Shown: in pieces, positions 1-64,000 of the stretch
How the letters are laid out: every line of letters begins with the position of its first letter
Position numbering within the stretch: position 1 is the stretch's first letter
Position numbers and translations under genes: made by a program
The notes under the pieces: generated by a model
Database searches by the model: none
What the model was told of the DNA's origin: nothing
Seen by the model: only the letters and a program-made list of their open reading frames with translations
DNA from: Polaromonas sp. AET17H-212
GTDB lineage: Bacteria > Pseudomonadota > Gammaproteobacteria > Burkholderiales > Burkholderiaceae_C
DNA: 64,000 bases
Direction: 5' to 3'
NCBI RefSeq assembly: GCF_002379085.1
Contig: NZ_NBZW01000001.1
Location: forward strand, 372,001 to 436,000

Positions 1-325
1 CGGAAGCCGCAGGCGCAGCAGCGGGGGCGGAGGCAGTGGCCACAGCCACCGCTGCTGCGGCAGGTGCAGCAGCAGAGGCCTTGCCTTCGGTATCGATTCT
101 GGCAATCAGCTGTTCGGCCGTGACCGTGCCACCGTCGGCGACCAGGATCTCGGCCAGGACACCGGCGGCAGGCGCGGGCACTTCCAGCACCACCTTGTCG
201 GTTTCGATCTCGATCAGGATTTCGTCGATGGCGATGGCGTCGCCGACTTTTTTCTTCCACTGCAGCATGGTGGCTTCCGCCACGGATTCGGACAACTGCG
301 GGACCTTGACTTCTACGATAGCCAT
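1..325 (-). CDS. sucB: 2-oxoglutarate dehydrogenase E2 component, dihydrolipoyl succinyltransferase (5' part only)
   Basis: This is the N-terminal part of the E2 core of the 2-oxoglutarate dehydrogenase complex, which passes the succinyl group from E1 to CoA in the TCA cycle. The visible 108 residues begin MAIVEVKVPQLSESV and form one lipoyl domain. The lipoylated lysine is K44 in the ETDKVVLEV motif. An Ala-rich linker follows, of the kind that lets the lipoyl arm swing. The gene runs off the left edge of the window, so the E1/E3-binding and catalytic domains are not seen. It starts 54 bp after the sucA stop on the same strand and is surely co-transcribed with it. Confidence 0.95.
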   Translation of the reverse strand, partial: MAIVEVKVPQLSESVAEATMLQWKKKVGDAIAIDEILIEIETDKVVLEVPAPAAGVLAEILVADGGTVTAEQLIARIDTEGKASAAAPAAAAVAVATASAPAAAPAAS

Positions 326-379
326 GTGAATTCTTTCGGGTTGTGGGTTCGATGGGGTGCGCCAGCCGGCGCAGCCCTC

Positions 380-3259
380 TTATTTGGTCAGGACAAAGCC
401 CTTGAGCTTGCCGAAGGCGCCGTCGACCAGCGCTTTTTGCTGTTCCTGGTGCAGGTGCGAATAACCCACGGCCGGGGACGCCGAGGCCGCACGGCCCGAG
501 TAACCCAGCTTCTGGCCTTCGGCCATGTTTTCATGGATGTAGTGCTGCACGAAGAACCAGGCGCCCTGGTTCTGCGGCTCGTCCTGGCACCAGACGATGT
601 CGGTGACATTCGGGTACTTCTTCAGCTCGGCCGCAAAAGCCTTGTGTGGGAAGGGATAGAGCTGCTCCACACGCAGGATGGCGACGTCGTCGACGCCCTT
701 TTCCTCGCGCTTCTTGGCCAGGTCGTAGTAGACCTTGCCCGAACAGGCGACGACACGTTTGACCTTGTCGGCCTTGAGCCCGCCGCTGTCGGGGATCACC
801 GTCTGGAAACCGCCCTTGGTGAACTCGGACAGTGGCGAGGTGGCATCCTTGTTGCGCAGCAGCGACTTGGGCGTCATGATGACCAGCGGCTTGCGCAGGT
901 TGCGCACCATCTGGCGGCGCAGCACATGGAAGATCTGGCTGGCCGTCGTCGGCTGGACCACCTGCATGTTGGTGTCGGCCGACAGCTGCATGAAACGCTC
1001 CAGGCGCGCCGAGCTGTGCTCCGGCCCCTGGCCTTCATAACCGTGCGGCAGCATCAACGTGATGCCGTTGACACGGCCCCACTTGACCTCGCCCGAGGCG
1101 ATGAACTGGTCGATCACGACCTGTGCACCGTTGGCGAAGTCGCCGAACTGTGCTTCCCAGATCACCAGCGTGTTGGGATCGTTGGAGGCATAACCGTATT
1201 CGAACGCCAGCACCGCCTCTTCCGACAGGATGGAGTCGATCACGACAAACGGAGCCTGGTTGTCGGCCACGTTCTGCAGCGGCACATAGGTGCCGGTATC
1301 CCACTTCTCACGGCTCTGGTCGTGGATCACCGAATGGCGGTGGGTGAATGTGCCGCGTCCACAGTCCTCGCCGGACAGGCGCACCGGGTAGCCGCTGGCC
1401 ACCAGCGAGGCCAGCGCCATGTGTTCGCCCATGCCCCAGTCCACCGGAATGTCGCCGCGGCCCATGGCTGCGCGGTCGTCGTACACCTTCTTGACAAGCT
1501 GGTGGGCCGTGACCGTCGGCGGGATGGTGCTGATTTTTTCAGACAGACGTTTCCACTCGGCCATCGGAATGGCGGTGTCGCCGGCGTCGGTCCATTTCTT
1601 GCCCAGGTAGGGGCTCCAGTCCACCGCGTACTTGCTCTTGAAGTTGGTGATGACCGGGTCAAAGGTGCTTTTGCCGGCATCCAGCGCGGCGCGCACGGCC
1701 TTGACCATGTCGTCACCCAGCGTCTCGCCCATGCCCTGCGCCGCCAGCTTGTCGGCGTACAGTTTGCGGGTACCGGGGTGTTGTGCAATTTTCTTGTACA
1801 TCAGCGGCTGCGTGAGCGCCGGCGTGTCCTGCTCGTTGTGGCCCAACTTGCGGAAACAGATGATGTCCACCACGACGTCCTTCTGGAATTCCATGCGGAA
1901 CTCGAGCGCGAGCTGGGTCGCCAGCACCACGGCTTCCGGGTCGTCGCCATTGACGTGCAACACGGGCGCCTCGATCATCTTGACGACGTCGGTGCAGTAC
2001 AGCGTGGAGCGGCTGTCGCGCGGGTCGCTGGTGGTGAAACCGATCTGGTTGTTGATCACGATGTGCACCGTGCCACCGGTGGAGTAGCCCCGGGTCTCGG
2101 CCAGGGCCAGGGTTTCCATGACCACGCCCTGCCCGGCAAACGCCGCGTCGCCGTGCACCAGCACCGGCAACACCTGCAAGCCCTTGGGGTCGGCGCGGCG
2201 ATCCATGCGGGCGCGCACCGAGCCCTCGACCACTGGATTGACGATTTCGAGGTGCGAGGGATTGAACGCCAGGCTCAGGTGCACCGGCCCGCCGGGGGTG
2301 GTGACGTCGGAACTGAAACCCTGGTGGTACTTGACGTCGCCGCTGGGCAGGTCTTCCGGGGCGGTGTGCTCAAACTCGGCAAACAGGTCGGCCGGCACCT
2401 TGCCCAGCGAGTTGACCAGCACGTTCAGGCGGCCGCGGTGGGCCATGCCGATCACGATCTCCTGCACGCCGATGCTGCCGCCGCGCTGGATCAGTTCGTC
2501 CATGCTGGCGATGAAGCTCTCGCCGCCTTCGAGCGAGAAGCGTTTTTGCCCGACATATTTGGTGTGAAGGAAACGCTCCAGGCCTTCCGCCGCCGACAGG
2601 CGGTCCAGGATGTGGCGTTTCTTCTCGGGCGTGAAATGAGGCTTGCTGCGGATGGCTTCGAGTTTTTGCTGCCACCAGCGCTTCTGGTTCTGGTCCGTCA
2701 TGTACATGTACTCGGCACCGATGGTGCCGCAGTAGGTCTCGCGCAGCGCATTGAGCAGCTCGCGCAGGCTCATGGTTTCCTTGCCGAAGAAGGTGTTGCT
2801 GGTGTTGAACACCGCTTCCTGGTCGGCATCGGTGAACCCGTAGAACGACGGGTCGAGCTCGGGAATGTTGTCGCGCTCGGTGCGTTTGAGGGGGTCCAGG
2901 TCGGCCCAGCGGGCGCCGACGTTGCGGTAGGCGGCAATCAGCTGCTGGACGGCCGTGCGCTTGCGTCCCCACTCGGAGTCGGCGGTGGAAGCACCCACCA
3001 CACGGGTCACGCCCTGCTTGGCACGTTCGGCGAAGGCGTTGACGACCGGCAGATGCGGCACGTCTTTGGCGTTGCTGCCGTCAACGGCAGGCACATTTTG
3101 CAGGGCGTCGAAATACTCGCGCCAGTTGTCGGGCACGCTGCCGGGGTTGGCAAGGTAGTTTTCGTACATCTCTTCGACATAGGGCGCATTGCCGCCGAAG
3201 AGATAGGTGTTGCCTTGATAGGCCGAATAGACGGACGATGCCGCCGGCAGGGAACTCAT
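380..3259 (-). CDS. sucA: 2-oxoglutarate dehydrogenase E1 component
   Basis: This thiamine diphosphate-dependent E1 decarboxylates 2-oxoglutarate and transfers the succinyl group to the lipoyl arm of SucB. It has 959 residues, close to the usual 930-960. The N-terminus (YLFGGNAPYVEEMYENYL) carries the usual E1o segment for binding the complex. The ThDP/Mg region is GDAAFAGQGVVMET followed by NNQIGFTT. The C-terminal half has the GEDCGRGTFTHRHSV and LPHGYEGQGPEHSSAR motifs typical of the family. The ATG at 3259 has a strong GGAGGT Shine-Dalgarno seven bases upstream. That site lies directly against a small perfect hairpin (see 3273-3289). The next gene downstream is sucB. Confidence 0.97.
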   Translation of the reverse strand: MSSLPAASSVYSAYQGNTYLFGGNAPYVEEMYENYLANPGSVPDNWREYFDALQNVPAVDGSNAKDVPHLPVVNAFAERAKQGVTRVVGASTADSEWGRKRTAVQQLIAAYRNVGARWADLDPLKRTERDNIPELDPSFYGFTDADQEAVFNTSNTFFGKETMSLRELLNALRETYCGTIGAEYMYMTDQNQKRWWQQKLEAIRSKPHFTPEKKRHILDRLSAAEGLERFLHTKYVGQKRFSLEGGESFIASMDELIQRGGSIGVQEIVIGMAHRGRLNVLVNSLGKVPADLFAEFEHTAPEDLPSGDVKYHQGFSSDVTTPGGPVHLSLAFNPSHLEIVNPVVEGSVRARMDRRADPKGLQVLPVLVHGDAAFAGQGVVMETLALAETRGYSTGGTVHIVINNQIGFTTSDPRDSRSTLYCTDVVKMIEAPVLHVNGDDPEAVVLATQLALEFRMEFQKDVVVDIICFRKLGHNEQDTPALTQPLMYKKIAQHPGTRKLYADKLAAQGMGETLGDDMVKAVRAALDAGKSTFDPVITNFKSKYAVDWSPYLGKKWTDAGDTAIPMAEWKRLSEKISTIPPTVTAHQLVKKVYDDRAAMGRGDIPVDWGMGEHMALASLVASGYPVRLSGEDCGRGTFTHRHSVIHDQSREKWDTGTYVPLQNVADNQAPFVVIDSILSEEAVLAFEYGYASNDPNTLVIWEAQFGDFANGAQVVIDQFIASGEVKWGRVNGITLMLPHGYEGQGPEHSSARLERFMQLSADTNMQVVQPTTASQIFHVLRRQMVRNLRKPLVIMTPKSLLRNKDATSPLSEFTKGGFQTVIPDSGGLKADKVKRVVACSGKVYYDLAKKREEKGVDDVAILRVEQLYPFPHKAFAAELKKYPNVTDIVWCQDEPQNQGAWFFVQHYIHENMAEGQKLGYSGRAASASPAVGYSHLHQEQQKALVDGAFGKLKGFVLTK

Positions 3260-3266
3260 TACGCTG

Positions 3267-3289
3267 ACCTCCGTTTCCCTTGGGGAAAC
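3267..3289 (-). promoter_or_regulatory. sucA ribosome binding site abutting a perfect 7-bp hairpin
   Basis: On the minus strand GTTTCCC-CAA-GGGAAAC (3289-3273) forms a perfect 7-bp stem with a three-base loop. It ends exactly where the GGAGGT Shine-Dalgarno (3272-3267) begins, seven bases before the sucA ATG. A stem this close to the ribosome site could affect initiation or mRNA stability. The structure is seen in the sequence; any regulatory role is inference. Confidence 0.5.
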
Positions 3290-3420
3290 ATTAGCTGGCC
3301 ACAGCAGGATGTGGCTGGTTGATTAACCTTCCGCAACACGGCTGGACCGATTAGCGGATGCGACTGTGGCAAGGAAGGGCCTTCAGAAACACCCTCAATT
3401 GTGCCACCGAATGGCTAAAT

Positions 3421-3460
3421 GACGAAACCCGGGCCGCCACCCAGGCGCCCGGGTTTTGTC
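3421..3460 (-). terminator. Long GC-rich inverted repeat, probable terminator left from the soxB remnant
   Basis: GACAAAACCCGGGC pairs with GCCCGGGTTTCGTC: 14 bp with a single G-T pair and a 12-base loop. It lies 36 bp beyond the stop codon of the soxB remnant on the minus strand and 130 bp upstream of sucA. It could have ended the lost sox transcript and now insulates sucA. The T-run is short on either strand, so strength and direction are uncertain. Confidence 0.55.
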
Positions 3461-3496
3461 AGGAAGTGTCAGCCGCTGCCGGCTGGACCCGGCGCC

Positions 3497-3669
3497 TCAG
3501 GCCAGGCCGGGATTACCGGCATGCCGACCAGGCTCGGCAGATTGAGTTTGGGCGGCCCAGGCTTCAACGGGCTTGCCATTCAGGCGCATGTCCTGGATAC
3601 GCCGGCCCATTTTGGCGCCCGACTCACAACGCGGTAGCGCAGACCGCCAGCCCGTATACGGGCCTGACC
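3497..3669 (-). pseudogene. soxB: soxB 3'-end remnant (thiosulfohydrolase), frameshifted and internally deleted
   Basis: Read on the minus strand, three frames together spell the C-terminus of SoxB, the periplasmic thiosulfohydrolase of the Sox pathway. GQARIRAGGLRYR (from 3669) is followed after a shift by MGRRIQDMRLNGKPVEA (from 3610). Seven bases later comes PKLNLPSLVGMP (from 3552), and then, needing one missing G, GNPGLA and a stop at 3497. In intact SoxB as I recall it, the DMRLNGKP segment is followed by about 40 residues before the PKLN..LVG..GNPG tail, so an internal deletion is implied. No intact reading frame remains. A long inverted repeat sits just past the stop. The family match is from memory, not a search. 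Confidence 0.6.
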
Positions 3670-3799
3670 TATGCCAGGAACCCCGGTGCCGGCATGGTCA
3701 CCGGCGCGGTGGTTTTCAAGAAATAACCGCGATCCGGTCGCAGGCCACCGCGATCGCCTGCCTTCACCCGCCCAAGGCTATTGAAACAGCCGGAATGCT

Positions 3800-3861
3800 A
3801 CATTTTTCATAGCTGATGGCGCAAGTGCCATCATGGCCAACACCACTTTTTGCATCAAGAG
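3800..3861 (+). repeat. Repeat family A, copy A1 (diverged)
   Basis: Matches the outline TTTCATAGCTG-ATGGCGC... and a later TTTTTGCATCAAGA half. Intergenic, just downstream of the prpE stop. Confidence 0.55.
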
Positions 3862-3881
3862 GCAGGGGCGCGCCCCGGCTG

Positions 3882-5795
<1,914 letters not shown>

Positions 5796-5831
5796 GCGTT
5801 TGTCTCCGGAATGTTTCGTTGGGTCCAGGGC

Positions 5832-6809
5832 TCAGATCTTGACGACGATGCGGCCGCGCACCTTGCCGGCCATCAAGTCAGCGGCTTTTTCTGCCGCCCG
5901 GCTCAGTGGTACTTCTTCCACGATGGCTTCGAGTTTGGCCGGGTCCAGGTCCGTCGCCAGCCTGTCCCAGGCCTGCTGGCGGCGCGCCAGCGGGGCCAGC
6001 ACGCTGTCGATGCCTGCCAGTGTCACGCCACGCAGGATGAAGGGCATCACCGTGACCGGAAAGTCCGCCCCCTGGGCCAGCCCGCAGGCCGCCACCACGC
6101 CGCCGTAACGCGTTTGCGCGCAGGCATTGGCCAGCGTGTGCGAACCGACCGCGTCCACCACGGCGGCCCAGCGTTCCTTTTGCAGCGGCTTGCCCGGTGC
6201 AGCCAGCTCGGCCCGGTCCATCACGGCGCCCGCGCCCAGTTGCTTCAGATAAGCTTCCTCGCTGGCCTTGCCGGTGGCCGCCACCACGCGGTAACCGAGC
6301 TTGCCCAACAGCGCCACCGCCACGCTGCCGACACCGCCGGTGGCACCCGTGACCAGCACCTCACCGTCGCCGGGCTTCAGGCCATGCTTTTCCAGCGCCA
6401 GCACACACAGCATGGCGGTGTAACCCGCCGTGCCGATGGCCATGGCCTGGCGTGTGGTGAAAGCGGCCGGCAGCCTGACCAGCCAGTCGCCCTGCAGGCG
6501 CGCGCGTTCGGCCATCAGGCCCCAGCGCGTCTCGCCCAGGCCCCAGCCGTTGTGGATGAAACGGTCGCCGGTTTTCCACGCGGGGTGGCTGGATTCGAGC
6601 ACCGTGCCCGCACCATCAATGCCCGCCACCATGGGCCAGCTGCGCACCACCGGGCCGGTGTTGGTGATGGCCAGGCCATCCTTGTAGTTCAGGGTCGAAT
6701 ACTCGACCTGCACCAGCACATCGCCGGCCGGCAACTGGGCTTCATCGAGAGAAACAAGCGCGGCAGAAAAGCCGGCATCGGACTTGTTGAGTTGCAGGGC
6801 TTTGAACAT
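5832..6809 (-). CDS. acuI: Acrylyl-CoA reductase (NADPH), YhdH/AcuI family
   Basis: A zinc-free medium-chain reductase that turns acrylyl-CoA into propionyl-CoA with NADPH. This detoxifies acrylyl-CoA formed from DMSP or 3-hydroxypropionate. Its 325 residues match AcuI/YhdH. The N-terminus MFKALQLNKSDAGFSAALVS and the STLNYKDGLAIT motif are diagnostic. The Rossmann loop is TGATGGVGSVAVALL at about residue 150. It is the first gene of the pair with prpE and has a plausible promoter at 6849-6877. A general quinone oxidoreductase is the alternative name, but the pairing with an acyl-CoA synthetase favours AcuI. Confidence 0.9.
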   Translation of the reverse strand: MFKALQLNKSDAGFSAALVSLDEAQLPAGDVLVQVEYSTLNYKDGLAITNTGPVVRSWPMVAGIDGAGTVLESSHPAWKTGDRFIHNGWGLGETRWGLMAERARLQGDWLVRLPAAFTTRQAMAIGTAGYTAMLCVLALEKHGLKPGDGEVLVTGATGGVGSVAVALLGKLGYRVVAATGKASEEAYLKQLGAGAVMDRAELAAPGKPLQKERWAAVVDAVGSHTLANACAQTRYGGVVAACGLAQGADFPVTVMPFILRGVTLAGIDSVLAPLARRQQAWDRLATDLDPAKLEAIVEEVPLSRAAEKAADLMAGKVRGRIVVKI

Positions 6810-6848
6810 GGTTGTCTCCGGTTAGTCTCTAAACTGAATTCATAATTA

Positions 6849-6877
6849 TTTATAACAGACTTGCATGGGACTGACAG
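6849..6877 (-). promoter_or_regulatory. Predicted sigma-70 promoter of acuI-prpE
   Basis: On the minus strand CTGTCA (6877-6872), a 17-bp spacer and TATAAA (6854-6849) lie about 40 bp upstream of the acuI ATG, in an AT-rich patch that stands out from the GC-rich surroundings. The -10 matches 5 of 6 and the -35 matches 4 of 6 consensus bases. Confidence 0.5.
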
Positions 6878-7049
6878 GTTCCCCAGGACATCTCAAAGTC
6901 TGTCGGTGGTCCGCCCGACTTGGTCGCCCAGCGCCAAACCGCACCTGCACAACCGAGCCACGGCAGCACTTGGAGGGCCGTCCGATGAAAAAGGCGGTAA
7001 CCCTGCCATTGCCCCCCCCCCAACCGACGGACAGCCCGCCTCGATGGCG

Positions 7050-7544
7050 TCAAAACTCAAGCGCGTCGGCGATCGCCTTGATCCCGGCCTGAGCGCAGAC
7101 CTCATCAACTTCGCCGCCAGGGGCACCAGAGACACCAATGGCGCCATAAATGGCGCCGCCACCCTCAATCAGAAGGCCACCCCCCACCGCGAGCATGCGC
7201 GGCACGCCGCGAATGCCGCTCATGGGCCGGCCCGCCTGGGTTTCCGCCGCCAGCGCCAGCGTGGAGGTGCGGAAACTGACAGCCGTCCACGCCTTGTTGG
7301 TGGCGACCTCCACGGTGTGCGGACCCGCGAAACGGTCACGCAGAAAGACCTGGGTCAGGCCGGCACGGTCGACCACGGCCACGCCGATCTGGTAGCCTTG
7401 CTGGCGGCAGGCCTCCATGGCCGCCCTGGCCGCTGTCAGCGCCGTTTCCGGCGTGAGTGATTTGGTCTGAAACGTGGCCTGTTGCGCAAAGGCGAGTCCG
7501 GCAAGCCCGAAGAGCACGAGGGCCAGAAGGGTTGAAGTACGCAT
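7050..7544 (-). CDS. Secreted GlcG/HbpS-family heme-binding-like protein
   Basis: A 164-residue protein with an N-terminal signal peptide (MRTSTLLALVLFGLAGLAFA, cleavage after AFA). One GlcG/HbpS domain follows, with the family features GYQIGVAVVDRAG at the start, RPMSGIRGVP in the middle and GGAIYGAIGVSGAPGGEVDE near the end. Members are small periplasmic or extracellular proteins; HbpS binds heme, and many others are of unknown role near oxidoreductases. The gene stands alone, with no obvious partner. A run of ten C (7012-7021) lies 29 bp beyond its stop. Confidence 0.85.
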   Translation of the reverse strand: MRTSTLLALVLFGLAGLAFAQQATFQTKSLTPETALTAARAAMEACRQQGYQIGVAVVDRAGLTQVFLRDRFAGPHTVEVATNKAWTAVSFRTSTLALAAETQAGRPMSGIRGVPRMLAVGGGLLIEGGGAIYGAIGVSGAPGGEVDEVCAQAGIKAIADALEF

Positions 7545-7791
7545 GGTGTCTCCTGCAGATCGCTGGGTTCCAGGGAAGAAACGGGACGGCCAACTTCCAG
7601 GCAGACGACACCCGTACTGGTGGGGCTACAGAGTGACACCCCGCCGCGCGGGAAAGGTCACACGATTCATCCCCCGACGGAAGGGCAAGTCCAGCACCAT
7701 CGTAGCGGCTGGCGCCGATTTGGCAAAGCCCTTCTCACCCACCCGTCAGCCCCCTTGGCCACCGGCCGCGCCACGGCCAGGAACGCGTGGC

Positions 7792-8079
7792 TCACTTGTG
7801 CGCGATGGGCTTGTCCGTGAAGAGGTAGTCTTTCATCTCACTCGAAAATTTAGGATCCTTCCTGCGGATCCACTCGAGAACCATGGCCGCATGTTCCTTT
7901 TCCTCGTCACGGTTGTGCTGGAGGATGGCCTTGAGGTCGGGGTCTTTGCAGGCATCGGCGCGCTGGTTGTACCAGTCCACCGCCTCCAGCTCCTCCATGA
8001 GCGAGACGATGGCCCGGTGCATGTCCCGGGTTTCGTCGGACAGTTCATTGATGGGTTCGTGGTAACCAACACTGGACAT
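7792..8079 (-). CDS. Encapsulated-ferritin-like protein (EncFtn family), no encapsulin gene nearby
   Basis: A 95-residue two-helix ferritin-like protein closely resembling the Rhodospirillum rubrum encapsulated ferritin as I recall it (HRAIVSLMEELEAVDWY and HNRDEEKEHAAMVLEW). In that family the half-ferritin forms a decamer whose iron site is built at the dimer interface. The ligands expected from R. rubrum are present with a shift of two: E29, E30, E32, W36, Y37, E60 and H63. The protein ends at TDKPIAHK and has no visible C-terminal encapsulin-targeting peptide. No encapsulin shell gene is in the window. Start ATG 8079 has AGGAG eight bases upstream. Likely role: iron oxidation or storage. 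Confidence 0.85.
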   Translation of the reverse strand: MSSVGYHEPINELSDETRDMHRAIVSLMEELEAVDWYNQRADACKDPDLKAILQHNRDEEKEHAAMVLEWIRRKDPKFSSEMKDYLFTDKPIAHK

Positions 8080-8179
8080 GGTGTGTTCTCCTGTTGCAGT
8101 CAGTTCTTATAACAAACCCAGCCCGAGCGGCGGTGATCAGGGTGCTTGTCCGATCACTGCGCTCAATGAATTGCGCGCG

Positions 8180-8803
8180 CTACTCCACCAGGGCCAGCAC
8201 GTCCCTGAACGCCGGATGCTCCGCGGTGCGCAGCCACTCAAACGCCACCATCTCGGTCGTCACCAGTTCGGCGCCGGCGCCGGCCAAGCGGTCGAAGGCC
8301 GCATCGCGGTTGCGTTCGGTGCGCGAACTGCAGGCGTCGGTCACGACCCAGACCTCGAACTCCTCTTCGAGCAGGCCCAGCGCGGTCTGCAGCAGGCACA
8401 CATGCGCCTCGCAGCCGGCCATCACGATGACGCCCCGCCCTTCTTCTTCTGCCGGCGCGGCCTTCTGCAGGTGTTTGGGCAGGCTGCGGGCATTGCCGCC
8501 TGCAGGGGCCTTGCGGGCGGGTGGCCGCAGCCACTCGGCCAGGCCATCGTCCACGGCGTTGAAATGCATCTTGTCCAGCGTCCTGCCGCCGGCCGCCGCG
8601 ATGGCAGCAGCGACCCCGGGCAGGTTGGGGCCCAGCTTGTCGGGCGTCTGCGCCGTGCCCCAGACCGGCACCTCCATGAGCCTGGCCATGCCGGCCAGCC
8701 GCAGCGCATTGGCAACCACGAGGTCGCCTTCAAAAATGGCGGGCATCAGGCGGACCTGGTAGTCCACCAGCACGAGTTGGGAGTCATCGGCATCAAGCAA
8801 CAT
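8180..8803 (-). CDS. Isochorismatase-family cysteine hydrolase
   Basis: A 207-residue alpha/beta hydrolase of the isochorismatase/nicotinamidase superfamily. The triad is visible: D14 in LVLVDYQ, K78 in LDKMHF and C131 in VMAGCEAHVCLLQTAL. An insertion around residues 93-121 (RPPARKAPAGG to PAEEEG) between Lys and Cys looks like a low-complexity loop rather than domain structure. The family cleaves amides or vinyl ethers (ureidoacrylate, nicotinamide, isochorismate), and the substrate here cannot be told. It lies between the ferritin-like gene and a DUF2721 gene, all on the minus strand with 90-100 bp gaps, so co-transcription is possible but not shown. Confidence 0.85.
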   Translation of the reverse strand: MLLDADDSQLVLVDYQVRLMPAIFEGDLVVANALRLAGMARLMEVPVWGTAQTPDKLGPNLPGVAAAIAAAGGRTLDKMHFNAVDDGLAEWLRPPARKAPAGGNARSLPKHLQKAAPAEEEGRGVIVMAGCEAHVCLLQTALGLLEEEFEVWVVTDACSSRTERNRDAAFDRLAGAGAELVTTEMVAFEWLRTAEHPAFRDVLALVE

Positions 8804-8891
8804 AGGTAGTCCTGAGAGTTGGGTTCAAAATGGTTTTTCGACCCGGTGCAGCGGGAGCGCCAGGCTCTTTTCACCGCAAGCCGGTGGAATG

Positions 8892-9359
8892 TCAGGGCGC
8901 CGGTGGCTGTACCGGCAGTTGTGCAAACTTGAGCAGGCGCGTTGCCAGCAGGGTTTCGGCCAGGAAACACAGCAGCGCCAGCAGGAAACAGAACACCCCC
9001 GAGAGGAAACTCACCGTGGCGATCTTGAGCGTGGGCAGGTCGCTGGTCTCGCCGAGGAAAAGCAGCACAATGGTCAGGCCGATCAGGATGGCGCAAAAGG
9101 TCAGCAGGGCCAGACAGCCGTTGACCAGCCAGCCACGGTGCCGCAGTTCGCCCAGCTCCGCATACATCCTGATGGCTTTGGCCTCCTCGACGCCGCCACT
9201 TTCCAGCCGATTCTCCAGAAAACGCGCGCGGTCAATGATGCGGGCCAGCCGGCCCGCCACGGCGGCAATCATCCCGGAAACGGCCGTGAGCAGGAACACC
9301 GGCGCCACAGCGAGCTGTATGCCGTGGGTAACCGCGGCAAGGTCAGGCGCAAAGTTCAT
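8892..9359 (-). CDS. DUF2721-family inner-membrane protein
   Basis: A 155-residue membrane protein with three predicted transmembrane helices: about residues 12-36 (GIQLAVAPVFLLTAVSGMI), 78-103 (GCLALLTFCAILIGLTIVLL) and 113-138 (FLSGVFCFLLALLCFLAETLL). The conserved DUF2721 signature R.ARIIDR.R.L lies between the first two helices. Function is unknown for the family. The last residues are proline-rich (LPVQPPAP). Confidence 0.8.
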   Translation of the reverse strand: MNFAPDLAAVTHGIQLAVAPVFLLTAVSGMIAAVAGRLARIIDRARFLENRLESGGVEEAKAIRMYAELGELRHRGWLVNGCLALLTFCAILIGLTIVLLFLGETSDLPTLKIATVSFLSGVFCFLLALLCFLAETLLATRLLKFAQLPVQPPAP

Positions 9360-9659
9360 GCAGGACTCCAGCTTATCGGTTGGGAAGATCGGTATTTTGT
9401 CATGCGGCCATCAGCTTGCGCGCCGGTTGTTCAGCCTGGCCAGGCTTTTGCCGCGGCCTTCCTACGCAAGAGTCGTCGCTGTCCGACACGCCGTTCCAGC
9501 AAGCTCCGGCAAACTGCGGGCTGTGCGTGGCGATGCCGCCCCGCGGGACGGGACAAGCTGTCCCCGCTGGCGGCTTGCCCGCAACCGCAAGCGGGCCGCG
9601 CAGCGAGGCCCCGATGATAGGATGTTTGAGTTGCCCTCCCTGAACGTGAATCAAAAGTT
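9360..9659. other. Divergent intergenic region with two small hairpins
   Basis: No gene is seen. Two adjacent inverted repeats are present: GGGACA-AGC-TGTCCC (9550-9564) and GCTTGC-N8-GCAAGC (9573-9592), about 70 bp before the next plus-strand start. The promoters of both flanking genes must lie here, but no clear boxes stand out. Confidence 0.4.
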
Positions 9660-10361
9660 ATGACACCCACCCCTGTCCGCCTGCCGGTAGCCGCCCCCAC
9701 CCAGGACCTGCTCCGCGAGGAGGCCGCCCGCTACGCGCTGCTGCGCCGCATCGCGCCGGCCATCCGCCACCACATGGCCGGCACACTGCAGCCCATAGGC
9801 ATGATTGCCGCCATTCTCGACCGGCGGCTGCAGGCAGAGACCCCCGACCTGGCCGTTCTGCGCGACAACAGCAAGTCGATCAGCACACTGTCGCGTTCGG
9901 CATCCGCCGCCAGCATGAACCTGATCACCTGGGTCGTCCCCAAGGAAAACGGCAGCATCGCGCTGGAGGCCGGCATCGAGGAAGCGCTGGGCATGCTGGC
10001 GACCGATCTGGCCTTTCGCGGCTTCACGGTCGCCAACCAGGTCAACGCGCCCGATGTCGCCACCTCTGTTTTTGCGTTGCGCACTGTGTTCACCGCCAGC
10101 CTGATTGCGCTGACCGACGCGGCGCACGCCCCCGCCAACGTGGTGCTCAGCAGCGAACCCGCCGGTGACCAGACCCGGGTGTGCATCACGGTCACCCGCA
10201 CCGAGGGCGCAGCGACGCCGGACGAGGGGCGTGGTTACCGCGCCCTGGGCTGGGACGATGTGCAGGCCCTGGCGGACGCCGAGCAAGTCAGCATCCGCTA
10301 CAGCGCGGTACATGCCGACATGCTGTTCCACAGGATCGAACAGGCGCTGGTGATCGGCTGA
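9660..10361 (+). CDS. Hypothetical protein with a histidine-kinase-like helical (DHp-type) segment
   Basis: A 233-residue protein I do not recognise as a named family. Residues 20-60 (YALLRRIAPAIRHHMAGTLQ onward, then IGMIAAIL) read like the H-box helix of a histidine kinase dimerisation domain, with an RHHMAGTLQP core. The C-terminal half has the rough size of a degenerate ATPase lid region but lacks visible N, G1 or G2 boxes. There is no signal peptide and no membrane segment. It may be a phosphotransfer or kinase-derived protein of the ChpT/HPt sort, but this is only inference. It converges on ppa, with repeat A2 in between. Confidence 0.5.
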   Translation: MTPTPVRLPVAAPTQDLLREEAARYALLRRIAPAIRHHMAGTLQPIGMIAAILDRRLQAETPDLAVLRDNSKSISTLSRSASAASMNLITWVVPKENGSIALEAGIEEALGMLATDLAFRGFTVANQVNAPDVATSVFALRTVFTASLIALTDAAHAPANVVLSSEPAGDQTRVCITVTRTEGAATPDEGRGYRALGWDDVQALADAEQVSIRYSAVHADMLFHRIEQALVIG

Positions 10362-10381
10362 CGCCTGCACCGTCTGTTCTC

Positions 10382-10440
10382 GTTTTGATAGCTGCTTTCG
10401 CCTGCCAGGGGCTGGAGGCCAAAAGCGCTTGAAAATCAAG
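10382..10440 (+). repeat. Repeat family A, copy A2
   Basis: GTTTTGATAGCTGCT, then a GGGGCTGGAGGCC core and GCGCTTGAAAA end. It lies between convergent genes and covers the last codons and stop of ppa. Confidence 0.8.
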
Positions 10441-10981
10441 CAATGCTGGTTTGCTCTTTCTGGTAGTTGGCAATGCCATCGGTGATTTCCTTGCGTGCCG
10501 CCTCCGGCCCTTCCCAGCCCTGGATCTTGACCCACTTGCCGTCTTCGAGGTCCTTGTAGTGCTCAAAGAAATGGGCGATGGTTTTCAGGCGCAGCGGGTT
10601 CATGTCTTCGGGCTTTTGCCACTGGGTGTACAGCGAGCACTTCTTGTCCACCGGCACGGCCAGCACCTTGCCGTCTTCGCCGGCCTCGTCGGTCATTTTC
10701 AGGATGCCGATGGCGCGGCAGGTCACCACCACTCCGGGGATCAGCGGCACCGGCGTGATCACCAGCACATCGACCGGATCGCCGTCGCCGCTGAGGGTCT
10801 TGGGCACATAGCCGTAGTTGGTCGGGTAATGCATGGACGTGCTCATGAAGCGGTCCACAAAAATCGCACCGGACTCCTTGTCCACCTCGTACTTGACCGG
10901 GTCGGCATTCATCGGGATTTCGATGATCACGTTGAAAGCGTCGGGAGCGTTTTTACCGGGGGTAACTTTATCGAGGGACAT
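10436..10981 (-). CDS. ppa: Soluble inorganic pyrophosphatase
   Basis: A cytoplasmic family I pyrophosphatase, 181 residues, that hydrolyses PPi released by biosynthesis. The signature DGDPVDVLV (residues about 65-73) carries the catalytic Mg-binding aspartates, and the conserved YGYVPKTL and [15 protein letters not shown] segments are present. It is read away from hppA across a 232-bp shared intergenic region. The last codons and the stop lie inside a copy of repeat family A (10382-10440), so its C-terminus may have been reset by the repeat. Confidence 0.96.
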
Positions 10982-11155
10982 GGTCTCTTTGTGTTGAAGT
11001 AATGAAAAGGTGGACGGCTCAGTCAGTATTTACCCTCATTTTACTGATTCGGACCTGACGCTTCGCGAACTTGTCACGATTTGGCGTTAAATTTCAAAGG
11101 TTGGCCAATCGTCTTGTCTCTACGTAGGACACGAGCAACGAGGAAGCAACGCAGC

Positions 11156-11181
11156 GGAGGCACCGCTAGCGTGGCGCCTCC
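11156..11181 (+). promoter_or_regulatory. Hairpin in the hppA leader
   Basis: GGAGGC (11156-11161) pairs with GCCTCC (11176-11181) around an inner palindrome CGCTAGCG, 33 bp upstream of the hppA ATG. There is no T-run, so it is not an intrinsic terminator. It may be an mRNA 5' structure. Confidence 0.35.
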
Positions 11182-11213
11182 TCCAAGCGAAAAACAACGT
11201 AGGAGATCTCTCT

Positions 11214-13433
11214 ATGACAGGCAACTCAGCGCTTCTTCTTGCGCTCGTCTGCGGACTGGCCGCCGTGGCTTACGGCTTCTGGGCCCGCAGCTGGATTCTT
11301 TCCCAGGACGCAGGCAACGCGCGCATGCAGGAAATTGCAGCCGCGATTCAAACCGGTGCCGCCGCTTATCTGGCGCGCCAATACAAGACCATCGCCATCG
11401 TCGGCGTGGTGCTGGCGATTCTGATTGGCCTCTTTCTTGACGTGCCCAGCGCCATCGGCTTTGTCGTTGGCGCGGTGCTGTCAGGTGCCTGCGGCTTCAT
11501 CGGCATGAACGTCTCGGTGCGCGCCAATGTGCGCACCGCACAGGCCGCCACCAAGGGCATTGGCCCGGCGCTGGACATCGCCTTTCGCGGCGGCGCGATC
11601 ACCGGCATGCTGGTCGTCGGTCTGGGCCTGCTGGGCGTCACCGCCTTTTACTGGTTTCTGGTCGGCAATGGCAACTACACGCCCAATGCCAACCTGGCCA
11701 ACCTGCTGAATCCGCTGATCGGTTTTGCCTTTGGCGCCTCGCTGATTTCCATCTTCGCCCGCCTCGGCGGCGGCATTTTCACCAAGGGCGCCGACGTCGG
11801 CGCCGACCTGGTGGGCAAGGTCGAGGCCGGCATCCCGGAGGACGACCCGCGCAACCCGGCCGTGATTGCAGACAACGTCGGCGACAACGTGGGCGACTGC
11901 GCCGGCATGGCCGCCGACCTGTTTGAAACCTACGCGGTGACGCTGATCGCCACCATGGTGCTGGGCGCCCTGCTCGTCACCAATGCAGGAACCAGCGCCG
12001 TGGTCTATCCGCTGGCGCTCGGCGCGGTGTCCATCATCGCGTCCATCATCGGCTGCTTCTTTGTGAAGGCTTCACCCGGCATGACCAATGTGATGCCGGC
12101 GCTTTACAAAGGCCTGGCGGTGGCAGGCGGCCTGTCGCTGATCGCCTTTTACTTTGTCACGACCTGGCTGATGCCCGACAACGCGATCAAGGCCGTGGGC
12201 AGCCAGATGGCGCTGTTTGGCGCCTGCGCCGTCGGCCTGGTGCTGACCGGCGCGCTGGTCTGGATCACCGAGTACTACACCGGCACGCAGTACGCCCCGG
12301 TGCGCCATATTGCGCAGGCCTCCACCACCGGCCACGGCACCAACATCATTGCCGGCCTGGGTGTGTCCATGCGCTCGACCGCCGGACCGGTGATCTGCGT
12401 CTGTATCGCGATCTGGGTCTCGTTCCAGCTGGCCGGCCTGTACGGCATCGCGATTGCCGCAACCTCCATGCTGAGCATGGCCGGCATTGTGGTGGCGCTT
12501 GATGCCTACGGCCCGATCACCGACAACGCCGGCGGCATTGCTGAAATGGCCGACATGCCACCCGAGGTGCGCGCCGTCACCGACCCGCTGGACGCAGTGG
12601 GCAACACCACCAAGGCCGTGACCAAAGGCTACGCCATCGGTTCGGCCGGTCTGGCCGCGCTGGTGCTGTTTGCCGACTACACACACAAGCTCGAAGCCTA
12701 CGGCAAGGCCATCAGCTTTGACCTGAGCGACCCGATGGTCATCATCGGCCTGTTCATCGGCGGCCTGGTTCCCTACCTGTTCGGTGCGATGGCCATGGAA
12801 GCCGTGGGCCGCGCCGCCGGTGCGGTGGTGGTTGAAGTGCGGCGCCAGTTCCGCGAGATCAAGGGCATCATGGAAGGCACGGCCAAGCCCGAATACGGCC
12901 GCGCCGTCGACATGCTGACCACTGCGGCCATCAAGGAAATGATGATTCCGTCGTTGCTGCCCGTGGTGGTGCCGATTCTGGTCGGCCTGCTGCTCGGTCC
13001 GGCGGCCCTGGGAGGCATGTTGATGGGCACCATCGTGACCGGCCTGTTCGTGGCGATCTCCATGTGCACCGGTGGCGGTGCCTGGGACAACGCCAAGAAG
13101 TACATCGAAGACGGCAACCATGGCGGCAAGGGCTCCGAAACCCACAAGGCCGCCGTGACCGGCGACACCGTGGGTGACCCCTACAAGGACACGGCCGGCC
13201 CCGCCATCAACCCGCTGATCAAGATCATCAACATCGTGGCGCTGCTGATCGTGCCGCTGATGATGAAGTTCCATGGCGGCAATGCCAATGCAGCGCCGGC
13301 CACCCCCGCGGTGGCGCCGGCAGCCGTGAGTGCACCGGCCGCTCCGGCGGTCACCCCGACCGCGCCCGGCATGCCCGCACCGGCACCTGTCCAGGCGCCA
13401 GGTGCAGCGGCCACGCCGACGCCAGCGAAATAA
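11214..13433 (+). CDS. hppA: Membrane proton-translocating pyrophosphatase, K+-independent type
   Basis: An integral inner-membrane pump of 739 residues, with 16 helices expected, that couples PPi hydrolysis to H+ export. The PPi-binding core is [13 protein letters not shown] followed by [19 protein letters not shown]. The GNTTKA motif has Lys where K+-dependent enzymes have Ala, which marks the K+-independent, proton-pumping class. The second acidic cluster is [20 protein letters not shown]. After the last helix (about residue 690) there is an extra Ala/Pro-rich tail of about 50 residues, not usual in the family. AGGAG precedes the ATG by seven bases. It faces ppa divergently and is followed by a clear terminator. 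Confidence 0.96.
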
Positions 13434-13456
13434 AAGAAGAACAAGCCACGCTTTAC

Positions 13457-13486
13457 CTCGGCCCGCTTCGGCGGGCCTTTTTTTTA
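13457..13486 (+). terminator. Rho-independent terminator of hppA
   Basis: GGCCCGC-TTC-GGCGGGCC stem (13460-13477) followed by eight T (13478-13485), 24 bp after the hppA stop. The T-run touches the end of the convergent tetR-family gene. Confidence 0.9.
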
Positions 13487-14101
13487 TGGGTGCGGCGCGG
13501 CCAGCACGGCGCGCACCAGCGCGCTGCAGGCCGGTGTCAGGGCCGCCAGCTCCGCTGTGCGGTCGCTTTCAATGGCCTGCAGGACCAGCTCATTGATGCC
13601 ACCGACCACCGCCATCGCCATGGCCGCAGTCAACGCCGCGTCCTGCGGGCTGTGCCGGTGGCCGGCATGCACGACCTGCACCACAAAATCGGCCAGTTCC
13701 TGGTTCATCTGGCGCCGCACCTGCAGGCCCTCGGGGCCCAACCCGAGGATGTCGATGAACAGTGTGCGCAGCAACGCCGGGTTGCTGGCCAGACAACCCA
13801 GGTAGGCGCCCATCGCGTGCTCGACCTGGATCTTCCAGTCGCGGCCGGGGTCGATCGCGTCCTTGAGCACCTTGAACGCGCCATGGCTGGCCGCCACGTA
13901 AAGCGCGATCAGGCAGTCTTTCTTGGTGGCAAAACACTCGTAAAACGTGCGTTTGGATACGCCGGCCTCGCGCACGATGTCGGCCACCGTGGTGTCGGCA
14001 TAGCCTTTGAGCGCCACGCTGTGCGCCATGCCTTCGAGCAGGCGCGAACGGTAGGCCCTGGTTGCTTCCAGGCCGGCGGCGGGAATGTCTTCGGAATACA
14101 T
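13484..14101 (-). CDS. TetR-family transcriptional repressor
   Basis: A 205-residue regulator with an N-terminal TetR helix-turn-helix (ALKGYADTTVADIVREAGVS then KRTFYECFATKKDCLIALY, residues 31-70) and a helical ligand domain. It is read away from the metal-dependent hydrolase gene, and the shared intergenic space contains two identical 18-bp dyads TGGTAC-N6-GTACCA (14148-14165 and 14192-14209). Those are almost certainly its operators. The likely target is the hydrolase (and perhaps the aldehyde dehydrogenase and SDR behind it), as well as autoregulation. The ligand is unknown; hydrophobic alcohols, aldehydes or fatty acids would fit the neighbours. Confidence 0.9.
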   Translation of the reverse strand: MYSEDIPAAGLEATRAYRSRLLEGMAHSVALKGYADTTVADIVREAGVSKRTFYECFATKKDCLIALYVAASHGAFKVLKDAIDPGRDWKIQVEHAMGAYLGCLASNPALLRTLFIDILGLGPEGLQVRRQMNQELADFVVQVVHAGHRHSPQDAALTAAMAMAVVGGINELVLQAIESDRTAELAALTPACSALVRAVLAAPHP

Positions 14102-14147
14102 CGGTCAGGCATCCTCCATGCAAAGTTAAAACCATGACGGTATTTGG

Positions 14148-14209
14148 TGGTACTTGACAGTACCACAGCGCCACCCTATAGTCATTGTCACTGGTACCCA
14201 CAAGTACCA
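14148..14209 (+). promoter_or_regulatory. Promoter with two TetR-type operators
   Basis: TTGACA (14154-14159), a 17-bp spacer and TATAGT (14177-14182) make a near-consensus sigma-70 promoter for the hydrolase at 14233. The -35 is the six-base centre of a perfect dyad, TGGTAC-TTGACA-GTACCA (14148-14165). A second dyad with the same arms and spacing, TGGTAC-N6-GTACCA (14192-14209), lies just past the expected start of transcription. The dyad centres are 44 bp apart. Repressor bound to either would block RNA polymerase. Confidence 0.85.
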
Positions 14210-14232
14210 CGGTTATGTCCACGGGAGAAAAC

Positions 14233-15051
14233 ATGAGTGAACTGGTTGTACGCCGCCTGCTGATTGACCTTGAGACGCCCCTGCCGCGGCACTGGTGTGC
14301 CGGCGATGCGTTTCGCACGGCTTTTTTCAACGCACTGTCCATGAGTTTTCCGGTCGGCGAGCAGTTCTTCATTGATTCGGTGCGCAACGGCCTGCAAGCC
14401 CTGCCGCCTCCCTTGCAGGACCAGTACAAGGCCGAGGTCCAGGGCTTTATCGGGCAGGAGGCCACGCATCGCCGCGTTCACAGCCTCTTCAACAGCCATC
14501 TGGAAAAACAGGGCCTGGTCAATGACTGGGCGCCGCGTGCTGAAAAAAACATGCAGTTGCTGGCCGGCACCAACCCGCGCCACGCGCTGGCCATCACTGC
14601 GGCCAACGAACACTTCACCGCGATTTTTGCGGAGTGGATGCTGCGCAACCATGACCTGCTCGACGGCTGCGAGCCGCGCCTGAAAACCATGTGGCTGTGG
14701 CACAGTGCCGAAGAGTCGGAGCACAAGAACACCGCCTTTGACCTGTATGCCGCGCTCGGTGGCAGCCAGGAATGGCGCATCAAGTGGTTCCGCCGCATCA
14801 CTTTTGTGTTTTTGACCGACACCCTGCGCCAGACCGTCAACAACCTGCACCACGATGGCACCTTGTGGAAGTGGCGCACCTGGAAAAGCGCCGCCAGCTA
14901 CCTGTTCGGTCAGCGCGGACTGATCCGCCAGACCTTCAAACCCTGGCGCGAGTATCTGCGCCCGGACTTTCACCCCAACCAGCAGAGCAGCGACCTGTCG
15001 GCGCGCTGGCTGGCCAGCAACACCAGCGCCTACACCCCTGTCGGGGCATAG
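14233..15051 (+). CDS. Predicted metal-dependent hydrolase (COG3687, PF10118 family)
   Basis: A 272-residue protein of the ferritin-like-fold metal-dependent hydrolase family. Helices carry likely metal ligands: E and H in FIGQEATHRRVHS, E/H in ITAANEHFTAIFAEWML, and H-E-E-H in LWHSAEESEHKNTAFDLY. The true substrate of the family is not established. I chose the ATG at 14233, which has GGAGA seven bases upstream; the longer frame from 14185 would place the start inside the operator. The gene is under the TetR-type operators at 14148-14209 and is the first of a row with an aldehyde dehydrogenase and an SDR. Confidence 0.8.
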   Translation: MSELVVRRLLIDLETPLPRHWCAGDAFRTAFFNALSMSFPVGEQFFIDSVRNGLQALPPPLQDQYKAEVQGFIGQEATHRRVHSLFNSHLEKQGLVNDWAPRAEKNMQLLAGTNPRHALAITAANEHFTAIFAEWMLRNHDLLDGCEPRLKTMWLWHSAEESEHKNTAFDLYAALGGSQEWRIKWFRRITFVFLTDTLRQTVNNLHHDGTLWKWRTWKSAASYLFGQRGLIRQTFKPWREYLRPDFHPNQQSSDLSARWLASNTSAYTPVGA

Positions 15052-15173
15052 TTCCGGGCAGACTGGCTCGGCCGCTATTCATTTCATAGCATATTCCCCT
15101 CCTGAAGAAGGAGCGGCGGCCCGATCCAGCCGGATTTTTTGCGAACCCTGCGTTTTCGCGGAAAATCATATGC

Positions 15174-16607
15174 ATGCAACTCAATTACATCGCCAATGCA
15201 CCGGTCCGGTCCGCCTCGGGCAAAACCATTCCTGTGATCGACCCGTCCAACGGACAGGTGTTCGAAGACATCCAGCGCAGCAACGCGCAGGACATTGACA
15301 CGGCGGTTCAGGCGGCGCACGACTGCCTGCACACAGTCTGGCACAAGGTCAGTGCCGCCGAGCGTGGCCGCCTGCTGATGGCGCTTTCACGCAAGGTGGC
15401 AGAACATGCCGAGGAGCTGGCCCTGATCGAGCAGCGCGACTGCGGCAAACCGACCAAGCAGGCCAGGGCCGATGCGGCCGCGCTGGTGCGTTATTTCGAG
15501 TTTTACGCCGGCGCCTGCGACAAGCTGCACGGCGAAACCCTGCCCTACCTGGACGGCTACAGCGTGATGACCTGGCGCGAGCCGCACGGCGTGACCGGCC
15601 ACATCATTCCGTGGAACTACCCGATGCAGATTTTCGGCCGCAGCGTCGGCGGCGCACTGGCCGCCGGCAACGTCTGCGTGGTCAAGCCCGCCGAAGACGC
15701 CTGCCTGTCGCTGATCCGTGTGGCCCAGCTCGCCGCCGAGGTCGGTTTTCCGGCCGGTGCCATCAACATCGTGACCGGTTACGGCCACGAGGTCGGCGAC
15801 GCCCTGGCCCGCCACAAGGGCATCCACCACATCAGCTTCACCGGCAGCCCGACGGTGGGCACCTTGATCCAGCAGGTGGCGGCCGAACGCCACTGCCCGG
15901 TCACGCTGGAACTGGGCGGCAAAAGCCCGCAAATCGTTTTTGCCGATGCCGACCTGGACATGGCGATTCCGGCGCTGGTCAACGCCATCGTGCAAAACGC
16001 CGGCCAGACCTGCTCGGCCGGCTCGCGCCTGCTGGTGGACCAGCAGATTTACGAACCGCTGCTGGCTCGCCTGGGCCAGGCCTTCGAGAAGCTGCGCGTC
16101 GGTCCCGCGACCATGGACCTGGACGTCGGACCGCTGATCCGCCAGACCCAGCAGCAGCGCGTCTGGGACTTTCTGAGCGATGCGCAGGTCGCCGGCATCC
16201 CCATGGTGGCGCAAGGCCAGATCGTCGACGAAGCGCCGGACACCGGTTTTTACCAGGCGCCCACCTTGCTGCGCGACGTGCCGGTGATGCACCGCCTGGC
16301 GCAGGAAGAGGTGTTTGGCCCGGTGCTCTGCGCCATGAGTTTCGAGGGCGAAGAGCATGCCGTCGAACTCGCCAACGCGACCCAGTTCGGCCTGGTGGCC
16401 GGCATCTGGACCCGCGACGGCGGCCGCCAGTTCCGCATGGCCAAACGTGTCCAGAGCGGCCAGGTCTTCATCAACAACTATGGCGCCGGCGGCGGCGTGG
16501 AGTTGCCCTTCGGCGGCGTCAAGTCGTCGGGTTACGGGCGCGAAAAAGGCTTTGAGGCACTGTACGGCTTCACCACGCTGAAGACCGTGGCCATCCGGCA
16601 CGGCTGA
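15174..16607 (+). CDS. Aldehyde dehydrogenase family protein (betaine-aldehyde/gamma-aminobutyraldehyde-like)
   Basis: A 477-residue NAD(P)-dependent aldehyde dehydrogenase. The catalytic Cys is in NAGQTCSAGSRLLV, the general-base Glu in TLELGGKSPQIVF, the oxyanion Asn in IIPWNYPMQIF, and the cofactor loop is FTGSPTVG. The C-terminal GGVKSSGYGREKG is intact. It sits 122 bp behind the hydrolase and 92 bp before an SDR, all on the plus strand. An oxidation chain alcohol-aldehyde-acid is plausible, but the substrate is unknown. The gap before it holds a weak repeat-like patch but no clear promoter. Confidence 0.9.
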   Translation: MQLNYIANAPVRSASGKTIPVIDPSNGQVFEDIQRSNAQDIDTAVQAAHDCLHTVWHKVSAAERGRLLMALSRKVAEHAEELALIEQRDCGKPTKQARADAAALVRYFEFYAGACDKLHGETLPYLDGYSVMTWREPHGVTGHIIPWNYPMQIFGRSVGGALAAGNVCVVKPAEDACLSLIRVAQLAAEVGFPAGAINIVTGYGHEVGDALARHKGIHHISFTGSPTVGTLIQQVAAERHCPVTLELGGKSPQIVFADADLDMAIPALVNAIVQNAGQTCSAGSRLLVDQQIYEPLLARLGQAFEKLRVGPATMDLDVGPLIRQTQQQRVWDFLSDAQVAGIPMVAQGQIVDEAPDTGFYQAPTLLRDVPVMHRLAQEEVFGPVLCAMSFEGEEHAVELANATQFGLVAGIWTRDGGRQFRMAKRVQSGQVFINNYGAGGGVELPFGGVKSSGYGREKGFEALYGFTTLKTVAIRHG

Positions 16608-16618
16608 ACCCGCTCTTC

Positions 16619-16684
16619 ATTTTTCAAGAAAAAACAGGCTGCAGCCCTTTCCATTCGGGCGCTAGCAGCTATGCCTTTTATAGC
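16619..16684 (-). repeat. Repeat family A, copy A3
   Basis: On the minus strand GCATAGCTGCTAGCGCCCG, GGGCTGCAGCC, TTTCTTGAAAAA. It ends 15 bp before the SDR start. Confidence 0.85.
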
Positions 16685-16699
16685 ACCCAAGGAAACACC

Positions 16700-17473
16700 A
16701 TGCGACTCCAGGACAAATCCATCATCGTCACCGGCTCCGGTGGCGGCATCGGCGAAGGCATTGCCAAACGCCTGGCCGCGGAAGGCGCGAAGGTCATCGT
16801 CAACGACATCAACACCGCCTTGGGTGAAAAAGTCGTGGCCGACATTGTCAAGGCCGGCGGCACCGCGTCCTTCTTCAAGGCAGACGTGACCAAAACCGCC
16901 GAGGTCCAGGCGCTGGTGGCTGCGGCGGTGCAGCGTTACGGCAAGCTCGACGTGATGGTCAACAACGCCGGCTGGACGCACCGCAACCAGCCCGCGCTGG
17001 AAACGACCGAAGAAGAGTTCGACCGCTGCTACGCGATCAACGTCAAAAGCATTTACCTCTCGACCATCCACGCCACGCCGGTGTTCCGCGCGCAGGGCGG
17101 CGGCAGTTTCATCAACATCGCGTCCACCGCCGGCGTGCGCCCGCGCCCCGGCCTGACCTGGTACAACGGCTCCAAGGGTGCGGTCATCACGACCTCGAAG
17201 TCGCTGGCGGCCGAACTCGGCCCCGACAACATCCGCGTGAACTGCATCAACCCGGTGTTCAACCCCGACACCGCGCTGTCCACCCAGTTTGCCGGCGGCA
17301 CGGTCACCGGCCCCGAAGGCGAAGCGCGCCGCGCCAAATTTTTGTCCAGCATTCCGCTCGGGCGTTTTTCGACTGCGCTCGACGTGGCCAATGCCGCGCT
17401 GTACCTGGCCAGCGACGAAGCGGCTTTCATCAGCGGTGTGTGTATCGAGGTGGATGGCGGGCGCTGCGTTTAA
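16700..17473 (+). CDS. Short-chain dehydrogenase/reductase
   Basis: A 257-residue classical SDR. The cofactor motif is VTGSGGGIGEGIAKRL (residues 10-25), the NNAG motif is VMVNNAGWTH, and the catalytic triad is Ser in NIASTAGV with Tyr and Lys in YNGSKGA. The C-terminus SGVCIEVDGGRCV is typical. The product probably oxidises an alcohol or reduces a ketone with NAD(P)H, substrate unknown. It lies behind the aldehyde dehydrogenase; repeat A3 (16619-16684) fills the gap, ending 15 bp before the ATG. Confidence 0.9.
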   Translation: MRLQDKSIIVTGSGGGIGEGIAKRLAAEGAKVIVNDINTALGEKVVADIVKAGGTASFFKADVTKTAEVQALVAAAVQRYGKLDVMVNNAGWTHRNQPALETTEEEFDRCYAINVKSIYLSTIHATPVFRAQGGGSFINIASTAGVRPRPGLTWYNGSKGAVITTSKSLAAELGPDNIRVNCINPVFNPDTALSTQFAGGTVTGPEGEARRAKFLSSIPLGRFSTALDVANAALYLASDEAAFISGVCIEVDGGRCV

Positions 17474-17551
17474 GCGCGGGCAGCAGGGGCAAGTGGCAGC
17501 CAAACGGCCGGCACGGCCCCAATGCGTTAAATTGCGGGTAAGAAGGCGCAT

Positions 17552-18682
17552 ATGACCGACAAAATCATTCCCATCGCAGACATCCGTTACGCCGCGCGCG
17601 TGCCGCACATCCCTGCCCGGTTGCAGGCACCCACCGGGATGTTGGCCGACACGCTGGCCCGGCCGCTGCACGACCTGCGCATCAGCGTGACCGACCGCTG
17701 CAACTTCCGTTGCAGCTACTGCATGCCCAGCGAAGTCTTCAACAAGGACTATGCGTTTTTGCCGCAGACCTCGCTGCTCAGTTTTGAAGAGATCACGCGC
17801 CTGACGAAAATTTTCGTCGCGCACGGTGTCGAGAAAATCCGGCTGACCGGCGGCGAACCGCTGCTGCGCAAGCACCTGGAGGTGCTGATCGGGATGCTGG
17901 CGCAGCTCAAGACGCCACAGGGCAAACCGCTGGACATCACCCTGACGACCAACGGCTCGCTGCTGGTCAAAAAGGCCCAGGCCCTGAAAGACGCCGGCTT
18001 GCAGCGCGTCACCGTGAGCCTGGACGCGCTGGACGACGCGGTGTTCCGGCGCATGAACGATGTGGATTTTCCGGTCGCCGACGTGCTCAAGGGCATCGAG
18101 GTCGCGCACAAGGTGGGCCTGGCGCCCATCAAGGTCAACATGGTGGTCAAACGCGGCACCAACGATGCCGAGATCCTGCCCATGGCCCGGCACTTTCGCC
18201 ACTCGGGCGTGGTGCTGCGTTTTATCGAATACATGGACGTCGGCGCCACCAACGGCTGGCGCATGGACGAGGTGATGCCCTCGGCCGAGGTCATCGATCG
18301 CCTGCAGCAGGAGTTTGCGCTCGACGCCATCGACCCCAACTACCTGGGGGAAACCGCCGAACGCTGGCGTTACACCGACGGCGGCGGCGAGATCGGCGTG
18401 ATCAGCAGCGTGACCAAGGCCTTTTGCGGCGACTGCAACCGGGCCCGCCTGTCCACCGAAGGCAAGCTGTTTTTATGCCTGTTCGCCCACCAGGGCCACG
18501 ACCTGCGCGCCCTGCTGCGCGACAGCCACTATTCGGACGAGCAGATTTCCGGCGCCGTCGCCCACATCTGGCAGCGCCGCGACGACCGGTATTCGGAGCT
18601 GCGCGCGGCCCTGCCGCCGGATGTGGCCGTGCCGGGCGCCGAGGGAAACAAGCGTGTCGAGATGAGTTACATAGGCGGCTAG
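17552..18682 (+). CDS. moaA: GTP 3',8-cyclase (molybdenum cofactor biosynthesis protein A)
   Basis: A radical SAM enzyme that starts molybdopterin synthesis by rearranging GTP to 3',8-cyclo-7,8-dihydro-GTP. The SAM cluster cysteines are C50, C54 and C57 ([16 protein letters not shown]). The second cluster is [12 protein letters not shown] with a further Cys at KLFLCLF. The C-terminus ends in the required Gly-Gly (SYIGG). It has 376 residues, with about 30 extra N-terminal residues compared with the shortest MoaA. It is the first of moaA-mobA-moeA on the plus strand, with a 12-bp gap to mobA. Confidence 0.97.
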
Positions 18683-18694
18683 GCCGGAAAACGA

Positions 18695-19327
18695 ATGATT
18701 GACACGATAGACGGCGCAGAAATCACCGGCATCATCCTTGCCGGCGGACGCGGCTCGCGCATGGGTGGCGCCGACAAGGGCCTGCAAAGCTTCAACGGCG
18801 TGCCGCTGGCGCTGCACACCCTGCTGCGGCTGTCGCCGCAGGTCGGCGAGGTGATGGTCAATGCCAACCGCAACCTCGCGGCCTACGAATCGTTTGGCGT
18901 GCCGGTCTGGCCCGACGCGGCCGGGCTCGGCGAGTTTTCGGGCCCGCTGGCCGGCTTTCTGACCGGGCTGGAGCGCTGCGAGACGCCCTACCTGGTGACC
19001 GTGCCCTGCGACACCCCGTTGTTCAGCGAGGACCTGGTCGCCCGCTTGGCCGAAGCCATGGTGCGCGAGGATGCCGACATCGCCGTGGTGGCCGCCCCCG
19101 AGGAAGATGGCCAGTTGCGCGCGCAGCCGGTCTTCTGCCTGCTGCGCACCCGCCTGCTGGAGAGCCTGATGCTGTTCACCGCCGGCGGCGGCCGCAAGAT
19201 CGATGCGTGGACGGCGCAGCACAAAACCGTGCTCGTGCCCTTCAACCTGCCGGGCGACGACCCGCGCGCCTTCTTCAACGCCAACACGCTGGCCGAGTTG
19301 CACCAACTCGAAGCCCTGCGCCCGTGA
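18695..19327 (+). CDS. mobA: Molybdenum cofactor guanylyltransferase
   Basis: Joins GMP to molybdopterin to make the MGD form of the cofactor. It has 210 residues. The nucleotidyltransferase signature is [17 protein letters not shown] at residues 14-30, and the metal-binding Asp sits in VPCDTPLFS. It lies 12 bp after moaA. The stop overlaps the moeA start by GTGA. This implies DMSO-reductase-type molybdoenzymes elsewhere in the genome. Confidence 0.95.
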
Positions 19328-20658
19328 AGTCCATCGCCCAGATCGCCGCCGAACTCCAGGGCTACGATCCGCAGGCGCTGTCCGCCGCGGATGTGCTGCA
19401 GTTTTTGTCCCGGCTGGTGGAACCGGTGCAGGAGGTCGTGGAACTGCCGCTGTTCGAGGCGCTGGGCCGCGTGCTGGCGGCCGACGTGGTGTCGCCGTTT
19501 GACGTGCCGCCCCACGACAACTCGGCCATGGATGGGTATGCCTTCGCTGGCGCCCAGCTTGCTGCGGGAACGGCGCTGACCCTGAAAGTCGTGGGCACGG
19601 CGCTGGCCGGCAAAGCCTGGCAGGGCACGGTCGAGGCCGGCGAGTGTGTGAAGATCATGACCGGCGCCATCATGCCGGCCGGGCTGGACACCGTGGTGCC
19701 GCAGGAATTTGCCAGCGTTCAGGGCGACCGCATCACCCTCCCCGCGCAACTGCTGAGCCCCGGCGACAACCGCCGCCTGCGTGGTGAAGACCTCATGCAA
19801 GGCCGGCCGGCGCTATCAAAAGGTGAGCCTTTGACGCCCGCCCGCCTTGGGCTGGCGGCCTCATTGGGCTTGAAAACCGTGGCCACCCGGCGGCCGCTGC
19901 GCGTGGCCTACTTTTCCACCGGCGATGAAATCTTGTCGCTGGGCGAGGCGCCGCGCGAAGGTGCGGTCTACGACAGCAACCGCTACACGGTGTTCGGCAT
20001 GCTGACGCGGCTGGGTTGCGAGGTGATCGACATGGGGGTGGTGCGCGACGACCCGGCCCTGCTGGAGGCCGCGTTCGGCAACGCAGCCGCACAGGCCGAT
20101 GCCATCATCACTTCCGGCGGCGTCAGTGTCGGCGAGGCCGACTACACCAAGGCCATGATGAAAAAACTCGGCGACGTGGCCTTCTGGAAAATTGCCATGC
20201 GTCCCGGGCGGCCGATGGCGGTGGGCCGGATCTCTCAAGCCAAATCGGCCTCCAGCCCAATAGATGCGGGCGAGAGCCGCTTCCAAAAAAATAGCAATCC
20301 GAATGGCGCCATCCTGTTCGGCCTGCCCGGCAACCCGGTCGCGGTAATGGTCACTTTTCTGGCTTTTGTGCGTCCGGCCCTGCTGCAGATGATGGGCAAC
20401 ACGGCCCCGGCTCCACCGCTGCTCAGGGCCCGCAGCCTGGAGCCCATGCGCAAGAAACCGGGCCGCACCGAGTACCAGCGCGGCTGGGTGTCCACCGCCG
20501 CCGACGGTTCACTGCAGGTCAAGACGACCGGCAACCAGGGCTCGGGGGTGCTCAGTTCCATGGCCCAGGCCAATGGCCTGATCGTGCTGCACCATGCGCA
20601 GGGCAGCGTGGCCGTGGGTGAGGACGTCGACGTGATGATGTTCGAGGGCGCGATCTAA
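19324..20658 (+). CDS. moeA: Molybdopterin molybdenumtransferase, with an in-frame repeat insertion
   Basis: Inserts molybdate into adenylylated molybdopterin. The start is GTG at 19324, overlapping the mobA stop; 444 residues result. Family motifs are [15 protein letters not shown] near residue 60, the GE.LMTGA-type [37 protein letters not shown], and [14 protein letters not shown]. Between [14 protein letters not shown] and [10 protein letters not shown] there are about 23 extra residues (roughly 303-326, rich in Ser, Ala and Asn). They are encoded by a copy of repeat family A (20232-20299). The frame is kept, so the protein is probably active with a loop enlarged near the active site. Confidence 0.95.
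20232..20299 (-). repeat. Repeat family A, copy A4, inside moeA
   Basis: On the minus strand TGGGCTGGAGGCCGATTTGG then CTTGAGA, preceded by ATTGCTATTTTTTTGG. It is translated in frame as a Ser/Ala/Asn-rich loop of MoeA. Confidence 0.85.
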
Positions 20659-20698
20659 TCCGAACGGCATCAAGCGGGGGACGCGCCATTCGCATCCG

Positions 20699-20735
20699 GC
20701 CCCGGGGCTTGAGAGCCCCGCCCTGGCCTTCTCTC
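20699..20735 (+). terminator. Possible terminator after moeA
   Basis: GGGGCT-TGAG-AGCCCC is a perfect 6-bp stem with a four-base loop, 45 bp after the moeA stop and just before the end of the convergent rhodanese gene. The downstream tract is pyrimidine-rich but not a clean T-run. Confidence 0.45.
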
Positions 20736-20742
20736 CTTGTCT

Positions 20743-21729
20743 TTACTGAGCCCGTGCGACCGACTGCACCGGCCGCTTTTCCAGCGTCCACTGGAGCATG
20801 GAGCCGTCATACAGCCGGGTCTGCTTGTTGCCCAGAATTTCAGACATCACAAACCAGGCACCGGAAGCGAGGTGACCGGTATTGCAGTAAGTGATGGCAG
20901 GCGCCTGCGGATCAACGCCGCTCATCTTCAAGACGTCACGGTAGGTGTTTGCGGCCAGCATGCGCGTGGCGTCGCCGCCTTCGGTGGTCAGCAGCTCGGA
21001 CGACACATTCTTCGCGCCAGGGATGTGGCCGTAGGCACCGACGGTGCTGCGCTTGCTCAGCCCCAGGTACATGGAGGTATTGCGCGCATCGACCAGTTGC
21101 GCCGACTTGGTGTTCATGGCTTTTTCGACATCCTCGGAACTGGCCATGAGTTCGGCCGTGCGATCGGCCTTTGCTGCCCAGTTGCCCTCGTTGACCTTGG
21201 CCGGCGCCACGCTGACCTCGCGGCCTTCGGCCAGCCAGGCGGCGGTGCCGCCGTTGACGATGGCCACATTGTCTTCACCGTAGACCTTGAACTGCCAGTA
21301 CAGGCGCGCGGCATCGTTGAAGTCCACCGGTTCCATGCCGGCGGCGACGATGACGATGGGACGGCCGGCCTGCACGCCCCACTGGCGCGCCAGCTTCTCG
21401 AAATCCGCGCGCTCGGGAATCATGGCGCTGACCTTGTTGCCGCCCATCATGCGATCAACGCGCACTTTCTTGTTGTCCACCGGCGTGGCATCCGCAATGT
21501 GGCCGCCCAGTTCGACCAGGAATTTCTTGCCGGTCTTCTTGTCGGTCTCGAACTGCGGCGCGAGCGTGAAGGATTTCTGGCTCGGACGCACGTCCAGCAC
21601 CGTGACTTCCGCCTTGTTCTTGGCCAGCCACTCGCCATCAACCACCGGGCCAGGCACCTGCAGGGCCCAGCTCCATGGGGCCAGCCCGAGCAGGGCAAGG
21701 CCCGCGAGGTAACGAATTTGCGTTTTCAT
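20743..21729 (-). CDS. Periplasmic tandem-rhodanese sulfurtransferase (SseA-like)
   Basis: A 328-residue exported protein (signal peptide ending at WSWA) with two rhodanese domains. The N-terminal domain lacks the active Cys: its loop reads VAAGMEPVDFND. The C-terminal domain has the active loop YCNTGHLAS. Such proteins move sulfane sulfur from thiosulfate or a persulfide to an acceptor. A stretch of about 30 residues between the first strand and the VSAMIP segment is longer than in cytosolic SseA. It is the last gene of the five-gene minus-strand operon beginning with two YeeE/YedE genes, 11 bp behind the DUF6969-like gene. A periplasmic role in thiosulfate or polysulfide handling is likely. 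Confidence 0.88.
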   Translation of the reverse strand: MKTQIRYLAGLALLGLAPWSWALQVPGPVVDGEWLAKNKAEVTVLDVRPSQKSFTLAPQFETDKKTGKKFLVELGGHIADATPVDNKKVRVDRMMGGNKVSAMIPERADFEKLARQWGVQAGRPIVIVAAGMEPVDFNDAARLYWQFKVYGEDNVAIVNGGTAAWLAEGREVSVAPAKVNEGNWAAKADRTAELMASSEDVEKAMNTKSAQLVDARNTSMYLGLSKRSTVGAYGHIPGAKNVSSELLTTEGGDATRMLAANTYRDVLKMSGVDPQAPAITYCNTGHLASGAWFVMSEILGNKQTRLYDGSMLQWTLEKRPVQSVARAQ

Positions 21730-21740
21730 CTTGATCTCCT

Positions 21741-22394
21741 TCAGTTGTGTTGACTTGAAACCTGACCTTGCAGCTCGACTGCATCCTGGGGCCAGTCAAT
21801 GGGGAACGAACTCCATACGGCAATCTGCCGGTTTTCCCAGGCCGACTTGCGGCTGGCCTGGTGATGTTCGCAATGCCTGGCAAGGCCCTCATCACGGGCC
21901 AGCAGCATGTCGTGCAAGGGGGCGGCATAGACCCGCACCATGTCGGCCAGCCAAAGCGCCACGCCGGCCAGCGGGCCGCGCAGACGCAGTTGCAGGTCGT
22001 TCAGGCCTTGCGCCATCTGGCGCGCAGCCATCCAGCGCTCCCCGGTCACCCACCGGTTGGTGGCAAACCAGGTCAGGGGCGTGCCACGGGCATCGAGTGA
22101 CAGTCCGGCCAGATGCGAAAGCTGCCCTTGCGGATCGCGCCGGAACAGGTGAATGTGCCCATGCTCCTGGGGATGACGGGCGCCACCGTCCCGACTGTCG
22201 CCATGCGCATGGTAGTAAAACTGCCAGCGTCCGGTGACATCCACCGCATCGCTTGCCGGGTAATGCCGCCAGGCTTCAAAGCACTGAGTACGCCCAATGA
22301 AAGGATGCAGGAGGGAGCGCCCCCGTCGGGCCAGCGCCAACTGGCGCGCCAACGCAGAGCGGGCCGCCTCCTGCCTGGTGTCCCCGCCGGCCAT
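21741..22394 (-). CDS. DUF6969-like conserved protein in a sulfur operon
   Basis: A 217-residue cytoplasmic protein without signal or membrane segment. Recognisable conserved pieces are FEAWRHYPASDAVD, FYYHAHGD, and EHGHIHLFRR with LTWFATNRWVTGERW. The His-rich EHGHIHLF motif and YYHAH look like metal ligands, but no reaction is known. I chose ATG 22394 (MAGGDTRQEAAR); it lies 11 bp after the stop of the NPCA-repeat gene, while the longer frame would overlap that gene by over 100 bp. It is followed 11 bp on by the rhodanese. The family name is from memory. Confidence 0.65.
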   Translation of the reverse strand: MAGGDTRQEAARSALARQLALARRGRSLLHPFIGRTQCFEAWRHYPASDAVDVTGRWQFYYHAHGDSRDGGARHPQEHGHIHLFRRDPQGQLSHLAGLSLDARGTPLTWFATNRWVTGERWMAARQMAQGLNDLQLRLRGPLAGVALWLADMVRVYAAPLHDMLLARDEGLARHCEHHQASRKSAWENRQIAVWSSFPIDWPQDAVELQGQVSSQHN

Positions 22395-22405
22395 GACAAT
22401 CCTGA

Positions 22406-22708
22406 TTACCTGGTTTTCCCGGCGCAGGGGTTGTCGCTGCTTTTCTTGCGGCTGACGCCCGCGCACGGGTTGGCATCGTCCTTGTTGGCACGCCGGCGCT
22501 TGGCCGCACACGGGTTGCCAGCGCAGGGGTTGTCCGCCTTGCCTGCGCGCTTTTTGGCGGCACAGGGATTGGCAGCGGCACAGGGCGCGGAAGCCGCCTT
22601 GGCAGGCGCGTCGGCCGCCGCCAGTGCAGCCGGAGCCACCGGCACGGTCAGCAGGGTCATGGCCAGGGCCGACACCAGCGAGCCCAGATTGGCGCGAGAA
22701 CTTTTCAT
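22406..22708 (-). CDS. Small secreted cysteine protein with NPCA repeats
   Basis: A 100-residue precursor. The signal peptide ends at VAPAALA. The mature part of about 68 residues holds six cysteines, each in a Pro-Cys-Ala unit (SAPCAA, ANPCAAKK, DNPCAGNPCAAKRR, ANPCAG, DNPCAGK), separated by Lys/Arg-rich spacers. There are no aromatic residues in the mature part, so it is probably disordered. It could bind soft metals (Cu, Zn) or carry sulfane sulfur on its thiols. It sits between YeeE/YedE transporter genes and a periplasmic rhodanese. AAGGAG lies seven bases upstream of ATG 22708 (another ATG at 22711). I do not recognise a named family. Confidence 0.75.
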   Translation of the reverse strand: MKSSRANLGSLVSALAMTLLTVPVAPAALAAADAPAKAASAPCAAANPCAAKKRAGKADNPCAGNPCAAKRRRANKDDANPCAGVSRKKSSDNPCAGKTR

Positions 22709-22747
22709 CATCAAACTCCTTGAAAAAAACAATGGCGTGACGTGGGG

Positions 22748-23326
22748 TCAGGCCGCGCCGCGTTGCCGCGCCCGGCGCTCAAACCAGCCACCGAGAAAAA
22801 ATACGCCGACCGCAGCGGCCACCAGAACCGCCAGCACCAGCCATTCCGGAACCCCCAGCGCCTCCGGCAGGCGATCGCCCTTGGTCAATTCACCGGCGGT
22901 AGTGAGCGGGTCCAGCCATGGAAACAGGCTGGCAAAGGCAAACGTGCCGATCAGAATCCCCCCAAAAAACACCAGGGCATCGATCCGGCCCGTCATCACC
23001 CCCACCGCCGAGGTGCCCGGGCAGTAACCGCCCACGGCGAAACCCGCACCGATCAATGCGCCACCTGCAGCAACAGCCCACAGGTAGGGAGCCGGAACAT
23101 AGATGGAAGCAGCCTCCACCCAGCCAGCCAGCTCGAGCACGTAAATGCCGACCGCCGCAAAAACAATGGCGGTGAACATGACCTTGAACACGGACCAGTC
23201 GGTCAGGCGAAATTGCGCCGTCAGCTTGCAGCCGCTTCCAAAACCGGCGCGCTCCAGCACAAACCCAAAACCGAAACCAAGCAGCACGCCCACCAGGGGG
23301 CCGCTTGCAGCCATCAGAGCATTCAT
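22748..23326 (-). CDS. YeeE/YedE-family sulfur-compound transporter, second half-protein
   Basis: A 192-residue inner-membrane protein with about five helices. It carries the family's conserved Cys motif GGYCPGTSAVGVMTGR (residues about 95-110) and a second Cys in AGFGSGCKLTAQF near residue 31. In thiosulfate importers of this family such Cys line the route of the ion. The ATG at 23326 overlaps the stop of the preceding gene (ATGA). Longer frames read in from 23611 are out of place because they cover that gene. It ends with a basic tail (FERRARQRGAA) in the cytoplasm. Confidence 0.88.
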   Translation of the reverse strand: MNALMAASGPLVGVLLGFGFGFVLERAGFGSGCKLTAQFRLTDWSVFKVMFTAIVFAAVGIYVLELAGWVEAASIYVPAPYLWAVAAGGALIGAGFAVGGYCPGTSAVGVMTGRIDALVFFGGILIGTFAFASLFPWLDPLTTAGELTKGDRLPEALGVPEWLVLAVLVAAAVGVFFLGGWFERRARQRGAA

Positions 23327-23856
23327 TTCACACCTCCACCGGTCAGGCGCGAGACAATCAGACCGGCCACAAAAAATGCGCCAAGAAATACAAACCCTGC
23401 CACCCCCAGCACAGCCGAGCCGGACAAGCCCAACCCACTGGTGCACCCGGCCGCAATGCGCGCACCGAAACCGGCGAGAATGCCGCCTGCCAGCGCCTTG
23501 AGCAGGCGCCCGCTTCGCCCGGAAGAACCGGCCCCCTCGATCCGCAAGGCCACACGTCCGGCCAGAACCGCGGAAACCAGCGCGCCGATGAACACCCCCA
23601 GCACCTGCCATGTGATCCAGGATGACAGCACCGGGCCGCCCTCCAGCATGGGGCCCAGGTAATCGTTGGCCTGCGTCCAGCCAGGCACGGCTGCATCGCC
23701 CAGCCAGGCGCTCAGCCGCGTCGTGAAACCCGTCGCCCCCAAGCCATGCCCGGTCAGAACAAAAGTCATCAGCAGCACAACCCCGAGTGCCAGCCCTGCG
23801 GCCCAGGCCGGCCAGTAGGGCCGCTGGGGGAGTTCACATTCGTTCATGATTTGCAT
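23323..23856 (-). CDS. YeeE/YedE-family sulfur-compound transporter, first half-protein
   Basis: A 177-residue membrane protein with four or five helices. The conserved motif GCTSGLGLSGSAVLG (residues about 136-150) is the GC.SG signature of the family. With the next gene it makes a two-part transporter, probably for thiosulfate or another reduced sulfur species. GAAGGA lies seven bases before ATG 23856. It is the first gene of an operon running to the rhodanese at 20743. A promoter is predicted at 23909-23936, with two dyads just upstream of it. Confidence 0.88.
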   Translation of the reverse strand: MQIMNECELPQRPYWPAWAAGLALGVVLLMTFVLTGHGLGATGFTTRLSAWLGDAAVPGWTQANDYLGPMLEGGPVLSSWITWQVLGVFIGALVSAVLAGRVALRIEGAGSSGRSGRLLKALAGGILAGFGARIAAGCTSGLGLSGSAVLGVAGFVFLGAFFVAGLIVSRLTGGGVK

Positions 23857-23908
23857 TGATTGTTCCTTCTATATTTATTCCTGATTACCGATCAGAAGCG
23901 TTGGCTGC

Positions 23909-23936
23909 ACTGTAGACAAAGCCTGAGAAAGATCAA
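23909..23936 (-). promoter_or_regulatory. Predicted promoter of the YedE-rhodanese operon
   Basis: On the minus strand TTGATC (23936-23931), a 16-bp spacer and TACAGT (23914-23909) lie about 50 bp upstream of the first YeeE/YedE start. The -35 matches 4 of 6 and the -10 matches 4 of 6 consensus bases. Confidence 0.45.
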
Positions 23937-23942
23937 GTTCAA

Positions 23943-23980
23943 TTGAGCTTCACACGCTCAAACTTATTGCTAATATAAGT
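23943..23980. promoter_or_regulatory. Two adjacent dyads upstream of the YedE operon promoter
   Basis: TTGAGC-N7-GCTCAA (23943-23961) is followed directly by ACTTAT-N7-ATAAGT (23962-23980). Both have 6-bp perfect arms and the same 19-bp length. They look like binding sites for a dimeric regulator upstream of the -35; ArsR-type sulfide or persulfide sensors bind such AT-rich dyads. No regulator gene is adjacent. Confidence 0.5.
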
Positions 23981-24338
23981 GAAAACTGAATAAAGGTGTA
24001 AAACCGAACAAAGGTGTGTTGATAATTTCGCCTTGCTGGTGCGGGTCACTGTCACGCATGGAGATCACACCAGCCCAATTCACTCAGTCCGAACATTGCC
24101 GGCCCCTTCAGCGGGGCAACGTCAGCTTGCCGAATCTGAATGTGTTGAACACGCAATCCTGCATGTCACCGAGCACGGGTGCATCTTTGCCTTGACGGCC
24201 TGGCTCGCGCTGGTCGGGAGCAGGCCTGACGGACCGCCTGCTTGACGGCAAACCGGTCGGGCAACGCATGGCGCGCCCCGCCATGACGGCGCCGTGAAGC
24301 GACAGCAAGCTGCGCGTGTTTACCCGCAGGCCATGGCA
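23981..24338. other. Intergenic region with no recognised gene
   Basis: The first part is AT-rich and holds a direct repeat AAAGGTGT (two copies, about 23993-24016). From 24030 on it is GC-rich. Short open frames at 24033-24245 (+) and 24108-24308 (-) have no recognisable content and no good ribosome site. It may hold decayed coding sequence. Confidence 0.4.
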
Positions 24339-27300
24339 TCAAACTTGATGCAGATTTGATTTACCCGCAATTTGCGTCCCCGCGGGCACCTCTTTGGCCA
24401 CGGCCTTGTTGGCACCCGGAATCGTGCTGCGGGCAAACAGCGCGTACATGGTCGGCACCACGAACACGGTGAGCAGCGTGCCCAGCGACATGCCGCCCAC
24501 AATCACCCAGCCGATCTGGATGCGGCTTTCGGCGCCGGCACCGGTGGCCAGCGCCAGCGGCAAGGCACCCAGCACCATGGCGCCGGTGGTCATCAGGATC
24601 GGGCGCAGGCGCTGCGCGGACGCCTTGACCAGCGCCTCCAGCATGTCCATGCCCTGCCCGCGCAGCTGGTTCGTGAACTCGACGATCAGGATGCCGTGTT
24701 TGGTGATCAGGCCGACCAGCGTGATCAGCCCGATCTGCGAATAGACGTTGAGGGAGCCGCCTGACAGCTTGAGCGCCATCAGCGCACCAATCATCGACAG
24801 CGGCACCGACAACATGATCACCAGCGGGTCGATGAAGCTTTCAAACTGCGCGGCCAGCACCAGGAAAATGAAGACCAGCGCCAGCACAAACACAATGACC
24901 AAGGCGCCCTGGGAGTTCTTGAACTCGCGTGAGGTGCCGTTCAGGTCGGTGCTGTAGCCAGGCTTGAGCACCTTGGCCGAGGTTTCGTTCATGAAGGTCA
25001 ACGCCTGGCCCAGCGAATAATCGGGCGCCAGGTTGGCGGTGATGGAGGCAGCCCGCCGCTGGCCGAAGTGGTTGAGCTCGCGCGGCGACACCGCCTCGCG
25101 CACCGTGACCAGGCTGGACAGCGGAATCATCGCGTCGCTGCGGCCGCGCACATAAATGCCCTCGATGTCTTCCGGCGTGCTGCGGCCGCTGGCCTCGGTC
25201 TGCACGATCACGTCGTACTGCTCGGCGTCGCGTTTGTAACGCGTCACATTGCGCCCGCCCAGCATGGTTTCAATCGCCTTGGCCACCACTTCCACGCTGA
25301 CGCCCAGGTCGGCGGCTTTTTCGCGGTTGACGTCGATGCGCAACTCGGGCTTGTTCAGGCGAAGGTCCGACACCGGCGACTGGATGCCCGGGTTTTTGGC
25401 GACCTCCGCGAGAATCTGCTCCACCACCCGGTCCAGGTTTTCGTAGCTGTCCGAGGTCTGGATCACAAAATTGAGGGGCCGCTCGCGAAAGCCCTGGCCC
25501 AGCGAGGGCGGCGTGATCGGAAAGGCGGTGACGCCCGGCAGGCTGGCGAATTTGGGCTGCAGTTCGCGCGCCATCTCGAGCGTGCTGCGCTTGCGGTCAT
25601 CCCAGTCCACCGTGCGATAGATGACACTGGCCTGCGACACGGTGGGGTTGCCGATGCTGGCGAAAATCCGGTCGAACTCCTTGTAGGGCTGGCCCATTTT
25701 CTCCAGCGCCTGCGCATAACGGTTGGTATAGTCCAGCGTGGCGCCGTCGGGCGCATTGACCGTGGCCAGGATGGTGCCCCGGTCCTCCAGCGGCGACAGT
25801 TCCTGCTTCATGGTCGGAAAAATCAGCAGGATGGCCAGCGCACTGGCCAGCATGACCCCCACCACGATCCAGCGCGCCTGCAGCACCCAGGCCCGGACCT
25901 TCCCGCCCGCTGCAGCCGGACCGGGCACCGGCTGGTAACGCCGGGTGAGCACCCAGCGCAGCGCACTGGCATAGCGGTCGGAGACCGCATTGAGAAAGCG
26001 CTCCATGCCGCGGTCAAAGACATTCGGTGCCGGGTTGTGCTTGAGCAGCTTGGCGCACAGCATGGGCGTCAGGGTCAGCGCCACAAAACCCGACACGACC
26101 ACCGCGCCGGCCAGCGCCAGCGCAAACTCGACAAACAGCCGGCCGGTCCGCCCCGGGGTGAAAGCCAGCGGTGCGTAAACCGCCACCAGCGTCGCCGTCA
26201 TGGTGATCACGGCAAAACCGATTTCGCGTGCGCCCTTGATGGCCGCCGAAAACGGGTCCAGCCCTTCTTCGATGTGGCGGAAGATGTTTTCCAGCATCAC
26301 GATGGCATCGTCCACCACCAGCCCGATGGCCAGCACCAGCGCCAGCAGGGTCAGGGTGTTGATGGTGAAGCCCGCCAGCGCCATCAGCGCAAAGGTGCCG
26401 ATCAGGCTCACCGGGATGGTGATGATGGGAATGATGGACGCGCGAAAGGTGCGCAGGAACACAAAAATCACCAGCGCCACCAGCGCCACCGCTTCGGCAA
26501 TGGTCTGGTACACGTTTTTGACCGACCGGTCGATGAACACCGAGTTGTCGTTGGCGATGTCGATGTTGACTTCCGGCGGCAGGTCGGCCTTGAGCTGCGG
26601 AATCATGTTGCGCACGCCCTGCGACAGGTCCAGCGGGTTGGCCGTGGCCTGGCGGATCACGCCGGCCCCGATGGCCGCCCGGCCATTGAGCCGCACGCCG
26701 CTGCGCTCGTCGGCCGCCCCTTCCTCGACACGCGCCACATCGCGCACCTTGACCGGGAAGCCGTTGACGCTGCGGATCACCACCTCCCCGAACTGCTCGG
26801 GACGCACCAGGCCGGTCTCGGAGGTCACGCTGAACTCGCGTTGCTGCGACTCGATGCGGCCGGCGGGAACCTCCAGGTTGCTGCGGCGGATCGCGTCCTC
26901 GATGTCCTGCGTCGTGAGGCGGTAGGCGGCCATTTTCCGGGGATCGAGCCAGACACGCATCGCGTATTTGCGTTCACCGAAGATGCGCACATCGGCCACG
27001 CCGGTCACGGTTTGCAGGCGCGGCTTGACGATGCGGTTGACGAGGTCGTTGATCTGCAGCCGGGTCAGGCTGTCGCTGGTGAAGGCCAGCCAGATCACGG
27101 GAAACGCATCGGCCTCGACCTTGGCAATCACCGGCTCCTCAATCGACTGCGGCAACCTGTTGCGCACCCGTGAGGTGCGGTCGCGCACCTCGGCGGCCGC
27201 GGCGTCGGCGTCTTTCTCGAGCCGGAAACGCACGGAAATCTGGCTCTGGTCGGCGCGGCTGATCGAAGTCAGCACATCCACCGCGTCGATGCCGGCGATC

Positions 27301-27509
27301 GAGTCCTCGAGCGGCTTGGTCACCTGGGATTCGATCACCTCGGCCGAGGCACCCGGGTAACGCACGCTGACCGTCACCACCGGCTCATCGATCTTCGGGT
27401 ACTCGCGCACCGTCAGGCGCTGGAAACTGACCGCACCGATCAGCACGATCAGCAGGGACAGCACGGTGGCAAACACCGGGCGGCGTATCGAGACTTCAGC
27501 CAGTTGCAT
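24339..27509 (-). CDS. RND-family multidrug efflux transporter (HAE1 type)
   Basis: The inner-membrane proton-driven pump of a tripartite efflux system, 1056 residues, 12 helices expected. It begins MQLAEVSIRRPVFATVLSLL, typical of the MexB-like group related to MexK/TriC/OqxB. The conserved proton-relay Asp pair is in the GLVVDDAIVMLEN segment in helix 4. Two large periplasmic loops follow helices 1 and 7. GRTGRLFVEFALALAGAVV and the C-terminal TKHGILIVEFTNQLR stretch are typical. It lies 31 bp behind the membrane-fusion gene. No outer-membrane factor gene is adjacent, so a shared TolC/OprM-type channel is needed. Confidence 0.93.
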   Translation of the reverse strand: MQLAEVSIRRPVFATVLSLLIVLIGAVSFQRLTVREYPKIDEPVVTVSVRYPGASAEVIESQVTKPLEDSIAGIDAVDVLTSISRADQSQISVRFRLEKDADAAAAEVRDRTSRVRNRLPQSIEEPVIAKVEADAFPVIWLAFTSDSLTRLQINDLVNRIVKPRLQTVTGVADVRIFGERKYAMRVWLDPRKMAAYRLTTQDIEDAIRRSNLEVPAGRIESQQREFSVTSETGLVRPEQFGEVVIRSVNGFPVKVRDVARVEEGAADERSGVRLNGRAAIGAGVIRQATANPLDLSQGVRNMIPQLKADLPPEVNIDIANDNSVFIDRSVKNVYQTIAEAVALVALVIFVFLRTFRASIIPIITIPVSLIGTFALMALAGFTINTLTLLALVLAIGLVVDDAIVMLENIFRHIEEGLDPFSAAIKGAREIGFAVITMTATLVAVYAPLAFTPGRTGRLFVEFALALAGAVVVSGFVALTLTPMLCAKLLKHNPAPNVFDRGMERFLNAVSDRYASALRWVLTRRYQPVPGPAAAGGKVRAWVLQARWIVVGVMLASALAILLIFPTMKQELSPLEDRGTILATVNAPDGATLDYTNRYAQALEKMGQPYKEFDRIFASIGNPTVSQASVIYRTVDWDDRKRSTLEMARELQPKFASLPGVTAFPITPPSLGQGFRERPLNFVIQTSDSYENLDRVVEQILAEVAKNPGIQSPVSDLRLNKPELRIDVNREKAADLGVSVEVVAKAIETMLGGRNVTRYKRDAEQYDVIVQTEASGRSTPEDIEGIYVRGRSDAMIPLSSLVTVREAVSPRELNHFGQRRAASITANLAPDYSLGQALTFMNETSAKVLKPGYSTDLNGTSREFKNSQGALVIVFVLALVFIFLVLAAQFESFIDPLVIMLSVPLSMIGALMALKLSGGSLNVYSQIGLITLVGLITKHGILIVEFTNQLRGQGMDMLEALVKASAQRLRPILMTTGAMVLGALPLALATGAGAESRIQIGWVIVGGMSLGTLLTVFVVPTMYALFARSTIPGANKAVAKEVPAGTQIAGKSNLHQV

Positions 27510-27540
27510 CAGAGGGTCCAGTCAGGGGATGGCGTCGGAC

Positions 27541-28878
27541 TCAGGCAGGCTTGCGTGTCGCCCGGGCCCGGGCTTCAGGCAGGGCTTCGGCCGGAGCCGG
27601 TGCCGGCGCACTGCCGCCTGTCGCTCCGGACACTGCAGGCGCGGGACCCGCCTCACGCATGCCCACCAGGCAGGGATTGGCGCCACCCATGGTTTTTTCC
27701 GCCAGCACGCGCGCAGCCTCGGGCGCCGCCGCCACCGGCGCGGCGGCAGACGCACCATCGGATGGCCGGGAGGCCGCGGGCGCGCTCAGGTCCACCACCC
27801 GCACGGTCATGCCGTCGCGCTGAATGCGTTGCTGGCCGGTGGTGACCACCATGTCGCCGGGCTCCAGCCCACTGGTGATTTCCGCCTGGCCAGGCCGCCG
27901 GATACCGACCTGCACCGCCACCCGCCGCGCGACCCAGGTCTGGGCTTCCGGTCCGGGCTGCAGCTTGATGACATATTGCTTGTCGCCCTGCGGCACCAGC
28001 GCTTCTTCCGGGATCACCCTGGCGTTGTCCCGCTCGCCGAACACCGCGTTGACACGGGCAAACATGCCGGGGCGTAACTGCAACTGCCGGTTGTCGATGC
28101 AGGCCCGCACTGCCACCGAGCGGCCGTTGGCGTCAATCAGCGGATCGATCGCCTGCACCACCGCCGTGTATTTGCGGCCCGGCAACGCGTCCATGTCCAC
28201 CAGGGCGGTCTGGCCGCGCTTGAGTTTGTTCTGGAAACGCTCGGGCAGGCGGAAGTCGACAAACACGGCGTCGATGTCTTCAATATTGACAATGTCGGCT
28301 CCGTCCTTGAGGTAGTCCCCGGGATTGACCAGGCGGATGCCGGCAATGCCGTCGAAGGGCGCAATGATTTTCAGCCTGGCGGCGGTGGCCTTGGCCAGCG
28401 ACAGCTTGGCCTGCGCCACCTGCAGGTTGGCCGCGCTTTCATCGAGGGAGCGCTGGCTGACAAAATTTTGCGCGACCAGCTCCTGGTTGCGCTTCTGGTT
28501 GGCCTGGGCGATCGACAACTCGGCCAGGCTTTGCTGCACCTGCGCCAGCGGCAGCTGGTCGTCAAACTGCACCAGCACCTGCCCCTTGCGCACGCGCTGG
28601 CCGTCGGTGAAATTGAGCTGGGTGACGCGGCCGCTGACCTCGGGGCGCAGCACCACGCTGCGGCGTGAACGCAGGCTGCCGACGGCCTGGGCGTCATCCA
28701 CGAGTTTCACGACCGTCACTTTGGCGGCTTCAACCGTCGGCCGCGCACCGGCTACCGGCTGCGACGGCCCCGCCGACGCGGCCTTGGCCGGAGCCTTGTT
28801 CTGGTACCACCATGCGGCACCGGACAGGCCGGCAATGCCGAGCACCGCGACGACAGAATAAATTGCTTTTGATGCCAT
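27541..28878 (-). CDS. RND efflux periplasmic adaptor (membrane fusion protein)
   Basis: The adaptor that joins the RND pump to the outer-membrane channel, 445 residues. It has an N-terminal membrane anchor (AIYSVVAVLGIAGLSGAAWWY), split lipoyl halves (SVVLRPEVSGRVTQLNFTDG and ATAARLKIIAPFDGIAGI), a coiled-coil hairpin between them, and a beta-barrel domain. The last 80 residues are an Ala/Pro-rich tail containing NPCLVGMREAG, longer than usual. I chose ATG 28878; the open frame also allows TTG at 28902. Neither has a strong ribosome site. Confidence 0.9.
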   Translation of the reverse strand: MASKAIYSVVAVLGIAGLSGAAWWYQNKAPAKAASAGPSQPVAGARPTVEAAKVTVVKLVDDAQAVGSLRSRRSVVLRPEVSGRVTQLNFTDGQRVRKGQVLVQFDDQLPLAQVQQSLAELSIAQANQKRNQELVAQNFVSQRSLDESAANLQVAQAKLSLAKATAARLKIIAPFDGIAGIRLVNPGDYLKDGADIVNIEDIDAVFVDFRLPERFQNKLKRGQTALVDMDALPGRKYTAVVQAIDPLIDANGRSVAVRACIDNRQLQLRPGMFARVNAVFGERDNARVIPEEALVPQGDKQYVIKLQPGPEAQTWVARRVAVQVGIRRPGQAEITSGLEPGDMVVTTGQQRIQRDGMTVRVVDLSAPAASRPSDGASAAAPVAAAPEAARVLAEKTMGGANPCLVGMREAGPAPAVSGATGGSAPAPAPAEALPEARARATRKPA

Positions 28879-29027
28879 GGGGGAACGGTTGATGAAGGTC
28901 AAAACTTTGACAATGGATCAATGTAACAGCAGGTTGCGCCACCTGCGTCATTGGGGGGAGATCCCGAGCAAAATCGGGGCCAGATTTACGCCGGCTTTAC
29001 ATTGACACTACCCCGCCACCGACAGGG

Positions 29028-29501
29028 TCAGCCCTTGGACAGGGCCAGAACCACACCCTTGTTGGCCAGGGCATCGGCGCGTTCGTTGCCGGGGTCGCCG
29101 GCATGGCCCTTGACCCAGCGCCACTCGATGGTGTGGCCACTGCTGGTGATCAGGTTGTCGAGTTTTTGCCAAAGATCGATGTTTTTCACCGGCTGTTTGG
29201 CCGCAGTGCGCCAGCCGCGTGCTTTCCAGCCGCTGATCCATTCGGTGATGCCCTTGCGCACGTATTCACTGTCCAGGTACAGCGTGACACGACAGGGACG
29301 CTTGAGCGCGGCCAGCGCCTCGATCACCGCCGTCATCTCCATGCGGTTGTTGGTCGTGCCCATCTCGCCGCCAAACAGCTCCTTGACCGTGTCACCGCTG
29401 GTCAGCATCGCGCCCCAGCCGCCGGGGCCAGGGTTGCCCTTGCAGGCGCCGTCGGTATAAATCACCACATGTTGGGCTGTGGTCGGCGGAAGATCAGTCA
29501 T
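29028..29501 (-). CDS. rnhA: Ribonuclease HI
   Basis: Cuts the RNA strand of RNA-DNA hybrids. It has 157 residues. The catalytic carboxylates are D in [20 protein letters not shown] in [16 protein letters not shown] in [13 protein letters not shown], and D in [16 protein letters not shown]. The start is ATG 29501; the longer frame covers the next gene. It follows a yafS-like methyltransferase gene by 46 bp, as in E. coli, where yafS lies beside rnhA. Confidence 0.96.
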
Positions 29502-29547
29502 GCGTTCGGGAAGTCCATGGTGGTTGTTCTGGGAAAAGAGGAAGTGA

Positions 29548-30375
29548 TCAATAGGATTCCGGGCGGCGCACCTGGTTGGCAATGACCACCGGGGCCTGGG
29601 CGGTGGCCTTCTGCGTTTTCCAGTTCGGCTCCAGCAGGCGCATGCCGCGCACGCGCTTGACGGCCACCAGAAAATACATCGCGCCGAAAATCGGCCACCA
29701 GCGTTCGCCGGCCTTGTCCATCCAGGCAAAACGCTCCAGCGACGCGAGCCGGCTCACGGCCGGCCGGTAGCAGCCGAACCGGCCGGACTCGACTTCAAAA
29801 CTGAGCAGGCGCAGCCAGTCGCGCAAGCGCCAGTAGCCGATAAACTCGCCGGCTTCGGGCAAAAAGAGTTCACCGTAACCGAGGCGCCGGTAAAAGTGCG
29901 CACGCCGCTGGCGCAGGCCCCACAGGCTGGCCGGGTTCATGCCGCTGATCACCACGCGTCCCTCGGGCACCAGCACACGTTCGACTTCGCGCAAGGTGGC
30001 ATGGGGGTCGCTGCTGAGCTCCAGCGTGTGCGGCAGCAGCACCAGGTCCAGGCTGTTCTCGGGAAAGGGCAAAGCGGCCGGATGGGTCAGCAGGGCCACA
30101 CGCGGGGAACTTGCCGCAGTTGCGGGGATCGGACTGCCGTCAGCGCTTGCGCTGGCTCTGCCAAGAAGTTCTGACTCGGTGCCCTGCAGTGCCAGCCATT
30201 TGTGCGGCATGCGGTTGCTGCGCAGCGCGTCGAGTTCGGGCAGGCCCAGTTGCAGCGCGTGGTAGCCAAACATGTCGGCCACGGCCTCGTCGAATTGCTC
30301 ACGCTCCCACGCCAGCAGATACTCGCCGGGTGGGGTTTTGAACCAGTTTGTGAAACCTATAATTTGAGAGCCCAT
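29548..30375 (-). CDS. YafS-like class I SAM-dependent methyltransferase
   Basis: A 275-residue protein of the methyltransferase group found beside gloB and rnhA in many proteobacteria. It has the post-I region ([20 protein letters not shown]), motif [23 protein letters not shown] and motif [21 protein letters not shown]. The usual GxGxG SAM loop is absent; as far as I recall this family lacks it, so activity is uncertain. A 20-residue Ser/Ala-rich stretch ([17 protein letters not shown]) precedes the second strand. The ATG at 30375 lies 12 bp from the divergent gloB start, so the gloB promoter overlaps its first codons. Confidence 0.8.
30358..30363 (+). promoter_or_regulatory. Consensus -10 box for gloB inside the yafS-like gene
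   Basis: A perfect TATAAT at 30358-30363 lies 24 bp upstream of the gloB ATG, within codons 5-6 of the divergent methyltransferase gene. No good -35 is seen at 17 bp; TTGAAC (30338-30343) is at 14 bp. Confidence 0.5.
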
Positions 30376-30387
30376 CGAGACTGCTGC

Positions 30388-31158
30388 ATGTACCTGATTC
30401 CCATCCCTGCTTTTGACGACAATTACCTCTGGCTGCTGCACGACGGCCGGCGCGCCATCGTGGTCGATCCGGGCGACGCGCAGCCGGTGCTTCGCACGCT
30501 GCAGGACAGGCAACTGCAATTAGAGTCGATTTTAGTCACGCACCACCACCCCGATCACACCGGGGGCGTCGATGCGCTGCGCGAGGCCACCGGCGCGAAG
30601 GTGTTCGGCCCGGCCCGCGAGCGCATCCCCCCGCCCTTCACCGCCCTCCGGGACGGCGACACCGTGCGGGCACTGGACCTTGATTTCCAGGTGCTCGACG
30701 TGCCGGGCCACACCGCCGGCCATATTGCGTTTTACTGTCCCCTCGTGGACGGACGGCCCCTGCTGTTTTGCGGCGACACGCTGTTTTCCGGTGGCTGCGG
30801 CCGTCTTTTCGAGGGCACACCGGCGCAGATGCTGGCTTCGCTGGACCGTCTCGCCGCCCTCCCCGGCGACACCCGCGTCTGCTGCACGCATGAATACACG
30901 ATGAGTAATCTGCGTTTTGCACTCGCGGTAGAACCTGACAACCGCGAGCTGATTGGTTACCATGCACGCTGTGCCGCTTTGAGAGACGACGGGGAGCCCA
31001 CCTTGCCTACCTCGATTGCCCAGGAGTTGATGATCAACCCCTTTTTGCGTACCCGACAGGCCACGGTCATGGCTGCCGCCCGGCGCTTTGATCCGGCGGC
31101 GCATGACGACAACACCGTATTTGCCGCCATCAGGCAGTGGAAGAACCAATTCAAATGA
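30388..31158 (+). CDS. gloB: Hydroxyacylglutathione hydrolase (glyoxalase II)
   Basis: Hydrolyses S-D-lactoylglutathione to D-lactate and glutathione, the second step of methylglyoxal detoxification. It has 256 residues. The metallo-beta-lactamase motif is THHHPDHTGG (H52, H54, D56, H57). Further ligands are H in DVPGHTAGHIAFY and D in LFCGDTLFSGGCGR, and the C-terminal glutathione site includes CTHEYTMSNLRFAL. The ATG at 30388 (MYLIPIPAFDDNY) is the family start. The stop overlaps the next gene's start (ATGA). Confidence 0.95.
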   Translation: MYLIPIPAFDDNYLWLLHDGRRAIVVDPGDAQPVLRTLQDRQLQLESILVTHHHPDHTGGVDALREATGAKVFGPARERIPPPFTALRDGDTVRALDLDFQVLDVPGHTAGHIAFYCPLVDGRPLLFCGDTLFSGGCGRLFEGTPAQMLASLDRLAALPGDTRVCCTHEYTMSNLRFALAVEPDNRELIGYHARCAALRDDGEPTLPTSIAQELMINPFLRTRQATVMAAARRFDPAAHDDNTVFAAIRQWKNQFK

Positions 31159-32774
31159 CCGAGCCGCAGCCAGCGTTTTTCAAACCCTCCCCCGTTTCCC
31201 CGGCTTCTTTTCCGGCTTTCCCTGACCGTCTTGCACGGCTGCTTTCCCCCCTCAGAACCTTCGCCGTCTCCCTCGCTGTGGTCGTGCTCGCCGGCTGTGC
31301 CAGCAGCAACAGCAAGCTCGGCCTGCCCGATGATCCGGTCCTGAGCACCTCGCCATCGGCGACCCAGCCGGTCTACCCCGGCGGCCCCTTGTCGCCCATC
31401 CATTCGGCGCAGACCCCGTCCAGCGCCGTGGCCAGCCTGCAGCCGCCGGCCGATTTGTGGGAACGCATTCGCCGCGGCTTCGCCATGCCTGACCTGCAAG
31501 GCGAGCTGGTGACCGACCGCGAGCAGTGGTATGCCAGCCGGCCGGACTACATCCAGCGCATGACGGAGCGCTCGAGCAAATACCTGTTCCACATTGTTGA
31601 AGAGCTGGAGCGCCGCAACATGCCGACCGAGCTCGCGCTGCTGCCCTATATTGAAAGCGCTTTCAATCCGCAGGCCGTCTCCAGCGCCAAGGCCGCCGGC
31701 ATGTGGCAGTTCATGCCGGCCACCGGCAAGTACTTCGACCTGAAACAGAACGCCTTCCGCGACGACCGCCGCGATGTGCTGGCCTCGACGCGTGCCGCGC
31801 TCGACTACCTGCAGAAACTCCACGGCATGTTTGGCGACTGGCATCTGGCACTGGCCGCCTACAACTGGGGCGAAGGCAGTGTGGGCCGCGCCATCGCCAG
31901 AAACAAGAAGGATGGCCTGGGCACCACCTACATGGACCTGCGCATGCCCGACGAGACGCGCCTGTATGTGCCCAAGCTGCAGGCGGTCAAGAACATCGTG
32001 GCCAACCCGCAGAATTTCCGCGCCGAGCTGCCCCTGATTGAAAACCATCCCTACTTCCAGCAGGTCCAGATCACCCGCGACATCGATGTGGCGCTGGCCG
32101 CCAAGCTGGCCGACGTGGAAATCAGCAACTTCAAGGCCCTCAACCCATCGGCCCACCGCCCCGTGATTCTGGCGGCCGGCATGCCCCACATCCTGTTGCC
32201 CTGGGACAATGCCAAGATTTTCCAGCGCAACTTCGAGGCCTACTCCCAGGGTCAATACGCCAGCTGGACGGCCTGGACCGCCCCCGCAACCCTGAGCGTC
32301 AGCGACGCCGCCAAGCGCGTCGGCATGAGCGAGAACGACCTGCGCGGCGTCAACAACATTCCACCACGCATGCTGATCAAGGCGGGCTCGACCCTGATGG
32401 TGTCACGCAGCGCCAAAATGGACAACGACGTGACCAGCCATGTCGCCGACAACGCACAGATGACGCTGGCGCCGGAAATCGTCACGCGCAGGAGCACCGT
32501 CAAGGCACGCAAGGGCGAAACCGTGGCCAGCATTGCCAGGCGTTACGGCCTGAGTGCGGACGCCGTTGCCGAGTGGAACAAGGTCGGTGCATCCGCGGCT
32601 TTCAAACTTGGGCAACAGGTCGTGGTGTTCCTGCCGGTCAAGGCCGTCAGTGCGGCCAGGCCCAGATCGGGCAAGGCCGGGGTCCAGGCGGTCAGTCGTG
32701 CGCCGGGCAAAGCCGGGGTACAAGCCGTCAAGCGTGCGCCGGGAAAAACAGTGATCAAGACCAAAAAACGCTAG
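31155..32774 (+). CDS. mltD: Membrane-bound lytic murein transglycosylase D
   Basis: A lipoprotein that cleaves peptidoglycan to 1,6-anhydromuropeptides, 539 residues. The lipobox is VVLAGCASS (Cys near residue 45). The SLT domain has the catalytic Glu in LLPYIESAFNPQAVSS, with AGMWQFMPATGKYF and LALAAYNWGEGSVGRAI. One LysM module lies at STVKARKGETVASIARRYGL, with a weaker one before it. The C-terminus carries two basic copies of GKAGVQAV.RAPGKAGVQ type, not part of the family core. It overlaps gloB by four bases; gloB-mltD adjacency is also seen in E. coli. Confidence 0.95.
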   Translation: MTEPQPAFFKPSPVSPASFPAFPDRLARLLSPLRTFAVSLAVVVLAGCASSNSKLGLPDDPVLSTSPSATQPVYPGGPLSPIHSAQTPSSAVASLQPPADLWERIRRGFAMPDLQGELVTDREQWYASRPDYIQRMTERSSKYLFHIVEELERRNMPTELALLPYIESAFNPQAVSSAKAAGMWQFMPATGKYFDLKQNAFRDDRRDVLASTRAALDYLQKLHGMFGDWHLALAAYNWGEGSVGRAIARNKKDGLGTTYMDLRMPDETRLYVPKLQAVKNIVANPQNFRAELPLIENHPYFQQVQITRDIDVALAAKLADVEISNFKALNPSAHRPVILAAGMPHILLPWDNAKIFQRNFEAYSQGQYASWTAWTAPATLSVSDAAKRVGMSENDLRGVNNIPPRMLIKAGSTLMVSRSAKMDNDVTSHVADNAQMTLAPEIVTRRSTVKARKGETVASIARRYGLSADAVAEWNKVGASAAFKLGQQVVVFLPVKAVSAARPRSGKAGVQAVSRAPGKAGVQAVKRAPGKTVIKTKKR

Positions 32775-32825
32775 AGGCCCTCGAAAAAATGGCGCCATGA
32801 TCCACTTCCGCCTGTGCCAGCAGCC

Positions 32826-33719
32826 ATGGGCCAAGTAGCCCCTCGGATCACACGCGCCATGGCCGTCAGCAAGCCCGGAACGCCAGTCAAGCCCAGCGCG
32901 GCCTTTCGCTTTTTTTTCGGCATCGGACTGCTGGCCGTTGCCATCGGCATGGCGCTGCTGGTGATGTCCCTGAAGGAACGGGCCTTGCTGCCTGCGGGCG
33001 CTGCGGCCCTGCTGCTCGGGGTCGTCCTGGTGGGCAGTTACCTGACCGACCGGCTCCATGCGGAAGTGTATGTGGACCCGCTGGCGTTCGAGCCGCCCTG
33101 GAGCAAGCTGGCAAGGGGCGCGGGGCCGCCACGGCTGCCCGCGCCCGGCAAGCTTGCCGTCGCCCCCGGCACAGCCTTTGCCCTCGACAAGCTGATTGAT
33201 TTCCCCACCACCGCAACAGCCAGCAGACCCGCCCCATCAACACAGCCAGCCCGCAGCGTGCCGGCGACGGCGCCTGTGGCGCAGCCCTCATGGACGCCGG
33301 CCCTGTTGGACCAGGTGTCGGCGCAGCAGTTTGACGCGGTGTGTGAAGCGCTGTTTGCGCAGGGCGGCTTTGAGATCCGGGGCCAGTCGCATGGCACCGC
33401 CGGCGGCGTGACCTTATGGCTTTACTCGCGCCATGCGCAACAGGGCAAGGACAGCCCGGCGGCAGTGGCCTGGTGCAAGCAGTGGTCGGGCCAGCCGGTC
33501 GGCGTGCGCGAGCTGCACCCCCTGCTCGATCTGATGCGCTCGCGCCAGCTCCAGCGCGGCACCTGCGCGACCTCGTCGGTCTGCAGCGAGAATGCGCGCA
33601 AGTTTGCGAAGGACAACGGCATCAACCTGCTGGACCGCACCGGTCTGCTGGCGCTGATTGCCGGACGCAACCCCGCCCAGCAGCAGGCCCTGCTGGCGCT
33701 GGCGCTGGGTAAGCGCTGA
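32826..33719 (+). CDS. Membrane protein with an Mrr-like restriction endonuclease domain, probably inactive
   Basis: About 297 residues. Two N-terminal helices (FFFGIGLLAVAIGMALLVMSL and a second Ala/Leu/Val-rich helix soon after) are followed by a Pro/Ala linker and a C-terminal domain from about residue 155 (WTPALLDQVSAQQFDAVCEA to LLDRTGLLALIAGR) with the outline of the Mrr fold. The key positions differ: where Mrr has GGxD there is GGVT, and where it has QxK there is AWCK. The domain may be structural. The start is uncertain: ATG 32826, ATG 32859 or GTG 32814; none has a strong ribosome site. Confidence 0.6.
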   Translation: MGQVAPRITRAMAVSKPGTPVKPSAAFRFFFGIGLLAVAIGMALLVMSLKERALLPAGAAALLLGVVLVGSYLTDRLHAEVYVDPLAFEPPWSKLARGAGPPRLPAPGKLAVAPGTAFALDKLIDFPTTATASRPAPSTQPARSVPATAPVAQPSWTPALLDQVSAQQFDAVCEALFAQGGFEIRGQSHGTAGGVTLWLYSRHAQQGKDSPAAVAWCKQWSGQPVGVRELHPLLDLMRSRQLQRGTCATSSVCSENARKFAKDNGINLLDRTGLLALIAGRNPAQQQALLALALGKR

Positions 33720-33758
33720 AGCGCTGAAGGGCCGAAGCGCCGTCTGCCGCACAGACTC

Positions 33759-33911
33759 CTAGAGTTTGAGCGAACCGGTCCCGAACAAACCGAGCAGGCC
33801 AATGATGATCAGGTAAATCGCAACGATGAAGTTGAGCAGGCGCGGCATGATCAGGATCAGGATGCCTGCAACCAGGGAGACGACGGGACCGATGCTGAGA
33901 TGGAGATTCAT
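33759..33911 (-). CDS. Small DUF3096-family membrane peptide
   Basis: A 50-residue protein, too short for routine gene lists. It begins MNLHLSIGPVVSLVAGILIL and has two hydrophobic helices separated by MPRLLNFIVA, ending FGTGSLKL. This is the DUF3096 pattern: a tiny inner-membrane protein of unknown role. GGAATCCCCC precedes the ATG, giving a weak purine site. It stands between convergent and same-strand neighbours without obvious partners. Confidence 0.75.
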   Translation of the reverse strand: MNLHLSIGPVVSLVAGILILIMPRLLNFIVAIYLIIIGLLGLFGTGSLKL

Positions 33912-34031
33912 GGGGGATTCCTTGCGGGAGTGAATGGATGCCGGCTGCCTGTTGGCACAGCGGCATGGCAGGCACCAATGTAGCGACCGGCCTGCCGCGT
34001 GTATGTAGGACGAAATGACCAGATGGAAGAA

Positions 34032-34748
34032 TCAGGACCGGCTGGCCGGTGCCGTCGGTGGAGACGGCAACAGCGCCGCGAGAAAACCCGGCAGCGGCCG
34101 GCCCTGCGACTGCAGGTAGGCCGCCATCGCGCCGGCCACCTCGCGCACCGCCGGCCGCTGTGAAAGCCGCTCGCGCCAGGCCAGCAGGCGTGGCGTGCGT
34201 CCATCCATCACGGCGCCCATGCGTTCGCCGAACAGCTGCGCCATGTAAAACGCGATGTCTGCGAAGGAATACGCGCCAGCCAGGTAATCACCGTCGGCCA
34301 GCAGGCCGTCCATCCTCAAATAAAAAAGTCCAGACGCTTCACGTGCAGCGACAGCCACCGGGTCCTGCGGCTGGTCCTGCAGGCTCATCAGGCGGACGAT
34401 GGGCGGGAAATACACCTCGTCCGACTGGTGCTCGAGCAGGCGCGCCCGGGCTTTTGCCGCAGCGCCTTCCGGCCACAGCGCGGGTTCGGGCTGCAGCTCT
34501 TCGAGGTATTCAAAAATCTGGGTCGAGTCGAACAGTTCCAGCGCGCCATGCACCAGCACCGGCACCTGCTGCTTGGGGTTGATGCGCAGCACCTCGGGAT
34601 GTTTGGGCTGGTACAGGCGCTGCATGTCAAAGGGGACCATGACCAGCTCGACGTCCAACCCTTTTTCCAGGGCGGCGATCTGTACCTTGGCGCCGAACAT
34701 GCTCAGGGGGCCAGAGTACAGACGTATAGGTGCAGAAAAATGTTCCAT
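34032..34748 (-). CDS. Glutathione S-transferase family protein
   Basis: A 238-residue cytosolic GST. The N-terminal thioredoxin-like domain runs from IRLYSGPLSMFGAKVQIA to the glutathione-binding INPKQQVPVLVHG and LFDSTQIFEYLEE. The helical domain has the YSFADIAFYMAQ N-capping-box region. The N-terminal active position has SGPLSMFG, a Ser-type site. Its ATG meets the stop of the ABC permease gene (34748), so it is probably translated from the same mRNA, although a link in function is not obvious. Confidence 0.88.
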   Translation of the reverse strand: MEHFSAPIRLYSGPLSMFGAKVQIAALEKGLDVELVMVPFDMQRLYQPKHPEVLRINPKQQVPVLVHGALELFDSTQIFEYLEELQPEPALWPEGAAAKARARLLEHQSDEVYFPPIVRLMSLQDQPQDPVAVAAREASGLFYLRMDGLLADGDYLAGAYSFADIAFYMAQLFGERMGAVMDGRTPRLLAWRERLSQRPAVREVAGAMAAYLQSQGRPLPGFLAALLPSPPTAPASRS

Positions 34749-35587
34749 CAGAGTTTCTCCGTCTCACCGGTGCGGGGTTGCCACTTCATGAGCTTGCGTT
34801 CAATGCGCCCGACGATGCCGTCGAGCACCAGCGCAAACGCTGTCAGCACCACGATACCGGCAAACACGGTGTTGACGTCGAAGGTGCCTTCGGCCTGCAG
34901 GATCAGGTAACCGACGCCGCGCGCCGAACCCAGGTACTCGCCCACCACGGCCCCGACAAAGGCCAGGCCGACCGAGGTGTGCAGGCTGGAAAACACCCAG
35001 CTGGTGGCGCTGGGCAGGTAGACGGTGCGCAGCAACTGTCGTTGATTCGCACCCAGCATCCTTGCATTGGCCAGCACCACCGGGCTGACTTCCTTGACGC
35101 CCTGGTAGACATTGAAAAACACAATGAAGAACACCAGCGTCACCGCCAGCGCCACCTTGCTCCAGATGCCCAGGCCGAACCACATCGCAAAAATGGGCGC
35201 GAGGATCACGCGCGGCATCGAGTTGGCAGCCTTGATGTAGGGATCCATGATCGCGCTGGCCATGGGCGCCAGTGCCAACCACAGGCCGCAGGCCAGACCC
35301 AGCACGGTGCCGATGCCGAAGGCCAGCACGGTCTCGAGCAGCGTCGTGCCCAGGTGCAGGTAAATATCGGCATTGCCCGGCAGACCGTCGGCAAACAGCA
35401 CGCTGGGGCCGAAGCCAAAAGGCATGAACCAGGACCAGACCCGGCCCGCCACCTTGACGGGTTCGCCCAGGAAAAAGGCCAGTTGCTGGTCGCGTGAGGC
35501 CAACTGCCACAGGCCCAGAAAGGCCAGCAGCAGACCGATTTGCCAAACACGCAGGTTTTTGTCGGAGGGTTTGAGAACGGACCACAT
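34748..35587 (-). CDS. ABC transporter permease, nitrate/sulfonate/taurine type
   Basis: A 279-residue inner-membrane permease of the SsuC/TauC/NrtB class with six helices. The cytoplasmic EAA loop reads ANARMLGANQRQLLRTVYLP. The N-terminus carries one extra helix (VWQIGLLLAFLGLWQLAS). It lies 5 bp after the ATPase gene and is read with it. The solute is unknown; sulfonates, nitrate, hydroxymethylpyrimidine precursors or aromatic acids are all possible for the family. Confidence 0.9.
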   Translation of the reverse strand: MWSVLKPSDKNLRVWQIGLLLAFLGLWQLASRDQQLAFFLGEPVKVAGRVWSWFMPFGFGPSVLFADGLPGNADIYLHLGTTLLETVLAFGIGTVLGLACGLWLALAPMASAIMDPYIKAANSMPRVILAPIFAMWFGLGIWSKVALAVTLVFFIVFFNVYQGVKEVSPVVLANARMLGANQRQLLRTVYLPSATSWVFSSLHTSVGLAFVGAVVGEYLGSARGVGYLILQAEGTFDVNTVFAGIVVLTAFALVLDGIVGRIERKLMKWQPRTGETEKL

Positions 35588-35592
35588 GCGAT

Positions 35593-36429
35593 TCAGACCT
35601 TGCGGAGTTGCTGAGCGTAGCCCTTGAGCACCTCGTCGCGCAGCACGTCCCAGATCTGCGTGTGCAGCTCGATGAAACGCGGCTGGGTGCGCACCTCGGC
35701 GACGTTGCGCGGGCGCGGCAGGTCAATCGCGAACTCGCCCATGGGCACCGTGGCTGGGCCGGCCGACAGCACCACCACGCGGTCGCTCATGGCAATGGCT
35801 TCGTCGAGGTCGTGGGTGATGAACAGCACCGCCTTCTTTTTGGCCGCCCACAAGTCCAGCACCTCGTTTTCCATGAGCTGGCGGGTCTGGATGTCGAGCG
35901 CCGAAAAAGGCTCGTCCATCAGGATGATGTCGGGGTCCAGCGCGAGCACCTGTGCCAGCGCGGTGCGCTTGCGCATGCCGCCGGAGAGCTGGTGCGGGTA
36001 ACGGTCGCCAAAGCCGCTCAGGCCGACCCGCTCCAGCCAGGCCTGTGCCTGCGCACGCCCCTCGGCATCGGGCACGCCGCGGTATTGCAGGCCGACCATG
36101 ACGTTGTCGATCGCGCTGCGCCAGGGCATCAGCGCCTCGGTCTGGAACATGTAGCCGGCACGGGTGTTGATGCCCGCCAGGGGCTGGCCGAACACCTTCA
36201 CCGTGCCGGAGGTGGGCGGCAGCAGGCCCGCACCGATGTTGAGCAAGGTGGACTTGCCGCAACCGGTTGGCCCGACCACAGAGACAAATTCACCCGCCCG
36301 TATGCGCAGCGTGGTCTGCCCGACCGCGGTGTAACCCGGTCCCGCATCGCCGGGCGAGCGGAAGGTGCAGCGGATGTCCAGCAGTTCGAGCGCGTAATTG
36401 CTGGCGTGGTCGTTGGCGGGTTGCGGCAT
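35593..36429 (-). CDS. ABC transporter ATP-binding protein, nitrate/sulfonate/taurine type
   Basis: The 278-residue ATPase of the importer. Walker A is [19 protein letters not shown], the signature is QLSGGMRKRTALAQVLAL, Walker B is DIILMDEPFSALD, and the switch His is in LFITHDLDEAIAMSDR. The signature has MRKR instead of the more common QRQR, as in several members of this class. A family-B repeat (36509-36600) separates it from the upstream substrate-binding gene. Confidence 0.92.
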   Translation of the reverse strand: MPQPANDHASNYALELLDIRCTFRSPGDAGPGYTAVGQTTLRIRAGEFVSVVGPTGCGKSTLLNIGAGLLPPTSGTVKVFGQPLAGINTRAGYMFQTEALMPWRSAIDNVMVGLQYRGVPDAEGRAQAQAWLERVGLSGFGDRYPHQLSGGMRKRTALAQVLALDPDIILMDEPFSALDIQTRQLMENEVLDLWAAKKKAVLFITHDLDEAIAMSDRVVVLSAGPATVPMGEFAIDLPRPRNVAEVRTQPRFIELHTQIWDVLRDEVLKGYAQQLRKV

Positions 36430-36508
36430 GGAAAGATTGTCGCTGCGAACCGCGCGGCTTAAACAGAGGAAAACGACAAGTGAAGTTGCTGTGGGGATTT
36501 CATACCAA

Positions 36509-36600
36509 CCGGGGCCGCGGAACCGGCTCTGCCGGGCCGCAGGCGCAGCGCCCCCGCGGGGGGCAGAGAGCTACGCGAAGCGAGCGAACGTGGGGGCCCT
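36509..36600 (+). repeat. Repeat family B, copy B1
   Basis: CCGGGGCCGCGGAACCGGCT, GCCGGGCCGCAGGCGCAGCG, then C/G runs and GAACGTGGGGGC. It lies between the ABC ATPase and substrate-binding genes. Confidence 0.9.
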
Positions 36601-36602
36601 AT

Positions 36603-37649
36603 TCAGGCCTTGAACTTGTCTTTCGCGCGCCGGGAAAACTCGTTGGTGTAGGTCTTGGCCAGAACAATCCGGTCGGCCTTGATGCTGGGGTCAAAACTGG
36701 CCAGGGCCTTGAGTGCCGTCCTGGCACCTTCTTCAGGAATGAGGCCGTCCAGCGCGATCGCGTCACGCACCTTGTTGAAGGACGCCAGGTACAGGCCGCG
36801 GTCACCGAGCAGGTAGTTCTCGGGCACGGTCTTGATGATGTCGCCGGGGCCGGCCGTTTGCAGCCACTTCAGGCCATGCACGATGGCGTTGGCCAGCGCC
36901 TGGCAGGTGTTGGGATTTTTCTGGATGAAGTCCAGGGGCGCATACAGGCAGGCCGCCGGCATGGGACCGCCGAACACATCGACCGTGCCCTTGAGCGTGC
37001 GCGTGTCCGAGATGATTTTCACCTCGCCTTTTTGCTCCAGCATGGTCATCACCGGGTCGGTGTTGCTCATGGCATCGATCTGGCCGGAACGCAGGGCCGC
37101 CAGCGCACCGGCCGCGGTGCCGACGCCGATGAAACTCACATCGCTGGGCTTGAGACCGGCGCGCGACAGCACCAGGTTGGCCATCATGTTGGTGGACGAG
37201 CCCGGTGCGGACACGCCAATTTTTTTACCCCTGAGGTCGGCCACCGACTTGTAGTTGGGCATGTTTTTGGTGGACACGCCAAAGGCAATCTGCGGTGCCC
37301 GGCCCTGCAGCACAAAGGCCTGGAACATCTGGTTTTTCGACTGCAGGTTGATGGTGTGCTCGTAGGCACCCGACACCACATCGGCCGAGCCGCCCACCAC
37401 GGCCTGCAGCGCCCGTGCACCGCCGGCAAAGTCGCTGATCTCCACCTCCAGGCCTTCAGCCTTGAAGTAGCCCAGCTGCTCGCTGATGGTCAGCGGCAGG
37501 TAATAAAACGCCGCCTTGCCGCCGACAGCCAGCGCGATTTTTGTTTTCTCCAGCTTGCCTTGCGCGCGCAGGGCCGGAAAGGCCAGGGAGGCAGCACCGA
37601 GTGCGGCCGCACTGGCGAAAGTCCTGCGGTTGACGGTGAAATGGTTCAT
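36603..37649 (-). CDS. ABC transporter substrate-binding protein (SsuA/NrtA/ThiY-like)
   Basis: A 348-residue periplasmic binding protein. The N-terminus VNRRTFASAAALGAASLAFP has a twin-arginine look and ends at ALRAQG, so it is probably exported by Tat or Sec. Conserved pieces are YYLPLTISEQLGYFKAEGL, DFAGGARALQAVVGGSADVV, and DLRGKKIGVSAPGSSTNMM. It is the first gene of the transporter row (SBP, repeat, ATPase, permease). The ligand is unknown. The repeat copy begins right at its stop codon, leaving 173 bp before the ATPase gene. Confidence 0.9.
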   Translation of the reverse strand: MNHFTVNRRTFASAAALGAASLAFPALRAQGKLEKTKIALAVGGKAAFYYLPLTISEQLGYFKAEGLEVEISDFAGGARALQAVVGGSADVVSGAYEHTINLQSKNQMFQAFVLQGRAPQIAFGVSTKNMPNYKSVADLRGKKIGVSAPGSSTNMMANLVLSRAGLKPSDVSFIGVGTAAGALAALRSGQIDAMSNTDPVMTMLEQKGEVKIISDTRTLKGTVDVFGGPMPAACLYAPLDFIQKNPNTCQALANAIVHGLKWLQTAGPGDIIKTVPENYLLGDRGLYLASFNKVRDAIALDGLIPEEGARTALKALASFDPSIKADRIVLAKTYTNEFSRRAKDKFKA

Positions 37650-37700
37650 GGGCGGGTTCTCTCTCGGATTTTTTAGCTTCGGAAGAGCTTAGCCAGCGCG

Positions 37701-37735
37701 AAAAAAAACCGCATCGGTATCATCCCGTGCGGGTT
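37701..37735 (-). terminator. Terminator after the MAPEG gene
   Basis: On the minus strand ACCCGCA, a 14-base loop and TGCGGTT with one bulged C form a stem followed by eight T. It lies 30 bp past the stop of the MAPEG-family gene. Confidence 0.65.
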
Positions 37736-37764
37736 TGTACGGAACGGTTTCTGGTTACCAGACG

Positions 37765-38178
37765 TTACCGATAGCCCAGAAAAAGAATGCCGATGTTGAC
37801 CAGCAGCGCGAGGAACCAGATCACGCTGCGGCTCTTGGCCATGTCGGCCACGTACATCATGACGTAGGCGATGCGCAGCACGACAAACACGAACGCAAAC
37901 ACGTCGAGCCGTACCTGCGACGCCTGCAGCTGGTGCGCAATGATCACGGCGGCAAAAAAGAAAGGCAAGGCCTCGAAGGTGTTGGCCTGCGCATGGTTGG
38001 CACGCGCGCGCCAGTCGGTCTGGCGCGCCAGCCAGGCACGCGGGTTGTGGTTGTCGAAGCCGCCCTTGTTCGCCGGCGTCGTCATCGTGCCCCACTTGGC
38101 CAGCGCCGCGCAGGCGATCGGCAGCAGTGCAGCGGCCAGCAGGCACCAGTAGGCCACGGTGAAACGTGCATAAGTCAT
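37765..38178 (-). CDS. MAPEG-family membrane protein
   Basis: A 137-residue inner-membrane protein with four helices. NHAQANTFEALPFFFAAVII is the MAPEG signature (glutathione-binding-like E..N...E....F region), and FVVLRIAYVMMYVADMA is the conserved last-but-one helix. Bacterial members are of unknown role; eukaryotic ones are glutathione-dependent enzymes. It stands alone; repeat A5 lies directly upstream of the start and an own terminator follows. Confidence 0.88.
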   Translation of the reverse strand: MTYARFTVAYWCLLAAALLPIACAALAKWGTMTTPANKGGFDNHNPRAWLARQTDWRARANHAQANTFEALPFFFAAVIIAHQLQASQVRLDVFAFVFVVLRIAYVMMYVADMAKSRSVIWFLALLVNIGILFLGYR

Positions 38179-38188
38179 TGTGAGGTGC

Positions 38189-38246
38189 CTTTCTGGCTTG
38201 CAGTCATGGATGGACGGGCGTTGTCAGCTATGAAAACAGTAGCAAT
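38189..38246 (-). repeat. Repeat family A, copy A5
   Basis: On the minus strand TACTGTTTTCATAGCTGAC, ACGCCCGTCC, then CTGCAAGCCAGAAAGG. It lies in the leader of the MAPEG gene. Confidence 0.7.
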
Positions 38247-38268
38247 GAAACTGGGGTGCAGCCGCGCG

Positions 38269-38895
38269 CTAGCGGCGATCCACCAGCGCATGGGCAATCG
38301 TGCCGAGGTCCACGTACTCGAGTTCGCTGCCCACCGGCACGCCCCGCGCCAGGCGGGTGACCTGCACGCCGCGGCTTTTGAGCGCCTGCGCGATCACATG
38401 CGCGGTGGCCTCGCCTTCGGCGGTGAAGTTGGTGGCCAGGATGACCTCCTGCACCTCGCGCTCCGCGGCAGCGGGCGGATCACCCTGCGCGTCCCTGGGC
38501 AACACGCGGTCGAACAGCTTTTGCAGGCCGATGTCGTGCGGGCCGATGCCGTCGAGCGGGCTGAGCTTGCCCATCAGCACAAAGTAGAGGCCGCGGTAGG
38601 CCAGCGTGCGCTCCAGTGCCGCCTGGTCGGCCGGGGTTTCAACCACGCAGAGTTTGCTGCGATCGCGCGCCGGGTTGGCGCAGGTGCTGCAGATGTCGAG
38701 CTCGGTCAGCGTGTTGCACAGCGCGCAGTGTTTGACGCTGCGCACCGCATGTTCGAGCGCACGCGCGATCTGCAGGGCGCCGGGCTTGTCATGCTGCAGC
38801 AGATGAAACGCCATGCGCGCGGCCGACTTCGCGCCCACGCCCGGCAGGCGCCGCAGCGCCTGGGTCAGGCCCTCGAGAGCATTGGAGTCAGCCAT
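38269..38895 (-). CDS. recR: Recombination mediator RecR
   Basis: Acts with RecO (and RecF) to load RecA on gapped DNA. It has 208 residues. It shows the N-terminal helix-hairpin-helix ([20 protein letters not shown]), the four-Cys zinc finger ([16 protein letters not shown]) and a TOPRIM domain ([15 protein letters not shown] and [19 protein letters not shown]). The ATG at 38895 is chosen because the longer frame reads out of a family-B repeat. It follows ybaB across that repeat, in the common order dnaX-ybaB-recR. Confidence 0.95.
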
Positions 38896-38904
38896 GGATT
38901 GTGA

Positions 38905-39007
38905 GCCCCCACGTTCGCTCACTGCGAGCCTGCGGCAGCACTCTGCCCCTTGCACTGAAAAAGGGGCGCTGCGCCTGCGGGCCGGCAGAGCCGGACCCGC
39001 GGCCCCT
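38905..39007 (-). repeat. Repeat family B, copy B2 (inverted)
   Basis: On the minus strand GGGCCGCGGGTCCGGCTCTG, CCGGCCCGCAGGCGCAGCGC, ending GAACGTGGGGGC. It lies between ybaB and recR. Confidence 0.88.
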
Positions 39008-39030
39008 GCTTGTGAATGCGAATACCAAAG

Positions 39031-39363
39031 TCAGAACGGAAGTTTCATCCCGCCGGGCAGGCCCGGCATGCCGGCCGTGAGTTTGCCCATTTTCTCCTGG
39101 CTCAGATCTTCGGCCTTGCGCACGGCCGCGTTGAAAGCGGCGGCCACCAGGTCTTCGAGCATGTCCTTGTCGTCGGTCAGCAGGCTGGGGTCGATCTCGA
39201 CACGTTTGACGTCATGCTTGCAGGTCATGGTGACCTTGACCATGCCGTTGCCGGACTCCGCCGTGACTTCAATGAACGCCAGCTCGTCCTGCGCCTTTTT
39301 CAGGTTGTCCTGCATGGCCTGCGCCTGCTTCATCAGGCCGGCGAGTTGTCCTTTGTTGAACAT
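39031..39363 (-). CDS. ybaB: YbaB/EbfC nucleoid-associated protein
   Basis: A 110-residue DNA-binding protein between dnaX and recR, as in most bacteria. [20 protein letters not shown] and the [18 protein letters not shown] strand are diagnostic. The C-terminus is Met/Gly/Pro-rich ([12 protein letters not shown]). Its ATG lies 29 bp after the dnaX stop. Confidence 0.95.
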
Positions 39364-39392
39364 GTCTTTTTTCCTTTAAAACTTGGTGGTAA

Positions 39393-41285
39393 TCATATCG
39401 GCTTGCCCGCCACCGGGGCGAGCGGTTTGATGCTGCCCGGCACAATTCGGGCGCCCCAGTCGCGCATCATGTCCTGCACAAACGGGTCGTTCTGAATGGT
39501 TTCCTCGGCCAGGCGTTGCCGCTCCTGCGCGGCGGCGGCATTGCGCCGGGCCGGCGAATCGCCGACCGGGCCGAGTTCGACCACCAGTGTCGGTGCCTGG
39601 CCGCTGTCCTGCAGCACGGCCTGCAGGGCCAGCTGGAGTTTTTCGCGCGCGGCGGCCTGGTTCAGCGACTCGCGCTCCACGCGCAGGGTCCAGACCCCGT
39701 CGGCCTGCGTACGCAGCTCGGACTGCAGCGCCAGTTCGCGCGCCAGCGCACCTATCGTTTCGGCCGCCACCATGCGGTTGACCAGCGCCGTCCAGACGTC
39801 GCCGAGCGGGCTGTTCGTGACCAGGGCTGCGGCAGGGGGCAACACCGGGGCTGCCACCGGCGCGGGCGCTGGGGGCGGTGCGGGCGCCGCTGGCAACGCC
39901 GAAGCCGGCATGGGCAAGGCGTCTTCCCACGGCAAGGGCTCCCTCGATGCTACAAAATCAGGAGCAGTTGGCGCCCGCTGAACAAGGGCAGAAGGCCGAT
40001 TTTCTTCCAGGTTTTGGCGAACCGGCGGCGCAGCCACCGGGGGGCGAACCAGCGCCGGGGGCGCGACAGACGCCGCGACGGGACGGGCGGCCACGGCGCT
40101 GGCCGGCACACTCTCAGGCTGCGGCTTTTTTGGGGGCTCGACGGCGCCCCCCTGTGCGGCGGCCGCCGTCATCGCGCCCGGGGGTTTGAAGGCCAGCAGG
40201 CGCAGCAGCACCATGGTCAGCGCCGCGTAGTCGTCGGGTGCCAGCCCCAGCTCGGCGCGGCCATGCAGGCACAGGCTGTACAGCAGCTGCGTCTCGTCGG
40301 CCGGCATGGTTTGCGCCAGGCGCGCCGTGGCGGCGACTTCGGGGTCGGCAGCGTCGTCGCCCGCGTCCATGCCGGGCACCGCCTGCAGCACCGCCATGCG
40401 TTGCAGCACGGTGGCCATTTCCTCGAGGGTGGAGGCGGCGCTCAGGCCGTTCAGGCGCAGCACCTCGGAGGTCTCGACCACACTCTTGCCGTCGCCACGC
40501 GCCAGCGCGTCAAGTAGCTGGAACACATAGCTACGGTCCACGCTGCCCAGCATCTGGCGCACGCTGGCTTCCTGCAGCTGGCCGGAGCCGAAGGCAATCG
40601 CCTGGTCGGTCAATGACAGCGCGTCGCGCATGGAGCCGCGTGCGGCGCGTGCCAGCAGACGCAGGGCCTGCGGCTCCGACTCGATGTTTTCGGCCCGCAG
40701 CACCTGCACCAGGTGCTCCAGGATGGTTTCCGGCGCCATCGGCCGCAGGTTGAACTGCAGGCAGCGCGACAGCACGGTGGCCGGCACTTTCTGCGGGTCC
40801 GTCGTGGCCAGCACGAACTTGAGGTACTCGGGCGGTTCTTCCAGCGTCTTGAGCATGGCGTTGAAGGCCGTGTTCGTCAGCATGTGCACCTCGTCGATCA
40901 TGAAGACCTTGAAGCGCCCCACCACCGGCTTGTAAACCGCCTGTTCGAGCAACTGCGCAATCTCGTCGACGCCGCGGTTCGATGCCGCGTCGAGCTCGGT
41001 GTAATCGACAAAACGGCCGCTGTCGATGTCGGTGCAGGCCTGGCAGACGCCGCACGGGGTGGCGGTGATGCCGCCCTGCCCGTCCGCGCCCAGGCAGTTC
41101 AGCGACTTGGCGAGGATGCGCGAGATGGTGGTCTTGCCCACACCGCGCGTACCGGTGAACAGGTAGGCATGGTGCAGCCGCTGCGTGCCCAGGGCGTTGC
41201 TGAGCGCCTGCACCACATGCGACTGCCCGACCATTTCAGAAAAATTCCGGGGGCGGTATTTGCGGGCAAGGACGAGGTAGGACAT
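39393..41285 (-). CDS. dnaX: DNA polymerase III subunits tau/gamma
   Basis: The clamp-loader ATPase of 630 residues. Walker A is GTRGVGKTTISRI, the zinc cysteines are C..CGVCQAC after SLNCLGADG, Walker B is FKVMIDEVHML, and SRC is LSRCLQFNLRP. After the three AAA+ domains there is a Pro/Ala linker and a C-terminal tau part. Residues about 424-446 (ENRPSALVQRAPTAPDFV) are encoded by a copy of repeat family A (39948-40012) in the linker. I see no clear slippery frameshift site. Confidence 0.96.
   Translation of the reverse strand: MSYLVLARKYRPRNFSEMVGQSHVVQALSNALGTQRLHHAYLFTGTRGVGKTTISRILAKSLNCLGADGQGGITATPCGVCQACTDIDSGRFVDYTELDAASNRGVDEIAQLLEQAVYKPVVGRFKVFMIDEVHMLTNTAFNAMLKTLEEPPEYLKFVLATTDPQKVPATVLSRCLQFNLRPMAPETILEHLVQVLRAENIESEPQALRLLARAARGSMRDALSLTDQAIAFGSGQLQEASVRQMLGSVDRSYVFQLLDALARGDGKSVVETSEVLRLNGLSAASTLEEMATVLQRMAVLQAVPGMDAGDDAADPEVAATARLAQTMPADETQLLYSLCLHGRAELGLAPDDYAALTMVLLRLLAFKPPGAMTAAAAQGGAVEPPKKPQPESVPASAVAARPVAASVAPPALVRPPVAAPPVRQNLEENRPSALVQRAPTAPDFVASREPLPWEDALPMPASALPAAPAPPPAPAPVAAPVLPPAAALVTNSPLGDVWTALVNRMVAAETIGALARELALQSELRTQADGVWTLRVERESLNQAAAREKLQLALQAVLQDSGQAPTLVVELGPVGDSPARRNAAAAQERQRLAEETIQNDPFVQDMMRDWGARIVPGSIKPLAPVAGKPI
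39948..40012 (+). repeat. Repeat family A, copy A6, inside dnaX
   Basis: TACAAAATCAGGAGCAGTTG, GCGCCCGCTGAACAAGGGC, AGAAGGCCGATTTTC. Translated in the Pro/Ala linker of DnaX. Confidence 0.8.
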
Positions 41286-41354
41286 CGGATGATTCTAAAG
41301 CGCGGGGCGCAGGGTTTTTATGGCCACAGCCCTTTAAGTCCCGGCCCTTGCCCT

Positions 41355-41360
41355 TACAAT
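41355..41360 (+). promoter_or_regulatory. -10 box of the SRP RNA gene
   Basis: TACAAT at 41355-41360 lies seven bases before the 5' end inferred from RNA pairing (41368). It lies about 70 bp beyond the divergent dnaX start, so the two promoters share this gap. Confidence 0.5.
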
Positions 41361-41366
41361 AGTCAA

Positions 41367-41466
41367 TGACGGGCCTTCCCGCATGGTGAAGCGGCCAACC
41401 GGGTCAGATGGGGAACCAAGCAGCCCTAACTGCGGAGCCAGTGCCGGGGTCGAGGCTCGTCACCTT
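41367..41466 (+). ncRNA. ffs: Signal recognition particle RNA (4.5S type)
   Basis: The conserved SRP apical region is present: GGTCAGATGGGGAACC followed by AAGCAGCCCTAACTG, the binding site for Ffh. The 5' GACGGGCCT (41368-41376) pairs with 3' AGGCTCGTC (41453-41461) to close the hairpin; inner pairing CCGGG/CCGGGG supports the rod shape. Length is about 95-100 nt, normal for the bacterial small SRP RNA. A position next to dnaX is common in betaproteobacteria. Confidence 0.9.
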
Positions 41467-41554
41467 ATTCAACTCAACGTGGCCTGAGAGCCTGGATCAG
41501 GACTTGCGCGATAGCCGCCATGGAATCCAGCCCGGACCGACTCGCATCACTGCC

Positions 41555-41950
41555 ATGACATCACCCGATCACCCGACCGTGTCTGCCTTGGTGGTAGAAG
41601 ATGACGAGCACATCGCCCAGTTGCTCAAATTCATCCTCGAGCGAGAGCGCTTCGTGGTGCAACTGGCGCGCGATGGGCGGGAAGCCAAGGCGTTCATCGA
41701 GCAGAACCCGCCGCCAGCCATTGTCCTGCTGGATGTCATGCTGCCCTTCTTCGACGGCTTTGCACTGGTCACCATCCTGCGTGCCCAACCCGCCTGGAAG
41801 ATTGTCCCGGTCATCATGCTGACGGCCAAGACTCAGGAGAAGGATATCGTCCGGGCGCTGGACGAAGGTGCCAGCGACTACATTGTCAAGCCGTTCCAGC
41901 CCGCTGAACTTCTCGCCCGCATCAAGCGCTTCTCCTCGCGCAAGGCATGA
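41555..41950 (+). CDS. Receiver-only response regulator of a glycan operon
   Basis: A 131-residue single REC domain. The acidic pocket is VVEDDE (E15-E18), the phospho-acceptor is D60 in IVLLDVMLPFFDG, the switch Thr is in IMLTAKTQEKD, and the Lys in DYIVKPFQPAEL. No output domain follows. The ATG at 41555 is chosen; a longer frame from 41408 overlaps the SRP RNA. It is the first gene of a four-gene row in which the next start lies seven bases after its stop. A role as a phospho-switch binding the neighbouring synthase or HEAT protein is plausible. Confidence 0.88.
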   Translation: MTSPDHPTVSALVVEDDEHIAQLLKFILERERFVVQLARDGREAKAFIEQNPPPAIVLLDVMLPFFDGFALVTILRAQPAWKIVPVIMLTAKTQEKDIVRALDEGASDYIVKPFQPAELLARIKRFSSRKA

Positions 41951-41957
41951 CCCGTTG

Positions 41958-42734
41958 ATGAGAAATACAACCCTCCGAATTTCCGGCCTTGTTCTGGCCC
42001 ACGTCCTGGCCAGCCCGGTATGGGCGGATGCAGCGGCCCCTGGCAGCCCCACCATGCAGGTTGAGCTGGGTGCGGAAACCAGCAGCCTGAGCAACGGCAG
42101 CCCGGACTGGCGCGAGACATCGCTGCGCCTGACCAGCCAGCCCGAAAAACGCAGCGTCAGATCCCTCGGCCTCAGGCAGACCAGCCGTTTTGGGCTGGAC
42201 GACCAGGAAATCAGCGGCCAGCTGACCACGCCTTTGTCGGACCGGCTGACGGCCACCGTGGGAGGCAGTCTCAGCCCGACGCATCGGGTGCTGCCCAGGC
42301 AGGGCCTGGAAGGCGCGCTGCAATACGAGTTTGCACCCGCCTGGCTGATGCAGGGAGGGCTGAGCAACCGGCGTTATGACACCACCCATGTGGATCAGGC
42401 CACCTTGATGCTGGAGCACTATTTTTCCTCCTTCAGCGCCTCTTTCGCCTGGAAGCCCGTGCGGGCGTCTGGCGTCAGCTCCAGCAGCACCGAGGTGCGA
42501 ACCTCCTATTACTACAGCGATGCCAGTTTCACTGGTTTGATCTTCAGCAAAGGGCAGGAGGCCACCACCATCGCGCCAAGCCTGGTGGTGCTGGCCGACG
42601 TCAGGTCAACGGCCTGGTGGGGCCGCCATTGGCTGACCCGGCAATGGGCTGTGAACTATGCCCTGACCCACACCCGACAAGGTAATTTCTACAACAGAAA
42701 CAGCGTGCGCATTGGTGCTGAATACGCTTTCTGA
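41958..42734 (+). CDS. YaiO-family outer-membrane beta-barrel protein
   Basis: A 258-residue protein with a signal peptide (MRNTTLRISGLVLAHVLASP, ending VWA). About a dozen amphipathic strands rich in Tyr, Trp and Ser follow, ending in the outer-membrane signature Phe (IGAEYAF). Its shape fits the YaiO-type barrel group. In E. coli yaiO lies beside the glycosyltransferase gene yaiP, and here too a family 2 glycosyltransferase is in the operon. It may let a polysaccharide through the outer membrane. It overlaps the next gene by about 20 bases. Confidence 0.72.
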   Translation: MRNTTLRISGLVLAHVLASPVWADAAAPGSPTMQVELGAETSSLSNGSPDWRETSLRLTSQPEKRSVRSLGLRQTSRFGLDDQEISGQLTTPLSDRLTATVGGSLSPTHRVLPRQGLEGALQYEFAPAWLMQGGLSNRRYDTTHVDQATLMLEHYFSSFSASFAWKPVRASGVSSSSTEVRTSYYYSDASFTGLIFSKGQEATTIAPSLVVLADVRSTAWWGRHWLTRQWAVNYALTHTRQGNFYNRNSVRIGAEYAF

Positions 42735-43785
42735 CCCTTACCTGAAGTTTGCCTTCGGAGTCGGTATTTCCGCCATGGGACTGACTGCGCTGCTGGTCCT
42801 GGTGATCGTGAGCCTGCGACTGAGCCTGCGGAGAAGCGCGCAACGTGAAACTGCCTTCATTGCCGTCTGGCGCCCTGTCCTGCTGGAGGTGGTCAGCGAC
42901 GGCACCCCGCGCATTCCTGACGCACTGCACGGACGTGACCTTCTGTATTTCCTGAAATTGTGGAACTACCTGCAGGAATCCCTGAGGGGACCGGCTGGCG
43001 ACAGGCTCAATGCATTGGCGCGTCAACTCCACTGCGATGAAGCCGTCCGTACCCTGCTCAGGAAAGGCGATCGGGCGGAGCGCCTGCTGGCCCTGCTGAC
43101 GCTGGGCCATCTTCGCGAGGCATCTGCATGGGATGAGCTCGCACAGCAGGCCACAGGTACGGACAGCCTCGCGTCCCTCCATGCTGCGCGGGCGCTGATC
43201 AAGATTGATCCCCTGCGAGGTACCGAACTTCTCCTGCCCCTGATCCTCAGGCGGCGTGACTGGGATGTCGCGCAAATCGCCAATTTCCTGGGTGAGGCCA
43301 ACCAGGCATTCTGGCTCCATCTTTCCAAGAATATCCTCACCATTGACACACAGCACTGGCCGCGAGCGCTTCAACTGGCCGATGCGTTGCATCTGCAACT
43401 GCCCTTTCCGTCCATGCAGTACATCCTGACCCATGCCCCCTCGGTAGACACGCTGGTCGCTGCGCTGCACATGGCCTCGGGTCCGACACTGCTGCCGGCT
43501 GCGCGTGGTTTCCTGCACCACCCCGACTGGAGGGTGCGGGTCGAGTCAGCCCGGTTTCTTGGCCAGTTCGGCGACGCCGAGGACCTGGCCCCCCTGCAAT
43601 CACTGCTGCAGGATGCGCAGTGGTGGGTGCGCTACCGTGCAGCGCAGGCTCTGGCCGACATGCCTTTTTACGGCACCCAAAAACTCAGCCAGCTGCGCAG
43701 CCAGGCCACGGAAGCGCCGGTGAGGGACATGCTCGACCACGTGCTGGCCGAGCATGGCGCCGGCGCGGCGCCTGAGGGGGTCTGA
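42715..43785 (+). CDS. HEAT-repeat membrane protein in a glycan operon
   Basis: About 356 residues. One N-terminal helix (LKFAFGVGISAMGLTALLVL) anchors the protein. The rest is helical HEAT-like repeats, clearest at ERLLALLTLGHLREASAWDE, TDSLASLHAARALIKIDP, DWRVRVESARFLGQFGDAED and AQWWVRYRAAQALADMPFYG. Such repeats bind partner proteins; the last two look like PBS-lyase HEAT units. Start is GTG 42715 (or TTG 42712), inside the previous gene, so translation is coupled. A scaffold between the regulator, the synthase and the barrel is the simplest guess. No enzyme motif is seen. Confidence 0.78.
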   Translation: MLNTLSDPYLKFAFGVGISAMGLTALLVLVIVSLRLSLRRSAQRETAFIAVWRPVLLEVVSDGTPRIPDALHGRDLLYFLKLWNYLQESLRGPAGDRLNALARQLHCDEAVRTLLRKGDRAERLLALLTLGHLREASAWDELAQQATGTDSLASLHAARALIKIDPLRGTELLLPLILRRRDWDVAQIANFLGEANQAFWLHLSKNILTIDTQHWPRALQLADALHLQLPFPSMQYILTHAPSVDTLVAALHMASGPTLLPAARGFLHHPDWRVRVESARFLGQFGDAEDLAPLQSLLQDAQWWVRYRAAQALADMPFYGTQKLSQLRSQATEAPVRDMLDHVLAEHGAGAAPEGV

Positions 43786-43789
43786 CACC

Positions 43790-45190
43790 ATGACCGAATG
43801 GATCACCTGGCTCATCCTTGGCTACTTCATCCTGCTCAACGGGAGTTACCTGGCACTCAACCTCCTGTCGGTCTTTGCGCTCCATCGCAACAACCAGGAA
43901 AAGTTGCTGGACGCACTGCCCCAGGCATTCACCGGTCTGGAGCCGGGCATCAGCCTTCTTGTGCCCGCCTACAACGAAGAGGCAACCATCACCGCCTCGG
44001 TTCGTTCCATGTTCCAGTTGACCTATTCCGATTTCGAGGTCGTTGTCATCAATGACGGCTCCCGGGACAACACCCTGGAAGTGCTCAAGCGGGAGTTTTC
44101 GCTTCTCCCCTTCCCCGAGGCACCGCGCGAGGGTCTGGCCACCAAGCCGGTGCGCGGCATCTACCGTTCGATGACCCACCCCAACCTGCGCGTGATTGAC
44201 AAGGAAAACGGCGGCAAGGCGGACTCGCTGAACGCCGGCATCAACGCCGCGCACCACCCCCTGTTCTGCGGCGTCGATGCCGACTCCATCCTGTCACGGG
44301 ACAGCCTGCAACGCGTTGCCAAGCCCTTTTTGACGCACCCTGACACGGTGGCCACTGGAGGAACGGTCCGGGTCGCCAATGGTTGTGAAGTGATTGACGG
44401 ATTCCTGACCAAGGTCGGCTTGCCCACCAACATCTGGGCACTTTTTCAGGTGGTGGAGTATCTGCGGGCTTTTCTGTTCGGCCGACTGGGCTGGTCCAGG
44501 CTCAACGCGATGCTGATCATCTCGGGGGCTTTTGGGCTTTTCAGGACCGATGTCGTGATTGCCGTTGGCGGCTACCGCGCGAACACCATTGGGGAAGACA
44601 TGGAACTGGTGGTCCGCATGCACCGCATGCTGCGTCAGCAGGGAAAGCCCTACCGGATCGAGTTCGTGCCCGAGCCGGTGTGCTGGACCGAGGCCCCCGA
44701 AGACCGGAAGACATTGAAGAACCAGCGGGTACGCTGGCAACGCGGCCTGTCCGAAAGCCTGACCAGCAATTGGGGGCTGATGTTCAGCCGCAACGGCGGA
44801 ACGCCTGGCTGGCTGGCTTTTCCCTTCATGATCCTGTTTGAATGGCTGGGCCCGCTGGTCGAGCTGGGAGGCTACCTCTTCATGCTCTATGCCTACGCCT
44901 TTGGGCTGGTCTCCTGGCAGGCGTTTTCCGTGTTCCTCTTCATGGCCATCGGGCTGGGCATCCTGCTGTCGGTGTCCGGACTGTTGCTGGAAGAAATTTC
45001 ATTTCGCATGTACCCGAAATTCCGCCAGCTCGCCGTGCTCGCGCTGGTGGTGGTCCTTGAAAATTTCGGTTACCGCCAGCTCAACTCGTGGTGGCGGCTG
45101 ATCGGGCTGTACCGCTGGGCGGCGCAACGCGAAGCAAAATGGGGCGAGATGAAACGCAAGGGCGTGGGCCAGCCACAAACACCGCGATAA
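43790..45190 (+). CDS. Family 2 glycosyltransferase, processive inner-membrane synthase type
   Basis: A 466-residue membrane glycosyltransferase resembling PgaC/BcsA/YaiP. One helix precedes the GT-A domain (ISLLVPAYNEEATI, with VVINDGSRDNT for nucleotide sugar). DXD is in CGVDADSIL, the acceptor-base region is GEDMELVVRMH, and the processivity motif is NQRVRWQRG (Q..RW). Four helices follow. This layout makes and pushes a polysaccharide chain across the inner membrane. The ATG at 43790 lies four bases after the HEAT gene stop. There is no deacetylase or PilZ domain nearby; control may come from the response regulator at the operon start. Confidence 0.88.
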   Translation: MTEWITWLILGYFILLNGSYLALNLLSVFALHRNNQEKLLDALPQAFTGLEPGISLLVPAYNEEATITASVRSMFQLTYSDFEVVVINDGSRDNTLEVLKREFSLLPFPEAPREGLATKPVRGIYRSMTHPNLRVIDKENGGKADSLNAGINAAHHPLFCGVDADSILSRDSLQRVAKPFLTHPDTVATGGTVRVANGCEVIDGFLTKVGLPTNIWALFQVVEYLRAFLFGRLGWSRLNAMLIISGAFGLFRTDVVIAVGGYRANTIGEDMELVVRMHRMLRQQGKPYRIEFVPEPVCWTEAPEDRKTLKNQRVRWQRGLSESLTSNWGLMFSRNGGTPGWLAFPFMILFEWLGPLVELGGYLFMLYAYAFGLVSWQAFSVFLFMAIGLGILLSVSGLLLEEISFRMYPKFRQLAVLALVVVLENFGYRQLNSWWRLIGLYRWAAQREAKWGEMKRKGVGQPQTPR

Positions 45191-45360
45191 CCTGCACGCA
45201 CAAGGCCTGCGGCGCGAAAACCGCACCGGCGGGGAGCGCCTCGTTGGGCGGAAAAAATTCACACAAATCAGACGCCTAGCCAAATTCCTACAAACGGAGG
45301 CGGCGCCCGCCTGCCGTTTTGGGCTTTCTCCATCGAAAACTTTTCCCTAGAATTTTTTCC

Positions 45361-45567
45361 ATGGACACATTTGAAAAACCAACCCACGAGGAGCTGGCCC
45401 GCTACCTGAAAGCACTGGGCCGGCTGATCAAGGCGGAGTCACAACGGCTGGAGGCCATCTACGAGTTGTCGAAGGTGGGGCCGGAGGACTTCCTGCGGCT
45501 GCATGTCGAGTCGGAACGGCTGAACGCCTGGAGCAACTACTTCGAGCGGCGCGATGGGGCAATCTAG
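45361..45567 (+). CDS. Small conserved-looking hypothetical protein
   Basis: A 68-residue acidic helical protein (MDTFEKPTHEELARYLKALG onward, ending WSNYFERRDGAI). I do not recognise it. It is likely a real gene: codon use is like its neighbours, and the frame closes just before a convergent small gene. No signal or membrane part is seen. It may be a small helical-bundle protein. Confidence 0.55.
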   Translation: MDTFEKPTHEELARYLKALGRLIKAESQRLEAIYELSKVGPEDFLRLHVESERLNAWSNYFERRDGAI

Positions 45568-45571
45568 GCAA

Positions 45572-45856
45572 TCAACCTTCCAAAGCCTCTTCAATCGCCG
45601 CCGTGGTCTGCAGCGCATGTTCGGCAATCTGCGCCGACACCAGGGCCAGTGACGCCAGCGCGTAGGTGCCACTGATGATGCCCTTGTAGGCCACTTCGGC
45701 AGCGATGGCGTCCTGCCCCAGCCCTTCGGTGGCGGCCACGATGCAGGCCTCGATGCTGTCCAGCCCGGCGTCGCTGTACAGGTCCTCGCCTTCGTAGCTG
45801 ACGCGGTATTCGTACTGGTCCTGTTCCATCGGGTCAATGTGAAAACGCACGATCAT
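45572..45856 (-). CDS. Hypothetical 94-residue acidic protein
   Basis: MIVRFHIDPMEQDQYEYRVS begins the protein; an Ala-rich C-terminal half (YALASLALVSAQIAEHALQT) may form helices. There is no membrane signal. AGGTG lies a few bases before the ATG. It converges with the 68-residue gene, leaving four bases between the stops. I do not recognise a family. Confidence 0.6.
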   Translation of the reverse strand: MIVRFHIDPMEQDQYEYRVSYEGEDLYSDAGLDSIEACIVAATEGLGQDAIAAEVAYKGIISGTYALASLALVSAQIAEHALQTTAAIEEALEG

Positions 45857-45888
45857 GGCAACACCTCTTCAAAAACAAATACTGGATA

Positions 45889-45953
45889 TGCTATCAAATC
45901 AATAGCTGATGGCGCCCGCATGGTTTGGGCTAGAGCCCAAAATGGCTTAAAAC
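45889..45953 (+). repeat. Repeat family A, copy A7
   Basis: TATCAAATCAATAGCTGATG, GCGCCCGC, TTTGGGCTAGAGCCC, AATGGCTTAAAAC. It covers the stop of the flavoprotein gene. Confidence 0.8.
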
Positions 45954-47324
45954 ACCCTGCCCGGCCACGCGTCCGCTGGCAAAACAGGCACTCAGCAGGT
46001 AGCCGCCGGTAGGCGCTTCCCAGTCGAGCATTTCGCCGGCGCAGAACACCGGCTGCGGCACGCCCTGCAAGGTCTGCAGGTGCAACTGGCCGTCCATGGC
46101 CTCAAAAGGCACGCCGCCGGCGCTGCTGATCGCTTCGTCGATGGGCCGGGCCGCCACCAGCCTGACCGGCAGGGCCTTGATCGCGTGCGCCAGTTGCACC
46201 GGGTCGTGGATGGCGTCCTTGCCGAGCAGCTCGTACAACATCGCGGCCTTGATGCCGTCGAGGTTGAGCCGGCTCTTGAGGTGGCTGGACAGCGAGCGCG
46301 AGCCGCGCGGATGCCGCACCTCGACCAGCACCTGCTCGGGCGACTTGTCGGGCAGCAGGTCGAGCAGGAAAGTTGCGCTGCCCTTCAGTGCAATTTCATC
46401 GCGCAGCAGGGGGGAGGCGGCGTAGATCAGGCTGCCTTCGACGCCGGTGGCGGTGGCCACGAACTCGCCCTTGCGGTGGAAGCTGCGGCCTTGCGAATCG
46501 GTGAAATGGATGGCGACCGACTTGAAGGGCTGGCCGGCAAAGCGGCTGGAGAAATGGTCGGTCCAGCCGGCCTGGCGCGCCGGGCTCTGGCCGATCAGCT
46601 CCTTGAAGAACTCCCGCCGGGTTTCGCCGGCATCCGCCACGGCCTCGGCGACCTGCGCCGGGCTGTCGGGCCGCGCGGCCACGTCAAAGCCACAGTTCGA
46701 AGGCTGCAGCGGCGCCACCGCCACGCCGCGGGCGGCCAGCAGCGGCACCCAGGCGCCGTCCGAACCGAGCCGCGCCCAGCTGCCGCCGCCCAGGGCCAGC
46801 ACCACGGCGTCGGCCTGCACCTGCACCGGGCCGGTGGGGGTTGAAAACGTCAGCGAACCGTCGTCGGCCCAGCCCAGCCAGCGGTGCCGCATGGAAAACT
46901 TCACGCCCGCGGCGCGCAGGCGCTGCAGCCAGGCGCGCAGCAGCGGCGCGGCCTTCATGTCCTTGGGAAACACGCGGCCCGAACTGCCGACAAAGGTCTC
47001 CACCCCCAGGGCCTGGGCCCAGCCGCGCAGCTGGTCGGGGCCGAAGGCGGCCAGCAGCGGCTGCAGCTGCGCGCTGCGCTCGCCGTAACGGCTGAGGAAA
47101 GGTTCGGCGGCTTCGGAATGGGTGAGGTTCAGCCCGCCCTTGCCGGCCAGCAAGAACTTGCGGCCCACTGAGGGCATGGCGTCGTACACCTGCACGGACA
47201 GGGCCGCGCCGGCACCGGCCAGCACCTCGGCGGCCATGAGCCCGGCGGGGCCGCCGCCGATGATGGCCACACGCCGTGGCGCGGCGGGAGAAGTTGAATC
47301 GTTCAAGGAAATGTCCGTCTGCAC
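45930..47324 (-). CDS. HI0933-family flavoprotein (NAD(P)/FAD-dependent oxidoreductase)
   Basis: A 464-residue FAD protein. The dinucleotide motif is VAIIGGGPAGLMAAEVLAGA (residues 19-38), followed by GRKFLLAGKGGLNLTHSE, the signature of the HI0933/YhiN group, and the C-terminal GGVPFEAMDG and CAGEMLDWEAPTGGYLLSACFASGR. The function of these flavoproteins is not settled. Its stop region contains the edge of repeat A7 and repeat A8 lies upstream, so the gene is bracketed by two repeat copies. Confidence 0.9.
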   Translation of the reverse strand: MQTDISLNDSTSPAAPRRVAIIGGGPAGLMAAEVLAGAGAALSVQVYDAMPSVGRKFLLAGKGGLNLTHSEAAEPFLSRYGERSAQLQPLLAAFGPDQLRGWAQALGVETFVGSSGRVFPKDMKAAPLLRAWLQRLRAAGVKFSMRHRWLGWADDGSLTFSTPTGPVQVQADAVVLALGGGSWARLGSDGAWVPLLAARGVAVAPLQPSNCGFDVAARPDSPAQVAEAVADAGETRREFFKELIGQSPARQAGWTDHFSSRFAGQPFKSVAIHFTDSQGRSFHRKGEFVATATGVEGSLIYAASPLLRDEIALKGSATFLLDLLPDKSPEQVLVEVRHPRGSRSLSSHLKSRLNLDGIKAAMLYELLGKDAIHDPVQLAHAIKALPVRLVAARPIDEAISSAGGVPFEAMDGQLHLQTLQGVPQPVFCAGEMLDWEAPTGGYLLSACFASGRVAGQGVLSHFGL

Positions 47325-47383
47325 GTGATGGCAATGTGAAATGGCACAGGAAGCAGGGCATGCCGGTGGGGCCGGTTTGCTCT

Positions 47384-47442
47384 GTTTTTTATAGCTGGCA
47401 GCGCCCGTCCCTCATGGGCTGCGATGCAAAAAGACTTGAAGC
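47384..47442 (+). repeat. Repeat family A, copy A8
   Basis: TTTTTTATAGCTGGCAGCGC, CATGGGCTGCGATGC, AAAAAGACTTGAAG. It lies between addA and the flavoprotein gene. Confidence 0.8.
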
Positions 47443-47485
47443 CTGGCAAAGGTGCCGGCACCAGGCCGATGCGCTGATGCCCTGA

Positions 47486-50400
47486 TTATTGCAGTTCGCA
47501 GGAAAGCTCGACGACCGTTCCCCGCCCGGTCAGGAAAGCCGCCTTCACTGGCGCGCCGGGGTAAATCAGCTGCACCGCCGCCCGGTAGTCCTGCAACTGG
47601 GCCACCAGCGCAGGCTGCAGCTCCGGCGCTGCTGCCGATTTGTAGTCCAGCACCCACCAGTGGCCTTCATGGCCGGCATCCTTGCGCTGCACCAGGCGGT
47701 CCAGCCGCAGCGCCTGGCCGGCGTAGACCAGGTCGACCTCGTTGCCGTGCCAGGCCACCGCGTCGGGGCTCCATGCCCAGGCGCCCTCGCCCGCCAGGAT
47801 GCGCCTGGCCAGCCCGGCAGCCTCGGCCCCCTGCGCCGGGCTCAGGCGAAACTCGCGCGCCGCTGCCTTCACCTGTTCCGTCGACAAGGCGCCGCCCCAC
47901 TCCAGCAGGCGGTGCATGGCCTTGCCGATGCGCGCCTTCAGCGAGTCTTCATCCACCCGCTCCACCGCAGGCGCAGCGGGCGCCAGGGCTTCGGGCAAGG
48001 CAGGCAGCTCGGGCAGGTAAAAAACGCCGGTGTCCGCCAGGTCCGGCCGCGCCGCAGCGGATTCATCGGCCACCGGTGCAGGCAACTCGCCCACCAGCGC
48101 CTGCAGACGCTGCCACCAGCTTTCAGTGGTCACGCGATGTGGCTCGATCGAAGAAATCACCAATGTATGGCGGGCACGCGTCAGCGCCACATACAGGGCG
48201 TTGAGTTCTTCGCGCTTGCGGGCAGCCAGCTCGCTGGCCAGCGTGTCGGCGGCGCAGGCCGGCGGGCGGCTTTCGCTGACCAGAAAGACAAACTTGCGCG
48301 GCTCGGTCGCCTCGCCAGGCCAGTCGACCAGCACGCCCATGCTGTCGGCGTTGCGTTCCACGGTGTCGGTGTCCAGCAGCAGCACGGCCTCGGCTTCGAG
48401 GCCCTTGGCGCCGTGGATGGTCAGCAGCCGGACCGCCTCGCTGCTGACGGCGGCCGGCGCCTGGGTACCACCGGCCTTGAGCGCGCGCACAAAACCATAG
48501 GGCGTGGCGTAACGCCCGCCGTCCAGCGCCAGCGACACACCCAGCAGCGCGCGCAGATTCGCCAGCACTGCGCTGCGCTGCGCAGTCGGGGCGGCAGCAC
48601 CAAAACGCGCCAGCACATCGCCGTCGTCGTAAATGCCCTGCAGCGCATCGTGCGGCGGCAGGCGGTCCAGCCAGCTCTTCCACTTGCTCAAAACAGGGCC
48701 CAGCCCTTTCAGGCCGGACGCAAGCAGCTCCTCTTTTTGTAGCAGGCTATACCACGGCAGGTGGTGCTCGCGCTGCAGCAGGGCCAGTTGCACCAGGCTT
48801 TCGTCGGCCAGCCCGAACAGCGGCGAACGCAGGGCGCGCGCCAGTGACAGGTCGTGCTGCGGCGACACCAGCACGTCGAGCAACGCCACCACGTCCAGCA
48901 CTTCGCAGCAGTCGATGAGCTCGGTTTTTTCGCCGACCTGCGCGGGAATGTGCAGCGCACGCAACTCGTCCTGCAGCGGCAGCAGGCCGGCGCGCTTGCG
49001 CGAGAGGACCATCACATCCTGGGGGCGCAGCCCGGCGGCGACCTGTTCGGAGATCCAGGCAGCGGCCTGCCGCGCTTCGCGGGTGCGCAGGGTTTCTTCC
49101 GGCAGCTCGCGCGGCGTCGTCAGGCTGTCGCGCCAGCCGACGGCCAGCGGCGAGGTTTCTTCTTCGTCCCTGGCGCGGGGAATGGGCGGCAGGCGGCCCA
49201 CGGCGCCGGCCAGACCCGAGGCCGTGGTGTGTTCGCGAAAGCCCTCGTACGCGTCGGTTTCACGCGCTGTGGCCATGACCGAGTTGACGGTGTCGATCAC
49301 GGCTTCTGCATTGCGCCGGGTGTGGTCGCAGCTCAGCAGATCACCGCCCAGACCATGCACCACAAAAGCCTGCGCGGCCCGAAACACCTGCGGCTCGGCA
49401 CGGCGGAAGCGGTAAATACTCTGCTTGGGGTCGCCCACCAGGAACACGCTGGGCGCCGAGCCCGCCCCCGAGTAACCGATGAGCCAGGCGTACAGCGCCT
49501 GCCACTGCAGCGGGTTGGTGTCCTGGAACTCATCGATCATCAGATGGCGGATGCGCGCGTCCAGCCGCTCCTGCACCCAGCCCGACAGGACAGGGTCGGC
49601 CAGCATCAGCAGCGCGGCGCGCTCGACATCATTCATGTCGACCCAGCCGCGGTCGCGCTTCAGGGCCGTGAACTGGGCAATCAGCACGCGCGTCAGGCGC
49701 GCCATGCGCTGCTGGTACAGCCAGGCGTCGTGCTGCTGGCGAGCCGCCACCACGCGCAGCACCAAGTCCTGGGCCATGCGCACCTGCTCGATGCCGACGA
49801 TTTTTTCGCCGAACTTGCGCGGCGTGCCCTTCTCGGTCAGCAGGGCCGCGATGGCCGCCGGGAAGTCGCCGGCGGTCAGGGCGCGCTCCAGCTCCACGCC
49901 TTTGGCCGAAAAAGTCGGTGCGCTCGCGCGGCCCAGCGCCACGGCGGCGTCACTGAGGGTTTGCCGGTGAACGCGGTTGGTGCTGAGCAGCTCTTCCGGT
50001 TCATCGAGGCCGTCAAATTCGGTGAACTGTGCGCTGAAGGCTTGCACCGAGGTGTCGATCACGCCTTTTTCATCGGCCAGCGTGAACTCGGTGCGCTTGT
50101 CGAGTGCGGCCTGCAAAGCCTTGTCGGCCTGGAAACGCCCATAGGCCAGCACCACGGCTTCGAAGTCGGCCTTGAGCGCTGTATCAGCTGACACCGCGGC
50201 GTAAAAGCGCCGCCACACCAGCGCGCGTGCCGGTGCGTCGTCCTCCAGCAGCTCGTAGTTCACCGGCAGTTCCAGGCGCTGCAGCACCGCCACCGGCGCG
50301 CTGCGCAGCAGGGCCGCAAACCAGCTGTGGAAGGTGCGGATCTGCACCGAGCGGCCGCTGGCGAGGATGGAGCGGTATAAATTTGATAGCTGCTCGCGCA

Positions 50401-50800
50401 CGACCTGTGCGGACTGCAGGCCTTTTTGGCTTGAAAAATCGACCCGGACGCCGCGTATTTCCAGTTCGCGTTGAAGGGTCTCGTCGTCGGCATGGGCAAA
50501 GGCCTTGAGCCAGTCGTCCAGCCGCTCGCGCATTTCGCCGGCGGCTTTTTTGGTGAAGGTGATCGCCAGGATCTCGTGCGGCAGCACCTGCTGCCCGGGT
50601 GCGGCCGTGGCACCGTCAAGCAAAGCCCGCACGATGCGCGACACCAGCATCCAGGTCTTGCCGGCACCGGCGCAAGCCTCTACCGCCACGCTGCGCCGCG
50701 GGTCGCAGGCGATGGCGTAGAACGCATCGGCGGAGACCGGCTCGCCGTTGCACTCGTAGGCGGCGGCGTGGGGAATCAGCGTTGGGGTTGAAGCGCTCAT
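47486..50800 (-). CDS. AddA-like ATP-dependent helicase/exonuclease subunit
   Basis: A 1104-residue UvrD/RecB-type protein for double-strand break end processing with the AddB-like partner. Helicase motif I is EACAGAGKTWMLVSRI, Q/Ia ILAITFTKKAAGEMRERL, II IDEFQDTNPLQWQ, III LVGDPKQSIYRFRRA, V/VI LLTIHGAKGLEAEAVLL and YVALTRARHTLVI. The C-terminal RecB-type nuclease domain is short (EVDLVYAGQALRLDRLVQ, then VLDYKS). Residues about 120-141 come from a repeat-A copy (50378-50440), right before the conserved IRTFHSWF motif. The ATG at 50800 overlaps the addB stop by four bases. Confidence 0.9.
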   Translation of the reverse strand: MSASTPTLIPHAAAYECNGEPVSADAFYAIACDPRRSVAVEACAGAGKTWMLVSRIVRALLDGATAAPGQQVLPHEILAITFTKKAAGEMRERLDDWLKAFAHADDETLQRELEIRGVRVDFSSQKGLQSAQVVREQLSNLYRSILASGRSVQIRTFHSWFAALLRSAPVAVLQRLELPVNYELLEDDAPARALVWRRFYAAVSADTALKADFEAVVLAYGRFQADKALQAALDKRTEFTLADEKGVIDTSVQAFSAQFTEFDGLDEPEELLSTNRVHRQTLSDAAVALGRASAPTFSAKGVELERALTAGDFPAAIAALLTEKGTPRKFGEKIVGIEQVRMAQDLVLRVVAARQQHDAWLYQQRMARLTRVLIAQFTALKRDRGWVDMNDVERAALLMLADPVLSGWVQERLDARIRHLMIDEFQDTNPLQWQALYAWLIGYSGAGSAPSVFLVGDPKQSIYRFRRAEPQVFRAAQAFVVHGLGGDLLSCDHTRRNAEAVIDTVNSVMATARETDAYEGFREHTTASGLAGAVGRLPPIPRARDEEETSPLAVGWRDSLTTPRELPEETLRTREARQAAAWISEQVAAGLRPQDVMVLSRKRAGLLPLQDELRALHIPAQVGEKTELIDCCEVLDVVALLDVLVSPQHDLSLARALRSPLFGLADESLVQLALLQREHHLPWYSLLQKEELLASGLKGLGPVLSKWKSWLDRLPPHDALQGIYDDGDVLARFGAAAPTAQRSAVLANLRALLGVSLALDGGRYATPYGFVRALKAGGTQAPAAVSSEAVRLLTIHGAKGLEAEAVLLLDTDTVERNADSMGVLVDWPGEATEPRKFVFLVSESRPPACAADTLASELAARKREELNALYVALTRARHTLVISSIEPHRVTTESWWQRLQALVGELPAPVADESAAARPDLADTGVFYLPELPALPEALAPAAPAVERVDEDSLKARIGKAMHRLLEWGGALSTEQVKAAAREFRLSPAQGAEAAGLARRILAGEGAWAWSPDAVAWHGNEVDLVYAGQALRLDRLVQRKDAGHEGHWWVLDYKSAAAPELQPALVAQLQDYRAAVQLIYPGAPVKAAFLTGRGTVVELSCELQ
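50378..50440 (+). repeat. Repeat family A, copy A9, inside addA
   Basis: AAATTTGATAGCTGCTCGCG, GGACTGCAGGCC, TTTTTGGCTTGAAAAATC. Translated in frame as AddA residues about 120-141. Confidence 0.85.
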
Positions 50801-53397
50801 ACGCCCTCTCCTGCCGTGGATTCCCCGTCCAGACTCCAAAAGTCTTTACGACAGAGTCCTCGGCCAGCGCAGTAATCACAGGCCTTGCCTTCGCCCAGCG
50901 CCGGCAGTTTGGCGCCGCGTGCGATGCGCGCCATGTCGGTCAGGATGCTGTCGATGAGCTCGTCGCGCAAGCCGACGATGTCGGGCTGCTCATAGGTTTT
51001 GGTGGGCTCTTTTTCGCCGAGGTTGACATAGGCCGCCGCCAGGGTGTCGTCGCTCATCAAGGCGGCATAAAACGCCAGCTGGGTGTCCTCCTGGCCGTTC
51101 TTGATGCGCTCGCTCGTGGTGGTGCGCGACTCGGTCTTGTAGTCGATCACCAGAGCGTGTCCGTCCGGCTGGCGGTCGATGCGGTCAAGCTTGCCGAGCA
51201 GCGTGAGCGAGCCGACGGGCACTTCGCGCCAGACTTCGGCTTCGTCGAATACCGCGCCGCTGGCTTCGTGGTCCACCAGCCATTTCAAATAGCCCTCGCG
51301 TACGCCGGGCCAGGCCGCGGCAAAAGGCAAAAACTCGCTGTCGCTGAGTGCCAGCTCCTGCGTGGCGCGCTCGGCCGCTACATTTATCATAGCTGTCCGC
51401 GCTGATATATCGGACGTTGGCGCCGCTTTGAGTGCTTCATGAAAATGCCGCAGCAGGCTGTGCAGCCAGTTGCCGAAGTCGCGCTTGCCCAGCTCGCTTT
51501 CGAGTTCTTCGGGCTCCTGAAGCCGCAGCTGGCGCAGCGCAAAAAAGCGGTAGGGGCAACGCCGCAAATCTTCATAGGCGCTGGCCGAAAGCCGGGTGAC
51601 GGGCAAGGCCTCACCGGTCGGAAAGGGATGGGGCGTGGGCTGGGTGGCCACGGCACGCAGGCTGCGAGGGTCGGTGGCCATGCCCTGTGCTGCGTCCTCA
51701 CCCTGCCCTCGGTCCAGCAGCAGCTCCTGCACAAAGCCGCTGGGGATCAGATGTTCGCCCGATTCGCTGGTGCGCCAGAGCACATCGAGATGCGACATGT
51801 GCAGGGCGTACTGCCAGGCCTGGCGCTGGGCGGCGGCAAGCACTTCCCGCGACGGCAGGCCCAGCAGCTCGCGCTGGCCGGGCGTCCAGGGGCCGGCGGG
51901 TTCCGGCGACACCGGCAGGCGGATTTCATCGCAGCCGGGCAGCACCACGGCCTGCATGGGCCGGCCAAGCAGTTGCGGCAGCGGCAGGATCACCACCTGC
52001 TCTGCGGGCGGATGCACAGGGGAAAACTTGCCGCCTTCGAGCGCCTGGTTGGCCCACTGTGTGAAGTCATGCAGCCGCATCACCGGCGATGCTTCGAATT
52101 CGGTCTCGGCGCCTTCATGCAGGCGCAGCACATCCAGCACTGTTTGCCCGGCCTCGTCCTGCGCCAGCGCATCCCACTGCCCCGCCGCTTGCAGGAGGGC
52201 GCGCAGGTCACGCAGCCACATCGCCAGAGGGCGAGCCCGGCCGAATGGGCTGCGCAATGCGTTCACTTCGCGCGCCAGCGGACCCGTTGCCGCAAAGGCG
52301 GGCGGCAGGATGTCTTCTTCCGGAAAATCCGGCAGGTCGCGCCAGGCACGCACGCCGGTCTTGCGCAGTTCGGTTTCAGCAGCAGTGACCAGGGCAGCGT
52401 CAAATGCCGCTGCGTTTTTCAACCAGTCCAGCACGGCATCCGTCGATGCATCCCAGGGCATGGCGCGCAGCAGGCTCATCAGGCTGGCGGCGGCGCGGGT
52501 GGTGGAGAGCTTCCAGCCGGTTTCGTCGCGCATGGCGATACCGCGCTCGGCCAGCATGGCGCCGACACGGCGCGTGAGTTGCCGGTCCTGCGCAATCAAC
52601 GCTACCGGGCTGCGGCCTTGCGCCAGATGCGCCAGCACGCAGGCGGCGGCGCGGCCGGCTTCGTCTTCAGCGTCTTGCGCAATATGCAGCGCAGTCGGTG
52701 CCGATGGCTGTTCCAGGGAAAGGCACAGCGGGATGGAAACCGAACGTTCGCCGAAATGCGCCTTCAGGGCTTCGGTGAGCGGATCAGCCTGAAAGCCTTC
52801 CAGCACCGCAAACAGCTGCGGTTTCGCCTGGAAAAGACGGTCTGTCGGATAGCTTGAAGCAGCAACCCAGGCCAGCGCAATGCGCCCCACAGCAGCCTCG
52901 AGCGCCAGCACCGGCGAATCCAGGCCTGCACCCAGCGTCAGCGCCAGCCGCTCGCTCCAGGCCCGGCGCCCGGCCGGCACGACGGCAGCGGCCACACCGG
53001 CCAGGCTCCAGGCCGCCTCGACCAGCCGGCCGGCCAGCGCATCCTGCTGGGCGCCGAGGCCCGCGCGGCCCAGCAGCGAGGCGGCCGTCAGCATGTCGAC
53101 CGCCACATCCATGCGCACATCGTCGCCCGAGGGCACATGCAAGCCCAGCGTGCCGCCCAGGCCGCTGGCCCAGTTCATGGTGGTCTCAAAGCGGGGAACA
53201 AAAAAGGTCTCGCCCGCCTGCGCAGCCCAGGCACGGCGTGCCTGCTGGATCAGCTGGGCATAGGGCAGCAACACCACAGCCTCTGCCGGGTGGACCTTCC
53301 GCGCCCGCACCACGGCTGCCAGCTGGCCCATCGCCTGCTGCCAGCACAGCGCATCAGGCGTAGGCAAGGCGGCGTCAGCGGTCGGGGCAAGTGGCAT
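50797..53397 (-). CDS. AddB-like PD-(D/E)XK nuclease subunit
   Basis: An 866-residue partner of the helicase-nuclease, with a degenerate helicase N-terminus. The C-terminal RecB nuclease motif is KLDRIDRQPDGHALVIDYKT. The four cysteines of an iron-sulfur clasp are likely C in LRRCPYRFFAL and those in CDYCAGRGLC. Residues about 650-672 overlap a diverged repeat-A copy (51380-51446). Start ATG 53397 (MPLAPTADAALPTPDALCWQ) is my choice; longer frames run into the trxA promoter region. It is read divergently from trxA and just before addA. Confidence 0.85.
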   Translation of the reverse strand: MPLAPTADAALPTPDALCWQQAMGQLAAVVRARKVHPAEAVVLLPYAQLIQQARRAWAAQAGETFFVPRFETTMNWASGLGGTLGLHVPSGDDVRMDVAVDMLTAASLLGRAGLGAQQDALAGRLVEAAWSLAGVAAAVVPAGRRAWSERLALTLGAGLDSPVLALEAAVGRIALAWVAASSYPTDRLFQAKPQLFAVLEGFQADPLTEALKAHFGERSVSIPLCLSLEQPSAPTALHIAQDAEDEAGRAAACVLAHLAQGRSPVALIAQDRQLTRRVGAMLAERGIAMRDETGWKLSTTRAAASLMSLLRAMPWDASTDAVLDWLKNAAAFDAALVTAAETELRKTGVRAWRDLPDFPEEDILPPAFAATGPLAREVNALRSPFGRARPLAMWLRDLRALLQAAGQWDALAQDEAGQTVLDVLRLHEGAETEFEASPVMRLHDFTQWANQALEGGKFSPVHPPAEQVVILPLPQLLGRPMQAVVLPGCDEIRLPVSPEPAGPWTPGQRELLGLPSREVLAAAQRQAWQYALHMSHLDVLWRTSESGEHLIPSGFVQELLLDRGQGEDAAQGMATDPRSLRAVATQPTPHPFPTGEALPVTRLSASAYEDLRRCPYRFFALRQLRLQEPEELESELGKRDFGNWLHSLLRHFHEALKAAPTSDISARTAMINVAAERATQELALSDSEFLPFAAAWPGVREGYLKWLVDHEASGAVFDEAEVWREVPVGSLTLLGKLDRIDRQPDGHALVIDYKTESRTTTSERIKNGQEDTQLAFYAALMSDDTLAAAYVNLGEKEPTKTYEQPDIVGLRDELIDSILTDMARIARGAKLPALGEGKACDYCAGRGLCRKDFWSLDGESTAGEGV
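51380..51446 (+). repeat. Repeat family A, copy A10, inside addB (diverged)
   Basis: TTTATCATAGCTGTCCGCGC, then TTGGCGCCGCTTTGAG and TTCATGAAAA. The middle is unlike the other copies. Confidence 0.5.
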
Positions 53398-53607
53398 GGC
53401 GGGGTTTGGGAAAGGCTGGTCGCAGGAAAGGAATGGGCAAAGTCCGTGAAATGAAGCGGGCGCGGTGGCCAAAAGCCGCAAATTGAATGATCACTATCGG
53501 AGCCATAGCCCCGGCGTGCCCGACCCGGCCACTTGCTTTCTGCCACAATGACTGCAACTTTAGCCCTTAACGTATCGTAACCATCCTAACCAGACAAAGG
53601 AGCCGCC

Positions 53608-53940
53608 ATGGCGAGCGAACTGATCAAACATACCACCGATGCCACCTTCGAAGCCGACGTGCTGCAGGCCTCCAAACCCGTGCTGGTCGACTACTGGGCC
53701 GAGTGGTGCGGCCCCTGCAAGATGATTGCCCCGATTCTGGACGAAGTCGCCACCGGTTACGACGGCCGCTTGCAGATCGCCAAGATGAATGTGGACGAAA
53801 ACCGCGACATTCCCGCCAAGTTCGGCATTCGCGGCATCCCGACGCTGATGCTGTTCAAGGACGGCCAGCTCGCTGCCACCAAGGTCGGCGCCATGAGCAA
53901 GGCCCAGCTGACTGCTTTCATCGACCAGCAACTGGCCTGA
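53608..53940 (+). CDS. trxA: Thioredoxin 1
   Basis: A 110-residue cytosolic disulfide reductant. The active site is [10 protein letters not shown] (C34, C37), the cis-Pro is in [14 protein letters not shown], and the family-typical [16 protein letters not shown] is present. GGAGCC precedes the ATG. It is upstream of rho, a common order in proteobacteria, with a 268-bp gap. It is read away from addB. Confidence 0.97.
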
Positions 53941-54069
53941 CCGGCCTTGTCCCCAGCCACCGGCGCGCTGTCCCTGCACAGCCTGCCGGGGCGCCATCCG
54001 GCATGAAGCGGATCGGCAGGACCGGCTCCCGCACCCCCATCACCCCGCTAGACCCCCCGAATTTCCTGT

Positions 54070-54208
54070 CATAATGGCCCTGTTCGCTGACCGGCTGCTG
54101 CCGGCCGGTTCGAGTTCCCGGTTTGTGAAGCGCCTCTAGCTTCCTTTCAAACCTCCCCCGTTTTTTATCTGAACTCCGCGAGGAGTTGACTTCACGCAAG
54201 GTTTCCCC
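54070..54208 (+). promoter_or_regulatory. rho promoter -10 and long 5' leader
   Basis: CATAAT (54070-54075) is a likely -10 for rho, giving a leader of about 125 nt. The leader holds a GC stem (ACCGGC/GCCGGT, about 54090-54110) and a pyrimidine-rich tract with six T near 54160. Rho genes usually control themselves by early termination in the leader. That this happens here is inference. Confidence 0.4.
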
Positions 54209-55471
54209 ATGCACTTAAACGAACTCAAGGCACTGCACGTGTCTGAAGTCCTCAAGCAGGCCGAAGAGCTTGAGATCGAAAACACCGGCCGCATGCGCAA
54301 GCAGGAGCTGATGTTCGCGATCATCAAGAAGCGCTCCAAAACGGGTGAAACCATCGTCGCCGACGGCGTGCTCGAAGTGCTGCCCGACGGCTTCGGCTTC
54401 CTGCGTGCGCCGGACTCCAGCTACACCGCGTCCACCGACGACATCTACATCAGCCCGAGCCAGATCCGCCGCTTCAACCTGCACACCGGCGACATGATCG
54501 AAGGCGAAGTGCGCACCCCGAAAGACGGCGAGCGCTACTTTGCGCTGAACAAGCTCGACAAGGTCAACGACGGCGCACCTGAAGCCAACAAGCACAAGGT
54601 GATGTTCGAGAATTTGACGCCGCTGTTCCCGCGCGAGCAGTTCAAGCTCGAGCGAGACATCAAGGGCGAGGAAAACCTGACCAGCCGCATCATCGACATC
54701 ATTGCCCCGATCGGCAAGGGCCAGCGCGCCCTGCTGGTGGCGCCGCCCAAGTCCGGCAAGACCGTGATGATGCAGAACATCGCCCACGCCATCACCGCCA
54801 ACTACCCCGAAGTGGTCATGATGGTGCTGCTGGTCGACGAGCGACCTGAAGAGGTCACCGAGATGCAGCGCAGCGTGCGCGGCGAAGTGATTTCCTCGAC
54901 CTTTGACGAACCCGCCGCCCGCCACGTGCATGTCGCCGAAATGGTGATCGAGCGCGCCAAGCGCCTGGTCGAACTCGGCAAGGACGTCGTGATCCTGCTG
55001 GACTCGATCACCCGTCTGGCCCGTGCCTACAACAACGTGCTGCCCTCTTCCGGCAAGGTGCTGACCGGCGGTGTCGACGCCAACGCGTTGCAGCGCCCGA
55101 AACGTTTCTTTGGCGCCGCGCGCAAGATCGAGGAAGGCGGCAGCCTGACCATCATCGGCACCGCGCTGGTCGATACCGGCAGCCGCATGGACGAGGTGAT
55201 TTTTGAAGAGTTCAAGGGCACCGGCAACTGCGAGATCCACCTGGACCGCCGCCTCTACGAAAAACGCGTGTTCCCGGCGATTCACCTGAACCGCAGCGGC
55301 ACCCGCAAGGAAGAGCTGCTGCTGGCCCCCGAGATCCTGCAAAAGTCGCGCATCCTGCGTCAATTCATGTACAACATGGACGAAATCGAGTCCATGGAGC
55401 TGATGCTCAAGAACATGAAGGCCACCAAGAACAACCACGAGTTCTTCGACATGATGCGAAGGGGTGGTTAA
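54209..55471 (+). CDS. rho: Transcription termination factor Rho
   Basis: A 420-residue RNA-dependent ATPase hexamer. The N-terminus [20 protein letters not shown] is typical. The RNA-binding cold-shock fold is [20 protein letters not shown]. Walker A is [15 protein letters not shown], Walker B is [18 protein letters not shown], and the Q/R loops include [21 protein letters not shown]. No unusual inserts. A family-B repeat (55501-55590) begins 29 bp after the stop. Confidence 0.97.
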
Positions 55472-55500
55472 CCCCCTGCCCGCTGACTGAATTAGTCCAG

Positions 55501-55590
55501 CCGGGGCCGCGGAACCGGCTTTGCCGGGCCGCAGGCGCAGCGCCCCCTCGGGGGGCAGCGTTTACACGCAGTGAAAAGCGTGGGGGCACG
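55501..55590 (+). repeat. Repeat family B, copy B3
   Basis: CCGGGGCCGCGGAACCGGCT, TTGCCGGGCCGCAGGCGCAG, then CCCCCTCGGGGGG and AAGCGTGGGGGCACG. It lies between rho and rpmE2, right after rho. Confidence 0.9.
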
Positions 55591-55680
55591 TAAGTGCTTG
55601 ATTCCATGGCATAATGCGAGGCTTCACGGAAAGTGCCCAGAACTGGTCTGGGTGGCTCCCGAAACGAACAAGGAAAGATC

Positions 55681-55965
55681 ATGAAAGAAGGCATTCACCC
55701 CAACTACCGCGAAGTTTGTTTCCTGGACATGTCCAATAACTTCAAGTTTGTGACCCGCTCCTGCGCCAACACCAAAGAAATGGTGAAGATGGAAGACGGC
55801 CGCGAACTGCCGCTGTACAAACTCGATACGTCGAGCGAATCGCACCCGTTTTACACCGGCACACAGAAATCCGTGGACAACATGGGTGGCCGCGTCGAGA
55901 AATTCCGCAACCGTTTTGGCAAGACCGCTGCCAAAGACGCTGCACCAGCGCCTGCTGCCGAGTAA
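55681..55965 (+). CDS. rpmE2: 50S ribosomal protein L31 type B
   Basis: A 94-residue L31. The [20 protein letters not shown] start and the [22 protein letters not shown] signature are clear. The zinc-binding CxxC pair of type A is absent, so this is the zinc-free form, often induced under zinc limitation. A short Ala/Pro tail ([12 protein letters not shown]) follows. AAGGAAAG precedes the ATG. The gene follows a family-B repeat and has its own terminator. Confidence 0.95.
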
Positions 55966-55991
55966 GCTGCGAAACAGCTTCGGCCACACGA

Positions 55992-56024
55992 AAAAGCAGC
56001 CTGAATGTCAGGCTGCTTTTTTTT
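55992..56024 (+). terminator. Rho-independent terminator of rpmE2
   Basis: AAGCAGCCTGA-ATG-TCAGGCTGCTT with eight T, 27 bp after the rpmE2 stop; a perfect 11-bp stem. Confidence 0.93.
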
Positions 56025-56061
56025 GCCCCAAAATCAGGGCTTCCGCTTCGCCTGACCTCCC

Positions 56062-57831
56062 TTGAACAAACCCTCGCCAGCCATCATTGCCCAGTCCGCA
56101 GTTCGCCGCTTGCCCCGGTTGGCGCTGCTGCTGTTCTGCCTGGCCTATGTGCTTCCGGGTTTTCTGGGGCGCGGGCCCTGGAAAAATGCCGACATTGCGG
56201 CCTTTGGCACCATGCGCGAACTGGCAGCCGGCCACACCAGCTGGCTGCATCCGCAACTGCTGGGGCAGGCCGGCGAGTTTGAAGCGCTGGCGCCCTACTG
56301 GCTGGGCGCACTGGCGATCAAGGCACTGCCCTTTCTTGACCCTGCGTTGGCAGCGCGGATACCGTTCGGCCTGCTGCTGGCGCTGACGCTGCTGTGCACC
56401 TGGTACGCCGTTTACTACCTGGCGCGCAGCCCGCAGGCCCAGCCCGTGGCGTTTGCCTTTGGCGGAGAAGCCAGCCCGGTTGATTACGCCCGGGCCATTG
56501 CCGACGCCGCCTTGCTGGCATTGATCGCCAGTCTCGGCCTGGCCCAGCTCTCGCATGAAACCACCCCCGCCCTGGCGCAGCTCGGTTTCACGGCACTGGT
56601 TTTTTATGCCGTGGCGGCCAGCGCCTACCGCAACGCCTGGAAAATCATGGGCCCGGCCCTCGGGCTAGGGGTCGGCCTGGCCGGACTGGCGCTGAGTGGC
56701 GCGCCCACGGTGGCGGCCCTCCTGGGCGCCGGCAGCACCCTGGTCGCGCTGGGCCGCGCGCAAAGCACCCGGCCGGACAACCAGCCGGCCCCTGCCTGGC
56801 GCTGGGTGCTGCTGACCGGCGTCCTGACCCTGGCGGTCGCGGCCTTGTCCTGGGCGCTGGATCTCTGGCGCTGGCGCATTGAAATTCCCGGCCTGGAAAG
56901 CCCGGCCGACCGCAAGGAATGGCGCAGCATCGCGCGCCTGCTGGTCTGGTTCACCTGGCCCACCTGGCCGCTGGCCGCCTGGACCCTGTGGCGCTGGCGC
57001 CGGCAACTGACCAGCCGGCACGTGGCCCTGCCGCTGTGGTTTGCGCTGGTAGCGCTGGCCGCCACGGTGACCACCCCCGCGTCGGACCGCAGCCTGCTGC
57101 TGAGCCTGCCGCCGCTGGCGGCCCTGGCGGCCTTTGCCTTGCCCACCCTCAAGCGCAGCGTGGCTTCGCTGATTGACTGGTTCACGCTGCTGTTTTTCAC
57201 CGGCTGCGGCATCATCATCTGGGTGATCTGGATAGCGATGCAGACCGGCATGCCCAGGCAGCCCGCCGCCAACGTCGCCAAGCTGGCGCCTGGCTTTGAG
57301 CCCAGCTTTTCGTGGCTGGCCTTTCTGGCTGCGGCGCTGGCCACGCTGGCCTGGGCCTGGCTGGTCAAGTGGCGGGCCGGCCGCCAGCGCGCGGCGGTGT
57401 GGAAATCCATGGTGCTGCCCGCCGGCGGCGCCACGCTGTGCTGGCTGCTGCTGATGACGCTGTGGCTGCCCCTGCTCGACTACGCCCGCAGCTACGCACC
57501 GCTCTCGCGGCAGGTCGCGGCGCGTGTCGAGCCCGGTGCCTGCGTCGAGGTGTACGGCCTGAACAGCGCCCAGGTGGCCGCTTTTCAGTACCACGGTCAG
57601 CTTGAGCTGCGCCAGGCCGGTGCCAGGGCCGCCTGTCCCTACCTGGTGGTGGACGCCGATGCGCAGGACACGCTGAGCAAACACGTCAACCTGCCCGACT
57701 GGGCCTACCTGGCCACCTTGCGCCGACCCACCGACAAGAACGAAAACGTGGCGCTGTACAAAAGAGTCAGCGTGGCGCCGTCCGGCCAGGCGGCCGACCC
57801 GGGCACGGCATCGGGCCGCCAGCGACCGTAA
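56062..57831 (+). CDS. ArnT/PMT-like integral membrane protein (putative glycosyltransferase)
   Basis: A 589-residue protein with ten or more helices. Its first periplasmic loop has GRGPWKNADIAAFG, close to the R.PW..D motif of lipid-linked sugar transferases such as ArnT. The last 110 residues form a soluble periplasmic domain (CVEVYGLNSAQVAAFQYHGQ, two Cys). The likely role is transfer of a sugar from a polyprenyl carrier to a cell-surface acceptor. The only near start is TTG 56062 (no good ribosome site), after the rpmE2 terminator, so the start remains uncertain. Confidence 0.7.
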   Translation: MNKPSPAIIAQSAVRRLPRLALLLFCLAYVLPGFLGRGPWKNADIAAFGTMRELAAGHTSWLHPQLLGQAGEFEALAPYWLGALAIKALPFLDPALAARIPFGLLLALTLLCTWYAVYYLARSPQAQPVAFAFGGEASPVDYARAIADAALLALIASLGLAQLSHETTPALAQLGFTALVFYAVAASAYRNAWKIMGPALGLGVGLAGLALSGAPTVAALLGAGSTLVALGRAQSTRPDNQPAPAWRWVLLTGVLTLAVAALSWALDLWRWRIEIPGLESPADRKEWRSIARLLVWFTWPTWPLAAWTLWRWRRQLTSRHVALPLWFALVALAATVTTPASDRSLLLSLPPLAALAAFALPTLKRSVASLIDWFTLLFFTGCGIIIWVIWIAMQTGMPRQPAANVAKLAPGFEPSFSWLAFLAAALATLAWAWLVKWRAGRQRAAVWKSMVLPAGGATLCWLLLMTLWLPLLDYARSYAPLSRQVAARVEPGACVEVYGLNSAQVAAFQYHGQLELRQAGARAACPYLVVDADAQDTLSKHVNLPDWAYLATLRRPTDKNENVALYKRVSVAPSGQAADPGTASGRQRP

Positions 57832-57957
57832 GCGGCCCGCCACTCCGCGCCGGAAGGCCATGCGCAAGACATGTACGGTCGCAATGCGGCCCTTCTCCTA
57901 CGGCCACTTGCGTCAACACCCTCTGACGAAGGCCTGGCCGCAGGAGAAAAATGGTGC

Positions 57958-58632
57958 ATGACCAAACTATCCGTCCGTCCGACCTCTCCCGCGGACATTG
58001 ATGCCTTACTGAAGCTGCAGGCTCATGTCTACCCCACCATCGCACCCTGGCGGCGCGATCAACTGGCCCACCAGCTGGACCTGTTCCCCGAAGGACAGCT
58101 GGTCGCCACGCTGGACCAGCGCATCGTCGGCTGCGCCAGCGCGCTGGTGATTGCCTGGGACGAATGGGCAGACGAACACACCTGGTCCCAGATCACCGCC
58201 GCCGGCACCTTCGACACGCACAACCCGGCAGGATTCACCTTGTACGGCGCCGAGGTTTTTGTCGATCCGCGCCTGCGCGGCAAACGGGTCGGCCACGCCC
58301 TGTACGAAGGCCGGCGCCGCATTTGCCGGCAACTCAATCTCCGGCGCATCATTGCCTGCGGCAGACTGCCGGGGTATAGCGTCGTGGCACATCAGATGTC
58401 GATAGAACTCTATGCAAAAAAAACCTTATGGGGTGATTTCGTGGACCCTGTGCTGAGCTTTCAGCTGCGTGAGGGATTCCGCTACTGCGGCATCATGGAA
58501 AACTACCTGCCCGAAGACAGCGATTCTCTCGGTCACGCCGCGCTGATCGCCTGGATCAACCCGGACTACGACCCGACGCAAAAACCCGCCCTGCAGCTGG
58601 CCGCAGCCCTGCAGCAAGAGGCGACAGCATGA
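57958..58632 (+). CDS. GNAT-family acetyltransferase paired with a nitrilase
   Basis: A 224-residue GNAT protein. The acetyl-CoA motif A is VFVDPRLRGKRVGHALYEGR (R/Q..G.G/A type), preceded by the DQRIVGCASALVIAWDEW strand. It is followed with a 4-bp overlap by a nitrilase-family gene. In some bacteria (for example Bacillus YhcX, from memory) the two are fused in one chain, so they very likely act together. Substrate unknown. ATG 57958 is chosen, with AGGAG eleven bases before it. Confidence 0.85.
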   Translation: MTKLSVRPTSPADIDALLKLQAHVYPTIAPWRRDQLAHQLDLFPEGQLVATLDQRIVGCASALVIAWDEWADEHTWSQITAAGTFDTHNPAGFTLYGAEVFVDPRLRGKRVGHALYEGRRRICRQLNLRRIIACGRLPGYSVVAHQMSIELYAKKTLWGDFVDPVLSFQLREGFRYCGIMENYLPEDSDSLGHAALIAWINPDYDPTQKPALQLAAALQQEATA

Positions 58633-59549
58633 GCAGCACCGACCTCGCGCGCGAACCCGCGCACAAACCCCAGCAGACCACCGTACGCATTGCCGCGGTG
58701 CAATACCTGCTGCGCGCCATCAGCGACTGGGACGGCTTTGAGAACCAGGTCCGCTTCGTGATGAAAGCAGCCGGCGACTACAAACCCCAATTCGTGATGT
58801 TTCCGGAAATTTTCACCACCCAGCTGCTGTCCTTCATGGACACCAGCGACCTGCGCAGCGCGGTGCGGGAAATGGACAGCTACACCGGCCGCTACATCGC
58901 GCTGTTCACCGAGCTGGCGGCGCATTGGGGTGTCCACATCATCGGCGGCAGCCACCCGACCATCACCAACGGACGCCTGCTCAACACCGCCTATCTTTTC
59001 ACGCCCGGCGGCAAGGTGTTCACCCAGGACAAGATTCACCTGACACGCTGGGAGAAAGAGAAATGGAAGGGGGACCCGGGCAACGAATTGAAGGTGTTTG
59101 AAACGCCCTACGGTCGCATCAGCATCCTGATCTGCTACGACATCGAGTTTCCCGAACTCTCGAGAAAGGTGTGCGAACAGGGAGCCGACATCATTTTCGT
59201 GCCGTCCTGCACCGACGACAGGCAGGGTTTCTGGCGGGTGCGCTACTGCTGCCATGCGCGCGCCATCGAGAACCAGGTGTACGTTGCCGTGACCGGTACC
59301 GTGGGAAATCTTGCCGTCGAGGGACTGGGGCTTCATTTTGGCCAGGCCGCGATCATCACCCCGTCCGACTTTCCCTTTGCGCGGGACGGCATCGCTGCCG
59401 AGGGTGTGCCCAACATGGAGCAGATCGTGATTGCCGACGTGGACCTGGGCAAACTGGTCAGCAACCGGGTCAACGGCACCACCATCCCGCTGTACGACAA
59501 ACGGGTTGACGTCTACGCCAATGATGTCGAGATCGTCTCCACGGTCTGA
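58629..59549 (+). CDS. Nitrilase-superfamily carbon-nitrogen hydrolase
   Basis: A 306-residue amidase. The Glu-Lys-Cys triad is E in VMFPEIFTTQLLS, K in QDKIHLTRWEKEKW and C in ILICYDIEFPELSRK. A conserved H/E region HARAIENQVYVAVTGTVG follows. The N-terminus has an extra basic stretch. The ATG overlaps the stop of the GNAT gene. Natural substrate unknown; omega-amidase-like activity on small amides is possible. Confidence 0.92.
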   Translation: MSSTDLAREPAHKPQQTTVRIAAVQYLLRAISDWDGFENQVRFVMKAAGDYKPQFVMFPEIFTTQLLSFMDTSDLRSAVREMDSYTGRYIALFTELAAHWGVHIIGGSHPTITNGRLLNTAYLFTPGGKVFTQDKIHLTRWEKEKWKGDPGNELKVFETPYGRISILICYDIEFPELSRKVCEQGADIIFVPSCTDDRQGFWRVRYCCHARAIENQVYVAVTGTVGNLAVEGLGLHFGQAAIITPSDFPFARDGIAAEGVPNMEQIVIADVDLGKLVSNRVNGTTIPLYDKRVDVYANDVEIVSTV

Positions 59550-59582
59550 CGCAGCCGGTCAAGGCAGCATCAGCCGGAAGCA

Positions 59583-60926
59583 TCAAACGGGTTGAAGCTG
59601 GCGCACCCGGGCGGCGGGAAAAACAATCGAAAATCGCGAGCCCTGGCCAGGCTGGCTTTCGATGCGAAGCTCGGCACCGTGGCGCTGTGTCACGTGTTTG
59701 ACAATCGCCAGGCCCAGCCCGGTCCCGCCGGTTTCACGCGAGCGGCTGCGATCCACCCGGTAAAAACGTTCGGTCAGGCGTGGAAGGTGTTCCGCAGCGA
59801 TGCCGGGTCCGGTGTCCTGCACCTGGAATTCCCCACGACCGTCGTCGAGCAGCCGCCAGCTGACCTTGATCAGGCCTGAAGGCGGGGTGTAACGCACGGC
59901 GTTGGTCACGAGGTTGGACATGGCGCTGAGAAGTTCGTTCTGCACGCCCGCCAGCTCGCAGGGTGGACCCGGTTCAAACTCCAGCCTGTGGCCCGCAGGG
60001 GCCAGCATGGCCGACAGCGAGCGAGCCTCCTGCTCGCATTGCGCCAGCAAGGCACCGGTCGTCACCCACTCAGCGGTATCGGGGAACGGGCTGCCCTCAA
60101 GCCGGGACAAGGTGAGCAGGTCGTTGACCAGCGTCTGCATGCGCTGCGACTGCTGCGCCATCAGGCCCAGGTACCTGGCTCGCTCGGGCTCCTTGAGCGG
60201 CAGCGTCTGCAGCGTTTCAATAAAACCCGACAACACCGTCAGCGGCGTGCGGATTTCATGTGACACATTCGCCACAAAATCGCGGCGCATGGCTTCCGCC
60301 AGCTCAAGCGCGGTGACGTCCCTCGACAGAAGCAGCTTGCGGTCCCTGCCGTAGGCATGCAGATGCACCGCCAGCCTGACGGGCCGCGCCGGCGTTGACC
60401 GGCCGCCAGGGATCATCACATCGCGGGAGAAGTTGCCCGAGGCCAGGTAGGCCGTAAAAGCGGGAGCGCGCACGAGGTTGGCAATATGCTGCATCACGTC
60501 GCGTTGGGCGTCAAAACCAAAATGCTGGGCGGCAGTCTGGTTGCACCATTCAATCCGCCCGTCCGCATCGAGCAGCACCACGCCGTTCGGAGAAGCCTGC
60601 ATGGCCGCCAGGAATTCGTTGAGACGTGCCTGGCTTTCCTGGTAACGGCGATCACGATTCTTCAGCATGCGACGGGTCCGGTCGGCGATTTCACCCCACA
60701 CCCCGCCGGCTGGCGGCGATGCGCCGGGCAACGAGCCCGGCTCTTCCGCGTTCTGCTCGGCCCGCAACCACTTCAACAAACGCGTCGTCTGCAAGCTGTC
60801 GATCAAGAGCCAGACAATGCTGGCAATCAGAAGTCCCGGCGCCGCGCCTTCCTTGCCGCCCAACCACCAACCCAAGCCAGACCCGAGCAGCAGAAGGGCT
60901 GCAAAAGTTATCCAGCGATTGATCAT
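59583..60926 (-). CDS. phoR: Phosphate regulon sensor kinase
   Basis: A 447-residue inner-membrane histidine kinase that phosphorylates PhoB when phosphate is low. Two N-terminal helices are followed by a PAS domain (NGVVLLDADGRIEWCNQTAA) and the H-box VANVSHEIRTPLTVLSGFIE. The ATP-binding part has N box LSAMSNLVTNAVRYTP, G1 VQDTGPGIAAEHL and G2 GGTGLGLAIVKHV. It overlaps phoB by four bases. Confidence 0.95.
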   Translation of the reverse strand: MINRWITFAALLLLGSGLGWWLGGKEGAAPGLLIASIVWLLIDSLQTTRLLKWLRAEQNAEEPGSLPGASPPAGGVWGEIADRTRRMLKNRDRRYQESQARLNEFLAAMQASPNGVVLLDADGRIEWCNQTAAQHFGFDAQRDVMQHIANLVRAPAFTAYLASGNFSRDVMIPGGRSTPARPVRLAVHLHAYGRDRKLLLSRDVTALELAEAMRRDFVANVSHEIRTPLTVLSGFIETLQTLPLKEPERARYLGLMAQQSQRMQTLVNDLLTLSRLEGSPFPDTAEWVTTGALLAQCEQEARSLSAMLAPAGHRLEFEPGPPCELAGVQNELLSAMSNLVTNAVRYTPPSGLIKVSWRLLDDGRGEFQVQDTGPGIAAEHLPRLTERFYRVDRSRSRETGGTGLGLAIVKHVTQRHGAELRIESQPGQGSRFSIVFPAARVRQLQPV

Positions 60927-61648
60927 GTGCCGGATTGTGCAGCAGCGGGTTGACCGACCGTTGCCAGCCCCGTCAGCCTGTAACCCGCGCCGCGTACCGT
61001 TTCCACCATCGCACCGGCCGCGCCGAGCGCCTCGCGCAGGCGCTTGACGTGCACGTCCACCGTGCGTTCCTCGATGAACACGTGGTCGCCCCAGACCTTG
61101 TCCAGCAGCGTGCTGCGGCTGTGCACCCGCTCGGCATGTTTCATCAGGTAGTGCAGCAGCTTGAACTCCGTGGGGCCGAGCTTGAGTTCCTGACCCTGGA
61201 AGGAAATGCGGTGCGTGGCAGCGTCGAGCAACAACTCGCCAACCGTCACGCTGTCGCTGACCGACTCCGGCGCACGCCGGCGCAGCACCGCGCGTATGCG
61301 GGCCAGCAACTCCTGCGTGGAAAAGGGCTTGGTGATGTAGTCGTCGGCGCCGGCGTCCAGGCCGGCGACCTTGTCGGGTTCGTCGCCCTTGGCGGTCAGC
61401 ATCAGGATGGGAATGCTTTTGGTACGGGCCTGTTTGCGCAGGTGCCGCGCCAGCGACAGCCCGCTTTGCCCGGGGAGCATCCAGTCCAGCAAAATCGCAT
61501 CGGGAAGCACCGCATCGAGTTCGCGCTGCGCAGCAACGCTGTCGCCGGCAATCACCGGGGAGAAGCCGCCGTGCGTCAGGTTCACTGCGATGAGCTCGGC
61601 AATCGCCGGCTCATCCTCAACAATCAGTATGCGCGGCAGGTGTTTCAT
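60923..61648 (-). CDS. phoB: Phosphate regulon response regulator
   Basis: An OmpR/PhoB-type regulator of 241 residues: REC domain (ILIVEDEPA, phospho-Asp in AILLDWMLPGQSG, Lys in DYITKPFSTQ) and a winged helix (LKLGPTEFKLLHYLMKHAER, and EERTVDVHVKRLREAL). It activates pho-box promoters. ATG 61648 is chosen (MKHLPRILIVEDEP). It lies between phoU (16 bp) and phoR (overlap). Confidence 0.95.
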   Translation of the reverse strand: MKHLPRILIVEDEPAIAELIAVNLTHGGFSPVIAGDSVAAQRELDAVLPDAILLDWMLPGQSGLSLARHLRKQARTKSIPILMLTAKGDEPDKVAGLDAGADDYITKPFSTQELLARIRAVLRRRAPESVSDSVTVGELLLDAATHRISFQGQELKLGPTEFKLLHYLMKHAERVHSRSTLLDKVWGDHVFIEERTVDVHVKRLREALGAAGAMVETVRGAGYRLTGLATVGQPAAAQSGT

Positions 61649-61664
61649 GTGCAGATGAGGTCCA

Positions 61665-62366
61665 TTACTTGACCGCCGACTCGATCTGATCCATCGGGGT
61701 GTGCCGGACGTCGGCGCCCTTGACGATGTAGATGATGAACTCGGCAATGTTCTTGGCATGATCGCCGACGCGTTCGATGGCCTTGGCCACGAACAGCAGG
61801 TCCAGGCTCGGCGAAATGGTGCGCGGGTCTTCCATCATGTAGGTGATGAGCTTGCGCACGAAACCATCAAACTCCTTGTCAATCAGGTCATCTTCCTTCA
61901 GGATCGAAACCGCCGCGGCCGTATCGAGACGGGCAAACGCATCCAGCGCCTTGCGCAGCAGTGCCGATGCAAGCTCTGCCGCCACATTCAGTTCAGAAGC
62001 AGGCAGGGCCCGCGAGGATCCACTCTCAATGATGGACTTGACCATGCGGGCGATTTTTTCCGCCTCGTCACCGGCACGCTCCAGGTTCGCCGTGGTTTTC
62101 GAAATCGCAATCAGCAGCCGCAAATCGCGTGCGGTCGGCTGGCGCCGCGCAATGATGGACGACAGGTCACGGTCAATGTCGACTTCCATCGCATTGACCT
62201 GGGCCTCGGTCTCAATGACCTGGTTGGCGGTTTCGGCGCTGAACTGCGACAGCGCATAAATGGCGTGGCGAATCTGGGATTCGACCAGCCCGCCAAGCTC
62301 CATCACGCGCGAGGACACGGTGTTGAGTTCGCTGTCAAACTGGGTGGACAAATGTTTTTCGGGCAT
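61665..62366 (-). CDS. phoU: Phosphate-signalling protein PhoU
   Basis: A 233-residue helical two-repeat protein that links Pst transport to PhoR and dampens uptake. It begins MPEKHLSTQFDSELNTVSSR, and the metal-cluster motifs E..D and the ERVGDHAKNIAEFIIY signature are clear. It lies 20 bp after pstB and 16 bp before phoB. Confidence 0.95.
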   Translation of the reverse strand: MPEKHLSTQFDSELNTVSSRVMELGGLVESQIRHAIYALSQFSAETANQVIETEAQVNAMEVDIDRDLSSIIARRQPTARDLRLLIAISKTTANLERAGDEAEKIARMVKSIIESGSSRALPASELNVAAELASALLRKALDAFARLDTAAAVSILKEDDLIDKEFDGFVRKLITYMMEDPRTISPSLDLLFVAKAIERVGDHAKNIAEFIIYIVKGADVRHTPMDQIESAVK

Positions 62367-62386
62367 GGTGCGCTCCTGGTGTCTGG

Positions 62387-63169
62387 TCAGCCGAAACGGC
62401 CGGTGATGTAGTCTTCGGTTTCCTTGCGCTTGGGTTTGAAGAAGAGGTCTTCGGTCGCACCAAACTCGATCAGGTCGCCCAGGTACATGTAGGCCGTGTA
62501 GTCGCTGCAGCGGGCCGCCTGCTGCATGTTGTGTGTCACGATGACCACCGTGTAGTCTTCCTTCAGTTCGGCAATCAGCTCTTCGATCTTGGCGGTCGAC
62601 AGCGGATCAAGCGCCGAGCAGGGTTCGTCGAGCAACAACACTTCCGGCTTGATCGCGATGCCGCGTGCGATACACAGGCGTTGTTGCTGGCCGCCCGACA
62701 GGCTGGCGCCGTTCTGGTTGAGTTTGTCCTTGACCTCGTTCCACAGCGCGGCCTTGCCCAGCGCCCATTCGACGCGCTCGTCCATGTCGCTGGCGTTCAG
62801 GCTTTCGAACAGCTTCACGCCATAGGCAATGTTGTCGTAAATGGACATGGGAAACGGCGTTGGTTTCTGGAACACCATGCCGATGCGCGCGCGGATCAGC
62901 GAAACGTCTTCCTTGGACGTGATCATGTTCTCGCCGCCCATCATGACCTGGCCCTCGGCGCGCTGGTCGGGGTAAAGCTCATACATGCGGTTGAAGGTCC
63001 GCAACAGGGTGGATTTCCCGCAGCCCGAGGGACCGATGAAAGCCGTGACCTTCTTTTCCGGAATGTCCAGGTTGACGTTCTTGATCGCGTGGAACTTGCC
63101 GTAGTAAAAATTCAGGTCGCGCACCGACATCTTGACCGTTTCATTGCGCGCCAGGGGAGTTGTTTGCAT
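62387..63169 (-). CDS. pstB: Phosphate ABC transporter ATP-binding protein
   Basis: The ATPase of the high-affinity phosphate importer, 260 residues. Walker A is [19 protein letters not shown], signature [15 protein letters not shown], Walker [15 protein letters not shown], switch His in [15 protein letters not shown]. The N-terminus has the family [19 protein letters not shown]. It is 12 bp behind pstA. Confidence 0.97.
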
Positions 63170-63181
63170 CTCGCTTCTTCC

Positions 63182-64000
63182 TCAATTCTTGTTTCTGAAA
63201 AGCACGCGTGCCAGGATGTTCAGCGCCAGCACACCCAGCGTGATCAGCAGCACGCCGGCCCACGCCAGCTTCTGCCAGTTCTCGAACGGGCTCATGGCGA
63301 ACTTGAATATCGTCACAGGCAGGCTGGCCATCGGCTGGCTCAAATCGCTGGTCCAGAACTGGTTGGACAGCGCGGTGAAGAGCAGCGGCGCGGTTTCACC
63401 GGCCACGCGGGCCACTGCCAGCAGCACCCCGGTCACGACACCGGCCTGCGCGGCACGCAGCGTGATGCCCATGATCACCTTCCACTTGGGGCTGCCCAGG
63501 GCATAGGCGGCTTCCCGCAGCGCGTTTGGCACCAGCTTGAGCATGTTGTCCGTGGTCCGGATGACCACCGGAATGATCAGCAGCGCCAGGGCAACCACAC
63601 CGGCCCAGCCTGAAAAGCTTTTGACCTGGGCAACAATCAAGGCATACACAAACAGGCCGACCACGATGGACGGAGCCGACAGCAGGATGTCGTTGACAAA
63701 ACCGGTCAGCTTGCCCAGGCGCGTGTGGGCGCCATATTCGGCGAGATAGATGCCGGCCAGCACGCCGATTGGTGTGCCCAGCGCGGTCGCCAGCAGCACC
63801 ATGGTGAGCGAGCCGAAGATGGCGTTGGCCAGCCCGCCGGTTTCAGCATTGGGCGGCGGCGTCATTTCGGTGAACAGGGCGATGCTGAGCCCCCCCAGAC
63901 CGAGGCGGAAGGTCTCGAAAAGAATCCACATCAGCCAGAAAAGGCCAAAGGCCATGGCCCCCAGCGACAGCGTGATGGCGACGATGTTCACCGTCTTGCG
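63182..64000 (-). CDS. pstA: Phosphate ABC transporter permease (5' end cut by the window)
   Basis: A permease with six helices. The EAA loop is [20 protein letters not shown], and the strongly conserved [13 protein letters not shown] segment is present. The frame is open to the right edge (codons read R-K-T before V-N-I-V), so the start lies beyond the window. pstC and pstS are expected upstream. Confidence 0.93.

What the first reader, a model, noticed from the sequence alone, without database searches (positions are those of the whole stretch)
20743..23980. Five-gene sulfur operon with a secreted NPCA-repeat cysteine protein
Two YeeE/YedE half-transporters, a 100-residue exported protein with six Pro-Cys-Ala units, a DUF6969-like protein and a periplasmic tandem rhodanese are packed with gaps of -4, 39, 11 and 11 bp. 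The mature NPCA protein has no aromatic residues and basic spacers between its cysteines, which suits a thiol carrier or soft-metal sponge rather than an enzyme. Together they could form a periplasmic relay: the rhodanese makes a persulfide, the NPCA protein holds or buffers it, and YedE imports it. The transporter and rhodanese roles follow from their families; the relay is inference.
Basis: partly seen in the sequence, partly recalled or inferred. Interest (0 to 1): 0.72.

Follow-up and report, generated by a model that had tools for sequence, protein, structure and literature searches.

The report
Secreted cysteine-repeat protein with DUF6969 partner
A small exported protein built of repeated Asn-Pro-Cys units is encoded, in this and many other bacteria, beside an uncharacterised protein with no recognised fold and often beside a sulfur importer and a sulfur-transfer enzyme, which points to an undescribed system for handling reactive sulfur or soft metals in the cell envelope.

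Summary
In detail: five genes, the stated gaps, six Pro-Cys-Ala units, no aromatics. Around DUF6969 genes elsewhere, secreted Cys-repeat proteins recur: 98 of 120 loci (window included, some labels by eye), 73 of the 98 with YeeE or rhodanese within 5 kb; the order YeeE > Cys protein > DUF6969 > rhodanese in 53 of 110. That sample is anchored on DUF6969. In the class sample only 7 of 20 genomes with an NPC protein have YeeE or rhodanese near it, while 14 of 20 have DUF6969.

So the closest partner is DUF6969, not the sulfur genes. Repeat type follows the DUF6969 tree. DUF6969 has invariant His/Glu residues and confident models without a PDB match. One NPC protein without DUF6969 sits in a bufferin operon beside its MNIO maturase. 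I propose that DUF6969 is a cytoplasmic partner, probably a metal-dependent maturase, of exported multi-Cys carriers of sulfane sulfur or soft metals.

Shown: module, recurrence, pairing. Inferred: chemistry, ligand, relay. Against: 6 of those 20 genomes lack DUF6969; 22 of 120 loci lack a nearby Cys protein.

The parts
23323..23856 (-). YeeE/YedE half-transporter 1 (177 aa; C-terminal half of the family, PmpA-like), with AAGCTSGLG cysteine
   Evidence: PF04143 65.8 bits, profile positions 176-308 of 310; Cys context
22748..23326 (-). YeeE/YedE half-transporter 2 (192 aa; N-terminal half of the family, PmpB-like), with GSGCKLTAQF and GGYCPGTS cysteines
   Evidence: PF04143 54.0 bits, profile positions 2-149 of 310; Cys context
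22406..22708 (-). NPCA-repeat secreted protein, 100 aa
   Evidence: relatives
22418..22585 (-). Cys-repeat region of the NPCA protein: six Pro-Cys-Ala units (residues 42-97), five of them preceded by Asn, basic spacers
   Evidence: invariant NPC columns in A2
21741..22394 (-). DUF6969 protein (217 aa), no signal peptide seen by eye
   Evidence: PF22308 161.7 bits; model pLDDT 93.0, pTM 0.89
22143..22214 (-). YHxH ... EHGHxHxF block of DUF6969, the proposed metal site
   Evidence: invariant columns in 31 sequences; in 37 sequences the Tyr, the first His of HGH and the last Phe drop to nearly invariant, the other residues of the block stay invariant
20743..21729 (-). tandem rhodanese, 328 aa, signal-peptide-like N-terminus (by eye), single Cys
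   Evidence: PF00581, two stretches
20869..20886 (-). rhodanese active-site loop CNTGHL in the second domain; the first domain has no Cys

Best explanation
The operon encodes an envelope thiol system. (1) A Sec-exported, probably disordered protein carries regularly spaced Pro-Cys units and acts in the periplasm as a multi-site carrier/buffer for a soft ligand; in this operon most likely sulfane sulfur (persulfide, polysulfide), elsewhere perhaps soft metals. (2) DUF6969, a cytoplasmic protein with a His/Glu-rich site on an antiparallel sheet, is the usual partner of such proteins and most likely acts on the Cys repeats before export, as a metal-dependent maturase or metallochaperone. (3) The periplasmic rhodanese puts sulfur on, or takes it off, thiols. 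(4) The two YeeE/YedE halves together import the sulfur. Shown here: genes, order, recurrence, Cys protein-DUF6969 pairing. From the literature: YedE1E2 halves import zero-valent sulfur. Inferred: ligand, DUF6969 chemistry, the relay.
For: Rule-based Cys-repeat ORFs: 89 within 2.5 kb of DUF6969 (514 kb scanned) against 2 further out (716 kb) in the same 110 loci. Order YeeE > Cys > DUF6969 > rhodanese on one strand in 53 of 110. In 250 genomes of the order, 9 have an NPC protein by profile A2; 8 of these 9, the window's own included, are among the 17 with DUF6969 and lie within 250 bp of it (Fisher 6e-10). Repeat type tracks the DUF6969 tree: SPC-Leu type in 12 of 13 members of one clade (support 100; two labels by eye), KC type in one 6-member clade (support 88); NPC types occur with and without sulfur genes. 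The ninth genome has its NPC protein in a bufferin operon: MNIO_BufB 368 bits over cut-off 310, DUF2282, DUF2063, ECF sigma; L043 carries NPC + DUF6969 within 5 kb of relatives of MNIO, DUF2282 and DUF2063. Of 16 DUF6969 genomes without an adjacent Cys protein, 6 encode NPC proteins elsewhere. Sulfur: NPC and KC repeats are fused to SoxA/TsdA-type cytochromes. YedE1E2 imports zero-valent sulfur and needs its two Cys (PMC10812762, passages); PmpA/PmpB match the two halves of YeeE (PMC11582611, passages).
Against: No biochemical evidence of any kind. Profiles A2 and A3 were built mostly from Cys proteins that lie beside DUF6969, so the co-occurrence counts lean towards the pair. In the class sample 6 of 16 genomes whose NPC protein A3 found lack DUF6969, and 13 of 20 NPC-bearing genomes have no YeeE or rhodanese near. 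22 of 120 DUF6969 loci show no Cys protein nearby; of 16 genomes without an adjacent one, 10 gave no NPC hit (one of the ten, L123, has a CGAC-repeat ORF 1.8 kb away). Ligand undecided: L161 lies by MerA and MerT (above cut-off), L169 by a MerT-like protein (below cut-off). Enzyme activity of DUF6969 rests on conservation alone; the models' coordinates could not be inspected.
Confidence: 0.42

Rival explanations
1. One reading: the rhodanese makes a persulfide, the unmodified NPCA protein holds it, YedE imports it; DUF6969 is incidental or a small-molecule enzyme of sulfur metabolism.
For: Among DUF6969 loci the most frequent partners besides the Cys protein are rhodanese (69 of 121) and YeeE; fixed order; YedE1E2 takes up zero-valent sulfur; metallothionein-3 as a precedent for a Cys-rich protein binding sulfane sulfur (PMC12618007, start of abstract).
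Against: The Cys protein stays with DUF6969 where YeeE and rhodanese are absent (25 of 98 loci); 13 of 20 NPC-bearing class genomes have neither near the NPC gene; repeat type follows DUF6969 clades.
Confidence: 0.25
2. Soft-metal (Cu/Hg) buffer like bufferins; YeeE and rhodanese repair sulfur damage or handle metal sulfide.
For: NPC protein inside a bufferin operon (L158), bufferin-gene relatives beside NPC + DUF6969 (L043), MerA/MerT at L161, ECF sigma relatives near DUF6969 in 4 of 121 loci.
Against: These contexts are few; YeeE/rhodanese are far more frequent near DUF6969; none of the five window genes is a metal exporter or sensor.
Confidence: 0.2
3. The NPC protein is a structural or self-assembling envelope protein (disulfide-linked network), DUF6969 a folding factor.
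For: C. difficile CdeC has a six-fold NPC repeat and self-assembles (PMC7677010, title and passages); CcdA and thioredoxin relatives near 4 and 5 of 121 DUF6969 loci.
Against: Repeat number and spacers vary freely between relatives; the sulfur import genes are unexplained.
Confidence: 0.08

Closest known systems
Bufferins with MNIO maturase (PF05114, DUF2282, DUF2063)
   Same: Sec-signal, Cys-motif secreted protein encoded beside a cytoplasmic protein; some shared accessory genes (ECF sigma and zf-HC2 confirmed by Pfam; thioredoxin and CcdA by eye at L160); one NPC protein lies in a real bufferin operon.
   Different: The window operon has no MNIO and no DUF2063; the DUF6969 model (helices around an antiparallel sheet) has no PDB match; repeats are NPC, not DUF2282 or EGKCG.
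YedE1E2 / PmpAB zero-valent sulfur importer
   Same: Two adjacent half-size YeeE proteins that match the N- and C-terminal parts of the family profile and carry Cys in both.
   Different: Here followed by Cys-repeat protein, DUF6969 and rhodanese in one operon; no regulator or persulfide dioxygenase among the five genes.
SoxT / TsuA-TsuB (YeeE-YeeD) thiosulfate import
   Same: Same transporter family and Cys-relay idea.
   Different: Single-chain transporter and a TusA-like partner; here split halves and a periplasmic Cys-repeat protein.
Metallothionein-type thiol buffers
   Same: Small, Cys-rich, no aromatic residues (recalled for metallothioneins); MT-3 reported to bind sulfane sulfur (abstract start).
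   Different: Exported, each Cys in a Pro-Cys unit, no CxC or CC, paired with DUF6969.
C. difficile CdeC (NPC repeat)
   Same: Six-fold Asn-Pro-Cys repeat.
   Different: Spore exosporium protein of a Gram-positive; homology not tested.

Membership tests
Bufferin / MNIO RiPP system | MNIO maturase (PF05114) in the operon | tested here: not met
   No Pfam or NCBIfam MNIO match to the five window proteins at E <= 1; an MNIO relative found within 5 kb of DUF6969 only at L043 of 121 loci, by tblastn with one MNIO query
Bufferin / MNIO RiPP system | precursor belongs to a bufferin family (DUF2282, BufA2, EGKCG) | tested here: not met
   NPCA protein: BufA2 E 0.28, 11.4 bits against cut-off 60; no Pfam hit; the EGKCG profile was not at hand
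Bufferin / MNIO RiPP system | Sec signal peptide plus repeated Cys motif | tested here: inconclusive
   Repeated Cys motif met; signal peptide judged by eye only
RiPP (any kind) | post-translational modification of the precursor by the neighbouring enzyme | not testable with these tools
   needs mass spectrometry
YeeE/YedE half transporters (YedE1E2/PmpAB) | PF04143, two halves covering the two parts of the profile | tested here: met
YeeE/YedE half transporters (YedE1E2/PmpAB) | conserved Cys in each half | tested here: met
   AAGCTSGLG and GGYCPGTS; equivalence to the published Cys is by motif, not by structural alignment
Rhodanese | PF00581 domain and active-site Cys loop | tested here: met
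   two stretches; CNTGHL holds the only Cys
ExtH (selenite/tellurite operon rhodanese) | NF040901 above its cut-off | tested here: not met
   66.8 bits against 200
DUF6969 (PF22308) | Pfam match above gathering score | tested here: met
   161.7 bits against 27
Metallothionein | metal-thiolate clusters in the native protein | not testable with these tools
   needs protein chemistry

The most novel reading that the evidence does not exclude
DUF6969 founds a new family of metal-dependent maturases, unrelated to MNIO, that modify Pro-Cys / Lys-Cys repeat precursors in the cytoplasm; the products are exported as multi-site sulfane-sulfur (or soft-metal) carriers, and in the YeeE-rhodanese operons they feed a dedicated sulfur import line. 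MNIO and DUF6969 would be interchangeable solutions for the same class of secreted Cys-repeat precursor.
Probability: 0.3. Interest if true: 0.88.

Novelty: new variant of a known kind. Interest (0 to 1): 0.7.

Why it matters
DUF6969 is mentioned in none of the open-licence papers searched, and no PDB relative was found by sequence or fold. A repeat substrate next to a His-rich partner makes its activity directly testable by mass spectrometry. If it modifies Cys repeats, it adds a second enzyme family to the recently recognised field of exported Cys-rich RiPPs; if it does not, the operon still gives a periplasmic partner to the poorly understood YeeE/YedE sulfur importers.

Tried and rejected
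Single-sequence search for the NPCA protein in 250 order genomes found only the window's own and one weak hit, L009, rejected by eye: it lies among mobile-element-like genes and is not a Cys-repeat secreted protein. The profile of 20 relatives (A2) found 9 genomes, so the miss was one of sensitivity.

NCBIfam hits of the NPCA protein to acid-shock Asr (0.07) and BufA2 (0.28) were rejected as insignificant. PADLOC: nothing for two DUF6969 proteins. Foldseek against PDB gave no match at E <= 0.001 for either DUF6969 model (best 0.13 and 0.68); HemF appears three times in the second list at E 0.7-3.4 and TM 0.11-0.13 and was not taken as a lead. No MNIO-like fold appears in the 50 rows shown of either list.

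In the class search with A3 (20 of 369 genomes) I judged 16 to be real NPC proteins and set aside four by eye (G391, G430, G548, G574); G430 is a GKNGCKG-type protein beside an MNIO relative. A3 missed the NPC proteins of L045 and L053-L055, known; adding these four gives the 20 genomes of the summary. In the tree two of 122 rows, L092 and L122, were dropped for short DUF6969 segments; eight labels were then corrected by eye (L058, L060, L141, L163, L123, L140, L132, L041). L147 counts among the 53 strict-order loci through a Cys ORF in a wrong frame; its right frame has two NPC units.

Full report
What is there. The two YeeE genes are the C-terminal half (first gene) and the N-terminal half (second gene) of PF04143. 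The rhodanese has a single cysteine, in a CNTGHL loop of the second domain. The NPCA protein has six cysteines, each in Pro-Cys-Ala, and no aromatic or histidine residue. The window lies in a 4.65-Mb genome; the best named match of its DUF6969 is Polaromonas sp. AER18D-145, 88% identical.

Recurrence. DUF6969 was used as anchor because repeat proteins are hard to find by alignment: a single-sequence search in 250 order genomes gave only the window itself and a false hit. PF22308 occurs in 30 of 369 class genomes, 17 of 250 order genomes and 11 of 60 family genomes, and in none of the 14 control genomes. Small secreted Cys-repeat proteins turned up upstream of DUF6969. By a fixed rule (the same X-Pro-Cys trimer three times in 90 residues, or a short Cys repeat) 89 such ORFs lie within 2.5 kb of DUF6969 and 2 further away, in a larger amount of DNA (110 loci). 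The strict rule finds one within 1.2 kb upstream on the same strand in 57 of 80 named and 18 of 30 class-sample loci; with labels corrected by eye, 98 of 120 loci including the window have one at or near DUF6969.

The sulfur module. In one search the distances from DUF6969 are nearly constant: YeeE halves at about -1500 and -970, Cys protein at about -500, rhodanese at about +830, all on one strand; the full order is met in 53 of 110 loci. In the same-class loci L057-L060, L062-L067 and L069 a full-length YeeE takes the place of the two halves. A Sinorhizobium meliloti megaplasmid has rhodanese, YeeE, a Pro-Cys protein and DUF6969 in a row (L214). Within 5 kb of DUF6969, rhodanese relatives occur in 69 of 121 loci, YeeE half 1 in 52, half 2 in 53, full-length YeeE in 21. 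Of the 98 loci with a Cys protein, 73 have YeeE or rhodanese and 25 have neither. These loci were all found through DUF6969, and the 80 named ones are the best matches to the window's copy, so the share is inflated towards the window's type.

A less anchored count. In the class sample 20 genomes have an NPC protein: 16 found by profile A3 and four more that A3 missed (L045, L053-L055). YeeE or rhodanese lies near the NPC gene in 7 of these 20 (L040, L045, L053-L055, the window, L200), DUF6969 is in the genome of 14 of 20. A3 itself was built mostly from proteins without rhodanese beside them, and the four extra ones were known through DUF6969, so neither share is free of bias.

The pair. In the 250 order genomes the NPC profile A2 matches 9 genomes at E <= 0.001. 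Eight of them, the window's own included, are among the 17 DUF6969 genomes, each within 250 bp of DUF6969 (Fisher 6e-10). A2 was built only from DUF6969 neighbours, which favours this result. The ninth, G037, has the NPC protein in a bufferin operon: ECF sigma, NPC protein, DUF2282 protein, MNIO (MNIO_BufB 368 bits, cut-off 310) and DUF2063. In L043, NPC protein and DUF6969 stand within 5 kb of relatives of MNIO, DUF2282 and DUF2063. DUF6969 also pairs with other Cys repeats: SPC-Leu acidic types, KCGAC/KCAPKC types (including the second DUF6969 copy of the window's own genome, L056), and CCG or CAAT types. On the DUF6969 tree the SPC-Leu type fills one clade (12 of 13, support 100; two labels by eye) and the KC type another (6 rows, support 88), while NPC proteins occur with and without sulfur genes. 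Shared descent alone could produce that clustering, so it supports a lasting partnership but does not prove contact.

Limits of the pair. Six of the 16 class genomes found by A3 have no DUF6969. Three of the six NPC proteins are fused to a SoxA/TsdA-type cytochrome domain (L200, L201, L205), two more lie beside a cytochrome-like gene (L202, L203; by eye), one has neither (L204); no MNIO relative was found by tblastn in the six fetched stretches. So DUF6969 is not needed by every NPC protein. Conversely 22 of 120 DUF6969 loci have no Cys protein nearby, some at contig ends. Sixteen genomes without an adjacent, same-strand upstream Cys protein were searched whole (15 of the 22 loci, plus L123): 6 carry NPC proteins elsewhere and 10 gave no hit with A3.

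DUF6969. Thirty-one sequences share invariant Y62 H63 H65 E78 H79 G80 H81 H83 F85 H95 G105 N114 W116 V117 (window numbering from the codon before ATG); in 37 sequences H63, H65, E78, G80, H81, H83, H95, G105, N114 and W116 stay invariant (by matching positions). AlphaFold models of the window protein (pLDDT 93.0) and of L042 (92.4) are confident: helices around an antiparallel sheet, with the His residues at the strands 58-64, 80-87 and 93-101. That they face one side is my inference from alternation along the strands; coordinates could not be read. No PDB sequence relative at E <= 10 and no fold match at E <= 0.001. By eye DUF6969 has no signal peptide, which places it in the cytoplasm before export of its partner.

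Which ligand. For sulfur: the YeeE/rhodanese context of this operon; fusion of NPC and KC repeats to SoxA/TsdA-type cytochrome domains (Pfam for L041 and L050; tblastn and sequence for L163, L164, L166); and published work that YedE1E2 halves import zero-valent sulfur, need their cysteines and co-occur with rhodanese genes (PMC10812762, passages), that PmpA/PmpB correspond to the two halves of YeeE (PMC11582611, passages), and that YeeE passes thiosulfate along cysteines to a partner (PMC11073785, passages). For metal: the bufferin operon and L043, MerA/MerT at L161 and a MerT-like and an HMA protein at L169. Bufferin precursors with Sec signals are described as highly unusual among RiPP precursors (PMC12452194, passages). 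The window operon itself favours sulfur.

Mechanism, step by step. Genes, order, pairing: shown. Sulfur import by the halves: established for relatives, not for this protein. Rhodanese activity: family inference. Cys protein as carrier: inference. DUF6969 as maturase: inference from invariant His/Glu, cytoplasmic place, close partnership, and the MNIO swap in one genome. Confidence: module real 0.95; DUF6969 and Cys protein a functional pair 0.85; DUF6969 acts on the Cys protein 0.5; sulfane sulfur as the ligand in this operon 0.5.

Known or not. No paper in the held library mentions DUF6969 or PF22308. Searches for NPCA/NPC repeats, for YeeE with rhodanese and Cys-rich neighbours, for PmpA/PmpB and for bufferin with YedE and sulfur listed no paper whose title or abstract start describes this operon; the NPC-repeat listing led to CdeC of C. 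difficile. The library holds only open-licence papers. Not a bufferin system: no MNIO and no bufferin-family precursor in the window. It works like one in outline, with a different partner protein.

Noticed in passing
G000:C9:41919-42494 (L056:5947-7190): The window's own genome has a second DUF6969 with two small KCGAC-repeat secreted proteins upstream and no YeeE or rhodanese relative within 5 kb.
   Followed up: partly
L041, L050, L163, L164, L166; L200, L201, L205: NPC or KCAPKC repeats fused to SoxA/TsdA-type cytochrome c domains; the last three are in genomes without a DUF6969 match.
   Followed up: partly
L160, L163, L201, L202, L203, L205: A cytochrome-like protein with a recurrent 'FLxRHWxxPL..QG' start lies beside NPC proteins, with or without DUF6969 (by eye).
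   Followed up: no
L040:6713-7189, L095:638-1129, L142:4761-5312, L165:2879-3379: A small exported-looking protein 'VIELTQ..CQF..DCEAIN' recurs near NPC/DUF6969 loci; the L040 copy has no Pfam match at E <= 0.01.
   Followed up: no
L207, L210: Very long NPC-repeat proteins (33 and 53 Cys) with a similar C-terminal domain, which in L207 ends in a CxxCH motif; the DUF6969 of these genomes lies elsewhere.
   Followed up: no
L161, L169: DUF6969 with NPC or KCAPKC protein beside mercury-resistance-type genes (MerA and MerT above cut-off at L161, MerT-like below cut-off at L169).
   Followed up: partly
L214 (Sinorhizobium meliloti GR4 pRmeGR4d 639483-651950): Rhodanese-YeeE-ProCys protein-DUF6969 module on a megaplasmid of a genetically tractable species; the plasmid set has 154 records with a DUF6969 match, 92 of them Sinorhizobium, of which one neighbourhood was read.
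   Followed up: partly
L206: A GKNGCKGKNGC-repeat protein directly beside relatives of MNIO and DUF2063, found with the NPC profile.
   Followed up: no
window 17552-20658: Three genes on the plus strand, reading towards the rhodanese end of the operon, look like molybdenum-cofactor genes (MoaA, MobA, MoeA by recall, not tested).
   Followed up: no
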